In this document: one piece after another, positions 1-49,507 of the stretch | Layout of the letters: every line of letters begins with the position of its first letter | Position numbering within the stretch: position 1 is the stretch's first letter | Assembly: GCA_017434555.1 (NCBI GenBank) | Contig: JAFRFB010000045.1 | Location: 1-49,507, forward strand | Length of the DNA: 49,507 nucleotides | Origin: Methanobrevibacter sp. | Lineage (GTDB): Archaea > Methanobacteriota > Methanobacteria > Methanobacteriales > Methanobacteriaceae | Direction of reading: 5' to 3' | Program-made: the position numbers and the translations under genes | The notes under the pieces: generated by a model | Database searches by the model: none | What the model saw: the letters and a program-made list of their open reading frames with translations, nothing else | What the model was told of the DNA's origin: nothing

Positions 1-2556
1 ATCCCAATTATATGAAACATATAATAAAGCAGTGTTAACAGTTCCATTAGCTAAATCAACTTCAAATTCGTCAGCTCTGTTAGTAGCACCACCAGCACTA
101 TAAGCAGTAGTGTTTAAAATAATAACATCACCAGTAATAGGAATTTCTAATAAAGATGGTTCAGCTCCAGGATACTCAAAGTCTTTACCTAAATAACCAT
201 TATATAATACAACAAAGGTATAATTAGCTTCATCAATTATAGTACCGTCCTCTAATGAAAGAATAACAGTATAATTAACTTTTTCATTGTCATTTCCATT
301 TACAGTTTGTGCAGTAACTGGTCTGATATTAGAATCAACTACAACAGTAACATTACTTTCACCGGTACGTAATGAATCAATAACAAAACTGTCTAATTCG
401 TCACCATCACCTAAAACATCAACAGTAACATTTTCAAGATTGGAAGCCTCATTTGTAACAGTTAAAGTTAATGTGTTTTCCACACCAGCATAAACAGTAC
501 CTGAATATTCAGGTTTTAAATTACTGCTTGCTGAAATTGAATCAGATTCAACAACGACCATTTGGTGTAAGCCTAAAATAGTTGAGCCGGTTGCTTCAAA
601 GTAAACGTTAATGATACCTGAATCATCCATATCCACATCAGTTATGAACATTTCTAGTGATGAGGAAGTTCCGCTCCAAACGTCACTATAGTTTGCATCG
701 TTGACCATTAAGTTACCTTCACCAGCTTGAGCACTTGCAGCAAATACATATAATGTAGCATTACCGTCAATCACATCGATGAAACTTGCGGTGAAAGAAG
801 ATTCTATATTTTTGTTATAATCTGTAGATAATAAATCAGATTCTTCTAAAATATATGCAGTTTTAAAAGTACTATCATCATTATCTGTTAAAATAATTAA
901 GTTTGTTGGGTAAACAGCAGCATTACCTGCAGTTTTATTAAATTCAAAGGTGTTTATACCATCAACAACCAAATCACTTACATCATAAACAACCAAACCA
1001 TAACCGTATTTACCTGAACTTCCTAAGTTAGACTGATCACGGTAGGAAGCGACTGGAGAGATAATTTGATTATTGAATGTGGTGTTCCAGGTGTTGAAGT
1101 CGTCATTTAGATTTTTATCCCAGTTATATGGAACATATAAAAGAGCAGTGTTAACAGTTCCATTCATTAAATCAGCATCATATTCGTCAGTTCTAGTGGT
1201 AGCACCACCAGCACTATATTTATCAGAGATTAAATAGAAATAGTCACCAGTGAAAGCTATTTCTCTTAAAAATGGTTCAGCTCCAGGATACTCAAAGTCT
1301 TTACCTAAATAACCATTATATAAAACTTTAAATGAAACATTTGTAGAATTTAAAACATTACCTTCATCATCTACAATATTTAAAGTATAATTTACAAGAG
1401 TGTTATTAGCTCCATTTACAGTAGTTTCATCAATAGGTCTAATAGTAGCATCGATTAATTTAATTTCACTAGATTCTCCAGCACCAATAGTTAAATCGCC
1501 TGAATCAATCACTTCATCATCACTCAATAATATAACACTACCATTAAAGTCTTGATTACCATTTTTAACATTAATTTTTAAGGTGTTTTCAACACCAGCA
1601 TATATTGAAGTGTCATATTTATATTCCGGAGTTATTGTAGCGGATATATAGTACTCTTCCGGAGTATATGCTTTTAATAATTGAATTACACTTTTATATG
1701 AAGAATAAGCGGATGCATTTGATGAAGTGTATGTGAAGTTTGTATCTTCTCCTAATTCAAAATTGTCAGTTACATCCCAAACATCATAGATATAATTACT
1801 TCCTTTTTCTTGAATAGGATCAGCTAATTCTTCCCCATTTAATTCATATAATCTTGCATCAGTAGTAGATAGAGAAATAGCTTCTAATGTGATCTCCTCA
1901 TAATCATCCTCGAAATCTTTTGTATTAAAGATTGTACTTAATGTTCCTTTTGTCCATGCTTGACCAATATTAAGCCAATAGGATATCTGATCATTATCTT
2001 CGTCATCATAAGCAAAAATTAAAGCAATAACTTTTATTCTTCCATCAAATTGATAATCATCCAATTTAGTATTATTTACTGAAATTGTAATTGAATCTCC
2101 AGCAGACAAGTCTTTTACATTATCTGTTATATCCACTAAAGTTTGATAGTCAGAATATTGTTTATTAGTAAAATCAGTTATATCATAAACAACCGGATCA
2201 TTTGCAGTATCATTAACGAATGTTAAATTCGCATATTCCAATACTTCAGTTGTATTGCCAGTTGTTAAAGAAATATTTGTTGTTAATCCATATGTAGCTT
2301 TTCCACTTCCTGAATAAGAATTAACAACTACATATGCAGAGTTTATATTGCTTACGTTTTCAGGAATTTCATAAACAAGCTCACCATCAGTTACGCCAGT
2401 AGCGAAAGGATTGACTGATGCAATTTCAATATCACCAGACACCACTCCCGTTTCAACTGAAGGTAAAGCAGAATCTTCAGCAAAAACAATTCCTGAAGAA
2501 ATCATTATTAAGAATACGAATATTGTAAAAAATAATAAATTATTCTTAAATTTCAT
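1..2556 (-). CDS. Large exported repeat protein, DUF3344-like (3' end outside window)
   Basis: Open reading frame of 852 codons that runs off the left edge, so the C-terminus is missing. It starts at the ATG at 2556 with a GGGGG ribosome-binding stretch 7-11 bases upstream. The N-terminus is a signal peptide: Lys-rich start, a hydrophobic core of about 18 residues, then a VFA-E cleavage-like site. The mature part is acidic and rich in Asn, Thr and Ser, with many N-x-S/T sequons, as in surface proteins of methanogens. It contains at least two copies of a roughly 370-residue module, each with a YNGYLGKDFEYPGAEP block and a TVNTALLY(V)xYNWD block. The layout resembles DUF3344 surface proteins; that family name is from memory and tentative. 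Role inferred: cell-surface or adhesin-like. It is transcribed divergently from the CoA ligase gene. Confidence 0.8.
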   Translation of the reverse strand, partial: MKFKNNLLFFTIFVFLIMISSGIVFAEDSALPSVETGVVSGDIEIASVNPFATGVTDGELVYEIPENVSNINSAYVVVNSYSGSGKATYGLTTNISLTTGNTTEVLEYANLTFVNDTANDPVVYDITDFTNKQYSDYQTLVDITDNVKDLSAGDSITISVNNTKLDDYQFDGRIKVIALIFAYDDEDNDQISYWLNIGQAWTKGTLSTIFNTKDFEDDYEEITLEAISLSTTDARLYELNGEELADPIQEKGSNYIYDVWDVTDNFELGEDTNFTYTSSNASAYSSYKSVIQLLKAYTPEEYYISATITPEYKYDTSIYAGVENTLKINVKNGNQDFNGSVILLSDDEVIDSGDLTIGAGESSEIKLIDATIRPIDETTVNGANNTLVNYTLNIVDDEGNVLNSTNVSFKVLYNGYLGKDFEYPGAEPFLREIAFTGDYFYLISDKYSAGGATTRTDEYDADLMNGTVNTALLYVPYNWDKNLNDDFNTWNTTFNNQIISPVASYRDQSNLGSSGKYGYGLVVYDVSDLVVDGINTFEFNKTAGNAAVYPTNLIILTDNDDSTFKTAYILEESDLLSTDYNKNIESSFTASFIDVIDGNATLYVFAASAQAGEGNLMVNDANYSDVWSGTSSSLEMFITDVDMDDSGIINVYFEATGSTILGLHQMVVVESDSISASSNLKPEYSGTVYAGVENTLTLTVTNEASNLENVTVDVLGDGDELDSFVIDSLRTGESNVTVVVDSNIRPVTAQTVNGNDNEKVNYTVILSLEDGTIIDEANYTFVVLYNGYLGKDFEYPGAEPSLLEIPITGDVIILNTTAYSAGGATNRADEFEVDLANGTVNTALLYVSYNWD
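158..1324 (-). repeat. Long in-frame duplication inside the DUF3344-like gene
   Basis: A block of about 49 bases beginning at 158 (starting ggttcagctccaggatactc) recurs almost unchanged beginning at 1274. The offset is 1116 bases, exactly 372 codons, so the copies are in frame. Flanking sequence is also similar, for example the runs encoding TVNTALLY at about 10-50 and about 1130-1170. The duplicated unit corresponds to one complete extracellular module. Confidence 0.75.
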
Positions 2557-2632
2557 TATTTACCCCCATTAATAATTAAACATACCTTTAAATCGGTATA
2601 ATATAAAATAAATAATTTGTAATATATAAATA

Positions 2633-2648
2633 TACTTAAAGTATTACT
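2633..2648 (-). promoter_or_regulatory. Adhesin upstream element, copy A
   Basis: Read on the minus strand the site is AGTAATACTTTAAGTA. It is followed directly by a TATA-like run (TATATTTATATATTA) and then the DUF3344-like gene 77 bases further on. A 15-of-16 match (AGTAATAATTTAAGTA) stands in the same place before the adhesin gene that starts at 19336. A partial second copy (AAAGTATTACT on the plus strand) lies at 2670-2680. The position just upstream of TATA suggests an extended BRE or activator site; that role is inferred. Confidence 0.5.
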
Positions 2649-2746
2649 TAATAAATAAAAAGAATATAAAAAGTATTACTATTGATTAAATTTAAAGATA
2701 GAAAAAACAAAATATAATAATATTAAATAAAAATGAGGCAAAATCC

Positions 2747-4048
2747 ATGATGTGGAATGAAGAAATAGAAACAATGTCAAGGCAAGACCTTGAAGAACTG
2801 CAATTAAAGAAACTTCAATCAACAGTAAAAAGAGCATTTGACAAAATACCTTATTACAACAAGAAATACAGTGAAGCTGAAGTTTTTCCAGAAGATATTG
2901 AAACTTTAAAAGATATTGAAAAGTTACCGTTCATTACTAAAGATGACCTGCGTGAAAGCTATCCCTTTGGACTGTTTGCAGTGGACATATCCGAAATAAA
3001 GGAATTGCACTCCTCCTCCGGAACCACTGGAAAACCAGTCGTTTCAGGTTACACCGAAAAGGATTTGGATACCTGGGCAGAAACAATCGCCCGTGGTTTA
3101 ACGATGATGGGAATCGGTAAAGATGATATCCTTCAAAATACACACGGATACGGTATGTTTACCGGAGGATTCGGTGTTCACTACGGTTCACACAAAGTCG
3201 GAGCAGCAATCATTCCTATTTCAACCGGACAAACCAGAAGACAGATTGAAATAATGCAGGACTTTGGAACTACAGGATTAATCTTTACGCCATCCTATGG
3301 AATTCACATTGGAGAAGTAGCACTGGAAGACGGAATTAATCCAAAAGATTTAGGAATTAAAGCTATCGGTTTTGGAGCGGAAATGTGGACTGAAGAAATC
3401 AGACAAAGAGTGGAAGAAATCTTCGGCGCAAAAGCATATAACATTTACGGATTGACCGAACTGACAGGTCCCGGTGTCGGTGTTGAATGTGAAGCACAAA
3501 ACGGCCTTCACATTGCAGAAGACATTTACTATCCTGAAATCATTGACCCAGATACTCAAGAAGTTTTAGGAGAAAACCAGAAAGGAGAATTAGTTTTAAC
3601 TAACCTTGAAAGAGAAGGAATGCCTGTAATCAGATTCAGAACAAAAGACCTTACAAAAATTACCTATGAAAAATGTGAATGTGGAAGAACACATGCAAGA
3701 ATGAGCAGAATTACCGGAAGATCAGACGATATGATTAAAGTTAAAGGAGTAGCTATTTTCCCATCACAAATTGAAAAAGCATTGCTTAGAGCAGGTGATG
3801 TAGAGCCTCATTATTTAATTATAGTTACAAGACCTGGAACTTTAGATGAAATTGAAGTTAAAGTTGAAGTTTCACAGGACATTTTCTTTGACGGAGTAAA
3901 AGAGATGGTATCTGTCCAAAAGAAAATCGCAAAATCCATTGAAAATGAAACAGGTATCAGGGTAAAGGTAACTCTGGTTGAACCTAAGACATTACCTAGA
4001 TTTGAAGGAAAGGCCAAAAGAGTTATTGATGAGAGGAATTTACATTAG
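2747..4048 (+). CDS. paaK: Phenylacetate-CoA ligase family protein (aryl-acid adenylation)
   Basis: A 433-residue member of the ANL adenylating superfamily, PaaK type, which activates an aryl acid (phenylacetate or indoleacetate) with ATP and then CoA. The AMP-binding P-loop SSSGTTGKP is at residues 89-97. A YGLTE signature, the RTKDLT segment and the hinge-like GRSDDMIKVKG follow. A late Lys (FEGKAKR) near the C-terminus fits the catalytic lysine. Length matches the family. An ATG three bases downstream is an equally possible start; GAGG at 2735-2738 serves both. The ACT-domain gene follows 12 bases later, almost certainly as an operon. In methanogens this pair commonly accompanies indolepyruvate oxidoreductase and is linked to reuse of exogenous aryl acids for aromatic amino acids. 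The exact substrate cannot be read from sequence. Confidence 0.9.
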   Translation: MMWNEEIETMSRQDLEELQLKKLQSTVKRAFDKIPYYNKKYSEAEVFPEDIETLKDIEKLPFITKDDLRESYPFGLFAVDISEIKELHSSSGTTGKPVVSGYTEKDLDTWAETIARGLTMMGIGKDDILQNTHGYGMFTGGFGVHYGSHKVGAAIIPISTGQTRRQIEIMQDFGTTGLIFTPSYGIHIGEVALEDGINPKDLGIKAIGFGAEMWTEEIRQRVEEIFGAKAYNIYGLTELTGPGVGVECEAQNGLHIAEDIYYPEIIDPDTQEVLGENQKGELVLTNLEREGMPVIRFRTKDLTKITYEKCECGRTHARMSRITGRSDDMIKVKGVAIFPSQIEKALLRAGDVEPHYLIIVTRPGTLDEIEVKVEVSQDIFFDGVKEMVSVQKKIAKSIENETGIRVKVTLVEPKTLPRFEGKAKRVIDERNLH

Positions 4049-4060
4049 GGGGATTAAGTT

Positions 4061-4492
4061 ATGAAAATCAAACAGCTATCAATATTTTTACAAAATAAGA
4101 TGGGCAGTTTAGCAAAACCTTTAGAGGTTTTAACAGTCGCTGATGTCAATATCAGGGCAATGTGTATGGCAGATACATCCGAATTCGGTATCTTAAGGCT
4201 GGTTGTCGATGACCCTGAAAAAGGAAAAGAGGCACTGGAACAGAATAATTTCCTAGTCAAGATGACTGAAATCATCGGTGTTGAAATGAATGATGCTCCT
4301 GGCGGTTTGACAAGTGTCTTAAACATAATTAAAGACAACAATATTGATTTAGAATATCTTTATGCATTTTCCCATGATAAATCAGAAAAAGCTATATTAT
4401 TACTTCATGCAGATGATATCGATAATCTAATAGACGTTTTAACAAAAAACAACATCACAATCGTCGAAAGCGAAGAAGTTTACAACCTGTAA
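4061..4492 (+). CDS. Tandem ACT-domain protein
   Basis: A 143-residue protein made of two ACT modules. The first (residues 1-67) begins MKIKQLSIFLQNKMGSLAKP, the typical beta strand plus ligand loop. The second (about 72-143) contains APGGLTSVLNIIKDNNI, the classic ACT turn. ACT domains bind amino acids and related ligands, so this is probably the sensor or regulatory partner of the aryl-CoA ligase just upstream. A GGGGGA ribosome binding site precedes the ATG. PaaK/ACT pairing is well known in archaea; the ligand here (an aromatic amino acid or aryl acid) is inferred from that context. Confidence 0.85.
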   Translation: MKIKQLSIFLQNKMGSLAKPLEVLTVADVNIRAMCMADTSEFGILRLVVDDPEKGKEALEQNNFLVKMTEIIGVEMNDAPGGLTSVLNIIKDNNIDLEYLYAFSHDKSEKAILLLHADDIDNLIDVLTKNNITIVESEEVYNL

Positions 4493-4617
4493 ACTTCATT
4501 TATCTTTTTTAAAAAATATTCATCTAAAAATACCACATCACCTATTTTAATTAACAAATATACCATTATTTAAATAATATTTAAATATTTTATAAAATAT
4601 ACTATTATCATCAAACT

Positions 4618-4635
4618 CATGACATTTTCATGACA
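4618..4635 (+). promoter_or_regulatory. CATGACA direct repeat in the SDR leader
   Basis: The heptamer CATGACA occurs twice (4618-4624 and 4629-4635), an 11-base period of about one helical turn. It lies between an AT-rich TATA-like run (4570-4605) and the AGGTGA ribosome binding site at 4641-4646. The position suits an operator near the transcription start of the SDR gene. The role is inferred. Confidence 0.3.
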
Positions 4636-4651
4636 AAATTAGGTGATAAAA

Positions 4652-5395
4652 ATGGGAAAACTAGATGGTAAAGTAGCTATAGTAACCGGTGCAACATCCG
4701 GAATGGGTAGAGACTCAGCAAAACTATTCGCAGCCGAAGGCGCAAAAGTAGTAGTAACAGGAAGAAACGAAGAAAGGGCAAAAGCGGTAGTTGATGATAT
4801 TAAAGCTGCAGGAGGAGAAGCAATCTATGTTATAGTTGACATGGCAAATCTTGATGAAGTTCCTAAAGTCTTTGAAGCAACCATGGACGCTTATGGAACT
4901 ATAGATGTGCTATTCAACAATGCAGGAATGTTAAGCATGTCCCCATTAATGGATTTGACTCTTGAAGAATGGAACAAAATATTTAACGTCAATGTCACTT
5001 CAGCATTGCTTTTAACACAGTTAGTAGCTCCAGTAATGAAAGAAAAAGGAAAAGGAACAATCGTCAATACATGTTCTGTAGCTTCATTTGGAGCACACCA
5101 CGGATTTGCAGCATATGTTGACAGTAAACACGCAATGATGGGTCTTACAAGATCTATGGCATGGGAATTAGGTCCTGAAATCAGATGTAACGGTATTGCA
5201 CCAGGATTAATCCACACAGCAATGGTAGACAGTATCGGAGGACCTGAATCATTACAGCAAATGATTGACCAATGTCCTGTTAAAAGATGCGGTCAGCCTG
5301 AAGACATTGCAAGCGTTGCATTATTCCTTGCAAGTGATGACTCTGCATTCATTGACGGTCAAATTATAAAAGTAGACGGCGGATTTGAGATTTAA
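4652..5395 (+). CDS. Short-chain dehydrogenase/reductase (SDR)
   Basis: A 247-residue classical SDR. The dinucleotide-binding TGATSGMG motif lies near residue 12, NNAG in the middle, catalytic Tyr and Lys in YVDSK, and a C-terminal LASDDSAFIDGQIIKVDGG segment that closes the family fold. An in-frame GTG at 4643 would add three residues, but it overlaps the AGGTGA ribosome binding site, so the ATG at 4652 is chosen. Substrate is unknown; best matches by eye are hydroxysteroid- or glucose-dehydrogenase-like SDRs. The gene stands alone and its stop codon overlaps that of the convergent K+ channel gene. Confidence 0.9.
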   Translation: MGKLDGKVAIVTGATSGMGRDSAKLFAAEGAKVVVTGRNEERAKAVVDDIKAAGGEAIYVIVDMANLDEVPKVFEATMDAYGTIDVLFNNAGMLSMSPLMDLTLEEWNKIFNVNVTSALLLTQLVAPVMKEKGKGTIVNTCSVASFGAHHGFAAYVDSKHAMMGLTRSMAWELGPEIRCNGIAPGLIHTAMVDSIGGPESLQQMIDQCPVKRCGQPEDIASVALFLASDDSAFIDGQIIKVDGGFEI

Positions 5396-6114
5396 TCCCA
5401 ATCCTTTTCTTTTTTTAGCTCATCAATCTTTTCATTTAACTTTTCAATTTCAGAAGTTAAATCTTCTATTTTTGATTCTAAATCCTCATGATGGTCCCTA
5501 CTGATTTTTGAAACATATATTGAGGAAATTACAGCAGTAATGGTTGCAAAAATAACTATTCCCCCAACCATAGCAATTATTCCAATCAATTTTCCTGAAA
5601 AAGTGGCTGGAATAACATCACCATAACCTGTACTTGTCATACTTACAAATGTATACCACACTGCAGTTTGAATGTCATTAATTTCGCTGTCAATAAACCT
5701 GAGTAAAATTGCAACAACAAAAATAAATATTATGGCAATTGAAAGGATTTTATCCAAAAGTGTTCTTTTAAGGAATTTTTCAATAGCCTCGCTTTCATGT
5801 GAGAGGGCAAATTTCTTAATGAAATTGACAAGTTTAATCAGTCGTAATCCTCGTAAAAACATGAAATCCAGAGGCAGCATTCCTGCAACACTTATATAAT
5901 TATCCTTCAGATATTGCTTTTTTTCTTCGGAATGTTTATAGCTGTAAATGAACTCTGCCCACATGATAATACACATTATAACATCAAAAGTATAAATTGT
6001 ACTTCTAAAAGACGGATTTACCGGAAAAAACATTACGTAAATCAACAGACTAAAGTCAAGTATTATTAAAATAATTATCGCTAAATAGAACCATTGTTTT
6101 CTAGAAAAAATCAT
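5392..6114 (-). CDS. Six-helix potassium ion channel
   Basis: A 240-residue voltage-gated-type cation channel. Four helices (S1-S4) come first; S4 is the basic stretch FLRGLRLIKLVNFIKKF. S5, a pore loop with the K+ selectivity filter TSTGYGD at about residues 162-168, and S6 follow. The C-terminal 40 residues are a charged coiled coil (heptads with EKLNEKIDELKKE) that may drive tetramer assembly. No cytoplasmic RCK/TrkA nucleotide-binding domain is present. The ATG at 6114 overlaps the upstream M14-like gene by 14 bases; a TTG at 6123 is possible but less likely. Overlap with the upstream gene indicates co-transcription and perhaps translational coupling. Confidence 0.88.
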   Translation of the reverse strand: MIFSRKQWFYLAIIILIILDFSLLIYVMFFPVNPSFRSTIYTFDVIMCIIMWAEFIYSYKHSEEKKQYLKDNYISVAGMLPLDFMFLRGLRLIKLVNFIKKFALSHESEAIEKFLKRTLLDKILSIAIIFIFVVAILLRFIDSEINDIQTAVWYTFVSMTSTGYGDVIPATFSGKLIGIIAMVGGIVIFATITAVISSIYVSKISRDHHEDLESKIEDLTSEIEKLNEKIDELKKEKDWD

Positions 6115-6754
6115 AATTATCAATACAGTTAACTAATTTTGAAGCAAGATTGTGCGTAACATCCATGGGCTCGTAAGTGTAACATTCATAAACAATCGTA
6201 GGTATTCCTGCATTGGCTGTAGGCTCTGTAATAAATGGTGGACTTGATCTGAATTCCGGAGCATAATAAACAAGTTCCTCAATAGAATCTATGATGAAAT
6301 TCATGTATATTGTTGAATCGTCATCAAAGCCTGGAGCGAAAACGAAATTGGTTATCTTATATTCGCCGGGACCACGTGATCCCCTGTTTGAGTGAATATC
6401 CAAAAACAAATCGTATTTCTTATCTATTATATCATCCTTAATGAATTCCTGTGCCAAGAGCTGGCCTTCAAGACGGCCTTCAGTCTCGCTATCGGGATTT
6501 TTAACCTGAATATTATATAAAAAATAGCAGTATTTCAAATCATCTCTTGAGGTTAACTCATCAAATAGCGCTCTGTGGGATTTGCTTTCAAGAGGGTGCA
6601 TTCCGATTACATAAGCTATTTTAACGTCTGAACTCTCATCTCCAAAAGGGCCGTGAAGGTATACACTTCCCAAATCATTTTCACCAATTAATGCAGCATC
6701 ATATTGGCTTGAATCGACTTGAGCTTCATAAGTGGGGCCTTCGGGATAGTTCAT
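6101..6754 (-). CDS. M14-like zinc hydrolase (carboxypeptidase/aspartoacylase fold)
   Basis: A 217-residue protein with the zinc-site pattern of the M14 carboxypeptidase / succinylglutamate desuccinylase superfamily: H53-x2-E56 (GMHPLES), then H121 (LFLDIHSNRG), and a late Glu at 190 (TIVYECY) in the position of the catalytic base. No signal peptide or membrane helix is seen, so it is probably cytoplasmic. It is shorter than typical M14 enzymes, and the substrate cannot be deduced. It directly precedes and overlaps the K+ channel gene. Assignment rests on these residues and spacing only; the protein may simply be annotated hypothetical elsewhere. Confidence 0.6.
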   Translation of the reverse strand: MNYPEGPTYEAQVDSSQYDAALIGENDLGSVYLHGPFGDESSDVKIAYVIGMHPLESKSHRALFDELTSRDDLKYCYFLYNIQVKNPDSETEGRLEGQLLAQEFIKDDIIDKKYDLFLDIHSNRGSRGPGEYKITNFVFAPGFDDDSTIYMNFIIDSIEELVYYAPEFRSSPPFITEPTANAGIPTIVYECYTYEPMDVTHNLASKLVNCIDNYDFF

Positions 6755-6764
6755 GTTAACACCA

Positions 6765-6796
6765 AAAAATAAGAGTGACTAGAAGTTAATCTAGTC
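6765..6796 (-). terminator. Hairpin terminator after ferritin
   Basis: A perfect 7-bp inverted repeat, GACTAGA (6777-6783) and TCTAGTC (6790-6796), encloses a 6-base loop and overlaps the ferritin stop codon. On the minus strand it is followed by a T run (ATTTTTTGG, 6766-6772 region). This is a plausible end for the ferritin transcript. Confidence 0.5.
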
Positions 6797-7291
6797 TTCG
6801 GAAGGTGCACGAGCACCTAATTCTTTGTTTAATTCATAAATTAATCTGTTGTCGCCGTCAGCTAATTTAGCTTTAGCGAGTAATTCCATTGCGTTTTCTT
6901 CTTCTTCAACTTGTTCTTCAACAAACCATTGTAAGAAGTTGTTTGTTGCATGGTCTTTTTCTTCAATAGCTAAGTTTACTAAATCATTGATTAAACCAGT
7001 TACCATTTGTTCATGGCTTAATACATGTTCAAATGCTGCTAATGGTGAATCCCATTCGGTTTGAGGTCCTTCAATAGCAGTTAAGGTTACAGAAGCTCCT
7101 CTTCTGATAATGTAATCATAAAATTTCATTCCATGTTCCAATTCTTCCGCTGCTTGTACTCTCATCCAGTTAGCAAATCCTGCTAAATCTTCATCTTCAA
7201 AGTAAGCTGCCATGGATAAATATAAATATCCTGAGTATACTTCAGCATTTAATTGAGCGTTTAATGCTTTTTCCATATTTTCTGATACCAT
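6791..7291 (-). CDS. ftnA: Ferritin (non-heme iron storage)
   Basis: A 166-residue prokaryotic-type ferritin that oxidises Fe2+ and stores iron in a 24-mer shell. Ferroxidase ligands are visible: Glu in [18 protein letters not shown], the E-x2-H pair in [15 protein letters not shown], and Glu residues in [16 protein letters not shown]. Length is standard. Start ATG at 7291 has GGTGAT 8 bases upstream. Divergent from nudC; the shared region of about 60 bases must hold both promoters. Likely iron- or redox-responsive, although no operator is obvious. Confidence 0.95.
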
Positions 7292-7354
7292 TTAATATCA
7301 CCATAATACATTTTGTAGTTTCTTTAATATATAATTTTAAACAAATAGCATATT

Positions 7355-8140
7355 ATGATAGAAAAGTCCATTTATGAAGATTATGAAATCGATTTCAGCG
7401 ATACATACACAAGCGATGATGCATATTATTTCATTTTTAATGATAATAGAGAGTTATTATTAGATAATAAAGAATTGATTAAAGATATTTCTGATTTAAA
7501 AGTTAATTTTTCACTATATATCGGAAAATATAAATCCAAGGACTGTTTTGTAGTAAACGCTGATTTTAAAGAAGGTTTTGATTTAAGAGAAGTCTATGAA
7601 TTTAACCATGATTTATATCTGATGGGCACAAAAGCTGTTTTAGTCAACGATTGGTATATATCACACAAATTTTGCGGAAGATGTGGAGCAATGACTCAAG
7701 TAGATGAAAAGGACATGATGTTAAAATGCCCAAAATGCGGTCAAGTGCACTATCCACGAATCGCTCCTGCAATTATTGTAGCCATTAGAAATGAGGACAA
7801 ACTTCTTATGGCACAGCATTCATATCACGATAGCATAAGATATGCCCTGATTGCAGGTTTTGTAGAGCCTGGCGAGTCAATAGAAGAAGCCGTTCACAGA
7901 GAAGTTTTAGAAGAGGTAGGAATCAAAATTAAAAATTTAAATTATAAAAAAAGTCAATCCTGGCCATTTCCAAACTCACTTATGCTTGCCTTTGAAGCCG
8001 AATATGAATCCGGCGAGATAAAAGTTGACGGAGATGAAATAGTAAAGGCAAAATGGTTTAAAAAAGATGAAATAATCAGATATGCCTCAGACATCAGCAT
8101 ATCCGATTGGCTGATTCAGGAATTCATTGACAATCATTAA
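7355..8140 (+). CDS. nudC: NADH pyrophosphatase NudC-type Nudix hydrolase
   Basis: A 261-residue protein with the complete NudC architecture: an N-terminal domain, a zinc ribbon with C107, C110, C125 and C128, and a Nudix domain with the G-x5-E-x7-RE-x2-EE-x-G box at residues 168-190. The NudC-specific SQSWPFPNS signature follows at 200-208, which separates this subfamily from other Nudix enzymes. It hydrolyses NADH (and in some organisms NAD-capped RNA) to NMNH plus AMP. Little room exists upstream for a ribosome binding site, so a leaderless or short-leader transcript is likely. The stop codon overlaps that of rhuM on the other strand. Confidence 0.93.
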   Translation: MIEKSIYEDYEIDFSDTYTSDDAYYFIFNDNRELLLDNKELIKDISDLKVNFSLYIGKYKSKDCFVVNADFKEGFDLREVYEFNHDLYLMGTKAVLVNDWYISHKFCGRCGAMTQVDEKDMMLKCPKCGQVHYPRIAPAIIVAIRNEDKLLMAQHSYHDSIRYALIAGFVEPGESIEEAVHREVLEEVGIKIKNLNYKKSQSWPFPNSLMLAFEAEYESGEIKVDGDEIVKAKWFKKDEIIRYASDISISDWLIQEFIDNH

Positions 8141-9108
8141 TTATTGTCTTTTAAAATCAATCTGGATTGTTCATCAAAACGATTGTAATCTGAAATGTAA
8201 TTTTTATCCTGAACCGGTTTGAACTTATCAAATTCTTCTTTTACAAACTCATCAACAGCTTTTCTGGAAATACTTCCCTTTCCATGCAAGATTTGATATT
8301 CGTTGAATTCTAAAAATTTGTCTAAACGAGAAGCCCAATCCTTCATAGACATTGCTTTTTGCCTTAAAGCCAAATTCTCAGCATAATCCAAATACATATT
8401 AACAATTCGATTAAGTTCAGAAATCTCTTCTTCAGACAAATAGTTTTTAGCTACTTTAGCATCACTCAACATAATTTTACCATTAGGAGCATCCTTCCAG
8501 GTAGTTAATCCCATATGTTCCATTTCACTGTTAGCCCGTTCTTTAATGATTTCTGGAGGAGTTAAACCTGAAATTGCATAATGTAATTTAGATTGAACAC
8601 ACTTGTAGAAATTAATAGTTATTTCGGCTTTTGGATTATAATCATATGATGTGGCGAAAAGATCAGTCACCTTTTCATACACTCTCCTTTCAGATGATCT
8701 GATTTCTTTAATTCGCTCAACAAGTTCCGTGAAATAATCCTTACCAAAACGGGAACCATTTTTTAAAAGTTCATCATCTAAAACGAAACCTTTAATCATG
8801 AACTCTTTTAAAACACTTGTAACCCATATTCTGAAGCGTATTGCATTTTTAGAGTTGACTCTATATCCCACAGAGATAATAGCATCCAAATTGTAAAAAG
8901 TTTGATTACGTTTTACTTTACGATTTCCTTCAGTTTGAACTGTCAAAATTTTTTTGACAGTTGAATTTTTTTCTAATTCTCCAGTTTTGAAAACATCACT
9001 AAGATGATATGAAATATTTTGTTTTGAAACATTGAACAAATCAGCCATTGTTTTCTGTGTAGCCCACATAGTCTCCCTTTCATGGTCAATAATAACATCT
9101 ATTGACAC
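8137..9108 (-). CDS. rhuM: RhuM family protein, 5' end separated by an in-frame stop
   Basis: A 323-residue RhuM/virulence-associated protein. The N-terminal region (WATQKTMADLFNVSKQNISYHL) is the helix-turn-helix-like segment of the family, followed by NLDAIISVGYRVNSKNAIRFRIW, its most conserved block. Function is unknown; family members often sit in restriction-modification or mobile regions. The start here is a GTG that comes directly after a TAA stop. Upstream and in the same frame are 18 more codons with a strong ribosome binding site that look like the normal RhuM N-terminus (see 9109-9165). The protein is therefore either made by termination-reinitiation, lacking about 19 residues, or the gene is decaying. 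No restriction-modification genes are nearby. The stop codon overlaps nudC. Confidence 0.82.
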   Translation of the reverse strand: MSIDVIIDHERETMWATQKTMADLFNVSKQNISYHLSDVFKTGELEKNSTVKKILTVQTEGNRKVKRNQTFYNLDAIISVGYRVNSKNAIRFRIWVTSVLKEFMIKGFVLDDELLKNGSRFGKDYFTELVERIKEIRSSERRVYEKVTDLFATSYDYNPKAEITINFYKCVQSKLHYAISGLTPPEIIKERANSEMEHMGLTTWKDAPNGKIMLSDAKVAKNYLSEEEISELNRIVNMYLDYAENLALRQKAMSMKDWASRLDKFLEFNEYQILHGKGSISRKAVDEFVKEEFDKFKPVQDKNYISDYNRFDEQSRLILKDNN

Positions 9109-9165
9109 TTATCCTTCTTCACCAATATATAATAAAGTATTTTGTATTTGACACTCTTCTTTCAT
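9109..9165 (-). other. Detached rhuM 5' segment ending in TAA
   Basis: From the ATG at 9165 the frame reads MKEECQIQNTLLYIGEEG, then TAA (9111-9109), then continues in the same frame into GTG-TCA-ATA of rhuM. An AAGGAG ribosome binding site (9174-9179, minus strand) is 8 bases before this ATG, the best-placed signal in the region. RhuM proteins normally begin with a stretch like this ending in EDGK before the next strand, so the stop probably replaces a single residue such as Lys (AAA to TAA). Confidence 0.7.
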
Positions 9166-9851
9166 TTAATTTTCTCCTTATTTTTTTAATTAAATGCGAT
9201 TAATAATTTAAATATCCTATTATATAAACTTTATTTATGAGTTAGAGCAATATTTATCACATAAGGAAATATTTATGAGTTAAAACAATTTTTATGACTC
9301 AAAGCAATTTTTATAAGTGAGAACAATTTTTATGAGTCAAAGCAATTTTAGTGGATTGTTGATTATTCAATTTTGAATTGTTTTTATAACCAATTTTTTC
9401 AGAAAAAAAGATTAACTTGAATGAGTCCAAATTCCATGAAGATAAATACAAGTGGTTTACTCATTTAATATTAAACTATTAAACTATTTTTTAACTAATT
9501 ATTTTAAAATTAAAGAAAAATTAGGCTGATTTTTGTCAAATCGAAACTAAAGTGTAAAAAAATTAAATTGAAAAAAACCTATAAAACTTTACAGACTCAA
9601 TTTTCTAAAAGATTTTACCAAATATTTTTCAAGACAAAAATCAATTTAGATTACTCACCAACAAATTATAATCAAATGAAATTTTATTTTATAATTAAAT
9701 CTTTCGAACAACAGAAATTAGTAATACCCATATACTCGGACAATAATTATTCATGAACAGAAAAATAATCTTAAGATATAAATAATTTGAACAATATAAA
9801 ATATTTGGGTTAATAAAATTTAATTCGACTTACTGCTTAGGAGTAAAAAAA
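9166..9851. other. AT-rich intergenic region between rhuM and the F420 ligase-like gene
   Basis: The only gene-free stretch over 300 bases. It contains the rhuM ribosome binding site and TATA box (TTTATATAAT on the minus strand, about 9221-9231), the 19-bp repeat array (9234-9347), then roughly 430 bases of very AT-rich sequence. A 62-codon frame from a TTG at 9568 has no ribosome binding site and low-complexity composition, and is not counted as a gene. The right end holds a TATA-like box (AATATAAAATATT, about 9793-9805) and the AGGAG site of the next gene. Confidence 0.6.
9234..9347. repeat. Six tandem 19-bp repeats beside the rhuM promoter
   Basis: Six consecutive units of exactly 19 bases start at 9234, 9253, 9272, 9291, 9310 and 9329, with consensus TTTATGAGTCAAAGCAATT. 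Unit 2 (TTTATCACATAAGGAAATA) is the most divergent; units 3-6 differ from the consensus at only 0-4 positions. There are no spacers, so this is not a CRISPR. The array ends a few bases from the rhuM TATA box, the position of an upstream operator. A TGASTCA-like core appears in several units. Function is inferred. Confidence 0.85.
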
Positions 9852-11036
9852 ATGAGATGTGTTGGTACTGTAGTACGTGGTATAAGAACACCAATTATTA
9901 AAGAAAATGATGATTTAGCTACAATAGTTGTAGATTCACTAATGGCTGCAAAAGAAAGCGAAGGATTCGAATTTAGGGACAAAGATATAGTTGCAATTAC
10001 CGAAGCGGTTGTAGGAATTTCAGAAGGAAATTACGTAACCGTTGACGATGTTACCAAAGATGTTGAAAACAAATTTCCATCCAAAAACATAGGAGTTGTA
10101 AATCCTATTTTAAGTAGAAACAGATTTTCAATTATCCTAAAAGGTATCGCAAGAGGAATGGACAAAATTACATTATTAACATCATTCCCTGCAGACGAAG
10201 TAGGAAACGGTATTTTAGATGAAGAAATCTTAGAAAAAAGTGAATACCATTTAGGAAGTGTCATTTCAGAAGACGAATACAAAGAAACTTTCGGCTCATG
10301 GATTCACCCATTCACAGGCATTAACATGATCGATTTCTACAGAGAATTAATCGAAAGCGAAGACTGTGAAGTCGAATTCGTATTTTCCAATGACGTAAAA
10401 ACAATTCTAGATTACAACAAAGATATTTTAACCTGTGACATCCACACAAGAGAAAAAACCGTAAAATTACTAAAAGACCTTGGAGCTAACGTATACGGAT
10501 TACACCAAATCCTAACCGAACCAATTGGAGACTCAGGTTCCAATCCAGATTACGGATTACTCGGATCCAACAAAGCAACAGAAGAAAAATTAAAACTATT
10601 CCCAAAAACAGGCGACAAAGTAGTCAGAGAAGTACAAAAAAGATTAATCGACCTAACCGGCAAACAGATTGAAGTAATGGTTTACGGAGACGGCGCATTC
10701 AAAGACCCTGTTGGAAAAATCTGGGAATTAGCAGACCCTGTTGTATCACCAGCACATACTGACGGATTAATAGGAACTCCAAACGAAATCAAATTAAAAT
10801 ACGTTTCAGATAATAAATTCGCTGATTTAAAAGGCGATGAATTAAAAGAAGCTATCAAAGAAGAAATCAGAACCAAAGATAAAGACTTAACTGGACAAAT
10901 GATTACCGAAGGAACAACACCAAGAGTATTAACCGATTTAATCGGTTCTCTATGTGACTTAACCAGCGGTTCCGGAGATAAAGGAACTCCAGTTATATTC
11001 ATCCAAGGATATTTCGATAATTTAGCAAATGACTAA
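9852..11036 (+). CDS. Coenzyme F420-0:gamma-glutamyl ligase domain protein
   Basis: A 394-residue protein of the F420_ligase (CofE-like) family. Its N-terminus (RTPIIKENDDL, DKDIVAITEAVVGISEGNYV) and the GDGAFKDPVGKIWELADPVV block match that family. It is longer than standard CofE (about 250 residues), belonging to the extended version found in methanogens and some bacteria. Classic CofE adds L-glutamates to F420-0 with GTP. Whether this version does so, or uses another glutamate acceptor, is unknown. AGGAG about 8 bases upstream of the ATG supports the start. Monocistronic; a T-rich terminator follows at 11049-11062, shared with the convergent aminotransferase. Confidence 0.75.
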   Translation: MRCVGTVVRGIRTPIIKENDDLATIVVDSLMAAKESEGFEFRDKDIVAITEAVVGISEGNYVTVDDVTKDVENKFPSKNIGVVNPILSRNRFSIILKGIARGMDKITLLTSFPADEVGNGILDEEILEKSEYHLGSVISEDEYKETFGSWIHPFTGINMIDFYRELIESEDCEVEFVFSNDVKTILDYNKDILTCDIHTREKTVKLLKDLGANVYGLHQILTEPIGDSGSNPDYGLLGSNKATEEKLKLFPKTGDKVVREVQKRLIDLTGKQIEVMVYGDGAFKDPVGKIWELADPVVSPAHTDGLIGTPNEIKLKYVSDNKFADLKGDELKEAIKEEIRTKDKDLTGQMITEGTTPRVLTDLIGSLCDLTSGSGDKGTPVIFIQGYFDNLAND

Positions 11037-11044
11037 ATTACGAA

Positions 11045-11062
11045 ACCCCTTTTTCTTTTTTT
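11045..11062 (+). terminator. Oligo-T terminator region
   Basis: The run CCCCTTTTTCTTTTTTT lies directly after the F420 ligase-like gene. Archaeal polymerase terminates at such T tracts. On the opposite strand the aminotransferase gene ends within it. Confidence 0.45.
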
Positions 11063-12224
11063 AAAACTGTTTAATATTGTTTAAACTGATTATTCCACCT
11101 TTTAACCTTAAAAGACCATCAATCAACAATTCTTCAGGACATGCAATATTCATCCTTAAGAAGTTATCTCCACACTCTCCAAAGTCTATTCCGGCAGATA
11201 AGAAGAGTCCCTGGTTGGACCTTAAGAATTCAGATAATATTTTTGATTTAAAACCAATAGCTGAACAGTCAAGCCACAACAGATATGTTGCATCACATTC
11301 AAGCATTTTTATGACGGGAAGTTCATCAGTTAAAAATTCCTTAACGATTTGCTTATTTTTATATAACACTTCCCTAAGTTCATCCAGCCATTTTCCAGAT
11401 TCATTATAAGCAGCAATTACAGCAGCTGTTGCAAATACATTGCAGGAATCTGAATTATCAATATGCATTTGAGTTTTTACTTTTTCTAAAAGTTCATTGT
11501 TTGTTGTATGAACAATAGAGCTTTGAAAACCTGCAATATTAAATGATTTTGAAGGAGAAAGACATCTTATCACATTATCATCCGCTTCAAATGGATTGTA
11601 TTTGACTCCAGGGTCCGTCAAATCACAGTGGATTTCATCAGATATTAAAATGACATCATGTTTTTTACATAATTCAGAAATTTTAGATAAATCATCCCTG
11701 GACCAGATTTTACCGATAGGATTGTGGGGATTACATAAAATCATCAGCTTAACTCTTGAAAGCTTTTCATCCAAGTCATCAAAGTCAATTCTGTATTTGC
11801 CGTCCTCATAGATTAACTCATTTTCAAGGACTTTACGATTGTTGTCTTCAATTACATAGTAGAATACATGGTAAACTGGGGACTGAATCAGTATCTCGTC
11901 GTTTTCATCAGTCAGACATCTTATCATTGATGAAATTGAAGGCATTACACCTATGGAATATGCCATGTCTTCACGAGACATTTCAAGACCATAATTTGAA
12001 TCCCACCAGTTAATGTATGCTTCAAATAGCTCATCAGGAACAATCGTATAACCATAAACAGGATGATTTGCTCTTTTTTGAATAGCTTTTTGGATTTGCG
12101 GCGCTACCTTGAAATCCATATCCGCCACCCACATCGGGACATCATCATCAAAAAGATCCCATTTTACTGAGTTCGTATTGTGTCTGTCGATGACACTTTC
12201 AAAATCATATTCAGTATTTTTCAT
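11061..12224 (-). CDS. MalY/PatB-type PLP aminotransferase (cystathionine beta-lyase-like)
   Basis: A 387-residue fold-type I PLP enzyme of the MalY/PatB group. Diagnostic pieces are DVPMWVADMDFKVAP near the start, LCNPHNPIGKIWS (the Asn that contacts PLP), ISDEIHCDLT (the Asp) and SPSKSFNIAGFQ (the Schiff-base Lys). Members usually cleave cystathionine or cysteine (beta C-S lyase). A more upstream ATG at 12242 exists but forms part of the GAGGGA ribosome binding site for the ATG at 12224, so the latter is chosen. It overlaps the upstream nitroreductase gene by 14 bases, indicating an operon. The substrate is inferred from the family; methionine/cysteine metabolism is most likely. Confidence 0.88.
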   Translation of the reverse strand: MKNTEYDFESVIDRHNTNSVKWDLFDDDVPMWVADMDFKVAPQIQKAIQKRANHPVYGYTIVPDELFEAYINWWDSNYGLEMSREDMAYSIGVMPSISSMIRCLTDENDEILIQSPVYHVFYYVIEDNNRKVLENELIYEDGKYRIDFDDLDEKLSRVKLMILCNPHNPIGKIWSRDDLSKISELCKKHDVILISDEIHCDLTDPGVKYNPFEADDNVIRCLSPSKSFNIAGFQSSIVHTTNNELLEKVKTQMHIDNSDSCNVFATAAVIAAYNESGKWLDELREVLYKNKQIVKEFLTDELPVIKMLECDATYLLWLDCSAIGFKSKILSEFLRSNQGLFLSAGIDFGECGDNFLRMNIACPEELLIDGLLRLKGGIISLNNIKQF

Positions 12225-12726
12225 AATGTATTCTTCCCTCATCGAATTTATCCATGAACTTGTTTTGCCAGCCTTCAGCAGGATAACCTATAGTTATTAC
12301 ACAGAAGGGTTTTTGGTTTTCATTGTCAAGGCCAAATAAATCGGCAACTTTCTCCATTGTCTCTTCGGTTGGAGCTACACCATTCCAGAGACCCCCTAAT
12401 CCAAGATTAACCGCTTCAAGAAGCATGTTTTCAGCAGCCGCTGCCATGTCCTGCTGCCAATGTAGCTTGTAAAATGCCCTTTCAATGTTTGCAACAAGCA
12501 ATATTGCAACAGGAGCTGTTTTTACTCTAGGCTTGATTTCAGCAAGTTCAGCTAAAGTTTTTTTGTTTTTGATGACGACAAATTCCCATGGCTCAGCGCC
12601 TAATCTGGAACCCGGTGCCTGCATTCCTGCTTTTATAATCTTCAAGATATCTTCATCACTAACATCCTTATCCTGATATTCACGGATGCTTCTTCTTGTT
12701 TTAATAATTTCTTCAAAATCTGTCAT
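12211..12726 (-). CDS. Nitroreductase family FMN oxidoreductase
   Basis: A 171-residue nitroreductase-fold protein. The FMN-binding signature RRSIREY occurs at residues 12-18, followed by APGSRLGAEPWEFVVI and the NLGLGGLWNG loop that contacts flavin. Members reduce nitro compounds, quinones or flavins using NAD(P)H; the physiological substrate is unknown. It is the first gene of a two-gene operon with the MalY-type aminotransferase. No ribosome binding site is seen directly before ATG 12726, so translation may be leaderless. Confidence 0.92.
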   Translation of the reverse strand: MTDFEEIIKTRRSIREYQDKDVSDEDILKIIKAGMQAPGSRLGAEPWEFVVIKNKKTLAELAEIKPRVKTAPVAILLVANIERAFYKLHWQQDMAAAAENMLLEAVNLGLGGLWNGVAPTEETMEKVADLFGLDNENQKPFCVITIGYPAEGWQNKFMDKFDEGRIHYEKY

Positions 12727-12797
12727 GTTAATTAATAGTTTGACAAGATATTTAAATTTAAATATATTAGAAATTATAATTTGAATTAGGTAATATT

Positions 12798-13253
12798 ATG
12801 AAAATTTGTAAATCCACAGAGGATGACTTGCCGAAAATACTTGCTCTTCAGTATCTTGCATTTCAAAGTGAAGTGAAGCTATTTAAAAACAAAAAAGATC
12901 TGCCGCTAAAGCAGACTCTAGATGAATTGACTGATGAACTGAATAAGGGGGTGATATTAAAGCTGATATTAGATGATGATACAATTATCGGTTCTGTTAG
13001 AGCATATACAAAAGACGGAACAACACATATAGGAAAACTAATGGTTCATCCGGATTATAGAAAAAGAGGTTTAGGAACTGAACTCATGGAAAAAATTGAA
13101 AACTGCTTTTTAAATACAATATATGAACTTTTTACAGCCTCCAAAAGTGTAAACAACATCGAATTTTATAAAAAAAGAGGATATAAAATATTCACTGAAA
13201 AAAGAATAAATGAAGAGCTAGTTTTCATATATATGCGAAAACCAGCAAAATAA
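12798..13253 (+). CDS. GNAT family N-acetyltransferase
   Basis: A 151-residue GNAT domain with the acetyl-CoA binding motif A at IGKLMVHPDYRKRGLGTELME (R-K-R-G-L-G) and a C-terminal FYKKRGYKIF segment. Acceptor is not predictable. AGGTAA precedes the ATG. Divergent from the nitroreductase gene, with a promoter region of about 70 bases in between. Confidence 0.9.
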   Translation: MKICKSTEDDLPKILALQYLAFQSEVKLFKNKKDLPLKQTLDELTDELNKGVILKLILDDDTIIGSVRAYTKDGTTHIGKLMVHPDYRKRGLGTELMEKIENCFLNTIYELFTASKSVNNIEFYKKRGYKIFTEKRINEELVFIYMRKPAK

Positions 13254-13313
13254 TCTAATATGAAGTTTTTAAAATATTTAAAATTTTAATTAAAAATAAA
13301 AGAGAAAAATTGA

Positions 13314-13949
13314 TTAAATTTTACTTAGTTCTGCACCGATTTTAAAGGCGTTTTCTATATCTTTTGGATATTGTAAAATAAGCTGTTTTTCCTTTAGTTC
13401 CTGTGAAAAACCTGCCATATTGTATTTTGAATAATCATGAACCTGAAGGGTATCGCAAACAGGATATGATTTAACTTCGCCATTTAAGAATGAAAATAGA
13501 TATTCAACAGTTGAAAGGCTTGCTTCCATAGACTGTTTATAGTAATCAAAGGGTGCGTTCATGGTGTAAAAAATTCCCACATTAACTTTTCCGGTATAAT
13601 AGCTTGATCCGTCATCATATGACATTATACAAAATATCAGTCTTTCAATTAATGCACGAAATTCACTTGTAGGTTCTCCAAAGTAAATCGGAGTACCTAT
13701 AAGCAAGGCATCTGCTTCAAGGATTTTTTCAATTAATGGAGAAAGCTCATCATTCCAATAACATTTTCCCTTAGGCTTATCTTTTAATTTACAGACCAGA
13801 CAGCTTCTGCATCCCTTAAAAACCAAATCGTATAAATTAACGTATTCTGTTTCAGCCCCAACAGATTCAGCTCCCTTTAAAGCTGACTCCATTACTTCAG
13901 CAGTATTCCATTTCTTACGTGGACTTGCATTAATAACAATAGTTTTCAT
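13314..13949 (-). CDS. NADPH-dependent FMN reductase / iron-sulfur flavoprotein
   Basis: A 211-residue flavodoxin-fold protein. The phosphate-binding loop INASPRKKWNTAEVM is at the N-terminus, and a cysteine cluster CRSCLVC...KGKC follows at about residues 47-63, as in archaeal iron-sulfur flavoproteins (Isf). GTPIYFGEPTSEFRALIERL is the conserved flavin-side motif. Such proteins shuttle electrons and have been linked to oxidative stress in methanogens. Whether a 4Fe-4S cluster is built depends on the fourth cysteine. Confidence 0.85.
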   Translation of the reverse strand: MKTIVINASPRKKWNTAEVMESALKGAESVGAETEYVNLYDLVFKGCRSCLVCKLKDKPKGKCYWNDELSPLIEKILEADALLIGTPIYFGEPTSEFRALIERLIFCIMSYDDGSSYYTGKVNVGIFYTMNAPFDYYKQSMEASLSTVEYLFSFLNGEVKSYPVCDTLQVHDYSKYNMAGFSQELKEKQLILQYPKDIENAFKIGAELSKI

Positions 13950-13985
13950 AAGATTTATTCTATTGATTCTAATTTAAAAATTTTC

Positions 13986-14345
13986 TTATGATTTATCGAT
14001 GTAATTCCAGGCAGGCTCTACATTCCCATAATCTACAGCACCAGGCTCATTAGGATGGTATTTCTTGCTTGGTCCTAAAGACTGTAGAATATTTCCATTA
14101 TCATCCACTACATAATAATATCCATCTTCACCCATAACCGTATGAGTATTGCTTCCACCAGAGCTGCTTCCGCTGCTGCTTACTTCTTCGGTATTAATTT
14201 GCTCAACATTAACACTAGAATTAGTTGTATTATTAACAACAGTATCTGCATTAGAATTATTGTTATTGAAAATGAAAAATATTCCTCCAACAATAATTAG
14301 GATTAAAATAGCTGCCAAAATTATTATAATATTGTTTAAATTCAA
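13986..14345 (-). CDS. Small membrane-anchored hypothetical protein
   Basis: A 119-residue protein of unknown function. Residues 4-26 are a single hydrophobic helix. A low-complexity Asn/Ser/Thr/Gly linker follows (about 28-67), then a compact C-terminal segment with two aromatic motifs (GYYYVVDDNGN and EPAWNYIDKS). Probably N-anchored with the tail outside the cell. The start is a TTG at 14345 supported by AGGTGAT 5 bases upstream; no ATG fits better. I do not recognise a family. Confidence 0.7.
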   Translation of the reverse strand: MNLNNIIIILAAILILIIVGGIFFIFNNNNSNADTVVNNTTNSSVNVEQINTEEVSSSGSSSGGSNTHTVMGEDGYYYVVDDNGNILQSLGPSKKYHPNEPGAVDYGNVEPAWNYIDKS

Positions 14346-14375
14346 TTAATCACCTAGAACATCTATATTCAGACA

Positions 14376-14612
14376 TTATTTGAGCTCATATTTTAATGCT
14401 CCTGAAGGACATTTGTCAATGATTTCTGCAATTTCTTTAGCCGGTGCCTGGGATATGTCAACCCATGGTCTTCTTGAAACATCAAAAACCTTATTGTTTC
14501 CTCTTACACATTCAGTTGCATGAACACACAAGTCCGGATTCCAAAATACAATTATTTCATCATTTTCATAAGCTTTATAGCCGTTTTCCAATAATTCTTC
14601 TTTAATTGACAT
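14376..14612 (-). CDS. Divergent monocluster ferredoxin-like protein (Fer4_19 type)
   Basis: A 78-residue protein similar to the divergent 4Fe-4S monocluster family (YjdI-like): IVFWNPDLCVHATECVRG, RRPWVDISQA and IIDKCPSGALKY. Three cysteines are in the expected places; the cluster would need a further ligand, as usual in this family. In other organisms it is often fused or linked to CDGSH proteins. The ATG at 14612 is chosen over the GTG at 14621. A single-gene unit by spacing. Confidence 0.85.
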   Translation of the reverse strand: MSIKEELLENGYKAYENDEIIVFWNPDLCVHATECVRGNNKVFDVSRRPWVDISQAPAKEIAEIIDKCPSGALKYELK

Positions 14613-14683
14613 GATAACCACTCACAATCATTATGTATTAATTAAATTGATTGATGGATTATATATGTTTATCGCTTTAATTC

Positions 14684-14717
14684 TTAAAAAAATAGTTGGA
14701 GTGTGTAAAAACACACT
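14684..14717 (-). terminator. Hairpin terminator after serS
   Basis: AGTGTGT (14700-14706) and ACACACT (14711-14717) form a perfect 7-bp stem with a 4-base loop. On the minus strand it lies 15 bases beyond the serS stop and is followed by a run of seven T (14686-14692). The layout is that of a Rho-independent-like terminator. Confidence 0.6.
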
Positions 14718-14731
14718 TATAATTTGATAAT

Positions 14732-16009
14732 TTATTTTTTAGCTTCAATGACAGTTTTTCCATTCATGTAAGGGACTAACACTTCAGGAACTTTAACACT
14801 GCCATCAGGCTGTTGATAGTTTTCCAAAATACAGCACATTGTCCTTTCAGTTGCAATAGCTGTACTGTTTAATGTGTGCAAGGTTTGAGCGTCTCCGGAA
14901 CCTGCTCTTCCATAACGAGTTTTGGTTTTTCTTGCCTGATAATCCTTACAGTTGGTACATGAAACAAGTTCTCTGAATGCTCCGGAACCTGGGAACCATG
15001 CTTCAAGGTCATATTTAATAGCTGCATTATCGTTTAAAGCAGAAGATACAATAGCTATTACCTGATATGGAAGGCCTAATTTCTGATAGATTCTTTCTGT
15101 TACTTCCATCAGGTGATCATGCTGATTTCTTGAATCTTCAGGGGCGGAATAGATGAACTGTTCAATCTTTTCAAACTGGTGAACCCTGAATATTCCTAAA
15201 GTATCTTTTCCGTGTGAACCTGCTTCTTTTCTAAAGCAGGTTGATAGCGCACAGTATCTTAAAGGCAAATCATCAGGTGAGATGATTTCGTTTCTGTGAA
15301 GTGCTGCTAGGGTCTGCTCAGCGGTTGCAATAAGATACATATCCTCATTTTCCACTTTGTATAGAGTTTCGTAAAATTCACCCAGTTCAGAGGTTTCAGC
15401 TGCAACTTCTCCTTTTACAAAGAACGGAGTTTGCATTGGAATGTATCCTTCAGCTTCAAGTTCTTCAAGGGCAAACTGGATTAACGCAAGGTTTAAATGA
15501 AGGATATCTCTTTTCAGGTAGTAGAAACGTGCTCCTGCAATGCTTGCTGCAGTTTCCAAATCAGCACCGTCTATTTTTTTAATTAAATCAACATGGTTTA
15601 AAAGTTCAAAGTCATGTTCTGGGATTTCACCATAGGTTCTAACGACTACGTTATCGTCTTCTGTATCTGAAATCGGTACATCTTCATCTATGATGTTTCC
15701 AACTTTATATCGGTAATCATCTCTGAGTTTAAGATATTCTTCGTTTTTAGCACTCAATTCCTTAATCTCTGCTGCTACTTCTTTTGAACGTTTGATAACT
15801 TCTTCCAAATTACCTTCTTCTTTAGCTTTTTTGAATGATTTAGATAATTTATTTTTTTCAGACCTTAAAGAATTTAATTTTCTTTCACCTTCTCTCCATA
15901 AGGTGTCATATTCTATTACTTTTTCAACATTTTCAGTGCTTCTAAATCTTTTCTTCTCAGAGTCAATGATAATTTCTGGACTTTCTCTGAATAATTTTAT
16001 ATCTAACAC
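14732..16009 (-). CDS. serS: Seryl-tRNA synthetase
   Basis: A 425-residue class II aminoacyl-tRNA synthetase. The N-terminal arm (about residues 30-100) is the long antiparallel coiled coil that clamps the tRNA-Ser variable loop. The catalytic domain shows TAEQTLAALH (the TxE loop that reads serine), motif 2 (TCFRKEAGSHG...FRVHQFEKIEQF) and motif 3 (ATERTMCCILENYQ). It is the common SerRS type, not the divergent zinc-dependent form known from some methanogens. Start ATG at 16009 encodes MLDIKLFRE, standard for the family. Confidence 0.97.
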   Translation of the reverse strand: MLDIKLFRESPEIIIDSEKKRFRSTENVEKVIEYDTLWREGERKLNSLRSEKNKLSKSFKKAKEEGNLEEVIKRSKEVAAEIKELSAKNEEYLKLRDDYRYKVGNIIDEDVPISDTEDDNVVVRTYGEIPEHDFELLNHVDLIKKIDGADLETAASIAGARFYYLKRDILHLNLALIQFALEELEAEGYIPMQTPFFVKGEVAAETSELGEFYETLYKVENEDMYLIATAEQTLAALHRNEIISPDDLPLRYCALSTCFRKEAGSHGKDTLGIFRVHQFEKIEQFIYSAPEDSRNQHDHLMEVTERIYQKLGLPYQVIAIVSSALNDNAAIKYDLEAWFPGSGAFRELVSCTNCKDYQARKTKTRYGRAGSGDAQTLHTLNSTAIATERTMCCILENYQQPDGSVKVPEVLVPYMNGKTVIEAKK

Positions 16010-16067
16010 TTTTTGTCCCCATCAATTTTTTATCACTATATAATTATGAATCTCTTGTATTTTAAAG

Positions 16068-16415
16068 TTAATCCTTAACTTCCTTATCAATTAACATTCT
16101 TCTCATTTTTGTATTGTCCAAAATCTTTAAGTTATCGTCAATGTCATATTTCAGGTCGGCTATGAGGTTAATTTCTTCATCCCAGCCTTCTCTTTCACTG
16201 GTCCTGATTTTTTCCCAGCGTTCATAATCCTCATCTACGGGAATGCCGTTCTTTTTAATGTTATCCAATGCATTGAAAAATTTAAACTGAATAGTTCCTC
16301 TTATTTCCATTAACTTGTCGTACTGTTCAAGCAAATCGTCAAGCTGATAAGACATTAATTTGAACTTTTCGCATTCAAGTTCCAGTTTTACCATATCCAA
16401 ATCATCATTAGTCAT
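16068..16415 (-). CDS. Small coiled-coil hypothetical protein
   Basis: A 115-residue, highly charged, apparently all-helical protein. Heptad patterns run through LELECEKFKLMSYQLDDLL and again through the C-terminal half. There is no membrane segment or recognisable active site. It lies 58 bases upstream of serS on the same strand and could share its transcript. No family recognised. The ATG at 16415 is preceded by TTAATTAAC without an obvious ribosome binding site. Confidence 0.7.
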   Translation of the reverse strand: MTNDDLDMVKLELECEKFKLMSYQLDDLLEQYDKLMEIRGTIQFKFFNALDNIKKNGIPVDEDYERWEKIRTSEREGWDEEINLIADLKYDIDDNLKILDNTKMRRMLIDKEVKD

Positions 16416-16487
16416 GTTAATTAATTTAGAATTGGATATATAAAAAACTTATTTGGCTTAAAAAATAACGGGTGATGGTGAGTGAAT

Positions 16488-16838
16488 TTATAGAAGTTTT
16501 TCTTCCCATTCCTTAACTCTAAAACCGGTTAAAACAAACTCGTCCCCGACAATTACAGGTCTTTTTACAAGCATACCGTCAGTTGCAAGCAGTTTTAACT
16601 GTTCGTCTTCTGACATATCTGGACGCTTATCTTTAAGCTTTAGCTCACGGTATTTCATTCCGCTGGTGTTAAAGAATTTATTCAAGGTCAAATCGCTTTT
16701 TTCATACCATTCCTTCAGCTCCTCATATGTGGGATTTTCTTCAATGATATGTCTTTCTTCGAATTCTATATTGTTTTCTTCAAGCCATTTTTTGGCTTTT
16801 CTGCATGTTGAACATTTAGGATATTGAACGAATAACAT
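16488..16838 (-). CDS. ArsC/Spx family thioredoxin-fold protein
   Basis: A 116-residue member of the arsenate reductase (ArsC)/Spx/YffB family. An N-terminal CSTCRKAKKWLEENNIEF gives a C-x2-C redox motif, and RPVIVGDEFVLTGFRVKEWE is the conserved C-terminal block. It could be a glutaredoxin-dependent reductase or a regulator; the C-x2-C motif is the Spx/MgsR style rather than classic ArsC. No arsenic resistance genes are nearby, so arsenate reduction should not be assumed. Confidence 0.88.
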   Translation of the reverse strand: MLFVQYPKCSTCRKAKKWLEENNIEFEERHIIEENPTYEELKEWYEKSDLTLNKFFNTSGMKYRELKLKDKRPDMSEDEQLKLLATDGMLVKRPVIVGDEFVLTGFRVKEWEEKLL

Positions 16839-16894
16839 AATTATTAATTTGATTTTTCATCTAAAAATATTTAGCGGCAAAACAAAATCAATGA

Positions 16895-19336
16895 TTAGCT
16901 TATGGTAATCCAATTTGCAACGCTTAAATAATTATAAGATGAGGTGATAATGTATTTACCGGACATGAGATTTATATTCAATCGGGCTACACCGTTTAAA
17001 TCCGTTGTTCTAATGTAGAAAACACCATTAATATTGAATGTAACATTTTGACCTGCGTAGGGATTGCCTTCACCATCAAGAACTTTAGCTTCAAATTTAG
17101 ATCCGTCCCTATAATTCATATTTAAATCATTAGTTTTTAAAACAGAAAGTACCTTAATTTTATTTGATGTCATTAAGCCTTTGTATTGGGCGGTTATGAT
17201 ATAATCTCCAGGACCTAAATTAATATTGAGTTTTGCAATTCCTGATGCATTAGTTTGACGATTATAGAATACACCGTTAATGTTAAACGTGACGCTTTCA
17301 CCGGCACCGACAGGCTTTCCGTCATCTCCCAAAAGCCTGATATAATACTGGGAAGCGTTTCTATAATATTTGGTCAAATCATTGTTCATGTCCATGTTTG
17401 ATAGAACTGTAACAATGTTTGAATAAAACTCTCCTGAAGAAGGATTTTTGGCAGTAATGATATATCTTCCAGGATTTAGGTTTATATTCAGTTTGGCCGT
17501 ACCTTCATCATTGGTTTTTCGTGTATAAAATACTCCATTAATGTTAAATTCAACATCGCTGTTTTTTAAGATATTTCCATTGGAGTCTAAGAAAGTGGCA
17601 TAGTATTGTGTTGCATTTCTGAATGTTTTAGTAATGTTTTTTCCCAAAACAGTTGATTTAACAGTTACAGTTGCATTTACCTCTTCATCGTCATAATCAA
17701 CGAATACAGTATAGACTCCGCTGTTTAAATTGATTGCAATGCTTGACTGGCCTTTATCATTTGTTACTCTATCATAGCTTTGGCCGTTAATGATGATAGC
17801 CAAAGCATTATTAGCTAAAGGAAGATCATTTTCATCAGTTAAAGTTACAACAAATCTTTCAGGACCCATATAGTACTTTGTTAAGTCCGGAGCGTTTATC
17901 TTAACCTTTGAGGGTCCGATTATGAAAGTGACGGCATTTGCACTGGTCCGGTTATAGATATCATCACCTGAATAAATTGTCCTGACAGTGTATGTTCCAT
18001 TTTCCAAATCATATAATATTACACTGGCCATTCCATCTTTAACTGTTGAAGAGTAATTATTACCATTGACATCATAGATTATGCTTCCTGTTGCAGATTC
18101 AGGACTAATTTTTGTAGTCAAAATCACATTTCGGTTGTTTTTCTTATAGGTGGTTTTAACTTCAGGGATGAATTTTTCATCCACATCACCAACATTCAAT
18201 ATTGCCTCAATGACGGTACAGTCATTTGAAATTGCTTCACTTAAAATTCCGGATAGTCTGTAAATTCCATTTTTTAAATTGGCAGTATAGGTGTATCCTG
18301 AACTTTCATCCAAATATAATGTAGGATTATCCACCAGATTGTTTGTTTTGTCATAGACTTCAAGAGTTATTGTATTGTAGACATCTTTAGGATATGAATC
18401 CAGTTTAATCCTGTTTTTGTTGTCATCATAGACATTTCCAACCAATACCGTATCTCCGGAATTGACTGTCTGATTTAAGAATTCCAGATAAATTAAAGAA
18501 GCGATTGGAGTATCTCCACGATAGGAAATATCCCAGAGATAAGAAGAGGTCATTATATTATTTCTTAAGTATAGTGATCCGTCACGTCCATCCCAATCAT
18601 CAAAGTATTCTATGAAGTTCGTATTGCCCCTGCTTGATGTGAAATTGGAATTGATAACATTAATCTCATTATTTGCACAAATGGCTGAAGCGTATTGATT
18701 AGCCATATTATCGATAAAAATACAACTATCAACAGTAGTATTTGATTCATAAAGAGATGTTAATGCGCCTGAAGCCCAATTAGCACTGTTTTCTATGAAT
18801 TTATCATTATATAAATAGGCTTTTGAACTTTCCAAAAATATTGCACCATGATTTTCAGCACTGTTTTTAGTAAAAATTGAATTAGTAATGTCAATTGAGG
18901 TAAATGAATAGATTGCTCCGCCACCATAGGATGCATGGTTATTTGTAAATTCACAGCTGTCAATTTTTAAAGGATGATCACTGTAAATCGCCCCACCAAA
19001 ATTAGCGGCGTTTCCATTAAGGAATTTAATATTATTTAAAACAACATTATCTGCATCGATTTTAAAGATTCTGGATGCTTGTGATGCGTCAATGCTGTGA
19101 CCATTTCCATAAATGCTTATCTGCTTATTGATACTTATTTCACCGCTTCCAACATAATCAGTGGTTAAAAAGATGCTGTCACCATCATTAGCGCCGTTAA
19201 TTAAATTTCGTAGTTGATTAAAGTCCTGTGAAGCTAAAATTTCTCCTCCAGACTCAGCGGCATTGATATCTTCGTTTGCAGATACGCAGGCAATCGAAAC
19301 AAAAAACAGTAATAACAAAACAAATATTCTTTTCAT
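16895..19336 (-). CDS. Adhesin-like exported protein with beta-helix and Ig-like repeats
   Basis: An 813-residue protein. A cleavable signal peptide (residues 1-20, ending VSANE) is followed by a right-handed beta-helix/Pmp-like region of about residues 60-240 (repeats such as NNHASYGGGAIYS, TNSIFTKNSAENHGAIF). A linker with Ig-like folds comes next, then four C-terminal modules of about 80-90 residues built around NINGVFYxRxT followed by KLNINLxPGxYIITA. There is no C-terminal membrane helix or sortase-type signal. The last two modules closely match the end of the adhesin at 26922-30167. A GGGGG stretch is 7-11 bases before the ATG. Probably a cell-surface adhesin; ligand unknown. Confidence 0.85.
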   Translation of the reverse strand: MKRIFVLLLLFFVSIACVSANEDINAAESGGEILASQDFNQLRNLINGANDGDSIFLTTDYVGSGEISINKQISIYGNGHSIDASQASRIFKIDADNVVLNNIKFLNGNAANFGGAIYSDHPLKIDSCEFTNNHASYGGGAIYSFTSIDITNSIFTKNSAENHGAIFLESSKAYLYNDKFIENSANWASGALTSLYESNTTVDSCIFIDNMANQYASAICANNEINVINSNFTSSRGNTNFIEYFDDWDGRDGSLYLRNNIMTSSYLWDISYRGDTPIASLIYLEFLNQTVNSGDTVLVGNVYDDNKNRIKLDSYPKDVYNTITLEVYDKTNNLVDNPTLYLDESSGYTYTANLKNGIYRLSGILSEAISNDCTVIEAILNVGDVDEKFIPEVKTTYKKNNRNVILTTKISPESATGSIIYDVNGNNYSSTVKDGMASVILYDLENGTYTVRTIYSGDDIYNRTSANAVTFIIGPSKVKINAPDLTKYYMGPERFVVTLTDENDLPLANNALAIIINGQSYDRVTNDKGQSSIAINLNSGVYTVFVDYDDEEVNATVTVKSTVLGKNITKTFRNATQYYATFLDSNGNILKNSDVEFNINGVFYTRKTNDEGTAKLNINLNPGRYIITAKNPSSGEFYSNIVTVLSNMDMNNDLTKYYRNASQYYIRLLGDDGKPVGAGESVTFNINGVFYNRQTNASGIAKLNINLGPGDYIITAQYKGLMTSNKIKVLSVLKTNDLNMNYRDGSKFEAKVLDGEGNPYAGQNVTFNINGVFYIRTTDLNGVARLNINLMSGKYIITSSYNYLSVANWITIS

Positions 19337-19386
19337 TTATTTCCCCCAATTTGAACTTTTAATATAATATATTTTTATAGTATTTT

Positions 19387-19402
19387 TACTTAAATTATTA
19401 CT
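19387..19402 (-). promoter_or_regulatory. Adhesin upstream element, copy B
   Basis: On the minus strand AGTAATAATTTAAGTA, a 15-of-16 match to the element at 2633-2648. It is followed by a TATA-like run (CTATAAAAATATATTA) and the adhesin ATG 51 bases further on. It also directly abuts the divergent oxidoreductase ATG at 19403, so it could affect both genes. Confidence 0.5.
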
Positions 19403-20473
19403 ATGAAAGATTTGTTTGACTGTTGTAAATTTGGAGAGTTTGACCTCAATAGCCGTATTGTAAGAACCGGTTTATGGGAGTCTGAAAGGGAAAACTCAGG
19501 AAATCTTACTCCTGAAATATATAATCGTTACGAAAATATTGCCGCAAGCGGCGTTGGACTGATAATAACTGAATTGATATCTCTTTATCCGAGAGATGCA
19601 TTTTCAAAATATTCTCATACCCCTCATTTTAAACGCTTTGTTCGTGAAATGAAAGACTTGACAGACTTGGTTCATCTTTATGATGTTCCCATTTTTGCGC
19701 AGCTCGGTTTTGTACAGTTCAACAAGCATGCAGAGCATAACGTGCCTATTGATGAGGTGTCAATTGAAGACATAAGAAAAATTCAGGCAGATTTTATCAA
19801 GACCTGTCAAAAAATCGATTATGCCGGCTTTGATGGTGTCCAGATTGCATTGGGAAATTACTATTTCTTCACCCGATTCATCAGCCCATACTTTAACAAA
19901 AGAAAAGACAAATACGGCGGAAACACACTTAACCGTTTGCGAATAGTATTGGAAATGATTAAGGTAATTAAAGAAACTACAAATTTACATATCAACTGCA
20001 GATTAAACGCATTTGACATTCAAGCCGGCGGAATGACAATAGATGACACTGTTGAAATAGCCAAACTTCTTGAAAAATTCGGCGTTGACAGCTTGCAGAT
20101 TACAAGACCACGTTCACCACAGTACTTTTCAAAGGAACACAAGGACAGGACGAATCCGGAAATCCATTCAATGAATGTAGAAGAAATACACTTATTGACA
20201 AATGAGACTGAAAAGATTATAGATAACGTCAATATCCCTGTAATTATGGGTGGTGGAGTCAGCAGCAAGTCTCAGATAAATGAAATCCTTAATAAAACAG
20301 AAATCGATTTTATTTCTATGCAAAGACCATTCGTATACGATCCTAGTTTCTTAGTGGAATGGCAAATGGAAGATGAAGGCATTAATGAATGTAGAATGTG
20401 CAATAACTGCTACTGGAAAAAAACAAGCACCTGTTTTATCAACAGGCCTCCAACATGGAATGTTGAAAAATAG
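19403..20473 (+). CDS. Old yellow enzyme family NADH:flavin oxidoreductase
   Basis: A 356-residue OYE-like TIM barrel. Family marks include the N-terminal NSRIVRTGLWESERENSG segment, the FDGVQIALGNYYFFTRFISPYFNKRKDKYGG loop (catalytic region and the conserved Y-G-G), NCRLNAFD, IPVIMGGG and ISMQRPFVYDP. The usual substrate-binding His-His/His-Asn pair in the loop is replaced here (ALGNYYF). A cysteine group near the C-terminus (CRMCNNCYWKKTSTC) resembles the Fe-S-associated tail of larger 2,4-dienoyl-CoA reductases but no NADH domain follows. No room for a leader: the adhesin promoter element touches the ATG. Confidence 0.85.
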   Translation: MKDLFDCCKFGEFDLNSRIVRTGLWESERENSGNLTPEIYNRYENIAASGVGLIITELISLYPRDAFSKYSHTPHFKRFVREMKDLTDLVHLYDVPIFAQLGFVQFNKHAEHNVPIDEVSIEDIRKIQADFIKTCQKIDYAGFDGVQIALGNYYFFTRFISPYFNKRKDKYGGNTLNRLRIVLEMIKVIKETTNLHINCRLNAFDIQAGGMTIDDTVEIAKLLEKFGVDSLQITRPRSPQYFSKEHKDRTNPEIHSMNVEEIHLLTNETEKIIDNVNIPVIMGGGVSSKSQINEILNKTEIDFISMQRPFVYDPSFLVEWQMEDEGINECRMCNNCYWKKTSTCFINRPPTWNVEK

Positions 20474-21415
20474 TTAGTATGAATCTTTAATGTCATTCAT
20501 TAATTTTAATTTTTTAAAGGCAACATCCATTGGTGCTCTTCTAAGCCCGCAGTCAGGATCAAGCAGGATATTGTCCTTGCCGATAATATTCACTCCTTTT
20601 GAAATTAGTTCCTGAGTCTTGTCTTTTGAGTCAACTTCATTTTTAGCTGAATCAATACAGCCGAATCCAATTTTTTTGCCTTCAAAGAGTTTAATATTCT
20701 TTTCCAATAAATCCAAATTGACATTGTTTCCTGCAAATTCAAAATCCAGAATATCAACGTCAAAACTGGCAATGTCTTTATATGCACCTTCAAGGGTACC
20801 GCAAACATGCATAGCCAGTGGAATGCTTAAGCCGTCATGTAATATTTCAATAGCTTCACGGGCAACTTTCATGTTTACCATGCCGGTTGATAAAAATGGT
20901 TCATCGACCTGAATATAAACAGGTTTTACTTTCTTTTCAATAGCATCAACTTCCTTCTTTAGGCTGTGTGCCAAATCAATAATGGCATCATCCTTGTTTT
21001 TATAAAAAGAAGTGATTCTTGATGAATGGATAATGGTGGATGGACCTGTGATAATTCCCTTAATTCCTTTTCCTTCAGGAACATCTCCATTATAATACTC
21101 TTTAATTAATTTCTTAGCATAAAGCAAATCACTAACAGAGATTTCACCAGTAGGATTTCTGATTTTGGAAACGATATAATTATTTCCATCCTCGATTTTA
21201 AATCCAGGAATGAATTTTGAAAAACTGGAAACCATATCTCCCCTTACCTGACCGTCTGATATGATATCAACACCTGCATCAAGCTGGGAAAATACAGCAT
21301 GCTTAATTGACTCTTTAAATGGATCATATGCTCCGACAGATTTAAGCAATTTATCTTTAAAACCAGATGCCTCTTTCAATTCAACGGGATAACTACCTAC
21401 AACTGTGGAACGCAT
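20474..21415 (-). CDS. Core methionine synthase (MetE C-terminal-like, archaeal)
   Basis: A 313-residue protein matching only the catalytic half of cobalamin-independent methionine synthase. Zinc ligands are visible in AMHVCG and LDPDCGLRR, and an STVVGSYP N-terminus is standard. Short archaeal forms take the methyl group from a corrinoid protein rather than methyl-folate; I infer the MesA-like role from length and context. The ATG at 21415 is preceded by AAGTGAT; a GTG at 21424 overlaps that signal. Last gene of the operon membrane protein - DUF1890 - DUF1894 - methionine synthase. Its stop abuts the convergent oxidoreductase gene. Confidence 0.88.
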   Translation of the reverse strand: MRSTVVGSYPVELKEASGFKDKLLKSVGAYDPFKESIKHAVFSQLDAGVDIISDGQVRGDMVSSFSKFIPGFKIEDGNNYIVSKIRNPTGEISVSDLLYAKKLIKEYYNGDVPEGKGIKGIITGPSTIIHSSRITSFYKNKDDAIIDLAHSLKKEVDAIEKKVKPVYIQVDEPFLSTGMVNMKVAREAIEILHDGLSIPLAMHVCGTLEGAYKDIASFDVDILDFEFAGNNVNLDLLEKNIKLFEGKKIGFGCIDSAKNEVDSKDKTQELISKGVNIIGKDNILLDPDCGLRRAPMDVAFKKLKLMNDIKDSY

Positions 21416-21424
21416 AACAATCAC

Positions 21425-21730
21425 TTATTTAGTATTTAATTTTCTAATATTATCAATTTCTTCAGCATCAATTGGTAATTCAACAACAGAAGTGCCGTGA
21501 CATGGTTTTGTGTATGGAATAAAGACAGTTCCTTTCTCATCATCGATTCCAATAGGAATTGGTGGAATTCCAATAACACGAACGCCTAACACCTGGTCTC
21601 CAGGTTTGACATAAACGATTTCATCAGCTTTAAAACGAATAATCATAGCACAATCTTTAAAACCGGCTTTTGAAGCGTGAATTTCATAATTATCTGATTG
21701 CTGAAGATAAGTATCTAAACAAAATGACAT
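21425..21730 (-). CDS. DUF1894 family methanogen protein
   Basis: A 101-residue protein. The segment CAMIIRFKADEIVYVKPGDQVLGVRVIGIPPIPIG looks like a small beta-barrel, and the protein matches the DUF1894 family as I remember it. The family is confined to methanogens and its function is unknown. It sits one base after the DUF1890 gene and ten bases before the methionine synthase gene, so the three are surely co-expressed. A link to methyl transfer from corrinoids to homocysteine is inferred from that context. Confidence 0.75.
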   Translation of the reverse strand: MSFCLDTYLQQSDNYEIHASKAGFKDCAMIIRFKADEIVYVKPGDQVLGVRVIGIPPIPIGIDDEKGTVFIPYTKPCHGTSVVELPIDAEEIDNIRKLNTK

Positions 21731-21731
21731 T

Positions 21732-22187
21732 TTATAACTCCTTTAAAGCTTTATCTAAATTAATTTTTATTGGAGAAGGATTGTGGAAAGCCCTTACAGC
21801 ACAGATTTTTGCTTTACTGCCACTTTCTTCAATCATACTGACAAATTCACCAACTAAATCCAAGTCCCTTTCAAATACTAAAGCAAGGGATTTGGTGTTT
21901 AATATTTGGTCGAATGTGACAAAGAATGCTGCTGCGGCATCTTTATGAACAAAACCAACTAACAAATCATAGTCACCTTCACTGACTTCACCTAAGGTTC
22001 TTTCTAAATCTACAAGATTAAGTTTATAATAACCTTCAGGATCAGATATTTTAACTAATTTGGAAGCTGCAGGATTAGCAGCTATTGTAACGTCATAACC
22101 TAATTTAGTTAATTCACTGGAAGCATAAACTGCCATCGGTGTTTGAGAAGGTGTCTCTGGACAACCTAATAAAATTAAAGCTTTCAT
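21732..22187 (-). CDS. DUF1890 family methanogen protein
   Basis: A 151-residue Rossmann-like protein: MKALILLGCPETPSQTPMAVYASSELTKLGYDVTIAANPAA at the start is characteristic of DUF1890, represented structurally by M. thermautotrophicus MTH777. The family is restricted to methanogens and unassigned in function. A Cys in LGCPETP and the conserved GFVHKDAAAAF block may form a ligand site. Second gene of the methionine synthase operon; the next gene begins one base after its stop. Confidence 0.82.
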   Translation of the reverse strand: MKALILLGCPETPSQTPMAVYASSELTKLGYDVTIAANPAASKLVKISDPEGYYKLNLVDLERTLGEVSEGDYDLLVGFVHKDAAAAFFVTFDQILNTKSLALVFERDLDLVGEFVSMIEESGSKAKICAVRAFHNPSPIKINLDKALKEL

Positions 22188-22202
22188 ATATTACTCTCCT
22201 AT

Positions 22203-23285
22203 TTAAGTTCTTGATTTTAAGGTAACTGCATTTGCCAATATGAGACATCCCAAGAACATGAAAGTCAAAAGAGCAGTACCGTTAATAGTCCTATTAAATA
22301 TAAATAAACCGATTAAAGCCTGTGAACAAAATGCTGCTAATGCACCAGTTAACAATACTTCTTTACCTAAGTATTTTTTACTGTTTTTCTCTCTTTTTTC
22401 TCTGTAGATAGCTAATATTTTAAAACCAATAATAATGGTTCCTAAAACAAATACCATTAAACCTATGAGTCCTAAATAACCGAAGTCAAATCCATAACCT
22501 AAAATTCCTGGAAGCATGTAATCAACAGTATCCTTTTGGTTAACCAATATACCAAAGAACATTGGGAAAGGAAGTCCGAAGAATAAAACCAATTGCATTG
22601 GAAGAGTAATATAACCTTCAGCAAATGCTGTTCCTTCCGCACCCCAGTATGAAGCGTTTCCACTGTGTCCAATTAGCTGAATATTGTTTAATACCATTTT
22701 TACACTGGATGTGGAGTATTGCTCAATCCTAGCTAACCTTAACATTGGTGAAAAGATTGTCATTCCGGTAATTCTTGATACAACTTCCAAACTTAAAAAT
22801 CCGGCTACAGCTATACCGATAAAGAGCATTATTCTTTTTAAAGTGAAGAAAGACTTTTCTCTGAATGACTTGGATAATATGGTATAACCAATGAATAAAC
22901 CTAATATCCATAATAATAAGAAAGATCTGTGCATTAATCCACCGAATACTGTAATACCTACGAGGAATAAAATAACAAACCTTCTAAGTGGCTTGACATC
23001 TACTCCCGAGCTCCGCATAACCTTCAGCGATGCTAAAGCAGTCACCGCACCAAGAAGAGCAATTGGACCAAATGGATGAGTAAATTCCGCCTGACTTGAA
23101 GATACAACAAGCAAAGCAATATCTGCTCCGAAAAGAAGAGTAAAACCTCCTGCTAAAAACAAAGATAAGAAAGTTACTACACTTAAAGATAATGGAACTA
23201 AGTTAAGCACAAAGACCAATAGAATAAAAATCATTATTCCGAATTCCAATATTAGCTGTAAATGATTTTGAGCTATTAACATCAT
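22203..23285 (-). CDS. Polytopic membrane protein of the methionine synthase operon
   Basis: A 360-residue integral membrane protein with about nine or ten predicted helices. A basic cytoplasmic loop (IYREKREKNSKK) lies before the last helices. A polar loop containing RLARIEQYSTSSVKMVLNNIQLIGHSGNASYWGAEGT is the only long extramembrane region and may be the active or binding surface. I do not recognise a transport family. It is the first gene of the operon leading to DUF1890, DUF1894 and methionine synthase. Two consecutive ATG codons (23285 and 23282) are possible starts. Confidence 0.75.
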   Translation of the reverse strand: MMLIAQNHLQLILEFGIMIFILLVFVLNLVPLSLSVVTFLSLFLAGGFTLLFGADIALLVVSSSQAEFTHPFGPIALLGAVTALASLKVMRSSGVDVKPLRRFVILFLVGITVFGGLMHRSFLLLWILGLFIGYTILSKSFREKSFFTLKRIMLFIGIAVAGFLSLEVVSRITGMTIFSPMLRLARIEQYSTSSVKMVLNNIQLIGHSGNASYWGAEGTAFAEGYITLPMQLVLFFGLPFPMFFGILVNQKDTVDYMLPGILGYGFDFGYLGLIGLMVFVLGTIIIGFKILAIYREKREKNSKKYLGKEVLLTGALAAFCSQALIGLFIFNRTINGTALLTFMFLGCLILANAVTLKSRT

Positions 23286-23325
23286 ATTTGAATCACAATT
23301 TAACTTTATTTAATAAATAGAAAAA

Positions 23326-23398
<73 letters not shown>

Positions 23399-23458
23399 AT
23401 ATAAAAAATATATGAATAGGCAATATAGAATAATATTTGAAAAAAGTAATATAAAAAA

Positions 23459-24490
23459 CTATTTACCATTTTTGCCTAAATCATATAAGTTATCGATAAT
23501 AATTTGGAATAAATCATCAGTCTTTAAATCAATTTTTTCATGAGGATTATACAAAAATTCCATAGCTTTTGTAATTACCTGATTTACATTATTTGACCTG
23601 TACATCAAGCCATAATCGATATAATACTGATCAACTGATAATGTTTCTCCAGGATAACAGGAAATAACTGGAGTCTGTAAAATAGCTGCTTCCCTGTTCA
23701 TTGTTCCGCCGGCACCAATAACCAAATCACATTTCTTGATTAGGCTTGAAGTGTCAACAGGAGGTTCCAATATTGTAACATGGTCAATGCCTTCAAAGAT
23801 TTCAGCCTGTTCTTTAAATCTTGGCAATATGAGGATATTTGCGTGTTCCTTTAAATCATCTACGATTGGAGATAAAACGGATTTTCTGCAATCAGTATTT
23901 AGGTATGATGCAAGGGAAGGCTCTGGCCTCATCAAAATAGTTTTAGGATGTTCAAGCTTTAAATTCAAGTCTTTGAAAACATCGTCATTATAATTGAAAC
24001 TTTTAAAGTGCATGAGTTCTGAAGTACCGTTATATGGAATTATAGTATTTGGATCAGCACCGAATTTCATTAATTTCCAGAAATCGATTTTTCTTGGAGT
24101 GATAATTCTGTCACATAACGGCAATGTTAATTTATTAGCTGCAAGAGCATGTTCGTTGTCTAAAACGTACAAACTAGGAATTCCTAAACCGAATGAGATT
24201 CTAGGAAGTTCTATAGAATGCTTGCTAAGGGCGACATCAACCCTTTCATCGGCTATAATATCAACAAGGTTATAAACTCTTGAAGTACTTTCTCTAAGTT
24301 TGTCATATAAACTTACACCGTGTTTTCCAACGGAAATAAAGTCTATATCATACATATTCATTAATTTATGAATATCTCCAAATTGCCTTGCAGTGACAAT
24401 CAAATCCTCACCTTCGGCTTCAAGATATTTGATTACATCCTTGAAAAACCTCACGTGAGGAGCATTTGAAATATCAATCCAAATTTTCAA
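23459..24490 (-). CDS. DUF354 family protein (GT-B-like fold)
   Basis: A 343-residue protein starting KIWIDISNAPHVRFFKDVIKYL, the hallmark of DUF354, an archaeal family with a GT-B fold related to UDP-GlcNAc 2-epimerases and glycosyltransferases. Support comes from LSKHSIELPRISFGLGIPSL, the LRPEPSLASY block and VIGAGGTMNREAAILQTPVIS, a nucleotide-sugar-binding-type loop. Reaction unknown; surface glycan or nucleotide-sugar chemistry is the reasonable guess. The start is a TTG (24490) with GGTGAT 3 bases upstream, only 13 bases after hypB, so the gene is in the hypAB transcript although no hydrogenase link is known to me. Confidence 0.85.
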   Translation of the reverse strand: MKIWIDISNAPHVRFFKDVIKYLEAEGEDLIVTARQFGDIHKLMNMYDIDFISVGKHGVSLYDKLRESTSRVYNLVDIIADERVDVALSKHSIELPRISFGLGIPSLYVLDNEHALAANKLTLPLCDRIITPRKIDFWKLMKFGADPNTIIPYNGTSELMHFKSFNYNDDVFKDLNLKLEHPKTILMRPEPSLASYLNTDCRKSVLSPIVDDLKEHANILILPRFKEQAEIFEGIDHVTILEPPVDTSSLIKKCDLVIGAGGTMNREAAILQTPVISCYPGETLSVDQYYIDYGLMYRSNNVNQVITKAMEFLYNPHEKIDLKTDDLFQIIIDNLYDLGKNGK

Positions 24491-24503
24491 AAAATCACCA
24501 GAT

Positions 24504-25157
24504 TCAGTTGTTCATTTTTTCTTCAATGCATTTAATGATTTCATCTAATCCAGTTCCTTCTTTTAAGCTGGATTTAATGACTTTAATATTAGGATTTAAT
24601 TTTAAAGCGTCATTGACCATTTTATCAGCATCTGCACCTACAGCATCAGCGAGGTCAACTTTGTTAATGACGACTGCATCAGAGGTTTGGAAAATAATTG
24701 GATGTTTTTCAACGGTGTCATCTCCTTCAGTGACACTAACAACAACTATTCTCATGTGGGAACCTAATTCAAAGTCAACAGGACAGATTAGATTACCTAC
24801 ATTTTCAATGATTAGCATGTCCAAGTCATCCAATGGCAAATCTGCAATTCCGTGACCTACCAAATGGGCATCCAAATGACATTCTTTACCTGTGTTTAAA
24901 CCTACAACAGGCACATTATGTTTTTCTATTCTTCCAGCATCGAATTTTGAAATCACATCTCCTGCCAAAACACCGATTTTATAATCAGTACTGTCAATGA
25001 TTTCTTCTACTAATGTTGTTTTACCGGAACCGATAGCTCCTACAAAATCAACACAGAAAATTCCTTTGTCTTCTAAATTTTTTTTATTTTTATCTGCTAA
25101 TTTCTTATTAGCATCCATAATATTTTTTGCTACTTCAACATCAGCCACTTGATGCAT
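24504..25157 (-). CDS. hypB: Hydrogenase nickel incorporation GTPase HypB
   Basis: A 217-residue GTPase of the SIMIBI class. P-loop GAIGSGKTT at residues 40-48, IIENVGNLICPVDFELG (switch region with the metal-binding Cys) and VINKVDLADA (guanine specificity) identify HypB. The N-terminus lacks the His-rich nickel-storage tail of many bacterial forms. It inserts Ni into NiFe hydrogenases with HypA, here for the F420-reducing, Mvh or membrane hydrogenases. GGTGATA precedes the ATG. Confidence 0.95.
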   Translation of the reverse strand: MHQVADVEVAKNIMDANKKLADKNKKNLEDKGIFCVDFVGAIGSGKTTLVEEIIDSTDYKIGVLAGDVISKFDAGRIEKHNVPVVGLNTGKECHLDAHLVGHGIADLPLDDLDMLIIENVGNLICPVDFELGSHMRIVVVSVTEGDDTVEKHPIIFQTSDAVVINKVDLADAVGADADKMVNDALKLNPNIKVIKSSLKEGTGLDEIIKCIEEKMNN

Positions 25158-25172
25158 ATTATCACCATTTAA

Positions 25173-25547
25173 TTAATCATCAGGTTTTTCAATAACTATA
25201 TTTTTAACAACGATGTCTTTACCGTTTAAAATTTCAATTTTGAAACTATCGCACTCAGGACATTTGACCATTGGAGCATAATGATCTTTATCGTCAATTA
25301 TTGCTTTTCCATGGAAGTCACAGTCATGACATTCTATTTCAACAGGAATCTCTTCAAATACTATTTTTGCATCTTCCAAAATTGTATTTTCAACAAGAAC
25401 TCCCAATATAAATTCCAATTGTTCCGGATTAACCATTGCAAGTCTTCCAAGCTCAATTGTTACTTCATTGACTTCGGTTGCATTATTACTCTCTGCAGTT
25501 TCGATTACCGCATTAATTATTCCTTGAGCCATTGATAATTCATGCAT
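25173..25547 (-). CDS. hypA: Hydrogenase maturation nickel metallochaperone HypA
   Basis: A 124-residue HypA. The N-terminal M-H-E that binds nickel is intact, and the zinc domain has C73-x2-C76 and C96-x2-C99. It passes Ni to HypB and the hydrogenase large subunit. The start is fixed at 25547: it gives the required MHE N-terminus and has AGGTGA 6 bases upstream, whereas the GTG nine bases earlier lies inside that ribosome binding site and would block the nickel site. First gene of hypA-hypB-DUF354. Confidence 0.96.
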   Translation of the reverse strand: MHELSMAQGIINAVIETAESNNATEVNEVTIELGRLAMVNPEQLEFILGVLVENTILEDAKIVFEEIPVEIECHDCDFHGKAIIDDKDHYAPMVKCPECDSFKIEILNGKDIVVKNIVIEKPDD

Positions 25548-25628
25548 TATTTTCACCTATTAAATAAAAATATAATTATTAATATTATAATTTTAATCTA
25601 ATATGCTTATAAATTTTATTAATAAAAT

Positions 25629-25645
25629 TGTTGCAATTAACAACA
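25629..25645. promoter_or_regulatory. TGTTG-N7-CAACA palindrome
   Basis: A perfect inverted repeat, TGTTG and CAACA separated by CAATTAA, in the region between divergent hypA and the aldo/keto reductase gene. It ends directly at a TATA-like box (TTTATATA, 25646-25653) that faces the reductase. The placement is that of a regulator site able to act on one or both genes. Confidence 0.45.
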
Positions 25646-25697
25646 TTTATATATTGATTAAAACAAAGTATTATTTAATTTAAAGAGGGATAATACT

Positions 25698-26846
25698 ATG
25701 ACTTTTAAAGATAAATTTGGTTTTGGATGCATGAGACTTCCACAAACAGATGAAAATGACCCGACAAGTGTCGACCAGGAATTATTCAACGAAATGGTTG
25801 ACATCTATATGGAAAAAGGATTTAACTACTTCGATACATCATATGCATACCACAATGGAGTTTCCGAAGTGGCCATCAGAAAGGCAGTTGTTGAAAGATA
25901 CCCTAGAGAATCATACAGAATATGTGACAAGATGCCGACATGGGCATTAACATCACCTGAGGACAATGACAAATTCGTTGAAGAAATGCTTGAAAGACTA
26001 GGCATTGACTACTTTGATGTATTCTTTGTTCACAACATAAACATTCCATGGTACAAACTGGCGGAAAATGCAAAAGCCTTTGAATACGTTAAAAAAATGA
26101 AAGAGGACGGAATAGCTAAAAAAATAGGTTTCAGTTTTCATGACAACTCAAAACTACTGAAAGAAGTCCTTGACAAATATGGGGACTTTTTAGATATAGT
26201 GCAATTAGAATTAAACTACCTGGATTGGGAAGACAATGCAATTGAAGCCCGCAAGTGCTATGACTTATGTGTAGAATACGGATTGGACGTTTATGTCATG
26301 GAACCTCTAAAAGGAGGTGTTATTGTAAATCCTCCCGAAGAGATTAAAAATGACTTTAATGAATTCAACCCGGACAAGTCAATAGCCAGCTATGCATTGA
26401 GATTCTGCGCATCACTTGAAAACGTTAAAATCGTTTTAAGCGGAATGAGCAAAATGGATGACCTTCTTGATAACTGCAATACCTTTGAAAACTTTGAAGT
26501 TTTAAATGATGAGGAAAATGAATTCTTAAAACAGATGGCTGAAAAACTACGCTCCAAAGTAGCCGTTCCATGCAGTGAATGCGGATACTGCGTAGATGCA
26601 TGTCCTGAAATGATTCCAATTCCTGAATATTTCTCATTGTACAATACAAGCAAAAACCAGCCTGAATCAAACATCTACAGAAATTATTTCGACAAGTTAG
26701 GTGATGAAAAAATACCTGCAGATGACTGTACATACTGCGGAACATGCATTGATTACTGTACCCAACACATTGACATACCTGAAGAGCTTGAAAAAGTCTG
26801 TGAACACTTTGAAGAGGGTTTCAGCGCTTATGCCGGAGCACCTTAA
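25698..26846 (+). CDS. Aldo/keto reductase with C-terminal 4Fe-4S domain
   Basis: A 382-residue two-part protein. Residues 1-280 are an aldo/keto reductase barrel (FDTSYAYHNG with the catalytic Tyr, KIGFSFHD, QLELNYLDW, and the LSGM segment). The C-terminal part is ferredoxin-like with CSECGYCVDACP and a second CTYCGTCIDYC cluster. This Fe-S AKR type is common in anaerobes; electron donor and substrate are not known. GAGGGATA lies before the ATG. Confidence 0.93.
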   Translation: MTFKDKFGFGCMRLPQTDENDPTSVDQELFNEMVDIYMEKGFNYFDTSYAYHNGVSEVAIRKAVVERYPRESYRICDKMPTWALTSPEDNDKFVEEMLERLGIDYFDVFFVHNINIPWYKLAENAKAFEYVKKMKEDGIAKKIGFSFHDNSKLLKEVLDKYGDFLDIVQLELNYLDWEDNAIEARKCYDLCVEYGLDVYVMEPLKGGVIVNPPEEIKNDFNEFNPDKSIASYALRFCASLENVKIVLSGMSKMDDLLDNCNTFENFEVLNDEENEFLKQMAEKLRSKVAVPCSECGYCVDACPEMIPIPEYFSLYNTSKNQPESNIYRNYFDKLGDEKIPADDCTYCGTCIDYCTQHIDIPEELEKVCEHFEEGFSAYAGAP

Positions 26847-26861
26847 AACAAACCCCATCAC

Positions 26862-26878
26862 TATTTTATTTTTTTTCA
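26862..26878 (+). terminator. T-rich terminator after the aldo/keto reductase
   Basis: A T-dominated run (TATTTTATTTTTTTTC) begins about 17 bases after the stop codon. No stable hairpin precedes it. Archaeal polymerase terminates at such tracts. Confidence 0.4.
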
Positions 26879-26921
26879 AAAAATGAAGATTATATTCATT
26901 AGAACATACAAATATTAAAAT

Positions 26922-29900
26922 ATGACAAAATTTTACAAAAAAATTATCAAAGTCATGTTAATAATAGCTATTTTATTAATATGCACAGGTTCTGTTTCGG
27001 CAGAAGGTAACTTTACTGCATTGCAAAATGAAATTGACAATAGCGGTAACGTTTTAGAAATAACTCAGGATTATACTTTTAACAAATCCACTGATGATAA
27101 TCTCGGTGGGGGAATTTCACTAAACAATAAAGAAAACTTTATAATCAACGGTAATGGTCATATTTTAGATGGGGCCAACCTAAGTTCAATTTTTTATATT
27201 AACACGGACAATATCGCAATCAATAATCTAACATTCATAAATGGAAGATCCATGTCAGGAGGAGCAATTAGCGCATCAGGTTATAATATAACATTAAACA
27301 ATGTAATCTTTATAAACAATCATGCAGACGTAAGAGGAGGGGCTGTTACATGTGGTGAAGACGTAACAATCAATAATGCTCAATTTATTGACAATACCGC
27401 TAGTGATGAAGGAAATTCTCTTGATGTTAGTTTTCATAGTATTTTAACATTAAATAATTGTACTTTTTCAAACACACAAGAGATTTTAAAATTCATGGTT
27501 TATGCAGATGATTCTACTTTATATGTTAATAATTGCATTTTTGCAAATACCACCTCCAAATATGGTACAGCTATATTTAGCAATAAGCGAGCATACATTA
27601 CAAACTCAACATTTATTAACTTATCTGCAAGTTTAACTGGTGGAGCGCTGTTATTTAAAAATTATGATGTTGTAGAAATTAGAAATTCCACTTTTATAAA
27701 TATCCATGCCCAAAATGATGGTGGAAGCATTTTTGCAGATACAAACCCTGCAGTAGTTAAAGATTCAAGTTTATCAATTTATAATTCAAAATTCATCAAT
27801 TCAAGTGCAAATTATGGTGGCGCAATCTGCGGACTTAATACAGAAATGCGTGTAGAAAACTCCACTTTCTTTAACAATACTGCAAACTATGGTGGAGGAG
27901 CAATTCATGTTTCTTCATCTGATTTAAGTATTTATGATACATCATTTATCCAAAATAATGCAATTGACGATGAAATGGGATCTTATGGCGGCGCAATATA
28001 TTACGATTATTATAAAGTATTATTTGTCAAAAACTCAACATTCATTAAAAATCATGCTGCAACTCATGGGGATGCAATATACATTTATCAGCCTTATGAT
28101 GCGGGAATATACAATTCAAAATTCAATGCCAATGGTGAAGCAATATATTCAGTTTATGATGACTATTACGGTGAAAAGGATAATGATTATGGAAATGATA
28201 CCGTGCATTTAAAACAGACAGATTACGAAACAATCGTTGTTGAAAATGGTTTGGAAACTAAAATAATTAACAATACTATAAATTATACGGATTTACCTGA
28301 AAAATTCGATGCACGTGATTACGGATGGGTGACACCAGTTAAAAATCAGGGTGAAATGGGAGCCTGCTGGGCTTTTGGAACAATATCTGCCTTAGAATCA
28401 GCATTGCTTAAATCAACAGGAATTGCGTATAATCTTTCTGAAAACAATCTTCAAAACACAATTTTAAGATATTCAAAATATGGTACTTCCACCCAGAGCG
28501 AAGGAGGGCATTTATATAATGCGATAAGATACTTTACCGGTTGGTTAGGAGGTTTTTTATCAGAATATGATGAATATGATGAATACGGTAAATTATCCCC
28601 ATTAATTAACACTAATGAAAACATACACATTCAAGATGTAATTATTGTTCCGGAATTCACTGATTTACTATATCAAAATGATATAAAAGAAGCAATAATT
28701 AATAGTGGTGCTGTTGCAGCTGTATTTGAAGCCCATACAGATAACTTTGATTACTACGATCCCTCAACAAGCACATATTACTGTCCATATATACTTAATA
28801 ATCAATATCATGTTATTACTATCGTAGGCTGGGACGATAATTTTCCAAAAGAAAACTTTTCTACAACCCCTGAAGGCAATGGAGCATGGATTTGTAAAAA
28901 CAGCTGGGGTACAGAGTGGGGAAAAGATGGATTTTTCTATATTTCATATTATGACAAAACTTTATTTAGAAGCGAATCAAGCATTGCTTTTAAAATCGGA
29001 AATACTGAAAACTATACAAAAAATTACCAGACAGAAGTTGGCGGAACCACAGTTCAGGAACAATTCGAATATGATAAATATTATAATAGATATACCTCAT
29101 TGGCTGATGATTTAATAGCTGGTGTTGGAACATACATCAATGAAATCGGACTGAATTATACAATTGACGTTTTCGTGAATGACATTTTGAAATTAACTCA
29201 AAATGAAACTTCCAAATTTATCGGATTCACCACAATTAAACTTAATGAATATATTCCGATTAAAACAGGAGATAATTTCACAGTAATAATTAACGGCAAC
29301 CCTGTCCCTACAGTCACAAATTCCAGGCTCGTATATGAGGCAAACAATTCATTCTTATATTCCAACGGTGAATGGAAGGATTTATACTTGGATAAAACAA
29401 CAGCTGTTTTAAAAGTCTATACTGTGGAGTTTCCAATAAAAACCAATGATTTGGTAAAAATATATAAAAATGAATCCCAGTTCGAGGCCAATGTTGGTGT
29501 AGAAAATGCTACCGTTAATTTCAAGATAAATGGAGTCAGCTATAACAGAACCACCAATAAAAACGGAACGGCCAAATTAAACATTAACTTAAATCCGGGA
29601 AATTACACAATTACCACAACATTCAACAATCTAAGCGTTGAAAACAGCGTATGTGTCATATCACCAATCGAGTCAAATGATCTGGTTAAATACTACAGGA
29701 ACGCTTCACAATATGTTGTAAGAATTTTAGGACCTGACGGCAATTATGTCGGTGCAGGTGAAAACGTGACATTCAACGTTAACGGAGTGCTCTACACAAG
29801 ACAAACCAATGCGTCCGGCCATGCCAAATTAAACATTAATTTAGAACCTGGCGAATATATAATCACAGCCGATTACAAAGGATGTATGCAGTCCAATAAG

Positions 29901-30167
29901 ATTACAGTATTGTCCGTATTGAATGCAAGCGACATTACAATGAAATATCTTGACGGAACACAGTTTAAAGCAAGTTTGGTTGATGGTCAAGGCAATATCT
30001 ATCCTAACCAGTATATCCAGTTCAATATCAATGGTATGTTGTATTATAGACTAACCGACAGTACAGGTACAGCAAAACTAAACATCAGATTAATGCCTGG
30101 CGAATACATCATAACATCAAGTTATAACGGACAGAATATTGCAAATACAATAAAAATAACATCATAG
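26922..30167 (+). CDS. Adhesin-like protein with internal papain-like (C1A) protease
   Basis: A 1081-residue exported protein. The signal peptide ends around residue 27 (SVSAEG). Residues 40-410 form a Pmp-like beta-helix (repeated NSTFxN and GGAI turns). Residues 456-690 are a C1A peptidase: PEKFDARDYGWVTPVKNQG, catalytic C482 in GACWAFG, H630 in NQYHVITIVGWDD and N660 in CKNSWGTEWG, so the catalytic triad and oxyanion Gln are intact. A beta-rich region (about 705-845) fits the lectin-like domain often found after such proteases. Three Ig-like modules finish the protein and match those of the 16895-19336 adhesin. Probably a secreted or wall-bound surface protease; its target is unknown. Confidence 0.88.
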   Translation: MTKFYKKIIKVMLIIAILLICTGSVSAEGNFTALQNEIDNSGNVLEITQDYTFNKSTDDNLGGGISLNNKENFIINGNGHILDGANLSSIFYINTDNIAINNLTFINGRSMSGGAISASGYNITLNNVIFINNHADVRGGAVTCGEDVTINNAQFIDNTASDEGNSLDVSFHSILTLNNCTFSNTQEILKFMVYADDSTLYVNNCIFANTTSKYGTAIFSNKRAYITNSTFINLSASLTGGALLFKNYDVVEIRNSTFINIHAQNDGGSIFADTNPAVVKDSSLSIYNSKFINSSANYGGAICGLNTEMRVENSTFFNNTANYGGGAIHVSSSDLSIYDTSFIQNNAIDDEMGSYGGAIYYDYYKVLFVKNSTFIKNHAATHGDAIYIYQPYDAGIYNSKFNANGEAIYSVYDDYYGEKDNDYGNDTVHLKQTDYETIVVENGLETKIINNTINYTDLPEKFDARDYGWVTPVKNQGEMGACWAFGTISALESALLKSTGIAYNLSENNLQNTILRYSKYGTSTQSEGGHLYNAIRYFTGWLGGFLSEYDEYDEYGKLSPLINTNENIHIQDVIIVPEFTDLLYQNDIKEAIINSGAVAAVFEAHTDNFDYYDPSTSTYYCPYILNNQYHVITIVGWDDNFPKENFSTTPEGNGAWICKNSWGTEWGKDGFFYISYYDKTLFRSESSIAFKIGNTENYTKNYQTEVGGTTVQEQFEYDKYYNRYTSLADDLIAGVGTYINEIGLNYTIDVFVNDILKLTQNETSKFIGFTTIKLNEYIPIKTGDNFTVIINGNPVPTVTNSRLVYEANNSFLYSNGEWKDLYLDKTTAVLKVYTVEFPIKTNDLVKIYKNESQFEANVGVENATVNFKINGVSYNRTTNKNGTAKLNINLNPGNYTITTTFNNLSVENSVCVISPIESNDLVKYYRNASQYVVRILGPDGNYVGAGENVTFNVNGVLYTRQTNASGHAKLNINLEPGEYIITADYKGCMQSNKITVLSVLNASDITMKYLDGTQFKASLVDGQGNIYPNQYIQFNINGMLYYRLTDSTGTAKLNIRLMPGEYIITSSYNGQNIANTIKITS

Positions 30168-30200
30168 AGAAGTTTTAAAGCTTCTCCTTTTTTTAATTTT
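30167..30200 (+). terminator. Hairpin plus T-run terminator
   Basis: GAGAAG (30167-30172) and CTTCTC (30181-30186) form a 6-bp stem with an 8-base loop, followed by CTTTTTTTAATTTTTT. It directly follows the protease-adhesin stop codon, whose last base is the first of the stem. Confidence 0.6.
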
Positions 30201-33101
30201 TTAAGACAATTCTTTAATTAATTCACGAACCATTTCATTATTCTTATCCAGTTTGGATGCTTTTTTGGCATATTCCATTGCCTTTGGAAATACTCCACCC
30301 CTTCTGTAAACAAAACCCATTAATGCAGTAGCCTCTACATGAGTATCATCAATAGCAAGAAGTTCCTCAAGCAATTCCCTTGCAGTGTCCAAATCTCCCT
30401 GAAGGAATAAGTCATAGGCCTCTTCATATAATGTGTCAACATCATCAAATGATTTTTCTGTATCGATTTTATCAATGACTTCTTCTTTTTCAACGCTTTT
30501 GTGAACAAATTCCACTTTTGCAGGTGCAAACTGAAGTTTCTGAAGCAGTTCAGCAGCATTAGCATTTGAAGGAGAAATCTTTAAGGCTTTTCTTGCATAA
30601 TAAGTTGCAACATCCTCTATTCCCTGTTCATAAAGAACATGTGCCATCAAAAGATTTGCATTGAGGTTATTTGCATCGTCATTCAATATCTCATGAAGCA
30701 AATCCTTTGCCTGTGAATATAAATGTTCAGTGTAGAAATCCAATGCCTGAGCATACAAATCATCATCATGAACCTTAACATCTTCAGTTACAACCTTGGA
30801 ATTGTTTTTTAAGGTTTCATCAAGCATATACTGCAGAATATATTCCGTTGCCTTTTTGTGAAGAGGTTTATTATCGTTTCCGCATTTTGGTGAATAAATA
30901 CATGATGGGCATCCCTTTCTGCATTTACATCCCTTAATCAAATCCAAAGTTGATTCCAATAGCTCCACAAATACATCAACTGCCTTTTCACAGATTCCTA
31001 TTCCACCTTCATATCCGTCATAAATAAATATTGTTGCTTCTTCTGTATCTTTGTGATAAGCTGTTGACATTCCACCGATATCAAAGCGGTCACACATTAC
31101 CTGAAGCGGGAAGAGTCCGATTAATGAATGTTCTGCACCGTGAAGTCCTCCTTCAAAGACTTCATCCTCATCAGGATAGAGTTTTTTAAGTTCATCTTTT
31201 ACGCTTTGAGGTATGGTAAACCATAAACCCTTGGTTTTGAATTTAAGCGGAGGCAAATCAAGAGGATACATTCCCAAAACTCTTGAATGCTGCATCTTTT
31301 TATATTTATAATAATCCTTTTTAACGTTAAGCTCTCCGAAATGAATTGTCAAATCCCCATACTGCCTTTTAAATTCCTTTGAAACGACATTTACTTCCGT
31401 ATCGTTTAAAACCATAGTATGATAATCAACATTCTTTTTGGAAACGTTTACATAACCTGACTTTAAATTGATATTGTCAACAGTATAAGTTTCCCCCTTA
31501 TTGATTAATATTGCACCTTCATGAGCTTCGCGATATACCTGTGAACGTTCCATAGTCTCCAAAAGCCTGCCGTTGTTCATTATTTTAAATTCCTCTGAGG
31601 ATATTTGGTCCAGCGAATGGTCAAAGGCAGGATTGTCGTCATATTTATAGGTATAGTTTCCAACCCTTGAGAGGTATAAATCATCATTTTCAACAAGATT
31701 ATCCAGAAATGCATCGGGAATATTGAAGTATTTTAAAGCCTCACCCTTCTTAAGGGGCAGTTCATTGGCAGCACAGAGAATATGTGCTTCCTGCAATATC
31801 GGATTGGACAGGTCAATGATTGCCTTTTCCTGAGGCTTTGAGAAAAATGCCTTTGGATTATTCATATAATACTGGTCAAGCTGATTTTCAAATGCAAGTA
31901 AAATGGCCAGAGACTTCTGATTGCTTCTTCCTGCCCTTCCGCTCTGCTGCCAGGTTGACATCATAGTTCCCGGAAACCCTGATATGATAACAGCATCAAG
32001 TGAACCGATGTCTATTCCCAATTCCAAAGCGTTTGTACAGGTAACTCCCAGGTATTTGCCTGACTTTAAGCCGTCTTCGATTTCACGTCTCTCTTCTGGA
32101 CGATAACCTGCTCTATATGCGGCAATACGTGAGTTGTCAAGTCTGCCGTCAGTCAGTTTAGCATCCTTTTTTGACCACATTGCAATAAGCTCTGTGATTT
32201 TACGTGAAACTGTAAAGCATAAAGTCTGAATGTTTTTAAGCATGAGATAACGAAAGATATCTGCCGTTACTACATGAATTGACGGGGCGGATGATTCAGC
32301 CGAATTTCTGTAATTTTTAAATGGATTGAATAAAATGAAATCCTTTTCACCGCTAGGTGATGTATCGTTGTCAATGAGAGTAAACTCTTCACCAGTTAAT
32401 TTATTTGCAAGTTCCAGGGGATTTGCAAGTGTTGCGGATGAGAGAATGAACTGCGGTTCGGAACCGTAGAAATTAGCTATTCTTTTAAGCCTTCTGATTA
32501 AAAATGCAACGTTTGAACCGAAAACTCCCCTATAGTAATGGGCTTCGTCTATAACGATATATTTAAGATTTCTATAGAATCTCTCCCACTGATGATGCCA
32601 TGATAAAATCAGATGCAACTGGTAGGGATTGGTTAGAATAACCCTTGACTTTTGACGGATATTGTATCTTTGGGACTTTGGAGTATCCCCGTCATATGTT
32701 CTTGGTTTGATATCGATTCCCAAATCAGATTCCAAATCCTTTAAGACATGCAACTGGTCATTTGACAAAGCCTTTGCCGGATAGATGTAAAGGGCAGTTG
32801 CCTTATCGTCATTGATTAATGAATCCATAATGGGCAGATTGAATGCCAAAGTCTTACCGGATGCGGTTGTGGTTGTAAGGATTACATTTTCATCTCTTTT
32901 TATTGCTTCATATGTATCTGCCTGGTGATCATAGAGTTTAATTTCTTTAGAGTCAAGATAATCAACGATTGTATCATTTAAATCAGGTATCTTTTTGAAA
33001 CTGGCCTCTTTAGCAGGAATAGTTTCAACATGGGCAATGTGGTCCCTGAACCTAACATCATTTTTAAACGCATCAATCGGGGAATCTAACATAATAATCA
33101 T
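30201..33101 (-). CDS. DEAD/DEAH helicase of the DUF1998 (MrfA/Hrq1-like) type with C-terminal TPRs
   Basis: A 966-residue superfamily 2 helicase. Q-like and Walker A motif TTTTASGKT near residue 75, DEAH box (IDEAHYYRG), SAT, and the motif VI stretch WQQSGRAGRSNQ are all present. A DUF1998 domain with four clustered cysteines (CKCRKGCPSCIYSPKC, about residues 722-738) follows, as in MrfA and Hrq1-type repair helicases. The last 180 residues are tetratricopeptide repeats (for example ALDFYTEHLYSQAKDLLHEIL and AYDLFLQGDLDTARELLEELL), an unusual extension. Likely 3'-5' DNA repair helicase. An ATG at 33092 is an alternative start. Confidence 0.92.
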   Translation of the reverse strand: MIIMLDSPIDAFKNDVRFRDHIAHVETIPAKEASFKKIPDLNDTIVDYLDSKEIKLYDHQADTYEAIKRDENVILTTTTASGKTLAFNLPIMDSLINDDKATALYIYPAKALSNDQLHVLKDLESDLGIDIKPRTYDGDTPKSQRYNIRQKSRVILTNPYQLHLILSWHHQWERFYRNLKYIVIDEAHYYRGVFGSNVAFLIRRLKRIANFYGSEPQFILSSATLANPLELANKLTGEEFTLIDNDTSPSGEKDFILFNPFKNYRNSAESSAPSIHVVTADIFRYLMLKNIQTLCFTVSRKITELIAMWSKKDAKLTDGRLDNSRIAAYRAGYRPEERREIEDGLKSGKYLGVTCTNALELGIDIGSLDAVIISGFPGTMMSTWQQSGRAGRSNQKSLAILLAFENQLDQYYMNNPKAFFSKPQEKAIIDLSNPILQEAHILCAANELPLKKGEALKYFNIPDAFLDNLVENDDLYLSRVGNYTYKYDDNPAFDHSLDQISSEEFKIMNNGRLLETMERSQVYREAHEGAILINKGETYTVDNINLKSGYVNVSKKNVDYHTMVLNDTEVNVVSKEFKRQYGDLTIHFGELNVKKDYYKYKKMQHSRVLGMYPLDLPPLKFKTKGLWFTIPQSVKDELKKLYPDEDEVFEGGLHGAEHSLIGLFPLQVMCDRFDIGGMSTAYHKDTEEATIFIYDGYEGGIGICEKAVDVFVELLESTLDLIKGCKCRKGCPSCIYSPKCGNDNKPLHKKATEYILQYMLDETLKNNSKVVTEDVKVHDDDLYAQALDFYTEHLYSQAKDLLHEILNDDANNLNANLLMAHVLYEQGIEDVATYYARKALKISPSNANAAELLQKLQFAPAKVEFVHKSVEKEEVIDKIDTEKSFDDVDTLYEEAYDLFLQGDLDTARELLEELLAIDDTHVEATALMGFVYRRGGVFPKAMEYAKKASKLDKNNEMVRELIKELS

Positions 33102-33246
33102 GAAAAATAGTTATTCAGATATTATATTGATTTAATGTAGTATTTATATTATTCGTGTAAAAATAATAGTCTTCAAATGCTCTCTCAATTAATTTATTAA
33201 TAATTAAAAAAATAAATAATAAATAATAAAAATTTTAGGGATTACA

Positions 33247-35688
33247 ATGATTAGTTATGAAGAATTTGAAGATATAGTGGTAAATATTTTGAAAAGAGAT
33301 ATTTCATCCAACCATGACCAGAAAAAAGCTATTCGTTCAAAGGCAAATGAAGGACTTTTTATTGTAGCAGGCCCAGGATCTGGAAAAACAACCGTAATTG
33401 TGCTTAAAATATTAAAGTACATATTCGTTGATGATATCAAGCCTATTGAAATACTTGCAACCACATTTACCAGAAAAGCGGCAGATGAACTCTATTCCCG
33501 TATTCTTGGATGGGGAGATGAGATTAAAAATTACCTTATCGACAATGCAGGAGATGATTTTGACAGACTGATAGAAATCAACAGAATCGACTTTAACCAA
33601 TTGACCATTGGAACAACAGACAGCATTGCCCAGGAACTTTTAAGAGTACATAAAGAACCCGGAACAAACCAGGAAGTAGTCATTGAAGAGTTTGTCGCTA
33701 AATTCGCTATGGTCAGAATACTTTTAAAGGACAACCGTTATCTTGATGAAAACCTGCAGGGATATCTTAAAAGCTTTACCAAAAAGGATAAGCTTAAGGA
33801 AGCTTCCCAGATGAGTGAAATCCTACTGCAGCTAAAAAACAGGATGTATTATGACCAGATTGACTTTGAAGAGTTCTACAACAATGTAGGTGAAGGCGGA
33901 GGAGCAAGGATTGCACTGGACTGCATTAAAGAGTACGAGGAAGAGCTTGAAAGTAGAAACATTATCGATTTTACAATGCTTGAATCAAAGTTTTTGGATT
34001 CACTTAGAAAGAATAAACTGGACATATTTTTGGATGATTTGAAAATCATTTTAATTGACGAATATCAGGACACCAATCTCATACAGGAAGAAATCTACTT
34101 TACAATGGCCAAATCCGCAATCAAAAATGGAGGAAGCATTTCCGTTGTAGGAGACGATGACCAATCCCTATATCGTTTCAGGGGAGCGACCGTTGATTTG
34201 TTTACAAATTTCAAATCAAGAGTCAAAAACAAGCTTGGAATTGACGTTGAAGAAATAAACCTTAGAACCAATTACCGTTCAAGCAAAAATATTATTAATC
34301 ATTGTAATCAGTTTGTTGAGCTTGACGGTGAATATCAAAAGGCAAGGGTAGAGGCAAAGCCTAAAATTATCGCACCGGAACTTGAAAAGTACAACATGCC
34401 AATTTTGGGAATGTTTAGAAACAATCCGAAGATGCTGGCTCAAGACCTATCAAAGTTGGTAAGCGATTTGATTAACAACGGCGAGACCACTCTGAAAGTC
34501 AATAGGGTTATTGATGCTGAATACTTTAAAAAACTTGAAAAGTGTAAAACACCGGAAGAGTTAAAGGAATTGAAAAGAGAAAGTGCAAGAAAGGCACAGG
34601 ATATCGAAAACATCAATATCAAACTGGATGAGGAGGAAGGTTCTGCTTCGGACATGGCTGTTTTAACATATTCTCCAAAGGAAATGAAGTCCGGAACACA
34701 TACGTTTAACGGATACCTACGAAATCAGCTTAAAAGATTGAGAAAACCTATTGAAGTATTCAATCCACGTGGCCGTGACTTGCAGGAAATCAAAGAGGTT
34801 GCAATATTCTGCGGTTTGATGCTTGAATGTATTGATCCCGAATCAAAAATACAGAATTCAGATAAGCAGCTTCCAAGTCTCGGTAAGAAAAATATGCAGC
34901 GCTGGAGATATGAGGCAAGAGACTATATGAAATTGAATCCGGAGCCTCACGAACCATTTGAGTTAAATACTTTTGTCATTGACTGGCAGAGAAGAAACCC
35001 TAGAGGATATGAGAAATGGCCGGACAGGGCAAACTTGATGGAGCTTGCATATAAACTGGTAACCTGGCTGGATTTCCTGCAGGAGGATGCTGAAGGAGTA
35101 GTTTATCTTGAAGCAATAACCCAGTCAATTACACAGACAGGATTTTTCAACAAGTTTTCTGCAAATATTGTCTTTACATCGCCGGAAATTGAAAGGGCAT
35201 CAATTTTGGAAGCTATCTGGAACATTTTCCTGCCTATAGCTACAGGAGACGTTGCAATTGATGAGGCACTGCTTGAGACTTTGCCTGCAAACAGACTGAA
35301 TGTAATGTCTATTCACCAGTCAAAAGGATTGGAATTTCCATTGGTTATTGTGGATGTCGGTTCAAAATTTAAAAACAATGACATAAGAACACAAAACCTG
35401 AGATTTCCTAAAAAAGAGCCGGAATATACTATTATGGAAGAAAGCATACGCAAATATAGTGAACTTGGTGAGGATGAGCGAAGCGAAAAGGACAAGTCAT
35501 TTGACGACTTGACAAGACTTTATTTCGTTGCATTTTCAAGAGCAGAACATATATTAATATTAATTGGGCTTAATAAAGCTATTGACGGCTATTCATTTAA
35601 GCAAAAGCACAAATCAATTCCTAATGTTGCGTTAGGCTGGAGCAGAGATGAACGTCAGAAAGGATTTAAGGAGATTTATTTAATATAA
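33247..35688 (+). CDS. UvrD/AddA-like superfamily 1 helicase
   Basis: An 813-residue SF1A helicase. Walker A GPGSGKTT at residues 42-49, TFTRKAADEL (Ia), LIDEYQDTN (II), GDDDQSLYRFRGA (III), RTNYRSS (IV), SIHQSKGLEFPLVIV (V) and LYFVAFSRAEHIL (VI) are all present. An insertion of about 130 residues between motifs IV and V is rich in charged residues. It lacks the C-terminal nuclease domain of AddA/RecB; that activity is supplied by the next gene. GGG and AATGATT precede the start. Divergent from the DUF1998 helicase. Confidence 0.93.
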   Translation: MISYEEFEDIVVNILKRDISSNHDQKKAIRSKANEGLFIVAGPGSGKTTVIVLKILKYIFVDDIKPIEILATTFTRKAADELYSRILGWGDEIKNYLIDNAGDDFDRLIEINRIDFNQLTIGTTDSIAQELLRVHKEPGTNQEVVIEEFVAKFAMVRILLKDNRYLDENLQGYLKSFTKKDKLKEASQMSEILLQLKNRMYYDQIDFEEFYNNVGEGGGARIALDCIKEYEEELESRNIIDFTMLESKFLDSLRKNKLDIFLDDLKIILIDEYQDTNLIQEEIYFTMAKSAIKNGGSISVVGDDDQSLYRFRGATVDLFTNFKSRVKNKLGIDVEEINLRTNYRSSKNIINHCNQFVELDGEYQKARVEAKPKIIAPELEKYNMPILGMFRNNPKMLAQDLSKLVSDLINNGETTLKVNRVIDAEYFKKLEKCKTPEELKELKRESARKAQDIENINIKLDEEEGSASDMAVLTYSPKEMKSGTHTFNGYLRNQLKRLRKPIEVFNPRGRDLQEIKEVAIFCGLMLECIDPESKIQNSDKQLPSLGKKNMQRWRYEARDYMKLNPEPHEPFELNTFVIDWQRRNPRGYEKWPDRANLMELAYKLVTWLDFLQEDAEGVVYLEAITQSITQTGFFNKFSANIVFTSPEIERASILEAIWNIFLPIATGDVAIDEALLETLPANRLNVMSIHQSKGLEFPLVIVDVGSKFKNNDIRTQNLRFPKKEPEYTIMEESIRKYSELGEDERSEKDKSFDDLTRLYFVAFSRAEHILILIGLNKAIDGYSFKQKHKSIPNVALGWSRDERQKGFKEIYLI

Positions 35689-35701
35689 GAAGGTGAAACT
35701 A

Positions 35702-36895
35702 ATGAGATTATCATCAAAATCAAAACCGTACATGATTCCAGAGTACAGCCTGACAGGAGATTTACTGTCTTATTTGACATGCGGTTTACAGTACAGATAT
35801 CAAAACAAAGGAACTCTTCCTCCTTCAATGCCTGTTCAGCTCTGGTTTGGGGAGTTTATTCACGGAGTGATGGAAGAGGCCTATATGAAATGGGAAAATG
35901 ACAAAACCCAATTTCCATGGGACTGGAAAAATGACATAAGACCAATCGAAGACATTATTGATTTAAGATTACAGGTAAGGGGACTTTATCCTCCGGCAAA
36001 TCATTTCTTTACAATAAATCATCCGGATATTGATATGACAATAGATGATTTGAATGAATACGACCACAAAAAGCTGGCCAGTGCCCGTGCCGAAAAGGCA
36101 ATTAACGTTTGGGGTTCTGATTTATTCCCGTTAATGGAGTCTGCTGAAGTTCTAATCAAAGGATTAAGGGATATGCCATATACAAAAAACGATAAGCGTT
36201 CAAAGTATTATGGAATTAACGGAGTCATTGATGTATTAAGCCTCATCAATATAAATGATGACAATAAAATCGTGAAATACCTCAAAGAAAATGAGGAATT
36301 CAACAGGATTGCTGAAAAGTATGATGAAGACGAATATGAAATTATTATTGATTATAAAGGTATGAAAAGGCCTCCATGTGATGTTGCAGGAAGCAATAAT
36401 GAGAACTGGGACTATCATGAAAGGCAGATTTTAACATATTCCTGGCTCAGGCAGAAGCAGGAAGGCAAAAAACCTGTTGCAGGAATCATATTCTATTTGA
36501 ATGAACTGGTTCCTTCTATTGAGGATTTGAAATTAATCAAGGAAGATATTCATTATCATTTGACTGACGTTGGAGACAGTGAGGAATATCAAAAAGACAT
36601 TGAACTTATTGATGATTGGACAGAAGACGATGAAATGCCTAAATTGAGTGAGAAATTTAAAATTGACAGATCCATCAGAATTATCCCTATTGATGATGAT
36701 AAAATCAATGAGGCACTGGTAAAATTTGACAGTGTTGTTGAAAAGATAGAAACATCAATAATCAAAGAAATAAACGGTGAAAAGATTCAGGATGCATGGA
36801 CTGCTGAAGGAGAAGAAAGAACCTGCAGCGCATGCGACTTTAAAACTTTTTGTAAAAACAACAAAAACAAAAGCGAAGATTTTAAAATTCCATAA
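35702..36895 (+). CDS. PD-(D/E)XK nuclease with iron-sulfur cluster (AddB/Cas4-like)
   Basis: A 397-residue nuclease of the RecB/Cas4 superfamily. Four cysteines in the Fe-S arrangement typical of AddB, Cas4 and Dna2 are visible: C27 at the N-terminal side and C375-x2-C378-x5-C384 at the end. Catalytic elements are GVIDVLSL and EYEIIIDYKGMK (D then D-x-K), with QILTYSWL as motif IV. The ATG at 35702 lies after AGGTGA (35691-35696); a GTG at 35693 falls inside that signal and is rejected. It begins 13 bases after the UvrD-like helicase stop, so helicase and nuclease probably form one end-resection enzyme. Not linked to any CRISPR locus here. Confidence 0.85.
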   Translation: MRLSSKSKPYMIPEYSLTGDLLSYLTCGLQYRYQNKGTLPPSMPVQLWFGEFIHGVMEEAYMKWENDKTQFPWDWKNDIRPIEDIIDLRLQVRGLYPPANHFFTINHPDIDMTIDDLNEYDHKKLASARAEKAINVWGSDLFPLMESAEVLIKGLRDMPYTKNDKRSKYYGINGVIDVLSLININDDNKIVKYLKENEEFNRIAEKYDEDEYEIIIDYKGMKRPPCDVAGSNNENWDYHERQILTYSWLRQKQEGKKPVAGIIFYLNELVPSIEDLKLIKEDIHYHLTDVGDSEEYQKDIELIDDWTEDDEMPKLSEKFKIDRSIRIIPIDDDKINEALVKFDSVVEKIETSIIKEINGEKIQDAWTAEGEERTCSACDFKTFCKNNKNKSEDFKIP

Positions 36896-36922
36896 AACAA
36901 ATAATTTAAATAGGTGAGTACT

Positions 36923-37603
36923 ATGAGTAGTGATTTAGAAAAAAATCAAAAATATGCTGAAGTAATTGCTTCAAAAGTTAAATTAACCTGCAAACCTGTT
37001 GCAATGAAGTTAATTAACGGTGAAGACGAACTTCCAGAAGGTTATGAGTTAATCAGTGAAAAAGTAAGACACTGTGAAATGGTTAGAAAAGCTTCTCTCG
37101 GTGAAAAATTCTACAGCACCATTGAAGAACAGATGTGTCTTGGAGGAGCTGGAGCTATCGGCCTTAGAGACATGCCTGAAAAATTGGCAAACGGTGAAAA
37201 ATACTTATCATTAGGCAGATTTAAAGATTTGGAAACTGCAAAAAGCCTTACTGCTAAATTATCCATTGTCAAAGACAGATATTGGGGAATGATTTATGCA
37301 CCTTTAGATGAAGCTGATTTTAAAGCAGATGTGATTCAGGTAATTACCGAACCTGTAGGCGGAATGAAACTTGCTCAAAGTATCGTTTACGCTACCGGTG
37401 ATAAAATTAACCCAAGTTTTGCAGGTATTCAATCATTATGCGGAGATGCTTTTGCAAATCCTTACATTGAAGGCGGAGTTAACTTCACATTAGGCTGTGA
37501 CGGTTCCAGAAAAGCTGCAGATATCAAAGATAATGAAATGACTATCGGTATCAGTGCTGAAAAAATAGATGAAGTAATCTCCGGATTAGAATCAATGGCT
37601 TAA
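36923..37603 (+). CDS. DUF169 family protein
   Basis: A 226-residue DUF169 protein: KLTCKPVAMKLINGEDELP, RHCEMVRKASLGEKFYSTIEEQMCLGGAGAIGL and SIVYATGDKINPSFAGIQSLCGDAFANPYIEG are the conserved cysteine-bearing blocks. Function is unknown, and the family is widespread in anaerobes and methanogens. A GTG at 36914 overlaps AGGTGA (36912-36917), so the ATG at 36923 is used. The last 12 bases overlap the end of the convergent MobA-like gene. Confidence 0.88.
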   Translation: MSSDLEKNQKYAEVIASKVKLTCKPVAMKLINGEDELPEGYELISEKVRHCEMVRKASLGEKFYSTIEEQMCLGGAGAIGLRDMPEKLANGEKYLSLGRFKDLETAKSLTAKLSIVKDRYWGMIYAPLDEADFKADVIQVITEPVGGMKLAQSIVYATGDKINPSFAGIQSLCGDAFANPYIEGGVNFTLGCDGSRKAADIKDNEMTIGISAEKIDEVISGLESMA

Positions 37604-38245
37604 TTCGAGATAATCGTCATAATGATTAATATTCAATAATTCTTTTTTATTTTTTTCTTTTACACCATAAAAGGTAAAACCGTCAGCAAATATTTTTCTA
37701 AGTATTGGATTTAAATTATCGTCCTCATTTTCAAGATATTCCATCAGGTTAATTCTAGGTGCAACAAAAGGCATTCCAAGACCTTCTGCAGTATCCAACA
37801 GTCCGGTTTTTCTTCTTCTCAAAATGGAAATTGTTTTATAGGGATTTTCACATTTATCCAATACGTCAATCATCCTGTTGAATGTTTCAGTTGAGACTGT
37901 CGGCTGGTCACCGGTAACGCAAAGTGCAAAATCAGAAGAGATATTTGACAAACCATTGTATAATGAAGTTGATAAACCTACATCACAGGGGTTGTTAATA
38001 ATGAATTTTACTTTATCCTCATAATTATTTGAAATAGCTTCAAGTATTTCATCACTATAATGACCAAGTACCACAATGCATTCATCAATATTTGAGGATA
38101 ATGTATTGTCAATTGTTGTCTCTAAAACAGTTTTATTTTCGAATGGTAAAACAAGTTTATTTTTTACTTCTAGATTTCTTGAAATCTGATCCTTTCGCAT
38201 TCTGGAATTTTTTCCGGCTGCGGTAATAATAGCTGAAATTGACAT
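37592..38245 (-). CDS. MobA-like nucleotidyltransferase
   Basis: A 217-residue NTP transferase domain. Nucleotide-binding ITAAGKNSRMRKDQ is at the start (GxG-x-R signature), with LCVTGDQPTVSTETFNRMI giving the metal-binding D-x-P. The fold is that of molybdenum cofactor cytidylyl/guanylyltransferases and sugar nucleotidylyltransferases; substrate cannot be fixed. It is the third gene after the Mur ligase and an exported protein, 24 bases behind the latter, so a wall-precursor role is as plausible as a cofactor role. Confidence 0.8.
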   Translation of the reverse strand: MSISAIITAAGKNSRMRKDQISRNLEVKNKLVLPFENKTVLETTIDNTLSSNIDECIVVLGHYSDEILEAISNNYEDKVKFIINNPCDVGLSTSLYNGLSNISSDFALCVTGDQPTVSTETFNRMIDVLDKCENPYKTISILRRRKTGLLDTAEGLGMPFVAPRINLMEYLENEDDNLNPILRKIFADGFTFYGVKEKNKKELLNINHYDDYLELSH

Positions 38246-38269
38246 AATAAAAAAAAGAGAAATATAGGT

Positions 38270-39520
38270 TTATGTGTCACCTATATCACTTGTAGTCGTA
38301 GTGTTTGAAGTCATATTACTTGTATTGACCTGATCTGTAGGCACATATCTGACAATCTTAGCAAGAATACACATTCCCGTTCCAGACCCTTCAGTCCACA
38401 TTACAATTTTAACAGGGTAATCATGAGTATTGGTTACTTTAATATCACTTGCAGGATTATAACCGTATAAAACAGCATTTTCAGAACCATCCATACCTAC
38501 AGGCAAACTGAATCCTTCACCTAAAACAGCAGCCCTTAAAGCTCTTGCAGGAGGACAGACACCGTGAGCAGCACTTCCTCCAGGCGCTGAAGCGTCAGCT
38601 GCAGAACCGAATGAAACATAGTCATGCCCGTTACCGCTACAGTTAGGTGGAATGACTGTATTATTCCAGGCTTCTACGAATTGATTAGCATTAAATTCTC
38701 TTACACTGTCACCATATTCAGGGTGAGAACCTAAATAAGTGTAGTAAACTTGTCCCTCAACGTTTGTTGTATTACCCATGTACAATACAATAGGAGAACC
38801 TGACGGATAAGCATCTACATAATCGGATACTTCTTTACCGAAAATACGTTCAACATCATCATAGCTGATATTATTCCTTCCATCGGAAAATCCTACGATT
38901 CCTTTTTCTATAGTAAAGTTTGAACCAACACTGGCATCATAATTATACCAGTTTACAATTGAAGTTGAATTAAAGAAATCATTACTGAAATTCAAATTCT
39001 TGATTTGATCTGTCGGAACTGATTGGACAACAGTACCGTTTTCAACAACATCAATACCATTTTCTGTTTTAGTTAAAACTTTATATGGTGAACTGTAACC
39101 CCATATGTAAGTATCTGGAGCTTTTACAGCTAATTTATCCCCCTCTATTTCCAGATAACCCGGACCTTCAAAGCCATAGACATTTCCGTATGAATCAATA
39201 CCTTCAGAAGAAATTGTTGAAAAATCAAAAGGAACATAACCCGTAGTTAAAGTCAATAATATACCTTTCAAATCAAGAGTTAGAATCTCATGAAGAATAT
39301 ATGTGGGATTACCAATGAGCGGAACTTGAACCATCTCCCTTTCATCTAAAACAGAATCTCCAGCAAACATTGATTGTCCAACCGGCAAATTGTAAGCTTC
39401 AGCAAATGATTTACCTGTGAATGAAGTGTGATTTACAAATGAAAATGCGAACAGCATTATACAAACAACAAATAAAATTAAAACAATTTTAACAGATGTG
39501 TTTCTCCATTTTGAACCCAT
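38270..39520 (-). CDS. Membrane-anchored exported protein of unknown function
   Basis: A 416-residue protein with a basic N-terminus and one strong hydrophobic helix (about residues 10-30), then a large extracytoplasmic part with several N-x-S/T sequons and a Thr/Ser/Asn-rich tail. A central Gly/Ala/Ser-rich stretch (SFGSAADASAPGGSAAHG) is followed by CPPARALRAAVLGEGFSLPVGMDGSENAV. The segment NTHDYPVKIVMWTEGSGTGMCILAKIV weakly recalls the end of VanW proteins. The ATG at 39520 is chosen because AGGGTG lies 10-15 bases upstream; an ATG at 39526 and a GTG at 39532 are closer to or inside that signal. Operon with the Mur ligase suggests a cell-wall role. Family not recognised. Confidence 0.7.
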   Translation of the reverse strand: MGSKWRNTSVKIVLILFVVCIMLFAFSFVNHTSFTGKSFAEAYNLPVGQSMFAGDSVLDEREMVQVPLIGNPTYILHEILTLDLKGILLTLTTGYVPFDFSTISSEGIDSYGNVYGFEGPGYLEIEGDKLAVKAPDTYIWGYSSPYKVLTKTENGIDVVENGTVVQSVPTDQIKNLNFSNDFFNSTSIVNWYNYDASVGSNFTIEKGIVGFSDGRNNISYDDVERIFGKEVSDYVDAYPSGSPIVLYMGNTTNVEGQVYYTYLGSHPEYGDSVREFNANQFVEAWNNTVIPPNCSGNGHDYVSFGSAADASAPGGSAAHGVCPPARALRAAVLGEGFSLPVGMDGSENAVLYGYNPASDIKVTNTHDYPVKIVMWTEGSGTGMCILAKIVRYVPTDQVNTSNMTSNTTTTSDIGDT

Positions 39521-39587
39521 AATCATAAACACCCTAAATAATTATACAATTATAATTTTATGTTTATTACTATTTATACATAATGTA

Positions 39588-40871
39588 TTAGGAAAGTTTT
39601 TCAGAAATGAGTTTAATTCTCTCCTGAATGTTGATAATGGCATCCTGACCATTTCCACCTATCAACATCGCTTCTTCATGAGAAAACTCTGCAACATAAG
39701 CAATAATGTCATCTAAAGACGTGGCAGTCAATACTCTTCCCCTATACTTAAGATAGTTCAAACGATATAAAACCAAATCAAGATTATCATCAAGACCCGG
39801 AAATACTACAATGACTTCAGGATTATACTTGACCGCTTCATCAATAATATCCAGCCTGTGTGATTCATGAGGTCTTGGAGTTCCGATAAATATTGCATAG
39901 AAATCCTTTTCAGATAATATTGACTTTAAAGCATCAGAATTGTCAGTTTTACCAACATAAACCAAAGAATCATTAATTTTATAAACATCCAAACGGCCGC
40001 TGACTGCTTCAAATTCGGCCAAAGTATCTTTAATAACATCTTTCGGCACTTTCAATTCACTTGCAATTGCCATAGCCAAACCAGCATTTAATCTATTGAA
40101 CTTACCGAAAACCTTAAGTTTGTCCTGATATTCAAAGTAAGAAATGTGTTTTGATGAGGCTTCTTTGAAATTGCTGTTGAAATCCTGATTGAAGGCTGTA
40201 AAAATCTCCTTAGAGTCAAAAAATCTAACCAGGGAATCCTTATAATTGGCAATGGTTTTGTGAACGTCCATATGATCATTACCTATATTTGTTAAACCGA
40301 CCATATCAAAGTCAAATGCATAATTACAGAAATCCAAAGTCATGTCACATACTTCAACAAGAATTATATCATAATCGCCGTTTTCGGCCTCAAGCATCAA
40401 ATCATAATAACCTGAAAAGCCTCCGCCACCGTTTCCTCCGACAAGAACTTTTTTTCCTGCATTTTCCAAAATGGATTTTAACATGTGAACGGTGGTTGTC
40501 TTGCCGTTGGTGCCTGTAATACCGATTGTAAATATCTTTTTATGATTGGTGACAACATCACTCAGGAGATGACCTTCATCAAGCAGTTTATTTGCAAAAG
40601 AACCTCCAAACATGCTGGGACTGATAGCAATAGCATCACACTCATCAATGGCCTGAGAATTGGTAAATCCCAAATCCAAAGTTAAAGTGTCAGAAACAAT
40701 AGAAAACGTTTCTCCACCATCTAAAAAATTTAAAGAAATACCTGGTAAACTCAAATCAGATAAGTCAATATTACTATTTAAATCACTTGCATAAACATCC
40801 CAACCATGTTTTAAAAGTGAATTAACTGCCTTTTTACCTTCAACACCTAAACCTATAACCGCCGCTCTCAT
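39588..40871 (-). CDS. Mur ligase family protein (pseudomurein-type)
   Basis: A 427-residue three-domain ATP-dependent amino-acid ligase. MRAAVIGLGVEGKKAV starts a Rossmann-like N-domain as in MurD; ATP-binding GITGTNGKTTTVHML follows; NIGNDHMDVHKTIANYKDSLVRFF carries the conserved His and the carboxylated-Lys region; and EAVSGRLDVY introduces the C-terminal domain. Archaea with pseudomurein use such enzymes to build its peptide bridges; the amino acid added here is unknown. An ATG at 40880 would add MFF and is less like the family. First gene of a three-gene operon with the exported protein and the MobA-like transferase. Confidence 0.88.
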   Translation of the reverse strand: MRAAVIGLGVEGKKAVNSLLKHGWDVYASDLNSNIDLSDLSLPGISLNFLDGGETFSIVSDTLTLDLGFTNSQAIDECDAIAISPSMFGGSFANKLLDEGHLLSDVVTNHKKIFTIGITGTNGKTTTVHMLKSILENAGKKVLVGGNGGGGFSGYYDLMLEAENGDYDIILVEVCDMTLDFCNYAFDFDMVGLTNIGNDHMDVHKTIANYKDSLVRFFDSKEIFTAFNQDFNSNFKEASSKHISYFEYQDKLKVFGKFNRLNAGLAMAIASELKVPKDVIKDTLAEFEAVSGRLDVYKINDSLVYVGKTDNSDALKSILSEKDFYAIFIGTPRPHESHRLDIIDEAVKYNPEVIVVFPGLDDNLDLVLYRLNYLKYRGRVLTATSLDDIIAYVAEFSHEEAMLIGGNGQDAIINIQERIKLISEKLS

Positions 40872-40958
40872 AAAAAACATAAACCTTAAAATAAATTATA
40901 CTAAATATATTAATAATTTACATATTTTATAAAATATATTTTTTGATTAGGTGAGAGA

Positions 40959-41357
40959 ATGTTCGAGGAAGAAAAAGACGATAAAATTTATAATTTGATT
41001 ATTACCAATGGTTTTGACAAAAACAATGAGTACGCTCAGTTTACTGAAAAATTATTCTCAAAAGTCGATTTCTTATGGAAAGAATCCGTGTCAGCTTCAT
41101 ATTCAACAGCAGGAGATGCTTTTTTCAATAAGGTAGACTGCATCATTTTACTAGCTGGTCTATATAAAGACAACAAAGAAACTTTTGACGATTTACTTGA
41201 AGCAGCTGAAAAATATGACATACCATTAGTACTTGTTAGACCATACGGCCTTGAAGAAGTGCCGGAAGAATTAGAAAGTAAGGCTGCAACAATCGTTGGA
41301 TGGAACGGCAACTGCATCGTTGACTCAATTAAAAGCGCAGACGAAATGATGGAATGA
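40959..41357 (+). CDS. MTH538-like TIR-fold protein (DUF1863)
   Basis: A 132-residue protein resembling M. thermautotrophicus MTH538, the founding member of the MTH538 TIR-like family (DUF1863): DCIILLAGLYKDNKE, IPLVLVRPYGLEEVPEELE and IVGWNGNCIVDSI line up with that protein as I remember it. The fold is flavodoxin/TIR-like, and relatives include the ThsB sensor of Thoeris defence. The catalytic Glu of NADase TIRs is not obvious. AGGTGAGAG precedes the ATG. Ends 9 bases from the convergent rad50 stop. No ThsA-like effector is adjacent. Confidence 0.78.
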   Translation: MFEEEKDDKIYNLIITNGFDKNNEYAQFTEKLFSKVDFLWKESVSASYSTAGDAFFNKVDCIILLAGLYKDNKETFDDLLEAAEKYDIPLVLVRPYGLEEVPEELESKAATIVGWNGNCIVDSIKSADEMME

Positions 41358-41365
41358 TAGTGAAT

Positions 41366-44116
41366 TTAATTCACTATATTTGAAATTCCATTTTCTTTTT
41401 CTACTTTTATTAAATTATCAGCAGCGCTTTCAAGCTGATTTTCATGAGTTACAATTATCATTTGAGGAAGTAAAGACATTTCTTTTAAGAGATTAATTAA
41501 CTCCTGTCTTCTTGCATCATCCAAATGAATTGTAGGTTCATCCAATAAGATAGTTTCCAAATCTCCTTTTGCCATTGATTTGGTGATACCTAACCTTAAA
41601 GCCAACGCAATAGCTATTTTTTCACCACCACTAACCATGGACATTGAAGATTCACCTTCAGGACCTCTTACAGTGACATTATAATCATCATCCAAAATCA
41701 AATCAGAATAGTTGAAATTAAAGTCATCGAAGAACTCCTTAGTATTCTTCTGTATAATCGGTCTGGAATTATTTCTCAATTCTTTTTGAATACCGTTTTT
41801 ACCATATAACTCACGAATATCTTTCAATAAAACAAGATACTGTGAAATATTATCATATTCCATCTGGAACCTGTCGTTATTTTTGATTTTTTCAGCTAAA
41901 GACTTATGGACATTAATGAGTTCCCTTGCTCTACCTTTGATTTCAGACAGTTCATTGCTGAAGGATTCATATCTTCTGCCATACATCTCATCACGATAAG
42001 TGATTTGCTCGTATTTTTCCTTATCATAAGTTGATGCATCGATTTTGTTTTGAATAATTTCCAATTGATTGTTTGAAACACCAATATCTTCTTTAACAGA
42101 ATCAAATTGGGCAGATATGGTATTTTTATTTTTAACGAAACCTTTCAATTGATTATACTCTTCATTCTTTTCTTTCAAATCATCAATGCGCTGTTTAAGT
42201 TCAAGGTTATCCATATCACCGCTTAGATGAGGATCATTGTCAATAGCCAGTTTGATATTTTGAACATGAACATCGATTTCGTTTTTAATCTGTTTTAATT
42301 TATATTCAGCTTCAGTCTGACTTCCTAAAACATCCAAAGCACCTTTGGATTGGTTATAATCATCATGATCCTGCTTGAATTTTTCACGGTCTTCCTTTAG
42401 TCTAGCGATTTCTAAAATCAATTCACCCAATTTATTTCCAATATACTCCTTGGAATCAAGACCTTCATCTATTTCGCTTAAGCGTTGCAAGTCTTTTTGA
42501 AGATTTGAGAATTTATATTTATATTCCAAAATGTCTTCAGACAATTTTTTAACCTTGGATTCTTTTTCTTTAAAGCTGTCCTTATTCTTGGTGAAAAGGC
42601 GAATAGCTTCTTCATTATCCTTAATTGCCTTATTGTTTTCTTCAATCTCAGTAGTATATTGATTGATTAACTCCTCTTTTTTGGCATCATCAATATCTGA
42701 TTGACATACAGGACACTTGTTGTCTACATTTGACAGCTCTTCGAGAGGTTTTTCATTGGCAGTAATTGCCTGTTTAAATGCAACAATCTCTTCCTTTTTA
42801 GAAGATATGCTATTGCTTAAATCATCTATTTTAGTTGAAATTTCTTCGAGGAACTGGTTGGTGGTTTCACCTAACTTTTTGAGGTCATCGACTTCAACCA
42901 AATCATCCTGTGGAAAATCAAACTCAAGCAACTTTTCCTTTGAAAGGGAGAAGAACTTTTCAATGTCATTTCTATCTGCTTCAATGCTTTCGAGAAGTTT
43001 CTTTTTATCCTTTTCAAGCTGTGTAATAGTAGCCAGCTCTTTTTCCAAATCAATTTTCTGATTGGTTAATTTGGTTATTTCTTCATCACATTTTAAATAA
43101 TCATTATATCCTTGCTTTTTAGCATGAACCAAACGTTTTTGTTCCTTAATTGAATCTATTTTTTCTTCAGTTTCCATTTCTGATTCTTTTAATGATTGAA
43201 TACTGACAACAGATTTCTCAAAGTCAAGATAAACATCCAATTTTGAAACATATTTCTCCAAACGTTCGATTTCCTCTTCAGCTTCACGTATCTTATCAAG
43301 ATTTTCCTGAAGGGTATGCTTATCCTTTTCAAGTTTTTCCAAGGTCTGTTTTTCATTAGTCAAATTATTCATTTGAGTTTCATAAATTTCCTTTTCACGT
43401 TCCATATTACGTTTACTTTCAGAAATTTCCTCTCTGAGATTTTTAACTTCTTCAATTTGTGACTCAAGCTCATGGCCTCTGTTTTTCATTTCATTAAGTT
43501 CAGAAGTCTTTTGGTCATATTCTTCCTGAAGAGCATCCTTGGAGTAAAGTTTTCCCTTAATCTCGGATAACTTGTTTTCATATTCGCTGATTAATGGAGC
43601 TAAATTTTTCCATGCGGTTTCAAGGGAATCCAGACCCAATAATTTACCGATTAAGCGTTTTTTATCTGCAGGCTGTTTGTCGACAAGCTCTGCAATTTCG
43701 CCTTGCCTTACATAAATCGCATTTAAGAACAGATTTGCATCCATATCCAATATTGCCTGGATATTATCGGAGACCTCTTTTTCACCTGAACAGAGTGACA
43801 TGAATTCTCCGTCGCTTGAGGTTTTAGTCAATAGTCTTGATACTGATTTGGATTTGTTCTTGTCACGTACAATCCTGTATTCCTTTCCCCTTGATACGAA
43901 ATCCAATTCCACACTCATATGGTCAGTGTTATTTCTAACCAGGTCACCTAATTTACCTGCAGTGTGTTGTTTGAATAAAGCAAAACTAATAGCTTCAAAA
44001 ATAGAGGATTTACCAGCACCGTTTTCTCCAACAATAACTGTGATTCCTTTATCAAAATTAATAACTTCATTTGAATAGGATTTGAAATTTTTTAATCTTA
44101 ATCTTTTAAAAATCAT
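41366..44116 (-). CDS. rad50: DNA double-strand break repair ATPase Rad50
   Basis: A 916-residue SMC-like ATPase. Walker A GENGAGKSS at residues 30-38; Q-loop region VRQGEIAELVDKQP; long coiled coils on both sides of a zinc hook CPVC (about residue 467); signature SMSMVSGGEKIAIALALRL; Walker B ETILLDEPTIHLDD. The zinc hook dimerises two complexes across DNA ends. It begins 2 bases after the mre11 stop codon, so the two are translationally linked. Works with Mre11, HerA and NurA in end resection. Confidence 0.97.
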   Translation of the reverse strand: MIFKRLRLKNFKSYSNEVINFDKGITVIVGENGAGKSSIFEAISFALFKQHTAGKLGDLVRNNTDHMSVELDFVSRGKEYRIVRDKNKSKSVSRLLTKTSSDGEFMSLCSGEKEVSDNIQAILDMDANLFLNAIYVRQGEIAELVDKQPADKKRLIGKLLGLDSLETAWKNLAPLISEYENKLSEIKGKLYSKDALQEEYDQKTSELNEMKNRGHELESQIEEVKNLREEISESKRNMEREKEIYETQMNNLTNEKQTLEKLEKDKHTLQENLDKIREAEEEIERLEKYVSKLDVYLDFEKSVVSIQSLKESEMETEEKIDSIKEQKRLVHAKKQGYNDYLKCDEEITKLTNQKIDLEKELATITQLEKDKKKLLESIEADRNDIEKFFSLSKEKLLEFDFPQDDLVEVDDLKKLGETTNQFLEEISTKIDDLSNSISSKKEEIVAFKQAITANEKPLEELSNVDNKCPVCQSDIDDAKKEELINQYTTEIEENNKAIKDNEEAIRLFTKNKDSFKEKESKVKKLSEDILEYKYKFSNLQKDLQRLSEIDEGLDSKEYIGNKLGELILEIARLKEDREKFKQDHDDYNQSKGALDVLGSQTEAEYKLKQIKNEIDVHVQNIKLAIDNDPHLSGDMDNLELKQRIDDLKEKNEEYNQLKGFVKNKNTISAQFDSVKEDIGVSNNQLEIIQNKIDASTYDKEKYEQITYRDEMYGRRYESFSNELSEIKGRARELINVHKSLAEKIKNNDRFQMEYDNISQYLVLLKDIRELYGKNGIQKELRNNSRPIIQKNTKEFFDDFNFNYSDLILDDDYNVTVRGPEGESSMSMVSGGEKIAIALALRLGITKSMAKGDLETILLDEPTIHLDDARRQELINLLKEMSLLPQMIIVTHENQLESAADNLIKVEKENGISNIVN

Positions 44117-44118
44117 TT

Positions 44119-45276
44119 TTAATCCTCCTCAACTTCTTCAACAGGATATTTCTCTTTATAGAATTCCTCAATTAACTCTTTTGCTTCTTCTGTTTTATCT
44201 TTTGAAAGCAAATTATATAATTCCGCAGCGAATTTGGTAATGTCTTCATCATCATAGCTTTCAAGTCTTGAAGACAATACTTCAATAGGACCTAATGCAT
44301 TTTCCTTATCAATTATCAAATCAATGTTTTCCTCACCGGGAGTGTTGAATTTAGGCCTAATCATCAATGCCAAATCCTCAAGGTCCTCATTAATCATTTC
44401 ATATGCAGTGCCCGTTGAAGTTACATTATTGACTGTTAAATTAAGGATAGGTTTTTTGTCAAAATTTTTAATTGTCTGTTTTATTTCCTCAATTCCATTG
44501 GCCAAATCATCAAATTCAATAGTCCTGTCTATAAATTCACGGGGAATATCAATGGTAATCCTTTCAACGGAAGGTTTTTTACCATCCAAATCTACAATGA
44601 CAAAACCTTTTCCATTTTTTCTATAATCTCCAAGTTCTGTTGTTTTCCAAACTTCACTGGAACCCGGATAAACCAGTTTACCTTTTCCAAAATCGTCATT
44701 GATGTAATTGTGAAGGTGACCCATCGCATAATATGTGAAATTGTCTGGAATATCACCTATTTCCAATTCATACTGGAGGTTAAAATATTTGTCAATGCCC
44801 TGATGCAATACAAGAATGGACTTTTCATGGTTGGCTGCCTTTTTGGACAATTCTGAAAGTTTGTTTTTAAGGTTTTTATCCTGTGATGATGAATAGAAAG
44901 GCAAACCCGCAATGAATACATCATCAAACATGTAATTAGTATTTATCGGACTAATTACTTTCAAACCAAATTTCTTGAATAACACCTGTGGCGGTATGGA
45001 GTTTTTACGAAGTACACTATCGTGATTTCCTGCAATAGCATAAACAGGAATATTAGCATTTTTTAGTTTTATCAAACCTTTTTGAAATGTCAAGAGTGCT
45101 ATTGGAGCAGGTCTTGAATTGTCAAATAAATCTCCACTATGTATTACAAAATCGACTTTTTCATCGATTATCCTATCAATTATCTTCTCAAACACTTCAT
45201 AAAAGTCTTTTTCCCGTTCATATAAACCGAACTGGCGATAACCTAAATGAGTGTCTGCTAAATGTGCAAATTTCAT
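44119..45276 (-). CDS. mre11: DNA double-strand break repair nuclease Mre11
   Basis: A 385-residue calcineurin-like phosphodiesterase with all manganese-binding motifs: ADTHLGYRQFG, IHSGDLFDNSRP, AIAGNHDSV, LVLHQGI and AMGHLHN. The C-terminal part (about 260-385) is the capping region and Rad50-binding helix, ending in an acidic tail. AAGGTAATATA precedes the ATG. It lies 126 bases downstream of herA, a gap long enough for its own promoter. Confidence 0.96.
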   Translation of the reverse strand: MKFAHLADTHLGYRQFGLYEREKDFYEVFEKIIDRIIDEKVDFVIHSGDLFDNSRPAPIALLTFQKGLIKLKNANIPVYAIAGNHDSVLRKNSIPPQVLFKKFGLKVISPINTNYMFDDVFIAGLPFYSSSQDKNLKNKLSELSKKAANHEKSILVLHQGIDKYFNLQYELEIGDIPDNFTYYAMGHLHNYINDDFGKGKLVYPGSSEVWKTTELGDYRKNGKGFVIVDLDGKKPSVERITIDIPREFIDRTIEFDDLANGIEEIKQTIKNFDKKPILNLTVNNVTSTGTAYEMINEDLEDLALMIRPKFNTPGEENIDLIIDKENALGPIEVLSSRLESYDDEDITKFAAELYNLLSKDKTEEAKELIEEFYKEKYPVEEVEED

Positions 45277-45402
45277 TATATTACCTTTTAAAATTTTTGT
45301 ATATAACCAATTTAAACACTTACAAAGTATTTAATTATGTAGTAATTTAATTTATTAATTATTTAAGGTTTATGTTTTCTCTAAGAGCAATATTGACCTT
45401 AA

Positions 45403-46902
45403 CTAGTAATTATATCCCAAATCAAGACTTTCCTGTTCTTGGCGTCTGATTTCATCTTCTTCATCCTTTTCAAAACTTGCCAAGTCCCCGATAATATCCA
45501 GGTCTCCTCCAGTACGGCGACCTTTAAACTCATCGATTTTAACTAATGTCGGCACTTTACTCATCAAACCCAGAACAATGGCTTCACCAACATTTAGAGA
45601 AGGCAGCTGATTGATTAAGTCCTTTGACAGGGATTCTGAAGCAGACTGAACATGCCTTTGGTCTTCAGGTTCAACTAACCTCAATATTATCATGTTGTTC
45701 ATCTGAGACAATGCGTCATGGTCTACAGTTTTTGGAGACTGGCTTACAAGACACAATCCCAAACCGAACTTACGGCCTTCTCTTGCAACCCTTTGAATCC
45801 AATGCTTGGACTGGGAGTCCCTTTTGTTAGGAGCCAGAATATGTGCTTCCTCTATGATGAAAAAGACTGAGTGATCTAAAGTTTTATTAGAACCACCATG
45901 GAAGAAATTTTTTCTTCTTTGAAGGGCGTTTCTTAAGATATGACTTACAAGAACTTCAGATACAGATTCATCAGTCTGGCTTAAATCAAGGACGTTAACA
46001 TGACCCACCTTAATGCTGGTTAAGATATTTCCCTTGTTATTGTCGAATAAATTGTTGTACTTGTCTTTGGCATCCTCAATCTTATTCATAACGTCAACAA
46101 TCTGTTTATCTGAACCCTCTTCCTGTGAGCGGACATATAAAATGTCATACATTGCATCTAGAAACTTGTATGTATGTTCAGTTCCTTCATTAATCTGATT
46201 TTGAGCCTTGTTGAAAGCGTATCTGAAGTGCCTTTCCTGAATATACGCATTATTCGGAATATTGACCAGTCTTTTGATTTCTGAAAAATTCATGTATGTA
46301 GGGTTGATTTTAGGCTGAATTACATTAACGTTACCATTCGGGAAATCAGCATCCCTGTACTCGCCGTGCATATCAAATACGAATATCGGAACATTATATC
46401 TGAGAAGCTGATCCATCAAAACCGCAACCGTGTTTGATTTACCTGCGCCGGTCATTGCCAGAATGGCCAGGTGTCTGTTTAATATTGGGTTTCCTTCAAC
46501 ATTGACTTCAATATCCCTTTGATTGACCAATGTACCTAATCTAATCGGATTTTTAACCTTGAATACTTTATCCAAAATTTCCTTATCCGCCAGTTTGATT
46601 GGAGTACCCGGAAGAGCAGGGGTTCTTGGAAGCCTTAAATTGTCATTGACATCCCCTAAAAGCTTTACCTTACCTTTGATATAGTAATCCTTTCCGCCGA
46701 TACGTGCAATGGTTTGAATAGCTTCAACATCGTGCAAATCAATGTTTAGAGCATCATTTCCCCTTACAAGATTTTCAACCATTCCCAAAACCTTTTTACC
46801 GTCATATTCTACCGTGACATACTCTCCAACCTGAGGCATTTTATCTGAAATAAACGTCAATTCGGATAGAGATATTTCACCGACACAATAACCAACTACC
46901 AT
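45403..46902 (-). CDS. herA: DNA double-strand break repair helicase HerA
   Basis: A 499-residue hexameric FtsK/HerA-type ATPase. The N-terminal HAS-barrel (residues 1-90) mediates hexamer and NurA contacts. Walker A MTGAGKSNT is at about 150-158, Walker B (VFFIIEEAHILAP) near 350, and the arginine-finger region QRVAREGRKFGLGLCLVSQSP follows. Pumps DNA through a ring to NurA during end resection. It starts 4 bases after the nurA stop. Confidence 0.96.
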   Translation of the reverse strand: MVVGYCVGEISLSELTFISDKMPQVGEYVTVEYDGKKVLGMVENLVRGNDALNIDLHDVEAIQTIARIGGKDYYIKGKVKLLGDVNDNLRLPRTPALPGTPIKLADKEILDKVFKVKNPIRLGTLVNQRDIEVNVEGNPILNRHLAILAMTGAGKSNTVAVLMDQLLRYNVPIFVFDMHGEYRDADFPNGNVNVIQPKINPTYMNFSEIKRLVNIPNNAYIQERHFRYAFNKAQNQINEGTEHTYKFLDAMYDILYVRSQEEGSDKQIVDVMNKIEDAKDKYNNLFDNNKGNILTSIKVGHVNVLDLSQTDESVSEVLVSHILRNALQRRKNFFHGGSNKTLDHSVFFIIEEAHILAPNKRDSQSKHWIQRVAREGRKFGLGLCLVSQSPKTVDHDALSQMNNMIILRLVEPEDQRHVQSASESLSKDLINQLPSLNVGEAIVLGLMSKVPTLVKIDEFKGRRTGGDLDIIGDLASFEKDEEDEIRRQEQESLDLGYNY

Positions 46903-46906
46903 TTTA

Positions 46907-48007
46907 TCACTTCTTTAACTGTTCTCTGTTTGTTGTTTCATAAATTCTGCTAATCTTTAAAAGTTCATCAACATGCCTATTGGTAATTACCACATCATTA
47001 TGAGCCTTATTCAGTAAATAGGGATAGCCTTCAGCGGCATCCCTTTTAATTATTTCAATGATTTCTCTTATTTCATCATCATCTTTATCTTTTATATAAT
47101 AAGGAATTTCAACCTTTAAAACGTTCTTGTTTTCCTTAAGCCTTACATAAAATATCGTGAACCACAATCCGTTGAAAAAGTCATCGTAAACCGGGAAAGG
47201 CACAAGAGTGCTTGATTCAACTTTCTTGTGAATTAACTCTGAAATTCCCTGTTTTTCTGTGAACTGATCCAAGATACCAATGTCGGGAGCATTGCTGTGG
47301 AACAAATCATTGCTTGATGAAGACTTGGAAATTGAAATGATTTTTTTATTTTTCTTTAAAACTTCCTTTAAAACCAATAATTTCTCGATTGAAGACAAGT
47401 AAAGATTATAAACGTCATCAATTTCGGTGTCCTTAAAGTCATCCTCACCTTCACCGGATACATGAACATAGACTTTCTTTTTTATTTCCGGAAAGGACAA
47501 ATCAAGACTTGACAAATCATTGATATTGTCTTCAAATAATTTTAAAACTCCAGGAGTCAGTTTCTTTTTGATATCTGAAGGCTGCTTTGCACCTTTCGGA
47601 TAATGGTTCTGCAAATCTCCCAGAATAGATCCGTCAAATAAATAATAATCGACATCAAATTCATTGATTGCCTTCAAACAGCATTTGAGCTCAAATATTG
47701 ACATGTAATTGGGAACCAATTCTCTTATGAAAGGAACATGGTCTATTTCAAATATTTCTGACTGTTCGATATTTTTCAGCTGCCCGTCATAAATAAGCGC
47801 TTCAGCAGATACGGGACAGTAATTGAACATGAGAAATTTCTTGATATTGAAACTTCCATCACCTGCAGCAATGGAAAACTCCTTATTGCTTTTGGCAAAA
47901 GGCCTGTCAAACCATTTGCCCTCCAGGGAAAAATCAGTGTTCTTTTCTGGTTCTGGTTGAAGAAATCTTCTGTTATTCAGTGCTTTAATATAAAGAGATT
48001 TTAACAT
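46907..48007 (-). CDS. nurA: DNA repair nuclease NurA
   Basis: A 366-residue NurA 5'-3' nuclease. IAAGDGSFNIKKFLMFNYCPVSAEA contains the first active-site Asp, and YYLFDGSILGDL the second. SISKSSSSNDLF with the IEIIKRDAAEGYPYLLNKAHNDVVIT segment is the conserved C-terminal part. The GAGAGG ribosome binding site precedes the ATG at 48007. First gene of the nurA-herA-(mre11-rad50) cluster. Confidence 0.92.
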   Translation of the reverse strand: MLKSLYIKALNNRRFLQPEPEKNTDFSLEGKWFDRPFAKSNKEFSIAAGDGSFNIKKFLMFNYCPVSAEALIYDGQLKNIEQSEIFEIDHVPFIRELVPNYMSIFELKCCLKAINEFDVDYYLFDGSILGDLQNHYPKGAKQPSDIKKKLTPGVLKLFEDNINDLSSLDLSFPEIKKKVYVHVSGEGEDDFKDTEIDDVYNLYLSSIEKLLVLKEVLKKNKKIISISKSSSSNDLFHSNAPDIGILDQFTEKQGISELIHKKVESSTLVPFPVYDDFFNGLWFTIFYVRLKENKNVLKVEIPYYIKDKDDDEIREIIEIIKRDAAEGYPYLLNKAHNDVVITNRHVDELLKISRIYETTNREQLKK

Positions 48008-48233
48008 AACAAACTACCTCTCTTTTAGAAGACTAGAATTAGGTATTCAAACTAGCCCTCCTGAAACTTTTAATTTAATTTTTTAACTTGGTTAATGTTA
48101 AAATTAAACTTTTCAATGTCATTTATTAATATATTCATATGATTATTTAAATCCTATCAGAGAGCAATTGAAGAGTATTTTTACTCAGCTATTATTTTGA
48201 TTTAAAAAAAATTAGTGGTAGAGCAGTTGAAAA

Positions 48234-48986
48234 CTACTCCATGGAAGCTTTTCTAATAGCTCCGGTAAGTTCTTGAATTACAGCTTTAACATCACTGGTT
48301 TCTTCTACAACAGTACCAGTAACTATAATATCTCCGCCTGCTTTTGCTGCGGTGTAAGCTGCTTTAGCATCACGGATACCTCCACCAACGACAACAACCA
48401 TATCGTCAGTAGCTCTTTTGGTGTATGCAACCATTTCCGGAGGAATAGGTTTATCTGCACCTGAACCCGCTTCAATATAGAAGAATCTCATTCCCAGGGA
48501 TTCGGCAGCCATTGCGTAAGCGGCAGGTATTTTAGGTTTGTTTCTAGGTACTAATTTAGCGTCTCCTACCCAACCGACAGTTCCGCCAGGTTCGACAACC
48601 ATATAACCCATAGGCAATATTTCAATTCCTGATTTTTTTACTGGAAGTGCACCGAGAGCCTGTGCTCCAATTATCCAGTATGGGTTATTGGAGTTGAGAT
48701 AACTCATAAAAAATATAGCATCAGCATATTTACTTACGCTACTTGTATTTCCAGGGAATATGATTATTGGAACGGCAATGTTTTCAGACAATATTTTACA
48801 TGTTTCATTAACGCCAACATTATCTACAGTTGAGCCTCCAATCATAATACCGTCAGTTCCACCTTCAATAGCTTCAGTTGCAATGTCTAAAGCTTCTTCA
48901 GGAGTCTGTTCATCAGGATCGATTAATGTGAAATGAACTTTCCTTTCTTTTAATATATCTTTGATATATGCTTCTACATTTTTCAT
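48234..48986 (-). CDS. Geranylgeranylglyceryl phosphate synthase
   Basis: A 250-residue TIM-barrel prenyltransferase that joins geranylgeranyl diphosphate to sn-glycerol-1-phosphate, the first ether bond of archaeal lipids. Substrate and phosphate motifs: FTLIDPDEQTPEEA, GIMIGGSTVDNVG, FYIEAGSGADKPIPPEMV and VVGGGIRDAKAAYTA. Length and motifs are standard for the Methanobacteriales type. It follows the L40e gene by 113 bases on the same strand. Confidence 0.96.
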   Translation of the reverse strand: MKNVEAYIKDILKERKVHFTLIDPDEQTPEEALDIATEAIEGGTDGIMIGGSTVDNVGVNETCKILSENIAVPIIIFPGNTSSVSKYADAIFFMSYLNSNNPYWIIGAQALGALPVKKSGIEILPMGYMVVEPGGTVGWVGDAKLVPRNKPKIPAAYAMAAESLGMRFFYIEAGSGADKPIPPEMVAYTKRATDDMVVVVGGGIRDAKAAYTAAKAGGDIIVTGTVVEETSDVKAVIQELTGAIRKASME

Positions 48987-49034
48987 GGAAATATTTTTAT
49001 TTAAAATTATATATTAAATTAATGATTTTAGGAA

Positions 49035-49095
49035 ATTAAAAAAAAGATTGTAGTAAAAATCAACAAAAAAATTAAAAAATAGTAAAAAAGAGAAT
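49035..49095 (-). terminator. T-rich termination region after L40e
   Basis: Read on the minus strand, three T-runs (TTTTTTACTATTTTTTAATTTTTTT and a further CTTTTTTTTA) follow the L40e stop codon within 60 bases. No strong hairpin is seen. This would separate L40e from the GGGP synthase gene. Confidence 0.35.
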
Positions 49096-49099
49096 AAAT

Positions 49100-49246
49100 C
49101 TATCCTCTTGGTTCTTTAGCTTTGTATCTTAAACCTTTGTAACCACATTTTCTACAAGTTGTTGCACCAGCAGGGTTACGAGCATTACATTTTAAGCAGA
49201 TTTTAATATTGAACATTCTGTTTTCTGCTTCTTCAAACCTAGCCAT
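49100..49246 (-). CDS. rpl40e: Ribosomal protein L40e
   Basis: A 48-residue zinc-ribbon ribosomal protein: [20 protein letters not shown], then [20 protein letters not shown] and a short basic tail ending KEPRG. Two C-x2-C pairs bind zinc. It is a normal archaeal L40e without the ubiquitin fusion of eukaryotes. AAGGAGGAG lies 7 bases before the ATG, among the strongest ribosome binding sites in the window. Confidence 0.95.
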
Positions 49247-49359
49247 TAATAACTCCTCCTTATAATAATGAAATCAAATTAAATAATCGTTATGAAGAAA
49301 ATGAGATATTTCAATAATCATAACTATTAATAAATTATATTAATTTAATAGTATTTAAA

Positions 49360-49372
49360 GTTTTATATATTT
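49360..49372 (-). promoter_or_regulatory. Predicted L40e TATA box
   Basis: On the minus strand the sequence reads AAAATATATAAAAC, a good archaeal TATA box, about 120 bases before the L40e ATG. It would imply a long leader. The putative insertion-sequence end starts only about 11 bases upstream of it. Confidence 0.4.
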
Positions 49373-49381
49373 TCACTTATT

Positions 49382-49507
49382 GGGACTGTCAAAATGTTAG
49401 CTCTTGATTTCTTTTTTCAATCCATCCATTTTTTTGAAGCATTATCTGATTGAATACTCCTTCCATAGTTCTGAACTTCTTTTTATGTGCTCGTGGCATG
49501 GTATTAC
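49382..49507 (-). mobile_element. Probable insertion sequence end
   Basis: GGGACTGTCAAAATG (49382-49396) looks like the terminal inverted repeat of an insertion sequence. An open frame whose stop codon lies inside it runs off the right edge. Only one end is in the window, so the inverted repeat partner and target duplication cannot be checked. Confidence 0.45.
49389..49507 (-). CDS. C-terminal fragment of a probable transposase (partial)
   Basis: The last 38 codons of a frame entering from the right edge: NTMPRAHKKKFRTMEG, then VFNQIMLQKNGWIEKRNQEL and TF before the stop. The basic, Trp-containing tail is compatible with a transposase C-terminus, and the stop lies inside a terminal-repeat-like sequence. 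I cannot name the IS family. It could also be the end of an unrelated gene. Confidence 0.4.
   Translation of the reverse strand, partial: NTMPRAHKKKFRTMEGVFNQIMLQKNGWIEKRNQELTF

Follow-up and report, generated by a model that had tools for sequence, protein, structure and literature searches.

A paired 9-bp palindrome upstream of a DUF3344 surface protein gene is a candidate nickel-limitation operator in Methanobrevibacter

Main

The intergenic region at positions 2557–2746 of the window (the whole 49,507-nucleotide stretch of Methanobrevibacter DNA analysed here) holds a candidate nickel-limitation operator, a reading that we consider probable. Its unit is a 9-bp palindrome, AGTAWTACT, which occurs in pairs; the 16-bp element reported in the initial annotation covers the proximal half of the pair in front of gene 1. 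The pair, its spacing, its spread across the order and its position before nickel/cobalt, Hmd, DUF3344 and CobN genes were computed, whereas the repressor part is inferred. Nickel is proposed as the signal because of the target gene set together with published data on nickel limitation.

Gut methanogens need nickel for methyl-coenzyme M reductase and for their [NiFe] hydrogenases. To our knowledge, how these organisms sense and gather the metal is poorly known. The paired box provides an order-wide list of candidate nickel-acquisition genes, a first functional context for DUF3344 and surface CobN-like proteins, and a reason why hmd, HmdC and a nicotianamine synthase (NAS)-like gene would move together. 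If the operator reading is true, the surface protein encoded by gene 1 is thereby tied to nickel supply.

A paired box upstream of gene 1

The features of the gene 1 locus are as follows.

1–2556, minus strand: gene 1, truncated by the contig end, for a secreted DUF3344-domain protein (PF11824)
2623–2630, minus strand: TTTATATA, a TATA-like run identified by eye, 9 bp past the proximal box
2640–2648, minus strand: proximal box, AGTAATACT, inside the reported 16-mer (2633–2648)
2672–2680, minus strand: distal box, AGTAATACT, overlooked in the initial annotation; the proximal box is 32 bp away
2747–4048, plus strand: AMP-binding ligase, phenylacetate-CoA-ligase-like, divergent from gene 1 with a common intergenic region

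Positions 1–135 of the window are the reverse complement of positions 1–135 of another contig of this genome, C81, in an exact 135-bp overlap, and gene 1 likely continues there, although the join is not certain because DUF3344 domains are repeats. C81 carries, in order, the rest of the DUF3344 gene, boxes, a DUF3344 gene, boxes and CobN. One relative (G009) has the same succession of ligase, boxes, DUF3344, boxes and CobN, as does a second (G014) with more DUF3344 copies; in a third (G034) DUF3344 and CobN are arranged divergently around a region with four boxes. In the available published text, DUF3344 figures as a fibrillar-adhesin cluster whose function is ambiguous (PMC9210967), and structure prediction of the domain from two window copies gave a mean pLDDT of 32. 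Its gene company leads us to guess at a role in metal capture.

Spacing and enrichment of the boxes

The genome scanned comprises 3.15 Mb in 146 contigs and contains 26 exact matches to AGTAATACTTTWW, mostly intergenic, often paired at 32 bp, and lying before genes for Hmd, CbiM and ABC transporters. With up to one mismatch allowed there is no excess (166 matches, the reversed control giving 164). In a sample of 424,824 bases, some stretches of which were picked around motif matches, pairs of AGTAATAC favour 32 bp, a preference that permuted motifs do not show; the same sample holds 14 box pairs, against 0 in 20 order-3 Markov resamples. The dominant spacing, in a table that mixes pair-selected with other loci, is 31–33 bp start-to-start, with lesser peaks at 9, 18–19, 40–43, 53 and 72–74 bp. 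Loci chosen by protein gave spacings of 31–33, 9 and 40–41 bp in the hmd set, and 32 bp plus several others in the DUF3344 set. Boxes 31–33 bp apart both lie on one helix face, and the pattern suggests that they are bound cooperatively. Half-sites of the paired box occur in all orientations.

In the promoters of heavy-metal P-type ATPase genes, the TATA-like run lies between the boxes, and in most cases 14 bp separate the second box from the start. This placement fits repression and suggests that the boxes mediate it. At gene 1 the TATA-like run lies shortly after the proximal box, a position that does not decide for or against repression.

That proximity is also what would be expected if the boxes were AT-rich core-promoter sequence or an accident. 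We regard this explanation as the least credible of those considered: pairs are confined to nine regions of the genome and absent from the Markov resamples, the reversed control is near zero, and the distance from box to gene start differs between target families. Nor do pairs occur equally before housekeeping genes, being found at 11 of 388 sampled genes, nearly all of which belong to the metal set or are divergent from it.

The similarity to gene 2 appears to be chance

The initial annotation had compared gene 1 with an adhesin gene elsewhere in the window.

16895–19336, minus strand: gene 2, for an adhesin-like protein whose domains are Big_3_5/Big_1; in our judgement not a target
19387–19402, minus strand: second 16-mer, a single degenerate box, AGTAATAAT, with one mismatch and no partner

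A scan of the window bears out the match at 15 of 16 positions between AGTAATACTTTAAGTA (2633–2648, minus strand) and AGTAATAATTTAAGTA (19387–19402, minus strand), and sequence inspection places a TATA-like run next to both 16-mers on the downstream side, as described. With up to three mismatches, the 16-mer has nine matches in the window where 3.4 are expected. The window is AT-rich, and 18 pairs among its 31 upstream regions have a 16-mer in common at 15 or more positions, and Markov resamples of the same regions yield 7.8 such pairs on average (range 3–18). Because of these counts 16-mer similarity alone means little, and a 15/16 match between two promoters of this window is what chance leads one to expect. 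Genome-wide there are 48 matches at up to two mismatches against 88 for the reversed control; the 16-mer as such is therefore not enriched. A genome scan had been proposed to look for clustering before exported repeat proteins, which the matches to the 16-mer do not display, and many of the 30 loci inspected lie inside genes; it is the box that clusters, and it does so in front of nickel genes. We rejected 16 bp as the functional unit: in the hmd set only AGTAWTACT is constrained and its flanks are merely AT-rich, in a check whose inner seven positions were fixed by the search pattern itself.

The second proposed hallmark, a GGGGG leader, does precede both ATGs; its association with signal-like genes is a weak trend, and it does not mark adhesins. 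Of the 364 genes covered by the sampled stretches, 7 have the leader, one of them being the gene at 4061, whose product is not secreted; it is found at 3 of 38 signal-like genes and 4 of 326 others (Fisher p 0.027). The gene at 26922, cited as lacking both features, indeed has neither an upstream 16-mer nor GGGGG; it spans 26922–30167 and has no box upstream, and its product is a surface protein that combines Ig-like repeats with a C1 peptidase domain of the papain family.

The element is not conserved before the two gene 2 orthologues examined. The orthologue in G014 (65% identical) begins 2 bp after another open reading frame (ORF), and the aligned promoter in G022 (81%, with an in-frame stop) retains the TATA part and lacks the first AGTA. 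Gene 2 does not belong to the box-bearing set, and the resemblance of its promoter to that of gene 1 seems to be chance. A regulator of an adhesin subset acting at 2633 and 19387 would account for the 15/16 match and the similar leaders. We nevertheless rejected it as very improbable, because such matches arise by chance, the box at gene 2 stands unpaired and is not kept by its two examined orthologues, other Ig-repeat adhesins lack a pair, and most box targets are metal genes. What survives of the proposed common regulator is a real shared element before gene 1 and a specific gene set that includes some surface proteins; what unites its members is the acquisition of nickel or cobalt and a nickel-sparing metabolism, not an adhesin role, and gene 2 is excluded from it. 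Nothing in the results points to the phase- or host-dependent expression that had been suggested.

Genes behind the paired box

The nine regions of this genome that contain a pair hold the following genes.

Heavy-metal P-type ATPase and aldo/keto reductase
Long leader before a gene that, from its N-terminus, we take to be HisA-like
DUF3344 (gene 1) and divergent ligase, in the window
Second DUF3344 gene
CobN
Hmd and HmdC
CbiM
NikA-like SBP (SBP_bac_5; best NCBIfam match nikA, below cut-off) and 4Fe-4S protein
GNAT and an ABC ATPase matching the OppD and NikD models, both below cut-offs

The only surface proteins behind pairs in this genome are those of the two DUF3344 genes and CobN (three of the nine regions), and none of the other Ig-repeat adhesins listed for the genome is preceded by a pair in these regions. 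The sample includes 12 large signal-like proteins, of which four have a pair, and two of these four are metal transporters. Forty stretches from relatives, which were picked for holding pairs and so list targets and give no measure of enrichment, yield these families again and, in addition, a nicotianamine synthase/CntL-like enzyme.

Loci chosen by protein provide a fairer test than those selected for pairs, with genes taken from mechanical ORF calls whose starts may be off. A box lies within 350 bp upstream of hmd in 25 of 28 loci, 16 of the 28 having a pair and 3 no box (a further 3 of the 31 loci, without upstream sequence, were left out); as a control, 100,604 bases downstream of hmd starts contain one box. 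At least one box accompanies DUF3344 in 16 of 17 loci, the exception being L304; a further 13 of the 30 loci, with a start beyond the locus, were not counted. An exact pair at 28–35 bp is present in 5 of the 17, and boxes stand at other spacings elsewhere.

In four relatives' loci (L202:2873-3694, L175, L191 and L365) the nicotianamine synthase/CntL-like gene stands next to a GNAT gene with paired boxes upstream. These loci suggest a nickel-controlled metallophore in these archaea.

Distribution of the paired box

Searches with AGTAWTAC-N22-26-AGTAWTAC found the paired box in all 60 sampled Methanobrevibacter genomes, with a nearly nil reversed control; across the order, 103 of the 113 genomes searched have it, and that control is zero or near zero in most of them. 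Named relatives of Hmd at 31 of 31 loci agree with Methanobrevibacter as the genus. DUF3344 is present in 48 of the 60 Methanobrevibacter genomes. The box is common in the family of the window; of two other families, one (f2) has it in none of 4 genomes and the other (f3) in 4 of 8, with one match each. A wider-spacing pattern matched 14 of 21 outlying genomes, the reversed control coming close behind in several. Box pairs are rare in one outlying genus (g18), and its inspected matches have the 31–33-bp spacing and precede an NAS-like/GNAT pair, CbiM and a ChlI-like AAA protein.

A putative nickel-responsive repressor

We propose that, when nickel is plentiful, a nickel-loaded repressor, most likely NikR, would sit on the boxes and block the promoter. 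When nickel is low the repressor would leave, and importers, the nicotianamine-type metallophore enzyme and the nickel-free hydrogenase Hmd would be made. The surface DUF3344 and CobN proteins would be made as well, and would help to capture metal or metal tetrapyrroles. Gene 1 would then encode a nickel-regulated surface protein.

Available portions of the literature provide the physiological precedent. Transcription of hmd is nickel-regulated (PMC3087415), and Hmd, HcgG, CobN1, NikR1 and transporters go up in Methanothermobacter marburgensis under nickel limitation (PMC12350162). The box targets resemble that response in comprising Hmd, an Hmd cofactor protein, CobN and transporters; by contrast, the accessible text of PMC12350162 describes neither an operator nor a surface DUF3344 protein.

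The boxes might instead answer another signal that overlaps with nickel genes, such as cobalt, zinc, general metal stress or hydrogen supply. CbiM, CobN and NAS-like proteins may serve cobalt or other metals, and for these targets cobalt could equally be the signal; the P-type ATPase is of the heavy-metal class. Against this, Hmd and HmdC are tied specifically to nickel limitation in the available published accounts (PMC12350162, PMC3087415), and we consider another signal unlikely. Two targets count against the nickel reading itself: the heavy-metal P-type ATPase, if an exporter, is not expected to go up at low nickel, and the HisA-like gene behind the leader has no known nickel link.

NikR is the best candidate for the protein that binds the boxes, with the case for it about evenly balanced. 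Of the 113 genomes from the order, 110 have NikR_C, and NikR is single-copy in the family of the window and present in two to three copies in g18. The genome of the window encodes one NikR (RHH_1 plus NikR_C), which scores above the cut-off of the NCBIfam nickel responsive regulator model, and CbiM, NikA/NikD-like proteins, Hmd and HmdC among the box genes are targets of the NikR-regulon type.

Comparison with known operators, from the parts of the papers open to us, is mixed. The delta-proteobacterial NikR operator, GTGTTAC-N13/14-GTAACAC (PMC545781), has half-sites of a similar form, GTnnnAC, and GTATTAC is one half of one predicted D. desulfuricans NikR site, that of hydAB (PMC545781). That regulon also includes a nickel ECF transporter and a nickel-independent hydrogenase (PMC545781). 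In contrast, half-sites here are about 23–24 bp apart in all orientations rather than 13–14 bp apart, and the targets include Hmd, DUF3344, CobN and NAS-like genes. The E. coli operator, GTATGA-N16-TCATAC (PMC7055735), precedes nickel importer genes and likewise has both of its half-sites on the same face of the helix, but differs in sequence (GTATGA against GTATTAC) and spans two turns where the paired box spans three. Known NikR sites have inverted half-sites 13–16 bp apart, and the boxes are 31–33 bp apart start-to-start; we did not accept NikR as a proven binder, because this spacing differs from known sites.

The same nickel (or nickel/cobalt) operator might be bound by a protein other than NikR, for example a small dimeric regulator that recognizes a 9-bp palindrome every three helical turns. 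Box spacings in the hmd, DUF3344 and pooled sets show no peak at the 20–22 bp expected for NikR-type half-sites, no exact box precedes nikR in 31 loci, and the NikR recognition strand is the same in g18 despite the rarity of pairs there, all of which favours such a factor. Yet this analysis found none, NikR occurs almost throughout the family as a single copy, and the half-site is similar to those of predicted NikR sites; we therefore view a different binder as a minority possibility. We know of no alternative factor that binds such a box.

Sites for NikR have been predicted at nickel transport genes in eight methanogens (Rodionov 2006, as cited in the available text of PMC10617489), and the box system shares with them predicted NikR control of nickel transport genes; part of it may already be known because of that prediction. 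Our literature search, mostly outside subscription papers, returned no description of the AGTAWTACT paired box in the text it covered, and among the matches listed for GTATTAC with nickel only PMC545781 concerned NikR sites. We tentatively advance, at slightly less than even confidence, a fuller proposal: in Methanobacteriales, an operator in which 9-bp palindromes stand three turns apart, and to which either NikR, in a new geometry, or another metalloregulator would bind, would place surface DUF3344, CobN and a nicotianamine-type metallophore under nickel control, as a dedicated nickel-scavenging surface of gut methanogens so far concealed among their 'adhesin-like proteins'.

Upstream of nikR in some outlying genomes (L242, L247, L244-L253) there is a AACAATATTGTT-like palindrome or a similar run, and the palindrome could be a control site of nikR.

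Further box-associated loci

A second CbiM gene in the genome of the window (L100:10775-11073, G000:C77) is divergent from a gene for a secreted FmdE-domain protein (PF02663), and the intergenic region has four boxes at spacings of 58 and 53 bp, not 32 bp.

In the leader ahead of the HisA-like gene (L099:2378-3053, G000:C15:32378-33053) and in four others like it (L173, L183, L198 and L205), the box pair is followed by a conserved TATA-like run. These five leaders extend for 500–650 bp without an ORF of 60 codons. A search of the L099, L173 and L183 leaders against Rfam gave no match at the gathering threshold. Alignment of all five reveals a second conserved AT-rich, promoter-like block further down, and a box-controlled small RNA may be made from the long leader.

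Follow-up and report, generated by a model that had tools for sequence, protein, structure and literature searches.

The window, the whole stretch of 49,507 nucleotides analysed here, is one contig of a 3.15-Mb draft genome (146 contigs) of a rumen-type methanogen, Methanobrevibacter; its close relatives that bear names are Methanobrevibacter as well. It carries a rhuM gene on its minus strand that is interrupted by a stop codon near its 5' end, and the locus contains the following features.

7355..8140, plus strand: NUDIX-type NADH pyrophosphatase-like gene, convergent neighbour of rhuM and a control gene, named by eye from the sequence.
8137..9108, minus strand: RhuM frame from the GTG, 323 codons plus stop, otherwise undamaged (PF13310, PDC-S05, dN/dS 0.10).
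9109..9111, minus strand: private in-frame TAA, missing at that codon in all aligned relatives.
9109..9165, minus strand: 5' part of rhuM (ATG plus 17 codons plus TAA), an N-terminus conserved in relatives without the stop.
9119..9123, minus strand: GGTGA, a fortuitous Shine-Dalgarno-like element in codons Gly15-Glu16 that ends 10 nt before the GTG (-7.4 kcal/mol).
9174..9179, minus strand: Shine-Dalgarno AAGGAG, found by sequence (duplex with the archaeal 16S tail, -7.1 kcal/mol).
9232..9350, no strand assigned: 19-bp tandem repeat array of 6.3 copies upstream of rhuM.
9852..11036, plus strand: cofE-like gene (coenzyme F420-0 ligase), divergent neighbour and a control gene, named by eye.
11061..12242, minus strand: aminotransferase-like gene that flanks rhuM in two other species, named by eye.

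Read along the minus strand, AAGGAG (9179-9174) is followed by an 8-nt spacer and an ATG (9165-9163) that opens rhuM codons 1-18 (9165-9112), MKEECQIQNTLLYIGEEG, ending IGEEG. Codon 19 is an in-frame TAA (9111-9109), and a GTG (9108-9106) follows it with a 0-nt gap in the same frame as the ATG. The frame from this GTG runs for 323 codons (GTG plus 322) and closes at a TAA (8139-8137), with its stop overlapped by that of the NUDIX gene. It matched PF13310 Virulence_RhuM over model positions 1-250 of 252 (352 bits, E = 2e-105) and PADLOC PDC-S05 with a best E of 1.7e-136. The sequence and the PF13310 match thus confirm the arrangement described in an earlier note on this DNA, in which an AAGGAG and ATG open 18 codons ending IGEEG and a TAA is followed by a GTG into a complete RhuM frame. 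Besides the TAA at codon 19, the window rhuM had no further lesion. The repeat upstream has a unit of about TTTATGAGTYAAARCAATT, with the array 67-185 bp upstream of the rhuM ATG. Elsewhere in the genome the repeat occurs at four more sites, mostly as shorter arrays (G000 contigs C53, C80, C82, and C108; L151-L154), and degenerate versions of it precede rhuM in two other genomes, G020 and G006.

By its family matches, rhuM is a predicted phage-defence gene. On the basis of a computational survey, RhuM has been put forward as a toxin-like domain of restriction-modification and PrrC neighbourhoods (PMC3710099), and PDC-S05 is among the common predicted defence systems in rumen genomes (PMC13356809). 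Our literature search found no experiment on archaeal RhuM proteins or on anti-phage activity of PDC-S05.

Methanobrevibacter orthologs share the N-terminus MxEExQIxxTLLYIGEEGxVSxxVIID and read through codon 19 in frame, so the 18 codons before the TAA belong to rhuM. None of about 113 distinct relatives had a stop at this codon (118 aligned loci, of which L074 and L082 are the window itself and some are duplicates, hence the approximate count), in line with the note's statement that RhuM proteins normally start with such a stretch and continue without a stop. Codon 19 mostly encoded Ala, Glu, Asp, or Lys across the 118 loci. The nearest relative, G020, has a Glu codon there, one base away from the window TAA, which makes the AAA given as an example in the note not the likeliest ancestral codon. 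Codon 20 encoded Val in 89 of 118 loci and was GTG in 27 (23%, duplicates included); other codons at this position included GTT, GTA, GTC, and Ile codons. On these alignments the window GTG is an ancestral valine codon that marks a conserved residue rather than a conserved start. Family-wide conservation also covers the segment before the GTG, in which Y13 is nearly invariant.

Two other accounts of the junction fell to the same alignments. Orthologs and most bacterial RhuM proteins matched upstream of the GTG, which rules out a family start at that codon, the observation the note had named as speaking against its own reading. A conserved regulatory stop, the note's suggestion of a device kept by relatives, is ruled out because the TAA was in none of the aligned relatives, which were compared as species rather than as sister strains. 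The G006 copy has no internal stop in spite of a "1 TGA" in its listing, as tblastn showed none and the frame is open. A scan of viral contigs found distant relatives only.

An AlphaFold2 model of an intact ortholog (L034, 21 sequences) had a mean pLDDT of 78 and placed residues 5-15 and 18-27 as the two strands of an N-terminal hairpin, with modest confidence (pLDDT block means of 54-67 in the first 30 residues). The hairpin lies in the predicted DNA-binding part of RhuM, and the PF13310 model starts downstream of its first strand. Orthologs carry the hairpin segment in one frame with the rest of the protein, whereas in the window the TAA separates strand 1. Since the stop falls at the turn of the predicted hairpin, a product started at the GTG would be without that strand. 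In the predicted GTG form, a short strand at residues 6-8 is left of the hairpin, and the helix-turn-helix and C-terminal helices are as before. The best PDB fold matches of the RhuM models (L034 and window 8140-9108) were Deinococcus DdrC structures, with Foldseek probabilities up to 1.00 and E of about 1e-3; across the entire chain, however, TM-scores were low and the rmsd was large. A distant link between RhuM and DdrC, a DNA-binding protein of the DNA-damage response, is possible on these models; a literature search for RhuM together with DdrC found no paper naming both. A phmmer match of RhuM to a thioesterase (6fdg, E = 0.001) was judged to be chance.

Between the window and G020 rhuM copies, dS was 0.40 and dN 0.041 (dN/dS 0.10), and we therefore consider the lesion recent. 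The window branch carried 26 synonymous changes and 13 nonsynonymous ones, against about 82 nonsynonymous expected under neutrality (neutral N:S of 3.15), so rhuM was under selection for most of that branch. The low dN/dS is compatible either with a lesion too recent to register or with a GTG form that is still partly functional. Of the two readings offered in the earlier note, the one of a nonsense change that begins gene decay is supported: the stop is private and one base from the nearest relative's codon. We found neither relaxed selection (dN/dS 0.10 vs G020) nor further lesions in the window rhuM. The undamaged 323-codon remainder is a point against this reading, as it is equally expected with a working GTG form. 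Synonymous differences between the window and G020 were unevenly spread, with 3 in about 43 sites over codons 1-75 (stop codon excluded) and 62 in 167 in the rest of the gene. Among relatives, a few alternative types of the helix-turn-helix segment recur. Together these suggest recombination or domain swapping in the DNA-binding part of RhuM.

The same locus could be followed in other species. In G020 (rhuM 88% identical) the gene lies between the same NUDIX and aminotransferase genes, and in G006 (80%) it adjoins the aminotransferase gene. In G111 the NUDIX and aminotransferase genes abut with no rhuM between them, an empty site. The G006 copy is intact; near codon 67 of the G020 copy, a single extra A within a run of seven breaks the gene, so that two close relatives, the window genome and G020, have rhuM broken by different lesions (TAA at codon 19 in the window). 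G020 also carries a decayed 97-bp copy of the NUDIX 3' end (L146 13240-13336), beyond rhuM beside the aminotransferase gene. From this copy and the empty site in G111, rhuM may have arrived together with the NUDIX 3' end by recombination. The surroundings differ in two further respects. In the window a cofE segment (9838-11057) separates rhuM from the aminotransferase gene; G020 lacks it at this place and has cofE on another contig. G020 also has a 3.8-kb segment (L146 about 7275-11113) between ferritin-like and NUDIX genes, with ORFs that look like formate dehydrogenase subunits, that is missing from the window.

Breakage of rhuM was not confined to the window. In the family containing the window's genus, 65 of 103 RhuM loci had an open frame of >290 residues, a figure that takes in the GTG form of the window and a copy that opens at codon 32. 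The rest had stops or frame changes at many positions, or were fragments. Within the genus, 16 of 56 near-full-length copies were broken, again at many positions; L059-L061, listed as not open, are intact copies close to a second matching stretch and were scored as unbroken among the 56. The control genes were surveyed in 67 genomes of the genus, and near-full copies in the same genomes had no in-frame stops (0/52 for cofE and 0/54 for NUDIX, 0/106 together). The difference from rhuM was significant for any lesion (p = 8e-9) and for stops (p = 1.4e-4), with the controls, as conserved enzymes, gauging error rates and not the normal decay rate of accessory genes. In the methyltransferase family PF02384, about 1 of 48 copies had a lesion (hand count; p = 0.04 vs rhuM). 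Lesions in rhuM also occurred in the single-contig genomes G014, G029, G079, G138, and G073, with stops in the first four, so assembly noise is not their general cause. Three other, otherwise open copies had early stops at about codons 4, 28, and 34 (L095 in G114, L094 in G079, and L006 in G014), and in none of the three does a start codon immediately follow the stop. Among the copies that are otherwise collinear, 4 of 9 stops fell in the first 34 codons, more than expected (p = 0.008, post hoc). This 5' excess could mean that early stops are tolerated owing to reinitiation. The low dN/dS and the repeated breakage fit rapid acquisition and loss of rhuM.

We consider the stop to be, most probably, a private and recent nonsense allele at codon 19 of an often-lost accessory gene that was functional until shortly before, with the GTG restart as a by-product. 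Translation from the native ATG, as read from the sequence, would end after 18 residues.

The first alternative, which we regard as unlikely, is that the TAA-GTG junction works as a termination-reinitiation site: ribosomes would translate an 18-codon leader, and a fraction of them would restart, keeping a functional RhuM with a shortened N-terminus at a stable, low level. In Haloferax volcanii and Escherichia coli, termination-reinitiation falls steeply with distance; overlaps and very short gaps work, about 15 nt of upstream gene are enough, and the stop-start range linked to coupling is -8 to +6 nt (PMC10666635). The 0-nt distance at TAA-GTG falls inside this range, which allows a leaky restart. 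Shine-Dalgarno motifs aid the process to a variable degree (PMC6728339), and the GGTGA pairs with the archaeal 16S tail at -7.4 kcal/mol, similar to the real Shine-Dalgarno at -7.1 kcal/mol. The intact remainder of the frame, its low dN/dS, and the unchanged prediction for the helix-turn-helix and C-terminal helices also speak for a working site. In relatives the corresponding stretch, which is ordinary coding sequence, pairs at a median of -6.4 kcal/mol (all energies used a general archaeal 16S tail from established knowledge, not one read from this genome). A selected internal ribosome site at the GTG is not supported, as its pairing energy is in line with this coding background. Against a working junction, the GTG and the SD-like stretch are internal coding sequence in relatives, the stop-start arrangement was kept in none of the about 113 aligned relatives or the other early-stop copies, and the segment before the GTG is family-conserved and predicted as hairpin strand 1. 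The preferred coupled arrangements are overlaps (ATGA, TAATG) and not stop-then-GTG (PMC10666635). Leaky reinitiation at the GTG is physically plausible, and nothing shows selection for it. Nor does the adjacency of stop and start need a special explanation. Of the 144 codons in the rhuM frame of the window that are one step from a stop, 6 (4%) are followed by ATG, GTG, or TTG, which makes the adjacency a modest coincidence. Nine copies have a stop in a frame that is otherwise collinear, and the window is the only one of them in which a start codon comes right behind it; the chance of at least one such adjacency among the nine is about 0.32.

A related reading, to which we give little credence, takes the stop as a tolerated leaky allele that keeps RhuM low through GTG reinitiation, with the early stops at codons 4, 19, 28, and 34 reflecting repeated selection for a low-output or N-terminally shortened form of a candidate toxic defence protein, not plain loss. 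Less credible still is an assembly or sequencing error, or a minority variant, with a sense codon at 9109-9111 in the real gene. The draft assembly and the otherwise intact frame are in keeping with an error; the two control genes without stops speak against it, as do the rhuM stops in single-contig genomes, which show such stops to be real in general. Programmed readthrough or recoding of the TAA into full-length RhuM would account for the in-frame conservation on both sides and is nonetheless extremely improbable, since the stop is private to one genome and TAA is neither the selenocysteine codon (TGA) nor the pyrrolysine codon (TAG); genome-wide recoding of TAA is not supported either, as TAA ends rhuM itself and the control genes have no internal stops.

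Under the preferred reading, a recent nonsense allele, the valine GTG and the GGTGA/GAAGGA ahead of it are old coding sequence by comparison with relatives, and the apparent restart is therefore a by-product and not an evolved device. Across the 0-nt gap some ribosomes would probably restart at the GTG and produce, in small amounts, a 323-residue RhuM without strand 1 of the hairpin. The likely outcome is a strong loss of RhuM function and the beginning of gene decay. The gene looks damaged in an ordinary way and not designed as a regulatory switch, and some shortened protein could still be made.

Set beside known systems, the window gene resembles the RhuM family (PF13310; PDC-S05) in its full match over 323 residues and in N-terminal 18 residues that match orthologs, and differs in having those first 18 codons severed by a private TAA. 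With recent nonsense pseudogenes of accessory defence genes it shares a single in-frame stop, independent lesions in related species, and an empty site in a near relative; unlike them, it has a start-like codon right after the stop, so a shortened product is possible, and so far no relaxed selection. Archaeal termination-reinitiation junctions (PMC6728339, PMC10666635) likewise have stop and start within coupling distance and an SD-like stretch upstream, whereas native pairs mostly overlap by 4 or 1 nt and the window joins two parts of one gene in an unconserved arrangement.

As a single event this is an ordinary nonsense allele, and the wider pattern of rhuM breakage has some value. Methanobrevibacter species break rhuM repeatedly, presumably because it is dispensable or, where unneeded, costly; we infer, reasonably though not as a result of this analysis, that it is lost where its cost exceeds its benefit. 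In rumen and gut methanogens, independent lesions break this predicted phage-defence gene in over a quarter of the near-full-length copies of the genus, with low dN/dS in the copies tested, and counts of PDC-S05 in methanogen genomes will include dead copies.

Follow-up and report, generated by a model that had tools for sequence, protein, structure and literature searches.

What is the function of six contiguous 19-bp repeats lying beside the promoter of a rhuM gene in a Methanobrevibacter genome? The window, by which we mean the whole 49,507-nucleotide stretch of DNA that was analysed, is contig C58 of genome G000, a 3.15-Mb assembly. The repeats occupy positions 9234..9347 on the plus strand with no spacers, and their units begin at 9234 (TTTATGAGTTAGAGCAATA), 9253 (TTTATCACATAAGGAAATA), 9272 (TTTATGAGTTAAAACAATT), 9291 (TTTATGACTCAAAGCAATT), 9310 (TTTATAAGTGAGAACAATT) and 9329 (TTTATGAGTCAAAGCAATT), exactly where the original prediction had placed them; unit 2 is clearly divergent. 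Variation among the units had been ascribed mostly to a core resembling TGASTCA, and this core does vary, but the varying positions (6, 8, 10 and 12-14) go beyond it. The array has a lag-19 identity of 0.74 and a lag-38 identity of 0.83, compared with a lag-19 mean of 0.28 in the window and a maximum of 0.51 outside the array; the best lag-19 value among 300 first-order Markov sequences of 5 kb was 0.59. An 18-mer consensus matched the window seven times, against 1.3 matches expected from shuffles (largest shuffle, four), and an Rfam search of positions 8100-10000 gave no match, even at E<=5. From its sequence and from the genome- and genus-wide family to which it belongs, we propose that the array serves as an operator or upstream activating sequence.

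Facing rhuM, 5 bp from the edge of the array, lies the TATA-like box that had been foreseen there (TTTATATAAT; 9219..9228, minus strand), and an outward-facing TATA box in this position recurs in the array family. The intervening spacer TAAAG (9229..9233, minus strand) occupies the position expected of a BRE and may act as one. On the same strand, a Shine-Dalgarno-like AAGGAG (9174..9179) precedes the natural rhuM start codon, ATG (9163..9165), the residue at which the alignment of relatives begins. Codon 19 is an in-frame TAA (9109..9111, minus strand), at a place where E, A or K stands in those relatives whose start can be aligned; therefore the listed open frame of 323 aa (8137..9108, minus strand; PF13310, E 2e-105) starts at a GTG right behind a stop. 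An AAGGA is found just upstream of this GTG. The rhuM of the window, one of the targets of these arrays, is likely to be truncated or re-initiated. RhuM matches PDC-S05 among the PADLOC candidate defence families. The opposite edge of the array has no TATA box close by, and the first long gene beyond it on the plus strand begins at 9852; the window array would serve one promoter, that of rhuM.

Across the genus, 17 of the 27 rhuM promoters show 19-bp periodicity (counted where lag-19 identity was >=0.55), compared with 1.2% of 246 control promoters, and the orientation of the array is conserved among them; rhuM is therefore a conserved target. Upstream of rhuM in other species the 19-bp period persists with the unit shifted to TTACAAAGTNARARCAATW.

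The array is also a member of a much larger family, since arrays of two to nine copies of the window-type unit are found at dozens of Methanobrevibacter promoters. A consensus search of the other contigs of G000 revealed arrays in the identical 19-bp register, among them one of six units at C53:3828-3941 and others of three units on C80, C82 and C81. A truncated transporter-like gene (L011:3414-3839; by eye resembling a sodium:amino-acid symporter) ends at the C53 array. A 31-mer spanning a unit junction, with <=3 mismatches allowed, was present in 11 of 67 genomes of the genus, the reversed control being found in none. We then used two sequence models, R1 for two units and R3 for the rhuM-upstream variant with the shifted unit; both were trained on arrays that they later recover and their E-values are rough, and at E<=0.01 R1 matched 37 and R3 62 of the 67 genomes, R1 with at most 17 matches per genome. 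The genomes that R3 did not match are G006, G025, G026, G061 and G066. When 17 genera (139 genomes) of the taxonomic family were compared, R1 at E<=0.001 was confined to Methanobrevibacter, and R3 at E<=1e-4 to two genera, its own and g9. When 84,980 species, each represented by one genome, were scanned for the exact pattern, only Methanobrevibacter matched, with M. millerae SIG13 among the matches. Single-unit matches within ORFs (L013, L017, L020) are judged to be chance. Inside single genomes one array type is common to several target promoters. Our literature search found no description of such arrays.

Arrays of this family are located at promoters. Ninety-four of the 95 distinct arrays with readable neighbours lie outside ORFs, and among these 95 the flanking genes are divergent in 36 cases and convergent in 10 (p 1.6e-4), the latter including several arrays at the non-coding RNA locus discussed below. 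A TATA box within 40 bp is present at 42 of 98 array edges, compared with 14% of AT-rich control 40-mers; counted by array, 36 of 49 possess such a box on at least one side. These outward-facing boxes cluster 1-11 bp from the array edges and take recurrent forms which, read outward, are TAGTATTTATAG and AAAAAGTATTTATA at the left edge and AGCTTTAAATAG and AGTTAAGCTTAAATAG at the right. Many arrays therefore look like one operator for two divergent promoters.

Each genome possesses a private unit consensus: CTTAGGAGTGAGGACAATT in G003, TTTATCACTTAAAACAATT in G022 and TTTATSAGTNAGAACAATT (TTTATSAGT) in others. Units of one genome lie at a mean distance of 5.3 from each other and those of different genomes at 6.0, a difference that 5000 permutations of the labels never reached (p<1/5000); since recent duplicates (such as the Rpn-like loci of G022) favour likeness within a genome and orthologous loci across species should oppose it, this p-value is indicative. 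Such a pattern would be expected if the sites track one trans-acting DNA-binding protein.

The genes next to the arrays recur in families. The largest promoter-proximal cluster consists of Rpn-like proteins (n=12), recognized by reading the sequences and having no Pfam match; RhuM (PF13310), six Bro-N proteins (PF02498) and a cluster of six small winged-helix-like proteins, the last read by homology to a 74-aa protein, recur as well. Four targets of approximately 430 aa are RNA ligase-like, an assignment made by motif only (nucleotidyltransferase-like KLDGTC). RNA ligase-like genes are divergent from arrays in four genomes (L112, L138, L155, L156), and the L112 copy has no match in Pfam, NCBIfam or among solved structures. 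Further targets are DUF4325 with a partner gene, DUF2828+DUF7788, DUF2264, DUF4013, DUF3800, TnpB, an ADP-ribosylglycohydrolase, part of a DNA polymerase B, topoisomerase VI B and a few metabolic genes. Sequence searches of NCBIfam and of solved structures with the target proteins returned almost nothing. Taken together, these targets may point to functions in mobile elements, nucleic-acid processes and stress. The DUF2828+DUF7788 protein, which we presume may be TROVE/vWA-like, is encoded downstream of arrays at L014:5460-6956 (G000) and L111:2171-3676 (G003); together with the RNA and the ligase-like gene, it hints at RNA handling. By reading of sequences, Cas2-Cas1-like genes were seen beside arrays, or one gene away, at L027:2506-3031 (G016:C66) and L030:1609-2787 (G027:C80).

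The winged-helix-like proteins (L143:4165-4389, L086:1-155; L234, L238, L277) are 74 aa long or occur as a 200-aa form with a homologous domain; their genes have an array directly upstream in several genomes and are patchily distributed, with several copies in G016. In G000 (C95) the array lies about 90 bp upstream of the gene for the 74-aa protein, and G016 has a homologous locus that likewise carries an array. This protein was considered as the regulator and rejected, the family being present in just 22 of the 67 genomes and missing from the array-rich G004, G005, G022 and G027; it is therefore probably another target.

One predicted target is an RNA. Nine sampled genomes have an array close to where the valyl-tRNA synthetase gene ends (3'), and 35-36 bp downstream of this array lies a conserved structured RNA of about 200 nt; the single copy in G000 is at L012:4610-4808 (G000:C80:15609-15807, minus strand). 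Its fold has two hairpins, the 5' one being GACATC..GATGTC, and a long closing helix (GGGTGAGAT/ATCTCACCC), with single-sequence folding energies of -45 to -59 kcal/mol. Ten of 35 pairs show a two-sided change in at least one instance; the support from covariation is moderate, because two sequences align imperfectly at the 3' end and the covariation term is small. From seven sequences we built a covariance model, which found a single copy per genome in ten genomes (E 9e-24 to 3e-51) and no copy in the 129 others. The RNA locus of the tenth genome, G027, belonged to neither training set, and there the RNA lies 35 bp beyond an array of three units. Transcription would be expected to start about 25 bp after the TATA box, close to the first hairpin. 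An Rfam search with this RNA gave no match, even at E<=5. Also on contig C80, near a TnpB gene, is a group II intron match (RF00029, 49 bits; L012:6874-6951, minus strand).

From these data it is probable that the arrays are multi-site operators or upstream activating sequences for a putative sequence-specific DNA-binding protein other than RhuM, which would control a genus-wide regulon. The original prediction was of a cooperative operator for RhuM or another DNA-binding protein. The operator part is supported, and extended, by arrays that adjoin TATA boxes at many promoters of the genus and follow a genome-specific consensus; the part concerning RhuM is not supported. Autoregulation, in which RhuM protein would bind its own array, draws on the position of rhuM next to the window array, on the HTH which had been predicted in RhuM, and on the oriented, periodic arrays at the 17 rhuM promoters. 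Against this, dozens of array-bearing promoters have no rhuM; the same array at many loci without rhuM, the very finding that had been named as fatal to the idea, was looked for genus-wide and found. Intact RhuM is missing from six array-bearing genomes, three of them (G001, G005, G052) having no RhuM match, and G018 and G035 only broken rhuM pieces. In the sixth, G003, there are 17 array matches with 39 units, the most of any genome sampled, and a coherent private consensus, yet only fragments of rhuM. G003 is 99% complete; G005 (89%) and G052 (86%) are incomplete, so that the missing RhuM there counts for less than the rhuM fragments of G003, and the array of G001 is solely the two-unit one of an integrase module. 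The rhuM of the window is itself interrupted at codon 19. The genus-wide distribution of PF13310 and of the window protein relative to the arrays led us to reject RhuM as a necessary factor. The arrays are independent of RhuM, its role as their binder is unlikely, and an autoregulatory operator we regard as highly improbable.

There are two further rival readings. The repeats could be iterons left by a plasmid or virus, as had also been suggested, or similar remnants of an integrative element, kept by copying. In many genomes (L220, L222, L225-L228, L237) a two-unit version with fixed flanks (ATGATTAGCCA, two units, TTTCACACTCGTACAACTTTT) does lie downstream of a gene resembling a tyrosine integrase, and TnpB genes are near some arrays. 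Nevertheless, searches of 72,556 plasmids, 50,697 phages and viral contigs yielded no match, the neighbours are mostly ordinary chromosomal genes rather than replicon or initiator genes, and neither element borders nor target duplications were seen. Orthologous promoters in several species carry arrays (the ValRS/ncRNA, DUF4325, RNA ligase-like, Bro-N and Rpn-like loci), and the arrays take on the unit consensus of the host genome. We therefore hold this origin to be very unlikely. The repeated integrase module implies that a mobile element either captured such sites or donated them, and capture is favoured by the wide range of orthologous promoters on the chromosome that carry arrays. Equally improbable is a non-regulatory array, either an AT-rich, satellite-like sequence or a cluster of T-run terminators (CAATTTTTAT in each unit). 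The AT-rich units, their number ranging from 2 to 9, and the location of some arrays directly after a gene end (an acetyltransferase in L012, with a gap of 10) would fit such a sequence. Drifting satellites, however, would not be expected to have outward TATA boxes at a fixed distance, orthologous promoters, a private consensus and near-restriction to Methanobrevibacter. The excess of divergent over convergent neighbours is the opposite of what terminators would give, several of the convergent cases being the RNA locus, and an intrinsic terminator array was rejected on this orientation census, the arrays not being placed mainly at the 3' ends of converging or preceding genes.

In the operator model one protomer or dimer would occupy each 19-bp unit ([TC]TTATSASTNARRACAATT in the window clade and TTWCAAAGTNARARCAATW elsewhere in the genus), and the head-to-tail packing at slightly less than two helical turns would allow proteins to fill the array cooperatively, side by side. 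If a helical repeat of 10.5 bp per turn is assumed, the 19-bp pitch misses two full turns by approximately 70 degrees, and the bound proteins would follow a slow spiral along the DNA. The filled array would adjoin the BRE/TATA, 1-11 bp away, and could contact or recruit TBP/TFB as Ptr2 or EarA do; alternatively, a repressor would exclude TBP/TFB. One protein could in this way control dozens of promoters in the genus, a single array often serving a divergent pair, with a regulon that would include rhuM, Bro-N, Rpn-like, RNA ligase-like, DUF2828/DUF7788, DUF4325 and small winged-helix genes and, in ten genomes, the RNA.

As to the direction of control, we consider activation somewhat more probable than repression. 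Repression by the same kind of operator, the filled array blocking TBP/TFB or RNA polymerase, is a sub-case that overlaps the main explanation and is a tentative possibility in its own right. Arrays almost touch the TATA box, and Bro-N, RhuM and Rpn-type genes are presumably of a kind often kept silent. At the winged-helix loci L234, L238 and L277 the array stops 12 bp before the start codon, downstream of the expected place of the TATA box, which fits repression better than activation. The majority of arrays, on the other hand, lie upstream of the BRE/TATA, where known archaeal activators sit (PMC2995911, PMC10665913).

With the operator model as a basis, one might go further and imagine a stress, DNA-damage or anti-parasite regulon of Methanobrevibacter, in which one master regulator reads the 19-bp arrays and integrase elements have tapped in, an analogue in its logic of the bacterial SOS or a defence regulon. 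Its promoters would be those of the Rpn-like nucleases, Bro-N/RhuM, the RNA ligase-like protein, the DNA polymerase B C-terminal protein, topoisomerase VI B, DUF2828 and the structured RNA. This extension is speculative and, on present evidence, unlikely.

Methanobrevibacter is a major methanogen genus of the rumen and the human gut. To our knowledge methanogens have few known global regulators, and for Methanobrevibacter a literature search found none. The arrays point to a shared, putative regulator of many genes and to a previously undescribed RNA, which should be transcribed from the array element. They offer a ready-made bait for purification of the regulator together with a list of targets, and the genome-specific consensus makes regulator-operator co-evolution testable inside one genus.

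How do these arrays compare with known systems? Plasmid and viral iterons are tandem direct repeats of about 19-22 bp that are bound by an initiator, whereas the present arrays are dispersed at chromosomal promoters, with no adjacent replication gene and no plasmid or virus match. Closer in organization are two archaeal regulatory systems, with which the arrays share repeated sites at a constrained distance from the BRE/TATA and a site common to several promoters of one genome. At the archaellum promoters of Methanococcus and Thermococcales, EarA binds the motif A(C/G)(C/G)TACA(T/C), of which as many as three copies lie a fixed distance upstream of the BRE (PMC10665913). The likeness lies in a short motif repeated adjacently at a fixed distance from the BRE; the Methanobrevibacter arrays differ in being contiguous 19-bp units in two to nine copies, of another sequence, at many unrelated promoters and often between divergent pairs. 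The EarA motif is absent from both strands of the unit consensus, TTTATSASTNARRACAATT. The Lrp-type proteins Ptr2 and Ss-LrpB bind next to the BRE/TATA and activate by aiding TBP/TFB (PMC2995911); here the likeness is a site in a constrained position, a few base pairs upstream of the promoter, with further upstream sites that allow cooperative assembly, and the proposed recruitment of TBP. Unlike these operators, the arrays have no Lrp protein linked to them, and while the sites of Ptr2 and Ss-LrpB are dimer sites, few per operator, the Methanobrevibacter units are direct, head-to-tail and non-palindromic, and form longer arrays at many promoters.
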